32,852 bases of DNA, taken from NCBI GenBank assembly GCA_902630915.1, contig CACOWD010000007.1, positions 1-32,852 on the forward strand, read 5' to 3'. This DNA comes from an uncultured Pelagibacteraceae bacterium (GTDB lineage Bacteria > Pseudomonadota > Alphaproteobacteria > Pelagibacterales > Pelagibacteraceae). The notes beneath the pieces were generated by a model. The model worked only from the letters and a program-made list of their open reading frames with translations. It did no database searches and was not told the origin of the DNA. The position numbers and the translations under genes are program-made. Within the stretch, counting starts at the first letter, position 1. Every line of letters begins with the position of its first letter. Below are positions 1-32,852 of this stretch, in pieces.

Positions 1-2
1 TA

Positions 3-353
3 ATTCCATTATCCTCTAAGGGTAGCACGGTAATATTTAAAAATAAGTTTTATGGAAATTCTACAAATTTTACTATAGACGAAAATGAATTGAATATAAA
101 AAAACTAGGTTATGGTCAAAATTTAAGATCTTCTGCGCATCTTAAAATGTACGAAAAAAAACCTTTTAACGTATCTCAATATGAAAAATATCTAAAACAT
201 GAGAATATCGATAACCTTGCTGGCTTAGAAATAGATTTAGTTTATGAGTGGGAAGAAGGATCAATGTTAATATTTGATCGAACAAGACTACATTGTTCTT
301 CCTGTATTATAGATGGGAAAAAAATAGGACTTACCACTTTCACAAAGAAATAA
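3..353 (+). CDS. C-terminal part of a probable 2OG-Fe(II) oxygenase-like protein (5' truncated by window edge)
   Basis: The reading frame is open to the left edge, so only the last 116 codons are present; the TTG at position 90 is probably internal. Near the end the protein has a GSMLIFD segment, then an LHCSS histidine, then a basic residue in GKKIGLTTF. That order resembles the last beta strands of the double-stranded beta-helix in phytanoyl-CoA/2-oxoglutarate Fe(II) dioxygenases, where a distal histidine binds iron and a downstream Arg or Lys binds 2-oxoglutarate. The HxD part of the site would lie outside the window. Ten bases separate it from an FkbM methyltransferase, so it is probably one of a set of glycan or small-molecule modifying genes. 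Substrate unknown; the family call is an inference from a short fragment. Confidence 0.5.
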   Translation: MPLSSKGSTVIFKNKFYGNSTNFTIDENELNIKKLGYGQNLRSSAHLKMYEKKPFNVSQYEKYLKHENIDNLAGLEIDLVYEWEEGSMLIFDRTRLHCSSCIIDGKKIGLTTFTKK

Positions 354-363
354 TTTCTCTTAA

Positions 364-1311
364 ATGTTAAAAAAAAGATTATTAAATATATTAAGAAGTT
401 TAATGAAATTAATTCTTCCTTCAATTTTTAAAATTCTTTTAAAATTAAATCTTAATAGGAGAGTAATAAATTTTCTTGATAATGAGAGTTATTTTAGCAA
501 TAAATCACAAAATTTTTCAAAAATTATTGAGCAATTAATTGGAGAGAAAAAATTAATTGCTTTAGATGTTGGTGCCCAAGGTGGATTTAACTCTGATCAA
601 TTTTTTCCCTCACGGTACAATATTTACTTTGATCAAATTTTGATTGAGCCTTTGAAGACGGGTATGAGTCAAGTTAGTCGAGAAAAATCTTTAATTCAAA
701 AGGCGCTTTGGAGCAGCAAAGAGAAAAAAAAATTATACTTTTTAGGTAATAGACCGGGGAGTTCTTCGATGTTTAAACCAAATATAGAAAAATTTAATTT
801 ACATAATATAAAAATTAAAGATTATGAAAAATTTAATGTTACCAAAACTATTGAAGTAGATTGCGATACACTAAATAATTCTCTAACTAATATTAATGTA
901 AAAAATTTAGATTATTTAAAAATAGACACTCAAGGTGCAGAGCTAGAAATTTTAAAAGGATTAGGAGAATTTCGTCCTTTATTTATTAGAATAGAAGCAC
1001 ATGTTTTTTCTATGTATCATGATGTACCGAGTTGGCATAAATTATTAAATTATTTATACGAATTAAAATATATAACTATAGATTGGAAGGGAATTGGAGG
1101 TCATAGCACTAGAATTCCAGCTGAACTTGACATGATATTTATCCCAAACTTTGAAATCGATGAAGGTATAAATCTAATTATGAAAAATAGAGAAAAATTC
1201 ATGAGTCTGCTATTAATATTTGGACAAATTAATATTTTAAAAATTATTATGAAAAAATTAAATATTACTAATAATGAGATAGATAAATTACAGGATCTAT
1301 ATTTTAACTAA
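364..1311 (+). CDS. FkbM family SAM-dependent methyltransferase
   Basis: This 315-residue protein carries FkbM-family landmarks: the SAM-binding LDVGAQGG at residues 67-74, an acidic IEP motif near 94-96, and the signature DYLKIDTQGAELEILKG at 183-199. FkbM enzymes O-methylate sugars or polyketides, and in marine bacteria they are common in lipopolysaccharide and exopolysaccharide islands. The first 35 residues are basic and hydrophobic and may touch the membrane. The stop codon overlaps the next start by one base (TAATG), so it is probably translationally coupled to the GT17 glycosyltransferase. The family is clear; the acceptor is unknown, with a surface glycan sugar the likeliest guess from context. 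Confidence 0.85.
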   Translation: MLKKRLLNILRSLMKLILPSIFKILLKLNLNRRVINFLDNESYFSNKSQNFSKIIEQLIGEKKLIALDVGAQGGFNSDQFFPSRYNIYFDQILIEPLKTGMSQVSREKSLIQKALWSSKEKKKLYFLGNRPGSSSMFKPNIEKFNLHNIKIKDYEKFNVTKTIEVDCDTLNNSLTNINVKNLDYLKIDTQGAELEILKGLGEFRPLFIRIEAHVFSMYHDVPSWHKLLNYLYELKYITIDWKGIGGHSTRIPAELDMIFIPNFEIDEGINLIMKNREKFMSLLLIFGQINILKIIMKKLNITNNEIDKLQDLYFN

Positions 1312-2111
1312 TGGCCATATACGACTGTTTTCAATACTTTAATGAAGATCATATTGTCGACTTAAGATTAAATATTTTAAATGATTACGTAGACTATTTT
1401 GTAATATCAGAATCTACAAAAACTCACCAAGGTAAAAGTAAAAAAATAAATTTTAATATAGATAACTTTCCTAAATTTAAAAAAAAAATTAAATTTGTCG
1501 TTGCAGATTTTAAAAAAGACATAAACTTCTTAAAACATAAGGGTGGTGAATCACCTATCGAACAACATCAACGTAATGCTTTAATAGATGGAATTAAAGA
1601 GGCATTACCAGATGATCTGATAATTTTATCAGACTCAGATGAAATTCCAGATTTGAATAAATTGAGTGAGATTAGAATTAATAAAAAGTATATAGCCTTT
1701 TCACAGAAAATGTTTATGTATAAATTAAATCTTCAAAATTTAGATGAGAGTAACTGGATTGGGTCTAAAATTACAAAGAAGAAGAATATAACTTCAATGC
1801 AAGACCTCAGAAATTTAAAATTCAAAGATTATCCTTTTTGGAGAATAGATAAAAAACATCTGCAAATAATTAGAGGTGGTTGGCATTTTTCTTTTCTTCA
1901 CACACCAAAACAAATAATAAAAAAAATAAAATCTTTTTCTCACGGTGAATTTGATAGTAACAAATTGAATGAAACTGAAATTCAGGAAAAAATTTTAAAA
2001 AATCAGGATATTTTTAATAGAGGTTTTAAGCTTAAAAAAATTCAATTGGATAAGTCATATCCAGAATTTATTTTAAATAACAAAGAAAAGTTTTCAGAAT
2101 GGATTATTTGA
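1311..2111 (+). CDS. Glycosyltransferase family 17 protein (MGAT3-like)
   Basis: The N-terminus (MAIYDCFQYFNEDHIVDLR) followed by DYFVISES and later IEQHQRNAL is the pattern of GT17, the family of eukaryotic beta-1,4-mannosyl-glycoprotein N-acetylglucosaminyltransferase, which also has many bacterial and viral members. A DSDE motif at residues 108-111 is the likely nucleotide-sugar/metal-binding DxD equivalent. At 266 residues it has the bare catalytic domain without a transmembrane anchor, so it should be cytoplasmic or peripheral. It follows the FkbM gene with a one-base overlap and ends four bases from the 3' end of a convergent tRNA-Arg. A role in building a surface polysaccharide or glycolipid is inferred from neighbours; donor and acceptor cannot be read from the sequence. 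Confidence 0.82.
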   Translation: MAIYDCFQYFNEDHIVDLRLNILNDYVDYFVISESTKTHQGKSKKINFNIDNFPKFKKKIKFVVADFKKDINFLKHKGGESPIEQHQRNALIDGIKEALPDDLIILSDSDEIPDLNKLSEIRINKKYIAFSQKMFMYKLNLQNLDESNWIGSKITKKKNITSMQDLRNLKFKDYPFWRIDKKHLQIIRGGWHFSFLHTPKQIIKKIKSFSHGEFDSNKLNETEIQEKILKNQDIFNRGFKLKKIQLDKSYPEFILNNKEKFSEWII

Positions 2112-2115
2112 TACT

Positions 2116-2193
2116 TGGTGCGCCGGATAGGAGTCGAACCCATAACCTCCGGAGCCGAAATCCGGCGCTCTATCCAGTTGAAGCTACCGGCGC
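2116..2193 (-). tRNA. tRNA-Arg (anticodon UCG), CCA encoded
   Basis: Read on the minus strand it folds as a full cloverleaf: acceptor GCGCCGG with CCGGCGC, anticodon stem CCGGA/TCCGG around loop TTTCGGC (anticodon TCG, purine 37 = G), five-base variable loop, T arm with TTCGACT, discriminator A and an encoded CCA (2116-2118). The anticodon reads CGA and, by wobble, other CGN arginine codons. The A after GG in the D loop is the usual arginine identity position. The D arm is one base longer than usual (GCTTC instead of GCTC), leaving a C where A14 is expected. Only 25 bp separate its 5' end from the divergent rluD-like gene, so its promoter must extend into that coding region. Confidence 0.93.
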
Positions 2194-2218
2194 ATTATTT
2201 ACTAGTTAAAATATATTT

Positions 2219-3199
2219 ATGAATAACACAATAAAATTCTTAGTACCTAAAAATAACAATGGTAACAGATTAGATGTTTATTTATCTAAAGAAATAAAGG
2301 ATTTAACTCGATCTTATATAAAAAAGTTGATTGAAAAAAAACAGATTAAAATAAATAAGATTTTAATTATAACTCCCTCTACTAAAATCAAAACAAATGA
2401 TGTAATTTCAGTCAAAATAATTCGAGTAAATAAAAATCACTTAATTCCAAAAAAAATAATTTTAGATATAATTTATGAAGATAAAGATATCTTAGTTGTA
2501 AATAAACCAAAAGGGATGGTGGTACACCCTGGTGCAGGAAATTTTGAAAATACTTTAGCTAACGCTTTGATTTATAAATATAAAAAAAATTTATCGAATA
2601 TCAATGGAGATTTAAGACCTGGAATTGTTCACAGAATTGATAAAGAAACAAGTGGCCTATTAGTTGTTGCAAAAAATAATCTATCACACTCCAAATTAAG
2701 TAAACAGTTTGGCGAGCATACTATTAGGAGGAAATATCTATGCTTGACATGGGGAGTAGTAAGACCTCTAAAAGGAAGAATAGAAAACTTTATCACGAGA
2801 AGTAAAAAAAACAGGCAATTAATGTGTGTAAGTGAGACAAATGGAAAAAAAGCAATTACAAATTACAATACTTTAAAGATATTTAATATAAAAGATGTTC
2901 CAAAAATAAGTCTATTAGAATGCAAATTAGAAACCGGACGAACACATCAAATAAGAGTACATTTAAATTATAAAGGATCCTCACTTCTAGGAGATCATAA
3001 ATATGGAAAAAAAAATTTAAAATTTAAAAAAGTTAATGTAAAATTTTTTGAAAAATTAAATGATTTAAATGGCCAGGCGTTACATGCTCAAACATTAGAG
3101 TTTTTACATCCAACAAAAAAAAAGTGGGTGAGCTTTAAGGCAGATTTACCTAATGATTTTAAAAAATTGTTAAATTTATTGAATAATCTGAGCAGTTGA
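2219..3199 (+). CDS. rluD: RluA/RluD-family 23S rRNA pseudouridine synthase
   Basis: The 326-residue protein has an N-terminal S4 RNA-binding domain (about residues 15-75) and a RluA-type catalytic domain. The catalytic motif HRIDKETSG lies at 138-146, with D141 as the nucleophilic aspartate. Other family markers are NKPKGMVVHPG at 95-105 and a GRTHQIRVH segment near the C-terminus. RluD isomerises uridines in helix 69 of 23S rRNA (1911, 1915, 1917 in E. coli), aiding large-subunit maturation. Length and S4 domain fit RluD better than RluA; RluC is the main alternative. It diverges from tRNA-Arg over 25 bp and is followed after 30 bp by rpoH. Confidence 0.85.
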   Translation: MNNTIKFLVPKNNNGNRLDVYLSKEIKDLTRSYIKKLIEKKQIKINKILIITPSTKIKTNDVISVKIIRVNKNHLIPKKIILDIIYEDKDILVVNKPKGMVVHPGAGNFENTLANALIYKYKKNLSNINGDLRPGIVHRIDKETSGLLVVAKNNLSHSKLSKQFGEHTIRRKYLCLTWGVVRPLKGRIENFITRSKKNRQLMCVSETNGKKAITNYNTLKIFNIKDVPKISLLECKLETGRTHQIRVHLNYKGSSLLGDHKYGKKNLKFKKVNVKFFEKLNDLNGQALHAQTLEFLHPTKKKWVSFKADLPNDFKKLLNLLNNLSS

Positions 3200-3229
3200 A
3201 AAATGAAAATTAATATATAAGTTTTTAAT

Positions 3230-4126
3230 ATGAATAAAAATAAACAAATTAATAATTTGCCTACTCCCTCAGTTGGAGGGCTTTCTGTCTATTTGGCCCA
3301 AATTAAAAAATTTCCTATGCTAGATGCAGAGGAAGAATACATGCTTGCAAAAAACTGGAGAGAGAATGGGAATCTCCAGTCTGCTCATAAACTAGTAACT
3401 AGTCATTTGAGGTTAGTAGCTAAAATAGCTATGGGCTATAGAGGATATGGTTTGCCAGTAAATGAATTAATCTCTGAGGGAAATTTGGGATTAATGCAAG
3501 CTGTTAAAAAATTTGATCCAGACAAAGGTTTTAGACTTGCAACTTACGCTATGTGGTGGATTAAAGCTGCTATACAAGAATATGTTTTAAGATCTTGGAG
3601 TTTAGTAAAAATGGGAACAACAACTGCACAAAAAAAACTTTTTTTTAATTTGAAAAAACTTAAAAATCAAATTGCTCCTGGTCAAGATGGTGATTTGAAA
3701 AAAGAACAAGTAACTGAAATTTCAAAAAGATTAGATGTGGATTCAAAAGAAGTAATAAATATGAATAGACGATTGATGGGTCAAGAAAAATCATTAAATG
3801 ATCCTATCAAAGCTGGGGAGACAGACGAGTGGCAAGACTGGCTAGTTGACGAAAGTCTTGATCAAGAGCTGATTATTTCGCAGCAACAAGAGTATAATGA
3901 CAAAAAAGATTTGCTAAATAATGCTATGAAAATGTTAAATGACCGAGAAAAAGAGATAATTGTTGCAAGAAGATTGTCAGAAAATCCTTCTACCTTGGAA
4001 GATTTAAGTAAAAAATATAAAATTAGCAGAGAAAGAATTAGACAGATTGAAACTAAAGCTTTCGAAAAATTACAAAAATTTATGATTAACGCTAGTAAAA
4101 CTAAAAATTTACTTCCAGCAAACTAA
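3230..4126 (+). CDS. rpoH: RNA polymerase sigma-32 factor (heat shock)
   Basis: A 298-residue group 3 sigma factor. Regions 2.1-2.4 run from about residue 55 to 125 ([20 protein letters not shown], then [14 protein letters not shown]). The RpoH box QKKLFFNL at 135-142 separates it from the housekeeping sigma. A region 4 helix-turn-helix lies near 256-282 ([16 protein letters not shown]). It directs polymerase to chaperone and protease genes. In other proteobacteria FtsH degrades it; ftsH is also in this window, at 8623-10518. The 30 bp behind rluD could hold only a minimal promoter, so co-transcription is likely. Its last four bases overlap the convergent purA, with no terminator between. Confidence 0.96.
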
Positions 4127-5415
4127 ATTTTAAAAGGATCTTCTATTAATATTGTGTCGTCTCTTTCCGGACTAGTAGATATACTCGAAATTTTTGCACC
4201 AATAAAATCTTCTAATGCATAAATATATTTTTTTGCATTTTCAGGTAGGTCTTTGATGTTTCTTATGCCCTCTGTTTTAGTTTTCCATCCTGGAAAAGTT
4301 TTATAAATTGGTTTTACCTTAAATTGGTCTTTAGAAGTTGATGGCAAATAATCTATTTTTTTTCCATTTAGCTCGTATTTAATACACATTTTAATTTCTT
4401 CTAACTCATCAAGTACGTCTAGTTTTGTAAGTGCTATCCCGTTAATTCCTGAAATTTTTATAGTTTGCCTTACTAAAACACCATCGAACCAACCACACCT
4501 CCTTTTTCTAGCTGTAACAGTACCAAACTCTTTTCCTCTTTTTCCCAAACTTTCACCGATTTTATTTTTTAATTCTGTTGGAAAAGGTCCACTTCCTACT
4601 CTTGTTGTATATGCCTTTGTAATTCCTAGAATATAACCTATTTCATTCGGTCCTGTGCCTGAGCCTATGGATGCAGTAGAAGGAACAGTATTCGAAGAGG
4701 TAACATAAGGGTACGTTCCATGATCAACATCTAAAAGTATACCCTGCGCCCCCTCAAACAAAATTTTTTTTCTATCTTTCTTAAACTCATCTAATTTTAA
4801 CCAAACCGGCTGAGTAAATTTTAAAATTTTCGGTGCAATCTTCAACAATTTTTTTTTTAGATCTGATTTTTTAAAGATTTTTTTTTTAAGTCCTTTTCTT
4901 ATAGCATTGTGATGTAAAAGAACATTTTCTAATCTACTATCAAGATTACTTGCTGACCTCAAATCCATGACTCTTATTGACCTTCTCCCGACTTTATCCT
5001 CATAACAGGGGCCTATACCCCTTCTAGTAGTTCCAATTTTCTCCTTACCAGCTGCGTCTTCTCTTATCTCATCCATCTCTTTGTGATAAGGAAGAATTAG
5101 GGATGCAGACTCTGAAATCATAAAATTATCAGGAGAAACGTTTATTCCTTTTTTTCCTATCTCTTCAATCTCACTCAAAAGGGCCCAAGGATCAATTACA
5201 ACTCCATTACCTAAAATAGAAATTTTTCCGTCTCTAACAATTCCAGATGGCAGCAGCCTAAGTTTAAAAACTTTTTTATCTATAACTAATGTGTGTCCGG
5301 CATTGTGGCCCCCCTGAAACCTAACTACAACATCTGCCACACTCGATAGCCAGTCAACGATTTTTCCTTTTCCCTCGTCTCCCCATTGAGAGCCAACTAC
5401 AACAACATTTCTCAT
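4123..5415 (-). CDS. purA: Adenylosuccinate synthetase
   Basis: A full-length (430 aa) PurA. The N-terminal [11 protein letters not shown] carries catalytic D13, and GGHNAGHT carries catalytic H41, the same numbering as the E. coli enzyme. Internal markers [30 protein letters not shown] and a late [12 protein letters not shown] are all present. It couples GTP hydrolysis to formation of adenylosuccinate from IMP and aspartate, the first committed step to AMP. It follows thiD with a one-base overlap (TAATG), is the last gene of the long minus-strand run, and overlaps the 3' end of rpoH by four bases. Confidence 0.97.
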
Positions 5416-6227
5416 TATTTAAAATTCTTTTCTAATATAATCGAATTTAAATGATTTATAGGACCATTGCCTTTTCCAAAATTTAAATTAGACTTTATGG
5501 CTTCATTAACATATTTAATTCCTAGCTCACAGGAATTAATAAGGCTTTTTCCACATGAAAGATTGGTTGCAATTGCTGAGGATAAAGTGCATCCGGTGCC
5601 GTGAGTATTATTCGTGATATATTTTTTATTTTTAAATATTCTAATTTGCCTTTTATTTATCAATATATCAAATAAATTTTTAGACTTTAAATGACCACCT
5701 TTAATCAAGATATTTTTTGCTCCAATATTTACTAGGTCTTTACCGGCTCTAATCATGTCATTAATTGTATTTATCTTAGAGTTAGTTAACAATTCAGCTT
5801 CTGGAATGTTAGGAGTAAGCAAAAAAACTTTTTTTAAAAGTTTATTTTTAATACTCTTAATCGCTGAATTATTAATCAATCTTGTACCACCTTTTGCAAC
5901 CATGACTGGATCTAGAACTATTATTTTGGTTTTAATTTTCTTTATTGCTTTGAACACCGCATCTATAACTTTTTGGGAATGGAGCATTCCAATTTTTATT
6001 GCATCAGGTTTGATATCCTTAGATGTAAAATTAATTTGGTTGTATACCTCAATAGGACTTATTGGAACTATTGATTTTACACCTAAAGTATTTTGTGATG
6101 TCACTGCAGTTATCGCGCTCATGGCATAAGAACCGAGAGATGTAACAGTTTTTATATCAGCTTGAATACCTGCTCCACCAGAAGAATCTGATCCAGCAAT
6201 AATTAGAACCTTTGATTTAGGAAACAT
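5415..6227 (-). CDS. thiD: Hydroxymethylpyrimidine/phosphomethylpyrimidine kinase
   Basis: A ribokinase-fold kinase of 270 residues. [17 protein letters not shown] (11-27) is the HMP-binding N-terminus, DPVMVAKGG lies at 106-114, and HGTGC at 209-213 contains the anion hole and catalytic cysteine found in ThiD. It phosphorylates HMP and then HMP-phosphate, giving the pyrimidine half of thiamine. It sits three bases after glmM and overlaps purA by one base. Its partner thiE lies elsewhere in the window, at 24113-24715. No thiC is visible here, and known SAR11 strains lack thiC and rely on external HMP. Whether that holds for this genome cannot be seen. Confidence 0.95.
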
Positions 6228-6230
6228 AAT

Positions 6231-7562
6231 TTAGCGTATTGATTTCTTAACAATATTTAAACATTTATCTATTAAGGTAGAATTTAAAGACTCACACATA
6301 ATTCTAATTTTTGGTTCTGTGCCTGAGGCTCTAACTAAAAGTCTACCCTTATCTTTAATTAAATCAGCTGCTTTTTTAATTGCTTTTTTGCATTTAAATG
6401 AATTAATAATTTTTTTGTTTTTCACCTTAATATTAATTAGTTTTTGAGGAACGGATTTATAAACATTAAAAGTTGAACTAGCTTTTAATCCTTTTCTTAA
6501 AGAAAATAAACTTTCTAAAGCAACTAACAAGCCATCCCCAGTAGTGGCGAAATTTCCTAATATAATATGACCTGATTGTTCTCCACCTAAATTGAAATTT
6601 TTCTGTTTCATTTTTTCTTTTACGTATCTATCCCCTACTTTTGATCTAAAAAATTTTATTTTTTCATTATCAAAAAATTTTTCAAGCCCGTAATTAGACA
6701 TTAACGTACCTACAACTCCTCCAACTAAAATTTTTTTCTTCTTCCATCTTTTCGCTATCATGGCTATAATTTGGTCACCGTCAATAATTTGAGAATGTTC
6801 GTCACACATAATAACTCTATCAGCATCACCATCAAGAGCAATGCCAATATTAGCTTTATATTTTTTAACAAACTTCTTTATTACTTCTGGATGAGTTGAA
6901 CCACATTTATAATTTATATTTAAACCATTAGGATTAATCCCAATAGGGAATACTTTTGCACCTAAATCATTTAAAATTTTTGGTGCAGATTTATAACCAG
7001 CACCATTCGCACAATCTATAACAATTTTCATACCTTTAAGATTAAAATCTTTAGGAAAATTTTTTTTAATTATATTTAGATATCTCTCATTTCCGTCTTC
7101 TAATCTTTTTACTCTTCCGAGTTGCTTGGGAGATGAAAGATGCTCAAAAATTTTAGAGTCAATTAAATTTTCAATTTTTTTCTCAATTTTATCAGATAAC
7201 TTTAAACCATCCGGTCCAAATAATTTTAGGCCATTATCATAAAACGGATTATGTGAAGCTGTAATCATAATACCTAAGTTAGCTCTCATTTTTTTTGTCA
7301 ACATAGCTAAGCCGTTAGTGGGTAAGGGCCCAAGGGTAAAAACATGCATCCCGGCAGATGCGAGACCAGAAACTAAAGCTGGTTCAAGTGTGTATCCAGA
7401 CAACCTAGTATCTTTTGCAATTATAGCAATTTGTTTTCTTTTTTTTTGGTTTTTAAAATAAGTGCCAGCAGAAAGACCAAACTTAAAAAACTTTTCACCA
7501 TTTATATTTCCAAAATTAACAGTGCCTCTTATTCCATCTGTACCAAAATATTTTTTTTTCAT
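6231..7562 (-). CDS. glmM: Phosphoglucosamine mutase
   Basis: A 443-residue alpha-D-phosphohexomutase with all four active-site loops. The phosphoserine loop TASHNP has the catalytic serine at about residue 103. The metal loop DGDADR is at 244-249, the sugar-binding loop GGEQSGH at 326-332, and the phosphate-binding RASGTEPKIR at 411-420. It converts glucosamine-6-phosphate to glucosamine-1-phosphate for UDP-GlcNAc, feeding peptidoglycan and lipid A. Its start overlaps the folP stop by four bases (ATGA), and the ftsH-folP-glmM order is widely conserved in proteobacteria, which confirms GlmM over other hexomutases. Confidence 0.96.
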   Translation of the reverse strand: MKKKYFGTDGIRGTVNFGNINGEKFFKFGLSAGTYFKNQKKRKQIAIIAKDTRLSGYTLEPALVSGLASAGMHVFTLGPLPTNGLAMLTKKMRANLGIMITASHNPFYDNGLKLFGPDGLKLSDKIEKKIENLIDSKIFEHLSSPKQLGRVKRLEDGNERYLNIIKKNFPKDFNLKGMKIVIDCANGAGYKSAPKILNDLGAKVFPIGINPNGLNINYKCGSTHPEVIKKFVKKYKANIGIALDGDADRVIMCDEHSQIIDGDQIIAMIAKRWKKKKILVGGVVGTLMSNYGLEKFFDNEKIKFFRSKVGDRYVKEKMKQKNFNLGGEQSGHIILGNFATTGDGLLVALESLFSLRKGLKASSTFNVYKSVPQKLINIKVKNKKIINSFKCKKAIKKAADLIKDKGRLLVRASGTEPKIRIMCESLNSTLIDKCLNIVKKSIR

Positions 7563-8617
7563 TTTTTAAGTAGTGTTTCGAATACTAACAACCCTTGCTT
7601 TATCTCTTTTACATTATGAACTCGAAATAATTTAATTCCTTGTAAAAAAAGAAATAAAACCGATGATAGTGTGCCTCCAATTCTTTCAATTGTATCAAAT
7701 TTTTTTGATATGTGATTAATAAATCTTTTTCTTGATACTCCTATTAATATAGGAAATCCTAAAGAATGAAATATAGAAATTTTATTTAAAAGAATCAAAT
7801 TATGTTTCAAATTTTTTCCAAATCCTATTCCTGGGTCTAAAATAATTTTATTTTTATATTTATAATTTCTAAAATTTGAAATTTCTCTCTCAAAAAAATC
7901 ATAAATATCCAATAAAACATTTTTATAATTAGGTTTTTTTTGCATCGTTTGAGGTGTTCCTTGCATGTGGTGAATAATTTTCCAAATATTTTTATTTTTA
8001 ACAACTTTAAAAGAGTTTTTATCAAATTTAAAACACGAAACATCGTTTATTATATCAGCGCCATATTTAATAGATTTACTCATAATGTGAGATTTTCTTG
8101 TATCAATAGATAACGAAGTTTTAGGAAATTTTTTTTTGAATTTTTGAATTACTTTTTTAATTCTTGCTAATTCTTTATCAGTAGGTATAGTTTTTGAATT
8201 TGGCCTGGTAGACTCTCCGCCGACATCTATTATTTCCGCTCCAGATTTGATCATTTCAATTATTCTTTTTTCAGCTTTTTTTTTAGTATTAAATTGACCA
8301 CCATCTGAAAAACTATCGGGTGTTAAATTTAGAATGCCCATTATTACGTGTGATTTTGAAGGTGAAAAATTTTTTTTTGAAGTTATTTTTTTTAAATCTA
8401 TTTTAATTTTATTTTTCAATTTATTTTTGAGAAATTTAATATTTTGAATATCAATAATTTTTGATGTAACTTTTTTATTATCCCTAGTAAAAATTTCAAC
8501 TTTATCAAACGAAATATTTTTATTACCATTTAAAGGTAATGTTTTTCTGAGATTCAATAATTTTTCTGAATATTTGCCATAATAAAAATTACACGCTCTT
8601 GTGTAATATTTAATCAT
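7559..8617 (-). CDS. folP: Dihydropteroate synthase with N-terminal extension
   Basis: The catalytic TIM barrel starts near residue 92: MGILNLTPDSFSDGG (93-107), GGESTRP (133-139), SIDTRKS, a LDPGIGFGKN segment and a C-terminal GVSRKRF. These are the pterin, pABA and phosphate sites of DHPS, which joins pABA to hydroxymethyl-dihydropterin pyrophosphate. The protein is 352 residues, against roughly 270-285 for most FolP. The extra 90 N-terminal residues are basic and asparagine-rich and have no motif I recognise; N-terminal extensions of DHPS are known in alphaproteobacteria. It lies five bases after ftsH and overlaps glmM by four. Another folate gene, 5-FCL, is at 18531-19082. Confidence 0.93.
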   Translation of the reverse strand: MIKYYTRACNFYYGKYSEKLLNLRKTLPLNGNKNISFDKVEIFTRDNKKVTSKIIDIQNIKFLKNKLKNKIKIDLKKITSKKNFSPSKSHVIMGILNLTPDSFSDGGQFNTKKKAEKRIIEMIKSGAEIIDVGGESTRPNSKTIPTDKELARIKKVIQKFKKKFPKTSLSIDTRKSHIMSKSIKYGADIINDVSCFKFDKNSFKVVKNKNIWKIIHHMQGTPQTMQKKPNYKNVLLDIYDFFEREISNFRNYKYKNKIILDPGIGFGKNLKHNLILLNKISIFHSLGFPILIGVSRKRFINHISKKFDTIERIGGTLSSVLFLFLQGIKLFRVHNVKEIKQGLLVFETLLKK

Positions 8618-8622
8618 GAATT

Positions 8623-10518
8623 TTAGACTGCAGGTTTTGGTTTTAAGCCTAATGACCCTAAAGCAGATGAGGATTTTCCATCGTTACTGTCCTCTTCTTT
8701 AAAAGACCTAGTTGGTTTAATGTCTTTTAAAATTAAGTCTCTAATTTCGTCGCCGGATAAAGTCTCATAAACAAGCAATGCTTTAGCAATTTTATGAAGA
8801 TCATCAATTTTTTCAGAGAGAATTTTTTTTGCTCTTTCGTAACCTTTATCTACTATTTTCTTTACTTCTGCATCTATTTTCTTCGCAGTATCTTCAGACA
8901 TATTTTGCTGTTTTGTTACTGACCTTCCTAAAAAGACTTCTTCCTCATTTTCTCCATAAGCAATCGTTCCTAACTCAGTGCTCATTCCATACTTCGTAAC
9001 CATATTTTTTGCCATTTTAGTTACCATGTCAATATCTGAAGATGCTCCAGAAGTGACTTTGTCATGTCCAAATATAATTTCTTCAGCTATTCTTCCGCCC
9101 ATAGCTACGGCTATATCTGCGTGCATTTTTTCTCTAGTTACTGATAATTGATCTCTCTCTGGCAATCTCATAACCATTCCAAGCGCTCTACCCCTTGGAA
9201 TTATAGTTGCTTTATGTATAGGATCTGATGCCTTTTCATTTAATGCAACAATTGCGTGACCGCCTTCATGATAAGCTGTCAATTTTTTTTCATCCTCTGA
9301 CATCACCATTGATCTTCTCTCAGCGCCCATCATTACTTTATCTTTTGCCTCTTCGATATCAGACATCGTTACAACCCTTTTATTTTTTCTTGCAGCAAGT
9401 AGTGCAGATTCATTAATTAAGTTTGCTAAATCTGCGCCTGAAAATCCAGGCGTGCCTCTTGCGATAGTTCTAAGTTTCACATCTGGACCGGTATTAACTT
9501 TTTTTACATGTACTTTTAAAATTGCCTCTCTTCCGATAATGTCTGGATTTCCTACAACTACTTGTCTGTCAAATCTACCTGGCCTTAACAAAGCTGGATC
9601 CAATACATCTGGTCTGTTAGTAGCTGCAATTAGAATTATTCCTTCGTTAGTATCGAATCCGTCCATTTCAACTAATAACTGATTCAAAGTTTGTTCTCTT
9701 TCATCATTACCGCCACCAAGACCTGCACCTCTGCTTCTGCCAACTGCATCAATCTCATCTATAAATATAATACACGGTGAATGTTTTTTTCCTTGTTCAA
9801 ACATATCTCTAACCCTCGAAGCTCCAACACCAACGAACATCTCAACAAAGTCTGAGCCAGAGATAGAAAAGAATGGAACGTTTGCCTCTCCTGCAATTGC
9901 TTTAGCAAGTAAAGTTTTACCTGTGCCTGGGGGTCCGATTAAAAGAGCGCCTTTCGGTATTTTGCCTCCTAATCTACTAAACTTTTTCGGGTCTTTTAAA
10001 AATTCTACGATCTCCTCGACTTCTTCTTTTGCTTCTTCTACGCCAGCTACATCATTAAAAGTTACTTTGCCTTGAGCTTCATTAAGTAATTTCGCTTTAG
10101 ATCTTCCAAATCCCATTGCTCCTCCCTTACCGCCTTGCATTTGACGCATAAAAAATATCCAGACTCCAATTAACAAAAGCATTGGAAACCAAGAAAGCAA
10201 TATGCCTAAAAGTGATGGCATTTTTTCCTCTTTGGGTGTAGCTACTATACTAACTTTATTTTCTGAAAGTTTATCCACTAAATCTGGGTAGTTTGGAGAA
10301 TATGTCGTGAAGTTTTTTCCATCAGCTAAAATTCCAGAAATATTATTTCCTTGAATTTTCACTTCTACCACCCTTCCGGACTCAACTTCATTTAAGAAAT
10401 TTGAAAAAGGCAGAGTATTTCTATCAGAACTGATCTTATTTGGATCTTGAAACATGTTAAATAATCCTACTGACAAAAGGATTATAATAGCCCACATTAT
10501 TAAGTTCTTTAAATTCAT
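8623..10518 (-). CDS. ftsH: ATP-dependent zinc metalloprotease FtsH
   Basis: A 631-residue inner-membrane AAA+ protease. Two transmembrane helices (about 6-22 and 103-124) flank a periplasmic domain. Walker A GPPGTGKT is at 195-202, Walker B FIDEID at 252-257, and the second region of homology ends at GRFDR near 318. The zinc site is HEGGH at 417-421, with D495 a likely third ligand. It extracts and degrades membrane proteins and selected cytosolic proteins, classically sigma-32 and LpxC. The 97 bp upstream are the longest intergenic space in this strand's run, so a promoter is likely there, although no clear sigma-32 motif is visible. folP follows five bases downstream. Confidence 0.98.
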
Positions 10519-10615
10519 ATCTTACTAAATAATCATTAAAAATAATTAAACAAGCATATTTTAAAGTAAATTAAGTTGTAAATAAGACAAATTTAACAAA
10601 ATAATATCGAAAAAC

Positions 10616-11635
10616 TCATATTTTTTCTTTACTGAGACATAAATGTCCATTTTTTTTAGTAAATATACATCCTCCCAAAGTTGCTCCGGAAAAGTTTTTT
10701 TTCTCTAAATTTGATATTAGATTAAATACTTTTTTAGATCTTGGATTATAATAATTTTTTTTTAGATGTTTTATAGAAACATTAATTATTCTCATTTTAA
10801 ATTCATTATTAAATTTTTCAAATTTTTTTAAATCTATCTTTACGTTATTTCTAGATTTTTTGATTGAGTCTTTAAGAGCTATAGAAAAGTAATAATTTAG
10901 TGTATCTCTGCTTAAAGCTAAATTATTTATTGATTTAATAATCTGCTCATAGTTTATTCCACTTTGATGTAAAGGTTTTTTTAAATTTCTGATTTTGGTC
11001 CTCAAGTATTTCATATTATTATTAGACGGATCTTTAAAAAATTTTCCAAAAATCACCCTTGAAATTTTTTTTAAATATCTTTTTTTTATTTCAAGAAGGG
11101 GTCTATATATTTGAACTTTATTATTCAATTTACTCATTGATTTCATTGCGGATAGACCTGTTAAGCCGCTCCCTCTAGATAACCTAATAAAAAATGTTTC
11201 TACTTGGTCTTCTAAATTATGAGCAGTCAGTATAGTCTTAATATTTTTTTTTAAACAAAAATCAGATAGGAGTGTATATCTAATTTTTCTTGCTTCCCCT
11301 TGAATATTATTTTTTATTTTGTATTTATTTAATATGATATTTAATTTTATATTTTTTCTTTTAAGTAAAGACTTAACCTTATCAGCCTCTTTTGAAGAAT
11401 TTTTTCTAATATTATGATTAATTAATACGTAATAAAATTTAATTTTATTTTCGTAAGAATAAGCTTTTGTAAGCGCTGATAAAGCAAGACTGTCGGGACC
11501 ACCTGAGACAGCAACTAAGAGGGATCTTGTTTTAAATTTAACTAATTTATTTTTAAAGTTAAAATATATTTCTGATAAATCATTAAAATTCTTAAAACCA
11601 TTTTTAAGATTTACATTTGAATTTTTTTTGCTCAT
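10616..11635 (-). CDS. tilS: tRNA(Ile)-lysidine synthase
   Basis: An N-type ATP pyrophosphatase with PP-loop SGGPDS at residues 44-49, followed by INHNIR and TAHNLEDQVETFFIRLSRGS, the ATP/tRNA-binding segment specific to TilS. It makes lysidine at C34 of tRNA-Ile(CAU), switching it from methionine to isoleucine decoding. The protein is 339 residues, short against E. coli (about 430), with a reduced C-terminal region, as in many AT-rich genomes. The ATG lies inside cpoB, a 32-base overlap. I find no ATG, GTG or TTG in frame between it and the PP-loop, so this start is effectively forced. Confidence 0.93.
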   Translation of the reverse strand: MSKKNSNVNLKNGFKNFNDLSEIYFNFKNKLVKFKTRSLLVAVSGGPDSLALSALTKAYSYENKIKFYYVLINHNIRKNSSKEADKVKSLLKRKNIKLNIILNKYKIKNNIQGEARKIRYTLLSDFCLKKNIKTILTAHNLEDQVETFFIRLSRGSGLTGLSAMKSMSKLNNKVQIYRPLLEIKKRYLKKISRVIFGKFFKDPSNNNMKYLRTKIRNLKKPLHQSGINYEQIIKSINNLALSRDTLNYYFSIALKDSIKKSRNNVKIDLKKFEKFNNEFKMRIINVSIKHLKKNYYNPRSKKVFNLISNLEKKNFSGATLGGCIFTKKNGHLCLSKEKI

Positions 11636-12557
11636 ATTGAGCTTTTTGTAACACAGACTTGCTTGCTTTTGGGTATTCTTTTTTAAGGCCTAAAATCATT
11701 TTACAACCTTGCTCTTTTTCCCCAAGTTGAACCATAGTAATTCCTAATTTCAAAAGATTATCGGGAGCTTTTTTACTTTTGGGATAATTTTGATATCCAT
11801 CTAAATATGCTGTAGCAGCATCAGAGTATAATTGTCTTATTCTGAAAGTTTCTCCATACCAATATTGAGCACTGCCTGCTAAATCATGGTCTTTATTTTT
11901 TTCGATAAATTCTTTTAAAGCAAACTCTGCTGTTTCATAATCTCCAATTTTCATAAAGCTTACTGCAAACTCATATTGTTCTTCTGATGGTTTGTCAGGT
12001 AAAAGAGAATCTTTTTTCTCTGGTTCCTCAGTAATTACAGTTTGTGCGCTTTCTACGGATTTGATCGTTTGTTGTTTAGGTAAGTTTGACATTTGATAAC
12101 CAGGAGTGGCGCCAAAATCTGCCGGCTTACTAGTGCCAGGTAAATTTGATTTTAATTTCTCTGGTTTCGTTATCGATCCACTCTCAAGATCTGAAAATCT
12201 TAGTTGTGTATCTGATTGAATTTTTGTAACACGTGTCGATAATTTATCTAATTTAAAATTTACCTCTTCAAATTTATTTGTTAATTCTCTAAATTGATTT
12301 TCAATGTCGTTTAATTTTAGAAGATGTTTTGTCAGAATATCTTCATTTAGTCCATCAGACTTTATTGAAGTAACATTAGCAATATCTGATTTTTGATAAA
12401 CAGCCTTTTCTAATGTTTTTAAATCTTTTGTAATTACCTGAATTTGATCTGAAATAGATTTTAAATATATTTCCTCATCCTCGGCATTTATTGATCCAGA
12501 AAAAGGTATTAATAGAATTGATAAACTGATTATTAAAAATTTAAAATTTCGAAACAT
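11604..12557 (-). CDS. cpoB: Tol-Pal system protein CpoB (YbgF), coiled-coil and TPR periplasmic protein
   Basis: A 317-residue exported protein with a signal peptide ending near NAEDEE (about residue 26). A coiled-coil stretch covers about residues 30-115. A low-complexity Pro/Lys/Thr linker follows, then a C-terminal TPR domain (about 195-317) with EFAVSFMKIGDYETAEFALK, GSAQYWYGETFR and NYPKSKKAPDNLLKLG. CpoB links the Tol-Pal machine to the septal peptidoglycan synthase PBP1B/LpoB in E. coli. It follows pal, but a strong intrinsic terminator lies in the 83 bp between them, so it depends on read-through or an unseen promoter. It overlaps tilS by 32 bases. Confidence 0.9.
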   Translation of the reverse strand: MFRNFKFLIISLSILLIPFSGSINAEDEEIYLKSISDQIQVITKDLKTLEKAVYQKSDIANVTSIKSDGLNEDILTKHLLKLNDIENQFRELTNKFEEVNFKLDKLSTRVTKIQSDTQLRFSDLESGSITKPEKLKSNLPGTSKPADFGATPGYQMSNLPKQQTIKSVESAQTVITEEPEKKDSLLPDKPSEEQYEFAVSFMKIGDYETAEFALKEFIEKNKDHDLAGSAQYWYGETFRIRQLYSDAATAYLDGYQNYPKSKKAPDNLLKLGITMVQLGEKEQGCKMILGLKKEYPKASKSVLQKAQYEQKKFKCKS

Positions 12558-12587
12558 TCTTATTTTTATTTTGATAAAATGGCAAAA

Positions 12588-12623
12588 AAAAGACCCTTAA
12601 AATTTGTTTTTTAAGGGTCTTTT
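12588..12623 (-). terminator. Intrinsic terminator after pal
   Basis: A perfect 15-bp inverted repeat (12588-12602 with 12609-12623, core GACCCTTAA/TTAAGGGTC) encloses a six-base loop. On the minus strand the hairpin is followed by eight T residues (complement of 12584-12591), the classical rho-independent layout. It starts 18 bases beyond the pal stop codon and ends 30 bases before the cpoB start. The arms are also flanked by T and A runs on the plus strand, so the structure could work in both directions, but nothing on the plus strand needs terminating here. Confidence 0.9.
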
Positions 12624-12640
12624 AGTTTATTTGAATTTTG

Positions 12641-13117
12641 TTAGTTTACTTTTACTGTAACTGATCTTCTATTTTGAGACCATGCTAAAGCTGATGATTT
12701 TGGATTAACAGGTTTTTCTTTTCCATAACTAATCACAGAAATTCTTTTACCTGAAATGCCATAAGTCATTAAATAATCTCTAGCTGCGTTAGCTCTTCTT
12801 TCTCCCAAAGCTAAGTTATATTCTCTTGTTCCTCTTTCGTCAGCATGACCTTCGATAGTCACATTAAGATTTTTGTTTTTTCTTAAAAAAGTAGCTTGCT
12901 TTCTTAAAGTAGCTCTTGAAGCAGTTGTAAGAGATGATTTATTTGTAGCAAAAAATACTCTATCAGGTACTCCGGCTGCTAAGAACTCTACTGTTTCCTT
13001 ACCAGTATAAACATCCCCGTCTATGTCTGCGCCCTTTTTAGCCGTAGAACATGCACTTAATGCAAAAGTTGCGAAGATTACTAGTAATACGTTTTTTAAA
13101 TTCGTTTTTAATGTCAT
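12641..13117 (-). CDS. pal: Peptidoglycan-associated lipoprotein Pal
   Basis: A 158-residue lipoprotein with a type II signal peptide and lipobox LSAC, the lipidated cysteine at about 23. The C-terminal OmpA-like domain includes VFFATNKSSL, IEGHADERGT and NLALGERRA, with the aspartate and arginine that hold the meso-DAP side chain. It is anchored in the outer membrane and binds peptidoglycan, and TolB releases it during constriction. The start is preceded by AGGGG at five-base spacing, one of the strongest ribosome-binding sites in the window. A 75-bp gap behind tolB and a terminator ahead suggest a partly independent, highly expressed unit. Confidence 0.96.
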   Translation of the reverse strand: MTLKTNLKNVLLVIFATFALSACSTAKKGADIDGDVYTGKETVEFLAAGVPDRVFFATNKSSLTTASRATLRKQATFLRKNKNLNVTIEGHADERGTREYNLALGERRANAARDYLMTYGISGKRISVISYGKEKPVNPKSSALAWSQNRRSVTVKVN

Positions 13118-13192
13118 TTTTTCCCCTAGGTTTATTGTGGTTATTTCAAATTATTTGAAGTTATTCAAGTATATTTTACATAAAATTCAACC
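13118..13192 (-). promoter_or_regulatory. tolB-pal intergenic region with possible pal promoter and strong RBS
   Basis: This is the only sizeable gap in the tol operon. On the minus strand it holds two TTGAAT boxes that could act as -35 elements with weak AT-rich -10 partners. A 15-base palindrome (13145-13159, TTCAAAT-spacer-ATTTGAA) is followed by AGGGG at 13123-13127, five bases before the pal ATG. The RBS is clear; promoter and operator roles are guesses, because such motifs arise easily in DNA this AT-rich. Confidence 0.35.
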
Positions 13193-14530
13193 TCACTTAG
13201 ATAATAATGAAGACCAAGATGGGTCTGAGGCATCGGTTTTTGTGGAAAGTCTTCTTTCATTATAACCTGTGATATCTATTGACCATAATTTAGCAGTGAA
13301 TCCCTCTCCTTTCTCACCTGCTTTTGTCTCTCTATAAAAAACTAGAACTCTTCCATTAGGAGACCATGAAGGTGCTTCTTGATAATAATTTTCTGTAAGT
13401 AGCCTTTCGCCAGTTCCATCCGTTCTCATAACACCAATATAAAATCTTCCTTTATGCATTTTAGTAAAAGCAATTAAATCTCCTCTAGGAGACCAAACCG
13501 GTGTTCCATAAATTCCTTTCCCAAATGTAATTCTCTTAACATTGCTTCCGTCGCTGCGCATTACATAAATTTGTTGCAAGCCACTTCTATCAGAGTTAAA
13601 TGCTATAAACTTCCCATCAGGTGAAAATGATGGGGAAGTATCAATAGAGGAATGTTCGGTTATTCTTTCAACTAATCTAGTTTCAAGATTCATTGTAAAA
13701 ATATCAGAATTCCCATCCTTTGCAAAACTCATTATAATTTTTTTCCCATCTGGTGAAAATCTTGGGGCAAAAGTCATGCCTGGAAAATTTCCTACTACCT
13801 CTTGGTTACCTGTCTCAATATCTAACAGGTAAACTCTAGGCATATTTCTAAAGTAAGACATATAAGTTACCATTTGATTAGTAGGATTAAATCTTGGTGT
13901 AAGCACAAGTTCATTTCCTAATGTTAAATACTTTGTGTTAAAGCCGTCTTGATCCATAATTGCTAACTTTTTTACTCTTTGATTTTTTGGTCCACTTTCT
14001 GCTACGTAAATAATTCTAGTATCAAAATATCCCTCTTCTCCAGTTAATCTCTCATATATTTTGTCTGATATAATATGGGCAACTCTACGCCAATTGGAAG
14101 GTGTTGTGGTAAAAGCCAAAGCAGTCATTTCTTGCGCAGCTGTTAAATCCCAAAGTCTAAACTCTACTTTAAGTTTCTCATCTTTTATCAAAAGCTTACC
14201 TGTAACAAGAGCCTGAGCTTTAATAAGTCTCCAATCCTCAAATCTTGGCTTTAAATGTGCAATGTCAGGTTTTTGTACAAAAGCATCCTTTTTTAAAGGA
14301 TTAAAAAGACCAGTACTTTTAAAATTTGTTTCAATTATTTTTGAAATTTTTTCACCAAGTTCTTTAACTTTGAATTCCTTAAATTGCTCAGACTTAATAT
14401 CCACATGAAGTGGTGAAACAGCGATTGGTAAAGGGTCTAAATTACCACGAGTAATATCCACTTCAATTAAAGCATATAAGCTTTTAGTAAAAAGAAAATA
14501 AAATAAAAAAATTGATAATATCTTCTTCAT
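13193..14530 (-). CDS. tolB: Tol-Pal system beta-propeller protein TolB
   Basis: A 445-residue periplasmic protein. The signal peptide [20 protein letters not shown] is followed by IEVDITRGN, which fits the TolB TolA-box region. The N-terminal alpha/beta domain spans about 22-160. A six-bladed propeller follows, with repeated SPDGK/IAF/S-R-G units such as [20 protein letters not shown] and [17 protein letters not shown]. It shuttles between TolA and Pal and controls Pal binding to peptidoglycan. It starts one base after tolA stops, and 75 bp separate it from pal. Confidence 0.97.
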
Positions 14531-14531
14531 T

Positions 14532-15341
14532 TTAACCTTTTAACATTTCTGTTGGATTAAAGTTTAATTGAAGATCTTTCCATTTATCATATCCAGTTGG
14601 TGGAACTTTTAAGGGTTGGCATAATCTAACAGCTCTTAATGCGCTTTCGGCTAAAACTTTATAAAACTTTTGTCCAGGCCTATTCATTCTTTCATGATCT
14701 AATATCTCTGAATTCATTATTGTCCCATCTTGTTTTAATTGTAATTTTATTCTTACTAATAAATTTTGATCATATGGTAACCCTAAAGGGACGCTCCAAC
14801 AACCAAATATTTGTGCTCTCAAGGCGTCTTCTTCAGATAAAGTCAGTCCAGAGGCAAAAGAGTTCTTTTTGGTACTTTGAGTAATCTTATTGTTTTCTTT
14901 TTCTTTTACAGCTTCAACTTCTTTTGCTTTATCAATTAATGCTGCAATTTGATTAGTGTCAACAATTTCCTTTTGCTCGAATTCAGACGACTGTCTTATT
15001 TGTGGCTTAATCTCTTCTGGGTTTTGTTTCTTTTTTACTATTTTCTTTTCTTCTTTTTTTTCGTCTGGTAAAGGAATTTTATCAGGTTTTTCTTTTGCCT
15101 TCGCTGCTGGAGGCGCTTGTTCAGATACCATTCTTTCCTCCTCTTTTTTTTTTGTATCTTCTATTATTTTCCTTGCCTTTGGAGCATAAGGAATATTAGT
15201 TTTGTCTGAAATTTGAATTAGTTCTACTGATACAATTGGCGGTAATTCAACGGGTTCCCTAAGCATAAAAGGAAGGCTCAATACAGTTAATAAAATCATA
15301 ACTGAATGGAAGGATATAGAGTAAATTAAACTTCTTAACAT
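14532..15341 (-). CDS. tolA: Cell envelope integrity protein TolA
   Basis: A 269-residue protein with one N-terminal transmembrane helix (about residues 6-27). A Lys/Glu/Pro-rich periplasmic segment (about 55-165, with [13 protein letters not shown]) is followed by a TonB-like C-terminal domain (about 175-269) with [12 protein letters not shown] and [12 protein letters not shown]. It couples the TolQR proton-driven motor to TolB/Pal across the periplasm. The central rod is much shorter than in E. coli TolA (421 aa), which is usual in alphaproteobacteria with small cells. It lies eight bases after tolR and one base before tolB. Confidence 0.92.
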
Positions 15342-15349
15342 AAAACATC

Positions 15350-15763
15350 CTAATTCTTATATGGTTCGGAAATTAAAGCTACTTTAGAAAAACCAGCCCC
15401 TGACAATGTCCCCATAATTTCTAAAACTCTTCCGTAATTAATATTTTTATCTCCTCTTACATAAATTCTAGTATCTGTTCTATTTTTTGCTATGGCCAAT
15501 AGTTTTGGAACCATTTTTTGGTATGTTACTTGATGCTCTTGAATATAAATCTCCCCTTTTGAGTTAATGCTTATTGTAAGTGGCTCTTGATCATCTGGAA
15601 GAGAGTCAGCAGCAGACTCGGGAAGATCTACTTGAACTCCAACTGTAAGTAGTGGAGCTGTAACCATGAAAATAATTAGAAGAACTAGCATAACATCAAC
15701 AAATGGAGTGACATTAATTTCACTCATTGGTTCATTTTTTGAGCGATTAAATTTAAAAGCCAT
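15350..15763 (-). CDS. tolR: ExbD/TolR family motor subunit TolR
   Basis: A 137-residue protein with a single transmembrane helix (about 19-40). D23 in the INVTPFVDVMLVLLIIFMV segment is the protonatable aspartate conserved in TolR/ExbD. A periplasmic domain of about 90 residues follows, ending in RVLEIMGTLSGAGFSKVAL. With TolQ it forms the proton channel driving TolA. Two bases separate it from tolQ and eight from tolA, so the three subunits are made from one message. Context fixes it as TolR rather than ExbD. Confidence 0.96.
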   Translation of the reverse strand: MAFKFNRSKNEPMSEINVTPFVDVMLVLLIIFMVTAPLLTVGVQVDLPESAADSLPDDQEPLTISINSKGEIYIQEHQVTYQKMVPKLLAIAKNRTDTRIYVRGDKNINYGRVLEIMGTLSGAGFSKVALISEPYKN

Positions 15764-15765
15764 TT

Positions 15766-16446
15766 TTAAATTATTGACAAAAATCTTTTTGAAAAGTTTT
15801 CAATTTTAGATAAATATCGTCTAGAATCGCTATTAAATTTATTGTAAGCAACTACTGCAGGTATAGCAGCTAACAAACCTAATGCTGTAGCAAATAGAGC
15901 CTCGGCTATTCCCGGCGCTACTATCGCAAGACTTGTATTTCTGGAAATTGCTATTGATTGAAATGAATTCATTATCCCCCAAACTGTTCCAAATAAACCA
16001 ATAAATGGGGCCGTTGATCCAATTGTAGCTAAAAAAGTAAAATTTTTTTCAATTTTTTTTATTTCATTGTCCGTTGCAATTTCTAAAATTCTTTCAACTC
16101 TAGCTGTCTGGATTGATGTAGATTGTCTTTTAGTTTTAACAAGTTCTGCCATAGCTGCTTTAAAAATTAATGTTGCAGGATCGCTTGAGTTTGCAGGCAG
16201 ATTATTACTAAAGCTTTCAGCAGATTTAGCCTTCCAAAACTTTTTTTCAAAATCTTCTGTAGATTTATTAATTGTTTTGAAAAGTTTGAATTTATCAAAA
16301 ATCAACGCCCAAGAAAAAATAGAGCTAGCTATTAATAAGATAATTACAAATTTTACTACAAAGTCTGCTCGTAAAAAAAGGCTCCATAATGAAAAATCTG
16401 TAGCACCTCCTAATCCAACAACTTGCGCGGCGATATCTTGTTCCAT
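15766..16446 (-). CDS. tolQ: MotA/TolQ/ExbB family motor subunit TolQ
   Basis: A 226-residue inner-membrane protein with three hydrophobic segments (about 28-50, 133-155 and 168-190) and a cytoplasmic loop between the first two. Family motifs are FLATIGSTAPFIGLFGTVWG and IAEALFATALGLLAAIPAV. Five copies surround a TolR dimer to form the proton-driven rotor of the Tol system. It is the first tol gene. A ybgC thioesterase gene, common just upstream in proteobacteria, is absent; 57 non-coding bases separate it from the resolvase gene and probably carry its promoter. Confidence 0.96.
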   Translation of the reverse strand: MEQDIAAQVVGLGGATDFSLWSLFLRADFVVKFVIILLIASSIFSWALIFDKFKLFKTINKSTEDFEKKFWKAKSAESFSNNLPANSSDPATLIFKAAMAELVKTKRQSTSIQTARVERILEIATDNEIKKIEKNFTFLATIGSTAPFIGLFGTVWGIMNSFQSIAISRNTSLAIVAPGIAEALFATALGLLAAIPAVVAYNKFNSDSRRYLSKIENFSKRFLSII

Positions 16447-16503
16447 GAAAGTTGATTACTTTCAGAATGTGTCATGAATTTGGCGTTTTTAGAGAATTTA
16501 ATA

Positions 16504-16995
16504 CTAATTTTTATCCTTAAATCTTGTTTCGCCATAAAATCTTGCAATCAATATGGCATCGGATTTGTTCACGTCTTTTTTCTTTGATAATTTATTTGAT
16601 AACGAGGGGTACATTTCAATAACCTTCGTTCTACTAGAATCTTTGGATGAATTGATAAGTTCAAAATATTTTTTCCACTTGGAAGGCCTTACGAAAAAAA
16701 TTGGTAAGTTAAGAGCTGCACATACACCTTTTATTGCTCCAAAAGTTTGACCAAAATTAAACATGCTTGTTACTCCTTGACCTGGCATAGCGTTCACTTG
16801 CTCTACTACTACTACAATTTCTTCCTCTTTTTTTACATTCTCTTTAATAATATTTACTAATTGGGCGCTATTTAATTGTCTTTTATTTTTTTTTCCCTCA
16901 GCCATAACAGGCATATCAAAAATTCCTAAAACTGTATTATTTTCAATTATTGCGATTGCTCCGCTTAAACCTGGATCTATTCCAATTATTTTCAT
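16504..16995 (-). CDS. ruvC: RuvC-superfamily Holliday junction resolvase, divergent (phage-like type)
   Basis: The 163-residue protein has an RNase H-fold N-terminus KIIGIDPGLSG with D7, VVVVEQV with E65, and NKSDAILIARF with D146; D141 is a further acidic candidate. These match the acidic tetrad of RuvC (D7, E66, D138, D141 in E. coli). The middle differs from ordinary RuvC: AMPGQGVTSMFNFGQTFGAIKG (69-90, split by G82) and RPSKWKK (103-109) recall RuvC-like nucleases I know mainly from phages and scattered bacteria. It sits at the alphaproteobacterial ruvC site, four bases after yebC, but ruvA and ruvB are not next to it. Junction cleavage is the best guess; specificity and RuvAB dependence are uncertain. 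Confidence 0.78.
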   Translation of the reverse strand: MKIIGIDPGLSGAIAIIENNTVLGIFDMPVMAEGKKNKRQLNSAQLVNIIKENVKKEEEIVVVVEQVNAMPGQGVTSMFNFGQTFGAIKGVCAALNLPIFFVRPSKWKKYFELINSSKDSSRTKVIEMYPSLSNKLSKKKDVNKSDAILIARFYGETRFKDKN

Positions 16996-16999
16996 TTGA

Positions 17000-17722
17000 T
17001 TAATTATAAAAACTTACATTAGTGAATATATTTTGTACATCGTCAAGATCCTCAAGAGAGTTTAAAACCTCAATCATTTTTTTACTTTGTTCTTTATCAA
17101 GTTGTAAATTATTTAAGGCCCTCCACTCTATAGCCGAATAAGTCAAATTGTCTATTTTCTTCTCTAACTTTGTTTTAATTTTATAGAAATCTTCTTTTTT
17201 TGTTATAATTTCGAAAAAACTGTTAATTTTGAAACAGTCTTTAGCTCCATATTCTATCGCGATTTCAAAAGCTTCTTCTTCACTAATTTTATTTTTTTCA
17301 ATATGTATAATTCCACAATTTTCAAACAAATGGTTAGTAGAACCAGTCTCACCTAACCTACCTCCATTTTTTTGTAACACAGTTCTTATGCTTGAAGCAG
17401 ATCTGTTTTTATTATCCGTCAAAGCCTCTATTATTAAAGCTGAGTTAAAAGGGCCGAAACCTTCATATCTTAAATTTTCATAATTTTTATTGTTAGAAAT
17501 TTCTGATTTACTTATTGCCCTAAATATATTTTCTTTCGGCATATTAGCTTGTTTTGCAGCTTGAACCGCTGTTCTTAATCTTGGATTTAGCTCTGGATCT
17601 TTGTCACCAAGTTTTGCAGCAACAGTTATTTCTCTAGAAAGTTTTGAAAAAATTTTAGATCGCTCCTTATCAGCTCTACCTTTTTTATGCTTTATTCCAG
17701 CCCAATGAGAATGTCCTGCCAT
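17000..17722 (-). CDS. yebC: YebC/PmpR-family protein (TACO1 family)
   Basis: A 240-residue protein with the standard N-terminus AGHSHWAGIKHKKGRADKER and family marks RLRTAVQAAKQANMP and NGGRLGETGSTNHLF. The family is described as DNA-binding regulators and, more recently, as ribosome-associated factors that relieve stalling on proline-rich stretches, related to mitochondrial TACO1. EF-P, another relief factor for polyproline stalls, is also in this window at 24712-25275. The yebC-ruvC order is conserved in many bacteria. It starts two bases after ymdB ends and is followed four bases later by the resolvase gene. Confidence 0.96.
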   Translation of the reverse strand: MAGHSHWAGIKHKKGRADKERSKIFSKLSREITVAAKLGDKDPELNPRLRTAVQAAKQANMPKENIFRAISKSEISNNKNYENLRYEGFGPFNSALIIEALTDNKNRSASSIRTVLQKNGGRLGETGSTNHLFENCGIIHIEKNKISEEEAFEIAIEYGAKDCFKINSFFEIITKKEDFYKIKTKLEKKIDNLTYSAIEWRALNNLQLDKEQSKKMIEVLNSLEDLDDVQNIFTNVSFYN

Positions 17723-17724
17723 AA

Positions 17725-18531
17725 TTACTTTTTTAAAGAACCGCCTACAATTATTCTTGAGACTTTTTTTGCTAAACCTGTCTCATTATCTGCCTCTACA
17801 ATTATTCCAGATAATGTTCCCTCTCCTTTTGATGGAAAATGCTTTTCTGCATCTTTCTCTTTTAAAAATCTTTTAATTGAATTTTCTTTATTCATTCCTA
17901 TAACCGAATTGTAATCTCCACACATACCTAAATCAGTTTGATATGCCGTTCCCTTTTCTAAAACTCTTGTATCAGCTGTTGGGATATGAGTATGTGTTCC
18001 AAACACACAAGTTGTAATACCATCGAGATAATGTCCCATAGCCATTTTTTCACTAGTAATTTCTCCATGAAAATCGACAATTAAAAAATCAACGTTTTTT
18101 TTTAATACAATTTTTTTACAAATCTCTTGCACAGTCTTAAAAACGTCTTCTGTCTTTCTCATAAATACGTTGCCCATTAAATTTATAACACCAACTTTAT
18201 ATTTTTTATCTTTTGATTGAAAAATTCCAAAACCATTTCCTGGGGTTCCATTAACAAGATTTGCTGGTCTTAAAAGTCTTTTTTCTTTTTCGATATAATT
18301 TGTTGTTTCTTCTTTATCCCAAATATGATTGCCTGATGTTATTACATCAATACCTTGTAAAAAAAATCCTTCTGCAATTTCTTTGGTAATACCTCTACCA
18401 TCATCTGCTGCATTTTCACCATTGATTATACAAAAATCGATCTTATTGTCGTTAATAATTTTTGATAGATTTTTTTTCAAAGCAATTCTTCCTGATATTC
18501 CCATTATGTCTCCAAGAACTAAAATATTCAT
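17725..18531 (-). CDS. YmdB-family metallophosphoesterase (TIGR00282 type)
   Basis: A 268-residue calcineurin-like phosphoesterase with a complete dinuclear metal site: D8, E39/N40 in NGEN, N68/H69 in SGNHIWD, H155 in DFHGE, and H180/H182 in GTHTHIPTAD. The Bacillus YmdB homologue hydrolyses 2',3'- and 3',5'-cyclic nucleotides and affects biofilm and sporulation choices; the alphaproteobacterial role is not known. It overlaps the 5-FCL gene by one base and is followed by yebC two bases later. The family assignment is firm; the physiological substrate here is unknown. Confidence 0.9.
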   Translation of the reverse strand: MNILVLGDIMGISGRIALKKNLSKIINDNKIDFCIINGENAADDGRGITKEIAEGFFLQGIDVITSGNHIWDKEETTNYIEKEKRLLRPANLVNGTPGNGFGIFQSKDKKYKVGVINLMGNVFMRKTEDVFKTVQEICKKIVLKKNVDFLIVDFHGEITSEKMAMGHYLDGITTCVFGTHTHIPTADTRVLEKGTAYQTDLGMCGDYNSVIGMNKENSIKRFLKEKDAEKHFPSKGEGTLSGIIVEADNETGLAKKVSRIIVGGSLKK

Positions 18532-19082
18532 TAAATTATTCCCTTTTCTGTAAGTATATAATCAAGTTTAAAATCTCTTTTATCAATTGGCAGGTTATTA
18601 TATTTTTGAAAAGAAAAAGCAACACCGATGGTCAAAATTTTTTTGTTAATTTTTATATACTTATTTAAGAACCTGTCATAAAAACCTTTTCCATAACCCA
18701 ATCTATTTTTTTTATCATCAAAAGCTAAAATTGGGACAAAAACTATATCCGGGTAATTTATCTTTGTTTTTTTAGGCTCTAATATTCCGTATCTATTTAC
18801 AAACAGAACGTCATATTTTTTCCATCTGTAAAAAAACATCTCACCATCATCTTCTATTGCAGGTAAAAGAAAAGCTGATTTACTAAAAAATTCAATATTT
18901 CTAATGTTTAAAATATTTAATTCACAATTATTTGGATAATATATAGATACAAATTTTTTTTTAACTTTATTTTTTTTTTTTAGCAATTTTATTAGAGGAT
19001 TAAAAAAATTTGGTTTTGTGTTAAAATAATTTTTTTTACGTTTTATTAAATATTTTTTTCTAATTAACCCTTTTTTATCCAT
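18531..19082 (-). CDS. 5-formyltetrahydrofolate cyclo-ligase
   Basis: This 183-residue protein has the 5-FCL core VFVPILAFDDKKNRLGYGKG and FYDRFL (114-139) and an N-terminal basic RKKY segment that helps bind ATP. It converts 5-formyl-THF to 5,10-methenyl-THF in an ATP-dependent reaction, salvaging a storage folate. It directly abuts zapA with no spacer, the known zapA/ygfA pairing. In many bacteria 6S RNA lies between these two genes; there is no room for it here. The sequence is unusually lysine/asparagine/phenylalanine-rich, in line with the AT bias of the genome. Confidence 0.9.
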   Translation of the reverse strand: MDKKGLIRKKYLIKRKKNYFNTKPNFFNPLIKLLKKKNKVKKKFVSIYYPNNCELNILNIRNIEFFSKSAFLLPAIEDDGEMFFYRWKKYDVLFVNRYGILEPKKTKINYPDIVFVPILAFDDKKNRLGYGKGFYDRFLNKYIKINKKILTIGVAFSFQKYNNLPIDKRDFKLDYILTEKGII

Positions 19083-19529
19083 TTATTGTATCTTGGAAAG
19101 AGACTCTGTATTTGAAATTATCTTTTCAAGCGACTGGGTTGTTTTATCTAACATGGACTCATAAAGATTATTATTTTCCTCAATAGTTTTCCTAAATTTT
19201 TCAAGTTCATCATTTAAATCTTGTATTTCGATATCTTTATTTTTTTTATATTCGATGGCCAAAGATCTGATTTCCTTAAATTTTGATGAAATTTCGTCTA
19301 ATTTTTTTTTTTGTTTTGATACTTTGTTTTTTAAATCAAAATATTCATCTATTAATTGTATAGTGGTTATCAATAAAAGTTTATTTTCACCAATATTACC
19401 AAGTTTATCTTTAAGCTCTGAGTATTTTTTGTCTAAAAACTTAGTTAAATTTTTTAAAGACTCTTCCTGCCCGTCATCACAAGATAAAAGATAGTCTTTA
19501 TTATTGAATTTTACATTTACATTTGCCAT
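19083..19529 (-). CDS. zapA: Cell division protein ZapA
   Basis: A 148-residue ZapA-like protein. The N-terminal domain has [19 protein letters not shown] and a KLLLITTIQLIDEYFDLK helix. A long coiled coil of about 75 residues follows, longer than the E. coli tail (109 aa in total). ZapA cross-links FtsZ filaments at midcell. Its start lies inside the end of the upstream coiled-coil gene (13-base overlap), which implies coupled translation. Synteny with 5-FCL and the ZauP-like gene supports the call. Confidence 0.85.
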   Translation of the reverse strand: MANVNVKFNNKDYLLSCDDGQEESLKNLTKFLDKKYSELKDKLGNIGENKLLLITTIQLIDEYFDLKNKVSKQKKKLDEISSKFKEIRSLAIEYKKNKDIEIQDLNDELEKFRKTIEENNNLYESMLDKTTQSLEKIISNTESLSKIQ

Positions 19530-19840
19530 TTCTCAATCTCTGTAACTAGATCTTCTGTTTCTTGACTTAATTCCTCAATTTCTTGATTAAAATTATCTTC
19601 TATCTCAGATTTTTTTTTGACTTCTAACTGTAAGTTTTTAATTTTCTCTTTTAAGTATTTATGTTCTCTAGCTAACTCTTGATTTTTTTTTTCAATTTCT
19701 AGCTTTTGTCTTAATATTTCGTTTTTTTCGCTCTTAATTTTTTCCACTTCATATGTCGGTTGTGAATAAGTTAAAGTTAAAGAGTTAAGTTTATTTATCA
19801 AATGATTTAAATTTTTTTCTTTCTTTTCAATTATGCTCAT
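19517..19840 (-). CDS. Small coiled-coil protein upstream of zapA, ZauP-like (DUF4164-like) candidate
   Basis: A 107-residue, strongly charged protein predicted to be almost wholly coiled coil from about residue 30 to the end (heptad-like runs in [20 protein letters not shown] and [17 protein letters not shown]). In Caulobacter, the coiled-coil protein ZauP is encoded next to zapA and acts with ZapA to focus the Z-ring. Size, position, overlap and coiled-coil nature make this the likely counterpart, but such proteins have little conserved sequence, so the assignment rests on context. It is the first gene of the minus-strand run and diverges from tkt across 57 bp. Confidence 0.65.
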
Positions 19841-19897
19841 AAAATATTATATCATATTATTGATATACTTAGTTTAAGTCTATATAGGTTATTAAAA
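19841..19897. promoter_or_regulatory. Divergent promoter region between the zauP-like gene and tkt
   Basis: This 57-bp spacer must serve both directions. On the minus strand a consensus TATAAT lies at 19846-19851, only five bases from the zauP-like ATG, so transcription would start at or next to the start codon. On the plus strand TTGATA (19860-19865) is followed 15 bases later by TATATA (19881-19886), a sub-optimal but plausible pair for tkt. These are sequence matches only; the region is so AT-rich that chance matches are expected. Confidence 0.45.
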
Positions 19898-21880
19898 GTG
19901 AGCGTAAATTTAAATCAATTATCAAACGCAGTAAGATTTTTATCAATCGATGCTGTGCAAAAAGCAAATTCTGGACATCCTGGAATGCCTATGGGTATGG
20001 CTGATGTAGCGTCGGTTCTATTTAAATACCACCTGAGGTTTAATCCAAATAATCCAAATTGGATTAACAGAGATAGGTTTATTTTGTCAGCTGGTCATGG
20101 TTCGATGTTGCTTTATTCTTTACTTTACTTAACAGGATACAAAAGTGTTTCCATTGAGGACATAAAAAATTTTAGACAACTTAATTCTATTTGTGCGGGC
20201 CACCCTGAATATAAAAAAGGAACTGGAATCGAAACCACAACTGGACCACTAGGTCAAGGTTTAGGAAACGCTGTCGGGATGGCAATAGCAGAGGAAATTT
20301 ACAGAAAAAAATTTGGTCAAAACGTCATAAATAATAAAACGTATGTCATTGCTAGTGACGGAGATCTTATGGAAGGTGTAAGTCATGAGGCTATGAGTTT
20401 AGCAGGACATTTAAAATTAAAAAATTTAATAGTTTTTTTTGACAACAATAAAATCTCGATAGATGGCTCAACTTCATTAAGTGTCTCTGATAACTATAAA
20501 AAAAGATTTGAGTCATACGGTTGGAATTTTATAGAAATTAATGGGCACAATGAAAAACAAATATCAAAAGCGATTTCTAAAGCTTGTAAATCTAATAAAC
20601 CCACAATCATATCCTGTAAAACAGTAATTGGCTTTGGATCTCCTAATAAATCTGGAAAAGCTTCCTCTCATGGTTCTCCTTTAGGTGATGAGGAAATTGC
20701 ATTGGTTAGAAAAAAACTTAAATGGAAAAATAAACCATTCGAAATTCCACAAGAAATTTTAGATGAATGGAGAAAAATTGGAAATAAAGGAGAGGTTTTG
20801 GAAAAAAAATGGCAAGCTGCAGTTAGAAAAAAAAATTCTAAAGTTAAAGATGATTTAGAGGATAACTATCTTAATTCAAATTTAACAGATTTAGAAAGCT
20901 TAATACAAAAAGAAAAAGATAAATATTTCGAATCGAAGCCAAATCTCGCTACAAGACAGTGTTCAATGGCAACAATTGAAAGTATTTCAGCTTTGCTTCC
21001 GCAACTAATTGGAGGTTCAGCTGACTTGAGTGGTTCTAACAATACAAAAACTATAAACTCTAAAATTATTAATTCTAAAAATTTTAACGGTAATTATATT
21101 CATTACGGAGTAAGAGAGCATGGTATGTCCTCTATAATGAATGGTTTAGCACTTTATGGAGGATTGATACCTTATGGCGGAACTTTTTTAATTTTTTCAG
21201 ACTATAGTAAACCCTCTATTAGATTATCTGCTTTAATGGGTCTTAGAGTAATTTATATTTTTTCTCATGATTCTATAGGTTTAGGAGAAGATGGTCCTAC
21301 GCATCAACCAATAGAGCAACTTACAGGACTAAGAGCTATTCCGAATTTGAATGTTTTTAGACCTGCAGATATAAACGAAACTTTAGAATGTTGGGAGATA
21401 GCTTTAAAAAGTTTAAATACTCCTAGTGCAATTGCATTATCAAGACAAAAAGTTCCTTATATTAATCCAAATAAAATAAGAGAAAATAAATGTCAAAAGG
21501 GAGCTTATGTAGTTAACACCACTTCTCATGAAAGCAATGTAACAATAATTGCATCAGGCACTGAAGTTGAACTGGCTTTAAAAGTCCAGAGACTACTAAA
21601 AGAAAATAATATCCACTCAAAAGTTGTTTCAATGCCATGTATGGAACTTTTCGATAAACAAACTGAAGAATATCGTAAAGACATTATAGAAGAAGATAAT
21701 TTAATTGTAACCTTAGAAGCTGGGAGTGTCGCTTCTTGGCAAAAATATATAAAGAATAAAGGTCTTAATATAGGAATAGATAATTTTGGAGAAAGCGCAC
21801 CTTATAAAGATGTATATAATCATTTTGGTTTGTCTGAAGAGAAAATAGTTAATTTAATTCAAGAAAAACTTAGAGAATAA
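19898..21880 (+). CDS. tkt: Transketolase
   Basis: A full-length 660-residue transketolase. The N-terminus has [12 protein letters not shown], then [12 protein letters not shown], and the thiamine-diphosphate motif starts at [13 protein letters not shown] and continues to the asparagines in [17 protein letters not shown] holds the glutamate that activates the cofactor. It moves two-carbon units in the non-oxidative pentose phosphate pathway; transaldolase is also in the window. The start is GTG. No upstream ATG fits and alignment begins at [17 protein letters not shown], so GTG is well supported. pgk follows after 11 bases. Confidence 0.97.
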
Positions 21881-21891
21881 TTTTTGATTTA

Positions 21892-23082
21892 ATGGATAAA
21901 ATAAATTTTTTTCCTGATAATTTAAATGTTCAAAATCAAAGGATAATTCTGAGACTAGATTTTAACGTTCCAATAAAAGATAAAATAATTACAGATGATA
22001 CGAGAATTAAATTATGCTTACCTCTCATAAAAAAATTAATTGATAAAAAAGCTAAGATAATCATAATAAGCCATCTTGGACGGCCAAAAGGAATTAGAAA
22101 TCCAGCTCTGTCTTTAGGGCCGATTTATAAATATCTTAAAAAAAAACTAAAAACTAACGTTTTTTTTTATATGGGAAATTTTGATAATGAAGTAAAAGAA
22201 AAATTTTCTCATTTAAAAGAGGGTGAGATAATTTTAATTGAAAATATAAGATTTTTTAAAGGGGAAACAGATAACGACGAGAGTTTCTCAAAAAAATTAG
22301 CTTCTCTAGGTGATATTTATATCAATGATGCTTTTTCGTGTTCTCATAGAGAGCAATCATCAATTCATAAGATTACAAAATTTATGAAAAAGAGTTTCGC
22401 GGGTCCACTTTTAAAAAAAGAAATTGATGCAATAAATCTAGTTATCAATAGTAGAAAAGAACCAGTAACATGCATAATCGGTGGATCAAAAATTTCAACA
22501 AAGATAAATGTTATAATTAGTTTGGTTAGAAAAATTAACAATTTAATAGTTGTTGGTGCGATGGCAAATAATTTTTTTATTTATAATAATTTTAAAGTTG
22601 GAAAATCTTTAGTTGAAGATAATACATATGAAATTATAAAACAAATTTATGATGAAGCTAGTAAAAATAATTGTGAAATAATAATTCCAGAAGATTGTAA
22701 AGTTGGGGCTACCTTTAAGGGAGATGGAAAAAATAAAAACTTGGAACAAATTGAAGATAAAGATATAATTTTAGATATTGGATTAAAAACTATAAATAAA
22801 ATCAAAAATATAATAAATTTATCTAAAACTGTATTATGGAACGGACCTGCAGGATACTTTGAAAACAAAAATTTTCTTTATGGCACTGTGTCTATAGCTG
22901 AAATTATTTCAAAAAAAACTAACGAAAATAAGCTTATTTCAGTTATTGGTGGAGGTGATACTCTTGCTGCCATAAATAGAAGTAAGAATGAACTTTCTTT
23001 TACTCACTTATCAACAGCAGGTGGTGCGTTTTTGGAATACTTAGAAGGAAAAGACTTGCCTGGGCTTAGTGTTTTAAAATAA
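21892..23082 (+). CDS. pgk: Phosphoglycerate kinase
   Basis: A 396-residue PGK with the substrate-binding LRLDFNVPIKD and SHLGRPKG motifs in the N-domain, and the nucleotide-binding LWNGPAGYFE and GGGDT motifs in the C-domain. It interconverts 1,3-bisphosphoglycerate and 3-phosphoglycerate. It lies 11 bases after tkt and 9 bases before fba. In many alphaproteobacteria gap (GAPDH) separates tkt and pgk; it is missing from this cluster. The protein is full length and all active-site motifs are intact. Confidence 0.97.
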   Translation: MDKINFFPDNLNVQNQRIILRLDFNVPIKDKIITDDTRIKLCLPLIKKLIDKKAKIIIISHLGRPKGIRNPALSLGPIYKYLKKKLKTNVFFYMGNFDNEVKEKFSHLKEGEIILIENIRFFKGETDNDESFSKKLASLGDIYINDAFSCSHREQSSIHKITKFMKKSFAGPLLKKEIDAINLVINSRKEPVTCIIGGSKISTKINVIISLVRKINNLIVVGAMANNFFIYNNFKVGKSLVEDNTYEIIKQIYDEASKNNCEIIIPEDCKVGATFKGDGKNKNLEQIEDKDIILDIGLKTINKIKNIINLSKTVLWNGPAGYFENKNFLYGTVSIAEIISKKTNENKLISVIGGGDTLAAINRSKNELSFTHLSTAGGAFLEYLEGKDLPGLSVLK

Positions 23083-23091
23083 ATAACTTTT

Positions 23092-24108
23092 ATGACTTTA
23101 AATGAAATTGCAAAAAAAATGTGTGCTAAAGGCAAAGGTATATTAGCAGCAGATGAAAGCACTGGCACAATAGCTAAAAGATTTAAAAGTATAAATGTTG
23201 AAAATATCGAAATAAATAGATTAAATTTTCGTGAGACATTATTTAATGCAAGTGCTATGAAAGATTTTATAGGTGGAGTAATTTTATTTGATGAAACATT
23301 AAGACAAAAGACAACTTTTGGACCTACAGTACCCGAATTAATCTCAAAGCACGGTGCAATCCCAGGGATAAAAGTTGATAAAGGAGCAAAGCCTTTAGCG
23401 GGTTCAAATGATGAGACGATCACAGAAGGACTAGATGGTTTAAGAGAAAGATTAAAGGAATATTACGATTTAGGAGCTAGGTTTACAAAATGGAGAGCAG
23501 TATATAAAATTACACAAAAATTTCCTTCAACTAAATCAATAAAATCTAATGCGCATGCTTTAGCAAGATACGCGGCATTAGTGCAGGAGGCACAAATGGT
23601 TCCTATTATTGAACCAGAGGTTTTAATGGACGGTTCACATAACATTGACAAGTGCTACGCAGTTACGACAGATGTTTTAAATGAATGTTATAATGAACTA
23701 GAAATCCATAAGGTTGATCTAAAAGGAACAGTTTTAAAACCTAATATGGTTATACCTGGTTCAGAATGTAAAGATAAATCTAATTCTGAGGAAATTGCAA
23801 AAAAAACTTTAGATTGTCTAAAAAAAAATGTGCCTAAAGAGGTCCCTGGAATAGCTTTTTTATCGGGTGGTCAATCTGAAATAGAGTCAAGTAAAAATCT
23901 AAATGAAATTAATAAAATAAATGATACTAATTTTTTAATTACTTTTTCTTACGGAAGAGGTTTACAAGCCAGCGCTTTAAAAGAATTTGGAAAAAATCGA
24001 AATAATATTGAAAATATTCAAAAAGCCTTTAATCATAGAGCTAAAATGAATGGTTTATCGTCAAAAGGTGAATGGTCTGAAGACTTAGAAAAAGAGTCTG
24101 CGGCTTAA
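23092..24108 (+). CDS. fba: Class I fructose-bisphosphate aldolase
   Basis: A 338-residue class I (Schiff-base) aldolase of the animal/plant type: GILAADES at 16-23, FTKWRAVYKI with K133 and R135, IEPEVL with the catalytic glutamates, and the imine-forming K216 in TVLKPNMV. It needs no metal, unlike class II enzymes. It cleaves fructose-1,6-bisphosphate or, in gluconeogenesis, makes it. It follows pgk after nine bases and is followed five bases later by thiE. The C-terminal tail ends in SAA, shorter than the regulatory tyrosine tail of muscle aldolase. Confidence 0.96.
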   Translation: MTLNEIAKKMCAKGKGILAADESTGTIAKRFKSINVENIEINRLNFRETLFNASAMKDFIGGVILFDETLRQKTTFGPTVPELISKHGAIPGIKVDKGAKPLAGSNDETITEGLDGLRERLKEYYDLGARFTKWRAVYKITQKFPSTKSIKSNAHALARYAALVQEAQMVPIIEPEVLMDGSHNIDKCYAVTTDVLNECYNELEIHKVDLKGTVLKPNMVIPGSECKDKSNSEEIAKKTLDCLKKNVPKEVPGIAFLSGGQSEIESSKNLNEINKINDTNFLITFSYGRGLQASALKEFGKNRNNIENIQKAFNHRAKMNGLSSKGEWSEDLEKESAA

Positions 24109-24112
24109 ACCA

Positions 24113-24715
24113 TTGAAGAAATTTATATACTTAATATCACCGTCTAAAATAGATGAAAACTTTTATAAAGATTTAGACATTGTTTTATCTTTTAACAATG
24201 TAAAATTCTTTCAATTAAGACTAAAAAAAATTGAAGCAATTAAGTTTTTTAAAATTGCAAAAAAAATTAAAAAAATTACAAAAAAATATAATGTAAATTT
24301 AATCATTAATGATAATTTTTTGCTAGCTAATAAGTTAAAAGCAGATGGTTGTCATATGGGGCAAAACGATGGATCTTTTATAGTTGCAAGAAAAAAACTT
24401 AAAAATAAAATTTTAGGAATTACTTGTCATAATTCAAAAAAACTCGTAAAGAATGCGATCAAATTTAAACCAGATTATATTGCACTTGGTTCATTTTTTA
24501 AATCTAAGCTAAAACCAAGCGCTAAAAAAGCAGATTTAAATGTTTTGAAATGGACCAAAAAGAATATTAAAAAGCCAATAGTAGTTATTGGTGGAATTAA
24601 TAATAAAAATTATAAAAAATTATTACAAGCCGGCGCAAAATATATTGCAATATCAAGCTATATTTGGGATAACCCAAAGTTTAAACCTAAATTAGCGATA
24701 AGAAAGTTCAAATGA
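24113..24715 (+). CDS. thiE: Thiamine phosphate synthase
   Basis: A 200-residue TIM barrel with the ThiE landmarks: QLRLKK (34-39) for pyrophosphate, INDN (65-68), ADGCHMGQND (77-86), GITCHNSKK, ALGSFFKSKLKPSAKK (124-139) and VVIGGINNKN (157-166). It joins HMP-pyrophosphate and thiazole-phosphate to make thiamine phosphate. The predicted start is TTG at 24113, and no ATG or GTG fits better. It begins five bases after fba and overlaps efp by four bases (ATGA). Sequence identity to typical ThiE looks low because of the lysine-rich composition, but the motif order is complete. Confidence 0.88.
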   Translation: MKKFIYLISPSKIDENFYKDLDIVLSFNNVKFFQLRLKKIEAIKFFKIAKKIKKITKKYNVNLIINDNFLLANKLKADGCHMGQNDGSFIVARKKLKNKILGITCHNSKKLVKNAIKFKPDYIALGSFFKSKLKPSAKKADLNVLKWTKKNIKKPIVVIGGINNKNYKKLLQAGAKYIAISSYIWDNPKFKPKLAIRKFK

Positions 24716-25275
24716 AAATAAATGCAAATGAGATAAAGCCAGGAATGATTATTGAACATAAAAATGATTATTGGAACGTTCTAAAGATCCAACATGTTAA
24801 GCCCGGTAAAGGTGGGGCGTTCAATCAAGTGGAACTTAAAAGTATTATAAAAGGAACTAAACTAAACGAAAGATTTAGGTCTAGCGAGACTATTGAGAAA
24901 GCAGAAATTACGGAGAAAAATTTTAATTTTTTATATATCGATGGTGAAAATTGCTATTTTATGGATAACAAAACATTTGAACAAGTAGAGATTTCTAAAT
25001 TAGTTACTGGAGAAAAATTTAAATTACTTAAAGAAAATCTATCTGTTACTATTTCATTTATGGACGATAAACCGATATCAATTGATTTGCCAAACAATAT
25101 CGAATGTACAATAGAAAGTACTGATGCTGCAATTAAAAATCAAACAGCTTCATCCTCATACAAACCGGCTTTACTCGATTGTGGAATAAAGATTAATGTT
25201 CCGCCATTTATTGAGAGTGGAGAAAAAGTAATTATAGATACGAGAACACTTGAATATGTAAAAAGAGTAAACTAA
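24712..25275 (+). CDS. efp: Elongation factor P
   Basis: A 187-residue, three-domain EF-P. The loop PGKGGAFNQVELK puts lysine 33 at the site modified by EpmA-type beta-lysylation in other bacteria; the modification enzymes are not in this window. A characteristic ending GEKVIIDTRTLEYVKR is present. It binds between P and E sites and relieves stalls at consecutive prolines. It is coupled to thiE by a four-base overlap and to suhB by one base. YebC, also implicated in proline stalls, is at 17000-17722. Confidence 0.97.
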   Translation: MKINANEIKPGMIIEHKNDYWNVLKIQHVKPGKGGAFNQVELKSIIKGTKLNERFRSSETIEKAEITEKNFNFLYIDGENCYFMDNKTFEQVEISKLVTGEKFKLLKENLSVTISFMDDKPISIDLPNNIECTIESTDAAIKNQTASSSYKPALLDCGIKINVPPFIESGEKVIIDTRTLEYVKRVN

Positions 25276-26075
25276 TGAGATTAAATTCTCCTCATATAAA
25301 TCTTATTAACAAAGCATGTATGAAGGCATCTAAATCTCTGATACGAGATTTTGGAGAAATAGAAAATTTACAAGTTTCCACAAAAGGTCCAGGTGATTTT
25401 GTTAGTTCAGCTGATAAAAGAACTGAAAAAATTATTATTGGTGAATTGCAAAAAGCACATCCTGATTATGGTATAATTACAGAGGAAACTGGGATAATAA
25501 ATAAGTCAAATACAAAAAATAGATGGATAATTGATCCAATTGATGGAACATCGAATTTTTTGAATGGTATTCCTCAATTTGCAATTTCAATCGCTTACGA
25601 AGAAGACAATGAAATTAAATGCGGAATGATTTTTAATCCAATTTCCAATGAAATGTTTAGCGCAGAAAAGGGAAATGGTGCTTATCTCAACAATTCAAGG
25701 ATTAGAGTATCAAAGAAAAAAAAGATAAATGATGCAATTTTAGTGACTGGCGGACCTAAACAAGTTAGCAAAATTAAAGAAAAAATTTTTACTGAATACA
25801 TAATGGTTTCAAACAATGTCTCTAGTGTACGAAAATTTGGTAGTGCATCATTAGATATGGCTTTTGTAGCTTGTGGAAGGTTTGACGGATACTGGCAAAG
25901 AGAAATAAATTATTGGGATATAGCAGCTGGATTATTAATAATTCAGGAAGCAGGCGGTTTTGTAGAATATTTTGAGGAGAATACCAATACTCCTTTAAAA
26001 AAGAATATTTTGGCCTCCAACTCTAATATTCATGAAAAATTCAAAGAGTTAATTATCAAAAAAGATATTGAGTAA
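25275..26075 (+). CDS. suhB: Inositol monophosphatase family protein (SuhB)
   Basis: A 266-residue Mg-dependent phosphatase with the family metal site: E70/E71 in ITEETG, D87 and D90 in WIIDPIDGTSNFLNG, and D215 in WDIAAG. SuhB hydrolyses inositol-1-phosphate; in E. coli it also takes part in rRNA transcription antitermination. Its start overlaps the efp stop by one base. Its position among ribosome and translation genes is compatible with the antitermination role, but the sequence alone cannot decide between that and metabolism. Confidence 0.92.
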   Translation: MRLNSPHINLINKACMKASKSLIRDFGEIENLQVSTKGPGDFVSSADKRTEKIIIGELQKAHPDYGIITEETGIINKSNTKNRWIIDPIDGTSNFLNGIPQFAISIAYEEDNEIKCGMIFNPISNEMFSAEKGNGAYLNNSRIRVSKKKKINDAILVTGGPKQVSKIKEKIFTEYIMVSNNVSSVRKFGSASLDMAFVACGRFDGYWQREINYWDIAAGLLIIQEAGGFVEYFEENTNTPLKKNILASNSNIHEKFKELIIKKDIE

Positions 26076-26103
26076 AAACAATTAATAATATAAAACTCCG
26101 CAA

Positions 26104-26328
26104 ATGAAAAAAAATATACACCCTAAGTATCATAAGATTAAAGTTGTCATGACAGACGGTTCAGAGTTTGAAACTAGATCCACTTGGGGCAAAGAAAATG
26201 ATACTCTAAAGCTGGATATTGACCCAAAATCCCATTACGCTTGGACTGGAGGGGCTCAAAAGATTTTAGATAAAGGAAGAGTAAGTAAATATAATAAAAA
26301 ATTTAGCAACCTTAGATCGAAGAAATAA
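26104..26328 (+). CDS. rpmE: 50S ribosomal protein bL31 (zinc-free type)
   Basis: A 74-residue bL31: [19 protein letters not shown], then [22 protein letters not shown] and [10 protein letters not shown]. It has no cysteines, so it is the C-minus, zinc-independent version. It bridges the large-subunit central protuberance and the small-subunit head. Twenty-eight bases follow suhB, and trcR starts three bases after its stop codon, so it is probably inside the operon. Confidence 0.96.
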
Positions 26329-26331
26329 TTT

Positions 26332-26916
26332 ATGACAGAAACACCTTTTATGCCAAAAGCTACCGCTGTTTGGTTAGTAGAAAACACTACCTTGACCTTT
26401 AAACAAATAGCAGAATTTTGTAATTTGCATGAATTAGAGATTAAAGGTATTGCAGATGGAGATGTTGCTAAAGGTATAAAGGCATACAATCCGATCCTAG
26501 CAGGACAGCTGTCACGAGAAGAAATTGAAGAATGTTCTAAAGATCAAAATAAAAAATTAAAATTATTAAAAAAACTTGATAAGGTAGAAGTTCAAGAGAG
26601 AAAGAAACCTAAATATACTCCTTTATCAAAAAGACAGGACAGACCAGATGCAATTTTATGGTTATGTAAAAATGCTTCAGAATTAACTGATGGTCAAATT
26701 TCAAAACTTGTAGGAAGCACTAAAGGAACCGTTTCATTAATTAGAAAAAGAAGTTATTGGAATTTTTCAAACTTAAAGCCTAGAGATCCTGTTATTTTAG
26801 CATTATGTAGCCAGGAAGCTTTTCAAAAAAGTTTAGATAAAGCTAAAAGGAGAGTGGAAAGAGAAAAAAAAGCTAAATTAAAAGAGGAAAAAAAGGCTCA
26901 AGAAGCTTCTCTATAG
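26332..26916 (+). CDS. DUF1013 / TrcR-type alphaproteobacterial transcriptional regulator
   Basis: A 194-residue cytoplasmic protein of the DUF1013 family, which is essentially alphaproteobacterial and is now often called TrcR, a cell-cycle transcriptional regulator. Recognisable segments are MPKATAVWLVENTTLTFKQI, AFNP-like AYNPILAGQLSREEIE, RPDAILWLCKN and SKLVGSTKGTVSLIRKRSYW. Two helix-turn-helix-like stretches (about 20-45 and 115-145) suggest DNA binding. The C-terminal 30 residues are a lysine/glutamate-rich helix. It lies three bases after rpmE and 50 bases before rpsU. The family is clear; targets are unknown. Confidence 0.85.
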   Translation: MTETPFMPKATAVWLVENTTLTFKQIAEFCNLHELEIKGIADGDVAKGIKAYNPILAGQLSREEIEECSKDQNKKLKLLKKLDKVEVQERKKPKYTPLSKRQDRPDAILWLCKNASELTDGQISKLVGSTKGTVSLIRKRSYWNFSNLKPRDPVILALCSQEAFQKSLDKAKRRVEREKKAKLKEEKKAQEASL

Positions 26917-26955
26917 ACAAACAAAGGATCAAGTGATAACAACCAAGAAATTAAC

Positions 26956-26961
26956 AGGAGG
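26956..26961 (+). promoter_or_regulatory. Consensus Shine-Dalgarno AGGAGG of rpsU
   Basis: AGGAGG is fully complementary to the anti-SD CCUCCU and lies five bases before the ATT that must start rpsU. It is the best match I noticed at any gene start in the window; most neighbours have weak or no SD. An in-frame TAA at 26952-26954 just before it rules out an earlier start. Confidence 0.85.
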
Positions 26962-26966
26962 TTTTT

Positions 26967-27161
26967 ATTAAGATAGACGTAAAAGATAATAATGTTGAAC
27001 AAGCAATTAGAGTTTTAAAAAGAAAACTTCAAAAAGAAGGTTTTTTTAAAGTAATGAAAATGAAGAGTACTTATGAGAAGCCGTCTGAGAAAAAAAAGAG
27101 AGTTCAAACTGAAAATATAAAAAGGATAAAAAAACTCCAAAAATTAAAAAATAGATATTAA
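26967..27161 (+). CDS. rpsU: 30S ribosomal protein bS21, probable ATT start codon
   Basis: Translating from ATT at 26967 gives a 64-residue protein reading (M)KIDVKDNNVEQAIRVLK, then RKLQKEGFFKVMKMKSTYEK and a lysine/arginine-rich tail, unmistakably bS21. The frame has TAA at 26952 and between it and the bS21 body only CAG GAG GTT TTT ATT AAG ATA, so no ATG, GTG or TTG exists. ATT five bases after AGGAGG is therefore the likely start; internal ATGs at residues 30 and 32 would remove half the protein. bS21 sits next to the anti-SD on the 30S platform and helps initiation. csp follows after 24 bases. Standard gene finders would miss or truncate it. Confidence 0.88.
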   Translation: MKIDVKDNNVEQAIRVLKRKLQKEGFFKVMKMKSTYEKPSEKKKRVQTENIKRIKKLQKLKNRY

Positions 27162-27173
27162 ATTTAAAACATG

Positions 27174-27179
27174 AGAGGA
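27174..27179 (+). promoter_or_regulatory. Ribosome-binding site that favours the second ATG of csp
   Basis: AGAGGA lies six bases before ATG 27186. The earlier in-frame ATG at 27171 has only AATTTAAAAC before it, with no SD, and would add five residues not seen in the cold-shock family. Confidence 0.6.
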
Positions 27180-27185
27180 TTAGAA

Positions 27186-27389
27186 ATGCCATCTGGTAAA
27201 GTAAAATGGTTTAACGCCAAAAAAGGATATGGATTTATAACTGATGATGAAACTAATAAAGATATTTTTTTACATGTTTCTGCGCTAGAAAATTCAAAAT
27301 TAAGAGTTCTAAAAGAAGATCAGACAATAGTTTACGATATAAAAGAAGAAAAAGACAAACTCCAAGCAATAAATATTAAAAAAAAATAA
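27186..27389 (+). CDS. Cold-shock domain protein (CspA family)
   Basis: A 67-residue single cold-shock domain: PSGKVKWFNAKKGYGFI with the RNP1 motif KGYGFI, then DIFLHVSAL as RNP2. It binds single-stranded RNA/DNA and melts secondary structure. I place the start at 27186 because of AGAGGA six bases upstream and family length; ATG 27171 would give 72 residues. It follows rpsU after 24 bases, and csp-rpsU neighbourhoods are known in alphaproteobacteria. It ends five bases before tRNA-fMet, so the tRNA is probably cut out of the same transcript. Confidence 0.93.
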   Translation: MPSGKVKWFNAKKGYGFITDDETNKDIFLHVSALENSKLRVLKEDQTIVYDIKEEKDKLQAINIKKK

Positions 27390-27394
27390 TTTAA

Positions 27395-27471
<77 letters not shown>

Positions 27472-27473
27472 AA

Positions 27474-29303
27474 ATGACAGAAACAATCAGAAATATAACT
27501 ATAATAGCCCACGTTGATCACGGAAAGACAACCTTGATTGATAGCTTAATGAAACAAAGTGGTGCCTTTAGAGAAAATGAAAGTGTAGAAGAACGAATAA
27601 TGGATTCAGGGGAGTTAGAAAAAGAGAGAGGTATAACTATTCTAGCAAAACCTACATCAATTAATTGGAAAAATTCCAGAATTAATATCATCGACACTCC
27701 AGGTCACAGAGACTTTGCTGCAGAAGTAGAAAGAGTTTTACACATGGCAGATGGTGCTCTTTTATTAATTGACTCTGCAGAAGGAGTTATGCCTCAAACA
27801 AAATTTGTTTTAGCTAAAGCTTTAAAACAAGGATTAAGACCGATAGTAATAATAAATAAATTAGATAAAGCAGATCAAAGAGCTAACGAAGTTTTAAATG
27901 AAACTTTTGACCTGTTTGTAAACTTAGATGCTAATGAAAAACAATTGGATTTTCCTGTGTTATATGCAAGCGGAAGATCGGGATGGGCCTCTAAAGATAT
28001 TGACGGTCCAAGAGAAAATTTACACCCATTACTAGATTTAATTATGAAACATGTTAAACCAATTAATTTAGACAAAACTAAGCCATTTGCTATGCTCTCA
28101 ACTCTGCTCTATGCTGATAGCTTTTTGGGGAGAAGTTTAGTTGGTAAAATATCTCAGGGAACTGCAAAAGCAAATCAACAAATCAAGGCGATAAATCTGA
28201 ATGGTGAAAAGATTGATGAAGGAAGATTAACAAAAATATTTAGATATGAAGGTACTAAAAAAGTACCAATTCAAACGGGAGAAGCAGGAGACATAGTAAT
28301 AATCGCAGGTTTAGAAAAAGCAAACGTAGCAGATACTATTTGTGATTTAGAGTTGAATGAACCAATTAGTGCAACGCCTATCGATCCTCCAACAATGTCG
28401 ATTACAATAACAGTTAATAGTTCGCCTTTAGCTGGAACCGAGGGAAAGAAATTAACTAGCACTCAGATTCGTGAACGACTAATTTTAGAGGCTGAAAATA
28501 ATGTTGGAATTACTTTTGAGGAAAATTCTAATAAAGACTCATTTGTAATAAGTGGAAGGGGAGAATTAATGTTAGAAATCCTTTTGACCCAGATGAGGCG
28601 TGAAGGATTTGAGATGACTGTTAGCCCTCCTAAGGTTTTAATTAAAGAAGATATAAACGGAAAAAAACAAGAGCCAGTTGAGGAAATCACTATGGATTTA
28701 GATGAAGAATACTCATCAAAAATTATCGACTCTATGAATAGAAGAAAAGGTAAACTAGTTGATCTTAAAGATACAGGTAAGGGTAAGAAAAGACTGATTT
28801 TTCATGCACCGACCAGAGGTTTAATGGGTTATACAAGTAGATTTTTGACTTTAACTAAAGGGACTGGAGTAATTAATAGAATCTTTCATTCCTATGGAGA
28901 TTACACTGGTGAAATGGAGGGAAGAAGAAATGGTGCTCTTATTTCGATAGAAACTGGAAAAGCAGTCGCGTTCGCAATTTTTAATTTACAAGCTAGGGGA
29001 GAAATGCTCGTAACTCATAATGATGCTGTTTATGAAGGTATGATTGTAGGTATTTCATCTAAAGCTGGAGATCTCGAAATTAATGTAATGAAAGGAAAGA
29101 AATTAACAAATATGAGAACACAAAATACTGATGAAAATGTTGTCTTAACTCCTGTTAGAAAAATGGCAATTGCTGAACAATTAAGTTTATTAAATACTGA
29201 TGAAGCATTAGAGATAACACCTAAATCCTGTCGATTAAGAAAATTGATTTTAGATCCGCACGAAAGAAAAAGGCTATCTCGAGCTAAATCTAAAGCTTCT
29301 TAA
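27474..29303 (+). CDS. typA: Ribosome-associated GTPase TypA/BipA
   Basis: A 609-residue translational GTPase. G1 is AHVDHGKT at 12-19, switch I has RGITI, G3 is DTPGH, and G4 is NKLDKAD. EF-G-like domains III and V and the TypA-specific C-terminal domain follow (LMGYTSRFLTLTKGTG, TNMRTQNTDE, LRKLILDPHERKRL). It assists 50S assembly and growth at low temperature or under stress. The start is fixed by family alignment (TETIRNITIIAHVDHGKTT). It lies two bases after the tRNA CCA, so no SD exists outside the tRNA. Its 3' end overlaps the convergent tal gene by four bases. Confidence 0.97.
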   Translation: MTETIRNITIIAHVDHGKTTLIDSLMKQSGAFRENESVEERIMDSGELEKERGITILAKPTSINWKNSRINIIDTPGHRDFAAEVERVLHMADGALLLIDSAEGVMPQTKFVLAKALKQGLRPIVIINKLDKADQRANEVLNETFDLFVNLDANEKQLDFPVLYASGRSGWASKDIDGPRENLHPLLDLIMKHVKPINLDKTKPFAMLSTLLYADSFLGRSLVGKISQGTAKANQQIKAINLNGEKIDEGRLTKIFRYEGTKKVPIQTGEAGDIVIIAGLEKANVADTICDLELNEPISATPIDPPTMSITITVNSSPLAGTEGKKLTSTQIRERLILEAENNVGITFEENSNKDSFVISGRGELMLEILLTQMRREGFEMTVSPPKVLIKEDINGKKQEPVEEITMDLDEEYSSKIIDSMNRRKGKLVDLKDTGKGKKRLIFHAPTRGLMGYTSRFLTLTKGTGVINRIFHSYGDYTGEMEGRRNGALISIETGKAVAFAIFNLQARGEMLVTHNDAVYEGMIVGISSKAGDLEINVMKGKKLTNMRTQNTDENVVLTPVRKMAIAEQLSLLNTDEALEITPKSCRLRKLILDPHERKRLSRAKSKAS

Positions 29304-29998
29304 AGACTAAATTTCGACTTTTTACTATCAGCTAAAAAATTTTTTACAGTATCGAGTGTCATTGATTTAAAGCTTTTTCCAAAACCACTAATTTGATTAA
29401 TAACTTTTGGCGGCATAGTAATAATATCACAATTAATCTGTTTAGCTTGAGTGTAATTGTAAGCCTCTCTAGTGCTTGCCCAAAGGATTTCGATATTTTT
29501 ATTTTTTTTGGTTAAAGAAATACTTTTTTTGAATATCGGAAGTGGATCTTTGCCTTTATCTGCCATTCTTCCAGCAAATATAGAGATTATAGATTTAGTT
29601 TTTTTACTTAACTTTTTATAAATTTTTTGAGCCTGCTCAAAAGTGTAAACTGCGGTGATATTTAGTTTAATTCCCTTATCACTTAATTCTTTAATTACTG
29701 ATCCAGTAAAGTTACCTTTAGAATTAACAACTGGTATTTTAACATACACGTTCTTGCCCCAAGAATTAATTTCATAAGCTTGTTTAAGCATATCTTTAAA
29801 ATTATCTGCAAATACTTCAAAAGAAATTGGCTTTTTTTTACAAATCTTTAAAATTTTTAGAGAATAATCTCTATAATCTTTGGCTCCTGCTAATCTCATT
29901 AAGCTTGGATTTGTTGTAAAACCGTCGACTATTGGTTTATTATTAAAAAATTTAATTGTTTCATAGTCAGCTATATCGCAAAATATCTTTGTTTTCAT
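29300..29998 (-). CDS. tal: Transaldolase family protein (short TalC/FSA-like type)
   Basis: A 232-residue class I aldolase of the short transaldolase/fructose-6-phosphate aldolase group. It has D8, GFTTNPSL at 26-33, the Schiff-base lysine K87 in YVKIPVV, NITAVYTFEQA at 113-123 and IFAGRMADKGKDP. It transfers dihydroxyacetone units between pentose phosphate intermediates, complementing transketolase at 19898-21880. Whether it is a true transaldolase or an F6P aldolase cannot be settled by motifs alone. The start overlaps the pntB stop by one base and the end overlaps typA by four bases. Confidence 0.88.
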   Translation of the reverse strand: MKTKIFCDIADYETIKFFNNKPIVDGFTTNPSLMRLAGAKDYRDYSLKILKICKKKPISFEVFADNFKDMLKQAYEINSWGKNVYVKIPVVNSKGNFTGSVIKELSDKGIKLNITAVYTFEQAQKIYKKLSKKTKSIISIFAGRMADKGKDPLPIFKKSISLTKKNKNIEILWASTREAYNYTQAKQINCDIITMPPKVINQISGFGKSFKSMTLDTVKNFLADSKKSKFSL

Positions 29999-31401
29999 TA
30001 ATCTAAATTTTTAACAATATCTTCTGTCATTTTTTTTGCATCTGCAAACAACATCAAGGTATTATCTTTATAAAATAATTCATTATCTATTCCGGCATAT
30101 CCAGGAGACAAGCTTCTCTTGACAAATAAAACAGATTTACATTTTTCAACATCAAGCACTGGCATTCCGAATATTGGACTCTTAGGGTCTGTTTTGGCTA
30201 CGGGATTTGTCACGTCATTTGCTCCAATCACGAATGCAACATCGGAATTGGCAAAATCATTATTTATATCCTCTAGCTCAAAAACTTCATCATATGGAAC
30301 ATTAGCCTCTGCCAATAGAACGTTCATGTGTCCGGGCATTCTACCAGCAACAGGATGAATGGCATATGTAACTTTAATATCGTTCTTTTTTAATTTGTCT
30401 ACCATCTCTCTTAAGGCATGTTGAGCTTGAGCTACTGCCATTCCATAACCTGGAACTATAATCACTGATGAAGCATTTTTCATTAAGAAAGCTGCATCTT
30501 CTGCGTTACCGCTTTTCACTGGTTTTTGATCTTTCTTTTCTTTTGTATTATCAGATGAACTGTCTGCACCAAAACCTCCAAGTATTACACTTACAAAGGA
30601 TCTATTCATGGCTTTACACATTATATAAGATAGTATTGCTCCTGAAGAACCTACTAGTGCACCTGTAATAATTAAAGCAGTATTTTCTAATGTAAAACCT
30701 ATTCCAGCTGCGGCCCAACCTGAGTAAGAGTTTAACATTGAAATCACTACAGGCATATCGGCACCACCTATAGGTATAATTAATAAAACACCCACTAGAA
30801 AAGAAATCATAATTAAAGTCCAAAAAATATTTGCTGACTGGGTGACACATAAATAGTAAATTAAGACAAAAATTCCTATGCCAAGTATTAAATTTAGAAA
30901 ATGTTGACCAGTAAAAATTATTGGAGAGCCTGACATTATTCCTCTTAATTTCAAAAAAGCTATTATAGAGCCAGAAAAAGTTATTGCTCCTACTGCAGCA
31001 CCAATAGACATTTCTATTAAACTTGCTAGTTTTATTCCACCAACTACTCCTAAATTAAAAGCTTCAGGATTTTGGAAAGCTGCTATAGCAACAAAAACTG
31101 CAGCTAATCCAACTAAACTATGAAAGCCTGCAACCAACTCTGGCATTGCAGTCATTGGGATTCTAAAGGCTATAAAAGCTCCAATGGCTCCACCAATTAA
31201 TAAAAAAATTACTACATAAACTAATGAAGTAGAAAAATTTCCAACTGAAAAAAATGTTACTACAATTGCGATTATCATTCCTGCAATTCCGAAATAATTT
31301 CCTTGTCTGGATGTATCTGGAGATGACAATCCTCTTAATGCAAGAATAAATAGTATTCCTGAGATTAAATAAAAAATTGCTGATAAATTTGCCGATATCA
31401 T
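29998..31401 (-). CDS. pntB: NAD(P) transhydrogenase subunit beta
   Basis: A 467-residue protein. The membrane domain dII has about nine hydrophobic helices over residues 1-265. It includes PELVAGFHSLVGLAA with H94 and PIGGADMPVVISMLNSYSG with D215, equivalent to the proton-path histidine and aspartate of E. coli PntB. The NADP-binding domain dIII carries PGYGMAVAQAQHAL at 317-330 and VIGANDVTNPVA. With PntAA/AB it uses the proton gradient to reduce NADP with NADH. It overlaps pntAB by four bases and tal by one. Confidence 0.97.
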   Translation of the reverse strand: MISANLSAIFYLISGILFILALRGLSSPDTSRQGNYFGIAGMIIAIVVTFFSVGNFSTSLVYVVIFLLIGGAIGAFIAFRIPMTAMPELVAGFHSLVGLAAVFVAIAAFQNPEAFNLGVVGGIKLASLIEMSIGAAVGAITFSGSIIAFLKLRGIMSGSPIIFTGQHFLNLILGIGIFVLIYYLCVTQSANIFWTLIMISFLVGVLLIIPIGGADMPVVISMLNSYSGWAAAGIGFTLENTALIITGALVGSSGAILSYIMCKAMNRSFVSVILGGFGADSSSDNTKEKKDQKPVKSGNAEDAAFLMKNASSVIIVPGYGMAVAQAQHALREMVDKLKKNDIKVTYAIHPVAGRMPGHMNVLLAEANVPYDEVFELEDINNDFANSDVAFVIGANDVTNPVAKTDPKSPIFGMPVLDVEKCKSVLFVKRSLSPGYAGIDNELFYKDNTLMLFADAKKMTEDIVKNLD

Positions 31402-31709
31402 TTCTTTTTATCTTTCTTTTTTTTATACATTTGAAGCATTCTTTGAGTTACTAAAAATCCACCGAAAATATTAATTGCTGCTAATACAATAGCTAAAAAT
31501 CCAAAAATACTTGATATATCAAAAACACTTTCCGATGATCCAGCTAATGCAGCTATTATAGCTCCAACAATTATGACGGATGAAATAGCATTAGTTACAG
31601 ACATTAAAGGTGTATGTAAAGATGGTGTAACACTCCAAACAACGTAATAGCCGATAAAGATTGACAAAATAAATATACTTAATCTAAATATAAACGGATC
31701 TATTTCCAT
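31398..31709 (-). CDS. pntAB: NAD(P) transhydrogenase subunit alpha part 2 (membrane part)
   Basis: A 103-residue membrane protein with three hydrophobic helices (about 8-30, 38-60 and 66-88) and the family segments VWSVTPSLHTPLMSVTNAISS and FGGFLVTQRML. It corresponds to the C-terminal membrane part of E. coli PntA, here a separate gene as in Rhodospirillum rubrum. The tail is lysine-rich. It starts two bases after pntAA ends and overlaps pntB by four bases. Confidence 0.95.
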   Translation of the reverse strand: MEIDPFIFRLSIFILSIFIGYYVVWSVTPSLHTPLMSVTNAISSVIIVGAIIAALAGSSESVFDISSIFGFLAIVLAAINIFGGFLVTQRMLQMYKKKKDKKK

Positions 31710-31711
31710 AA

Positions 31712-32806
31712 TTAAACTTCCCTTATTAATGATTTTGTAATTATTTCGTCCTCTAAATTAATATTAAAATCTTTTTTTTCTCTACTGTATAAATTTCTTA
31801 TAAAGCTAAACAAGTTTTTCGCATATAAACTTGAAGCAGTTAGTGGTAAGCTGTTCATTAAACTTTTCACACCTATTACTTTTATTCCCTGAATTGTATT
31901 TATTTTTCCAGCTTCCGAATATGCAGAATTACCTCCTTGCTCTGCTGCCAAATCATAAATTATAGAGCCAGGTTTCATCAATTTTACTAAATCCTCGGAT
32001 AATATTCTTGGTGCCGGTTTACCCGGAATTAGTGCAGTACAAATAACTATATCATTTTTTTTAAGTGCTTCTTTCATCATTTCAGCTTGTTTTTTTTTGT
32101 AATCCTCTGTGGTTTCTTTTGCATATCCTCCGGCTGTCTCCATATCCTCTGCTTGTTCAACAGTCAAAAATTTTCCACCCAAGCTTTCAACTTGCTCCTT
32201 TGATGCTGCTCTAACGTCAGTTGCTGAGACTATTGCACCTAATCTTTTCGCAGTGGCGATTGCCTGTAAACCTGCTACTCCTGCTCCAATGACCAAGACT
32301 TTAGCAGCTGGCACGGTTCCGGCAGCTGTCATCATCATCGGCACGGCTTTTTCAAATTCAGCAACACAATCTATTACTGCTCTGTATCCGGCTAAATTTG
32401 ATTGAGAAGATAATACATCCATGGATTGAGCTCGTGTGATACGAGGTAATAATTCGAGTGAAAAAGCTTTAATTTTTTTTTTTATAATTTTATCTATTTG
32501 AATATTATTTTTTGATGGATTTAGCATTCCAATTAAGATTGTTTGCTCTTTTAATAAACTAATTTCATTTTCAGAGGGGCAGTTTACTTTAATTATCAAA
32601 TTACTTGAGTTTAAAACTTCACTTGAGGAGTCTCTTATTTCTACTCCAGTTTTTTTATATTCGTTGTCGTTGATACCTAAATGATTTGCGTAATCTTTTT
32701 CAATACACACCTTTAATCCTAAACCCATTATATTTTTTGCTGTCTCAGGAGTTACAGAAACTCTTTTTTCTGATGCTAAATCTTCTTTAATTGAACCTAC
32801 TATCAT
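31712..32806 (-). CDS. pntAA: NAD(P) transhydrogenase subunit alpha part 1 (NAD-binding)
   Basis: A 364-residue soluble dI domain resembling alanine dehydrogenase: KEDLASEKRVSVTPETAKN near the N-terminus, the mobile ITRAQSMDVLSSQSNLAGYR loop (123-142), and a Rossmann GAGVAGLQAIATAKRLGA at 174-191 followed by TDVR. It binds NAD(H) and passes hydride to NADP in PntB. The three-gene split order is that of Rhodospirillum. Only 46 bases remain upstream in the window; they are AT-rich and presumably contain the operon promoter, but I see no convincing boxes. Confidence 0.96.
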   Translation of the reverse strand: MIVGSIKEDLASEKRVSVTPETAKNIMGLGLKVCIEKDYANHLGINDNEYKKTGVEIRDSSSEVLNSSNLIIKVNCPSENEISLLKEQTILIGMLNPSKNNIQIDKIIKKKIKAFSLELLPRITRAQSMDVLSSQSNLAGYRAVIDCVAEFEKAVPMMMTAAGTVPAAKVLVIGAGVAGLQAIATAKRLGAIVSATDVRAASKEQVESLGGKFLTVEQAEDMETAGGYAKETTEDYKKKQAEMMKEALKKNDIVICTALIPGKPAPRILSEDLVKLMKPGSIIYDLAAEQGGNSAYSEAGKINTIQGIKVIGVKSLMNSLPLTASSLYAKNLFSFIRNLYSREKKDFNINLEDEIITKSLIREV

Positions 32807-32852
32807 TTTATTAATTTCTTGATTTTAAAGTAAAGTAATAGCTAGTATTACT

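Follow-up and report, generated by a model that had tools for sequence, protein, structure and literature searches.

How, and from which codon, translation of ribosomal protein bS21 begins is the question raised by the rpsU gene of an uncultured Pelagibacteraceae bacterium. The gene lies at 26967..27161 on the forward strand of the stretch of DNA analysed here (the window; 32,852 nucleotides), where the gene order is trcR-like gene, rpsU, cold-shock gene, tRNA-Met and typA, and it encodes 64 amino acids that are spanned by a Pfam Ribosomal_S21 domain (PF01165; residues 3-54, 58.8 bits with a cut-off of 27, 4.4e-16). An in-frame TAA at 26952..26954 closes the frame upstream and is followed by the codons CAG GAG GTT TTT ATT AAG ATA, and the closest in-frame ATG, GTG or TTG downstream of the ATT is 29 codons on, within the conserved bS21 body. 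The initial annotation held that rpsU has no ATG, GTG or TTG start and is read from the ATT at 26967..26969, five bases past the Shine-Dalgarno (SD) sequence AGGAGG (26956..26961) across a TTTTT spacer (26962..26966), and the window sequence bears out this anatomy. AUU is almost certainly the start codon in the window, and translation of rpsU in the Pelagibacterales begins at a near-cognate AUH codon behind one of the strongest SD sequences of the genome, with a short leader and a conserved promoter of its own.

Start codon and Shine-Dalgarno sequence of rpsU

Among the best 120 of 2020 bS21 protein matches, those that are named are Pelagibacter or Pelagibacteraceae, and the 80 relative loci considered here are the best 80 of 181, all titled Pelagibacter or Pelagibacteraceae except L050 (Rhodospirillaceae). 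The start codon is ATT in 76 of these loci, ATA in 3, ATC in 1 and ATG in none, so that codon 1 of the 81 sequences, window included, is ATT in 77, ATA in 3 and ATC in 1. The presence of ATH at the same codon in all 80 relatives disposes of two objections raised at the outset, that a sequencing error lay behind the ATT and that close relatives would all have ATG (0 of 80), and its conservation indicates that the near-cognate start is real. Between the upstream stop and the ATH codon, 79 of the 80 relatives have no in-frame NTG, and the sole in-frame TTG (L080) overlaps the SD. Isoleucine codon 14, unlike codon 1, is mixed (ATA 47, ATT 26, ATC 8), and codon 3 is as invariant as codon 1 (ATA 80, ATT 1), so part of the constraint may apply to the entire start region. 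Several NCBI-named bS21 homologues of 64 amino acids place the methionine at the ATT codon, an annotation that is independent but rule-based. Many metagenomic bS21 predictions begin with MEV(F/V)IKI, a translation of the SD and its spacer (CTG GAG GTT TTT ATT in relatives); a prediction of this type has a mis-set start.

The window SD pairs with the SAR11 16S tail with an energy of -11.0 kcal/mol. This tail is GGATTACCTCCTTTCT in six of the seven members of the order in which it was found (12 were asked), and GGATCACCTCC in the seventh, G081, which belongs to the second group described below. In the SAR11 tail (L411-L416), GGATTACCTCC takes the place of GGATCACCTCC in six of the seven genomes where it was found. 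That rpsU stands among genes with weak SDs, as had been remarked, also holds, since -11.0 kcal/mol is reached by none of 32 open reading frames in the window, 1 of 171 in 220 kb of the relative G002 and none of 157 in 180 kb of G036, a comparison that is approximate because the frames (at least 120 amino acids) come from a simple ORF caller. Pairing energies in the 80 relatives range from -9.1 to -11.6 (median -10.0), and GG[AG]GG lies five bases before the start in 80 of the 81 sequences and six bases before it in one. The longest exact pairing run is 7 in the window, and in the relatives it is 6 in 59, 7 in 12 and 8 in 1. An rpsU SD far above those of the other genes of the genome, one trait of the rpsU autoregulation known from Bacteroidota, is thus found here; another such trait, an extended SD of 9-13 pairs, is not found in the window or the 80 relatives; the rpsU SD is generally one of 6-7 pairs. 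A scan for GGAGG and ATH lacking a nearby NTG returned rpsU in the window and in G002, as well as one further frame in G002 (L396), and gave no match in G036.

Promoter and leader

The predicted rpsU promoter (26914..26942, forward strand) consists of a -35 element TAGACA (26914..26919), a spacing of 17 bases and an extended -10 element TGATAACAA (TG at 26934, hexamer at 26937..26942). Its -35 element overlaps the TAG stop codon of the trcR-like gene (26332..26916, forward strand; Pfam TrcR, 8.2e-57), and its position predicts a leader of about 20 nt. TAGACA-17-TGNTANNN[AT] occurs in 81 of 81 sequences and at 20 of 1620 random places, and the promoter is unusually invariant. A leader peptide beginning at the ATG or GTG of the conserved TGATAAC block was considered and rejected, since the distance from the block to the start is not constant (34 bases in the window but 35 in L001) and the upstream frame is therefore not kept; the block is explained as the extended -10. 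A structured leader was also rejected, because the start region folds only weakly in the four sequences examined (-3.2 to -4.4 kcal/mol). A search of the window with Rfam gave two tRNAs and no other match above the cut-offs.

rpsU starts within the order and the class

A family search detected bS21 in 89 of 97 genomes from the order, and 87 loci were read (G046 and G101 were left out; G001 belongs to both this sample and the 80 relatives). Window-type loci number 46 (ATT 40, ATC 1, ATG 5). The other 41 loci form a second group in which the frame opens one codon earlier, with ATA in 40 and ATC in 1, behind AAGGAGGG-like SDs with a median pairing energy of -11.6; these have GTT, GTC or GTA at the codon aligned with the window ATT. 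An ATH start is kept in 82 of the 87 loci. The ATG form was found in 11 of 397 genomes by exact pattern search, and all 11 lack GGAGG, their SD pairing being +0.2 to +2.1. In a nucleotide tree of rpsU, a short gene that gives modest resolution, the ATG sequences (16 tips from the 11 genomes) form one clade (support 0.90) nested in ATT lineages. Because of this single nested clade, ATT looks the older state, with ATG appearing to have arisen once, together with loss of the SD.

Across the Alphaproteobacteria, 110 loci (one per genome; the 30 best-scoring and 80 more) start with GTG in 47, ATG in just 25, TTG in 15, ATC in 9, ATA in 7, CTG in 4 and ATT in 2, with one unclear. Near-cognate starts thus number 22, and some of them occur in loci of 60-71% G+C; two, L250 and L288, have an NTG two codons upstream that could be an alternative start. 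Nine of the 23 loci without an NTG start (the unclear one included) have no NTG at all before the upstream stop. The control genes, taken from 41 genomes drawn from the class, start almost uniformly with ATG, bS20 in 23 of 23 readable loci (7 of 30 not anchored) and bS16, counted by eye, in 26 of 27 (one GTG; 3 of 30 not anchored). Fisher's test gives p of about 1e-12 for the shortage of ATG in rpsU against each control, a value that serves only as a guide, given the relatedness of the genomes and the smaller size of the control draw. Start type does not correlate with SD energy across the 110 loci, and compensation by the SD was rejected as a class-wide rule (one-sided, ATG vs non-NTG, p = 0.29; vs GTG, p = 0.75; vs TTG, p = 0.61).

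A sample of the phylum (28 newly listed loci, 4 not anchored) has ATG in seven of seven readable loci of gamma-like EPFD-type bS21, and the 17 DNNVDQ-type loci, four of which come from genomes already in the class set, have GTG in 13, ATG in 2, TTG in 1 and CTG in 1. Annotated rpsU starts are GTG on S. meliloti pSymB and ATG on a Rhizobium etli plasmid. In two pelagiphage records, out of eight phage records listed, the bS21 genes are annotated with starts of ATG in HTVC008M (L359:589-792) and TTG behind AAAGGAGG in Mosig (L360:595-804).

infC and the initiator tRNA

In the class, infC begins with AUA or AUC behind an SD in 26 of 30 loci, one of which could use ATT instead. Within the order, 19 infC loci were found. 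All seven found in the second group (eight genomes asked) begin with ATA and have an SD; the start is ATA or ATT in G021 and G066 and ATG in G013 and G019, and the remaining eight have GTG abutting the upstream stop, with no SD. infC was rejected as the AUU gene of window-type SAR11, since a search of 12 genomes (two with no match) gave 10 loci, all of them with GTG abutting the upstream stop and no SD. Genomes with the GTG form of infC cover both rpsU states, ATT and ATG, and most window-type genomes therefore keep AUU on rpsU while their infC is without AUH. The start of infC shifts within the Pelagibacterales between ATA with an SD, ATA or ATT, ATG, and GTG (L081-L090, L447-L465).

The tRNA-Met encoded after rpsU and the cold-shock gene (27395..27471, forward strand; ARAGORN) has C1 opposite A72, the hallmark of an initiator tRNA, and an anticodon stem of TCAGG/CCTGA. 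All 20 loci examined carry an initiator-type tRNA-Met in this position. The window and these 20 of the 80 loci share the anticodon stem (21 of 21) and, at what we take to be positions 29 and 41, all have an A29-U41 pair (21 of 21), where the E. coli initiator has G29-C41. The head of the E. coli 30S subunit is described as reading G29-C41 and G30-C40, and a swap of G30-C40 as lowering discrimination against CUG (PMC11497404).

Possible roles of the AUU start

The best overall explanation, to which we assign a probability of about one half, is that AUU and the strong SD throttle rpsU with a sensitivity to the initiation state of the 30S subunit. fMet-tRNA would pair with AUU with a mismatch at the third base, against which IF3 and the 30S subunit would discriminate; the strong SD would rescue initiation to a submaximal rate, and rpsU output would be set by SD-anti-SD pairing together with the strictness of start-codon inspection. 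IF3 is reported to repress non-canonical starts, which infC exploits for autocontrol (PMC5472188), and to tolerate non-Watson-Crick pairs at the third base only (PMC10158994). For S. aureus grown in poor medium, PMC13009471 puts the output of conserved AUU and AUA starts with strong SDs at about 10% of that from AUG. That AUU is kept by selection as a throttle, with the SD compensating, is likely in its own right because ATT is fixed at codon 1 while isoleucine codon 14 drifts, because the SD is an outlier and gain of ATG coincides with loss of the SD in one clade, and because rpsU is short of AUG relative to bS20 and bS16 and infC has a like anatomy of AUH and SD. The ATT and strong SD probably limit the amount of bS21 in SAR11, and they may regulate it.

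Feedback on rpsU through bS21 or IF3 is a tentative proposal. On 30S subunits short of bS21, with a less obstructed anti-SD, or short of IF3, rpsU would gain in initiation relative to weak-SD genes that start with AUG, which would close a homeostatic loop on bS21. The discussion in PMC13009471 has bS21 in E. coli hindering an extended SD helix, and PMC9976891 describes ribosomes lacking bS21 as favouring the strong-SD rpsU in Flavobacterium. Conservation of the start, the class-wide shortage of AUG in rpsU and the near-cognate start shared with infC all fit translational control. Of the control proposed in the initial annotation, the non-canonical start and consensus SD stand, but start type and SD strength are uncorrelated in the class, and any loop would be dispensable, since one clade swapped ATT and the SD for ATG without an SD.

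That trade is also what would be expected if level alone matters, and a fixed gain with no feedback, in which the near-cognate start gives a low constant rate from the gene's own promoter and the strong SD compensates, is a real possibility that we consider nearly as likely as the best explanation, a throttle sensitive to bS21 or IF3 occupancy. E. coli pcnB offers a precedent in its inefficient AUU start without a loop. What a fixed gain alone leaves unexplained is the avoidance of AUG by rpsU and infC, and not by bS20 and bS16, throughout the class.

A broader and rather unlikely form of the feedback reading would make rpsU a second class-wide initiation sensor. Like infC, rpsU would keep a non-AUG (often AUH) start and an SD, and synthesis of bS21 would scale with how far 30S subunits lack bS21 or IF3. 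The main SAR11 lineage would have given up the sensor start on infC but retained it on rpsU, so that the initiation-fidelity loop would have passed from IF3 to bS21, and the A29-U41 tRNA would help AUU.

Decay of an ancestral GUG or UUG start to AUH, rescued by the SD and of no advantage, might be expected in the A+T-rich genomes of SAR11, given that alphaproteobacterial rpsU most often starts with GTG (47 of 110); such drift is highly improbable against the ATT at codon 1 in 77 of 81 sequences where codon 14 is mixed, the ATH retained in 82 of 87 loci of the order and the near-cognate starts in G+C-rich loci. A true start elsewhere or a faulty assembly is hardly credible, even with ATA at codon 3 in 80 of 81 sequences and many metagenomic predictions opening upstream, as 80 separate genome loci agree, in-frame NTG codons upstream are confined to the SD-overlapping TTG of L080, the derived clade places its ATG at codon 1, and codon 3 is GTA in L132 and 11 bases from the SD in the window.

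It is very unusual for a near-cognate start to be kept across most of an order, and here the product is a ribosomal protein located next to the anti-SD. Should rpsU be controlled at this codon, start-codon inspection would be the means by which one of the most abundant groups of bacteria tunes its ribosomes. Genomes with ATT and an SD and those with ATG and no SD provide a ready natural comparison, and automatic calls of rpsU starts in Alphaproteobacteria are often wrong.

Comparison with known systems

In the open-access literature, as searched by titles and the beginnings of abstracts (subscription journals lay outside this scope), no near-cognate rpsU start was found described. Streptomyces sigR, whose GTC start is reported to be repressed by IF3 (PMC5472188), is a gene other than infC in which a rare start is a control point; it differs in being a sigma factor gene with GUC that was tested with IF3 mutants. 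The cvfC1 and ccpN genes of S. aureus and B. subtilis, as described in PMC13009471, combine a conserved AUU or AUA with an extended SD much as SAR11 rpsU combines AUH with a strong SD, although they are other genes in another phylum. The autoregulated rpsU of Bacteroidota is the same gene, and in both groups a strong SD stands out in a weak-SD genome; the account in PMC9976891 gives it an SD pairing 9-13 bases and ribosomes that hide their anti-SD, in contrast to the 6-7 pairs and near-cognate start of SAR11 rpsU. Finally, infC, with AUU, AUA or AUC and autocontrol by IF3, encodes the discriminating factor itself, and in window-type SAR11 it mostly has GTG, whereas rpsU encodes a ribosomal protein for which feedback is inferred; what they have in common is that each belongs to the initiation machinery and opens with AUH preceded by an SD.
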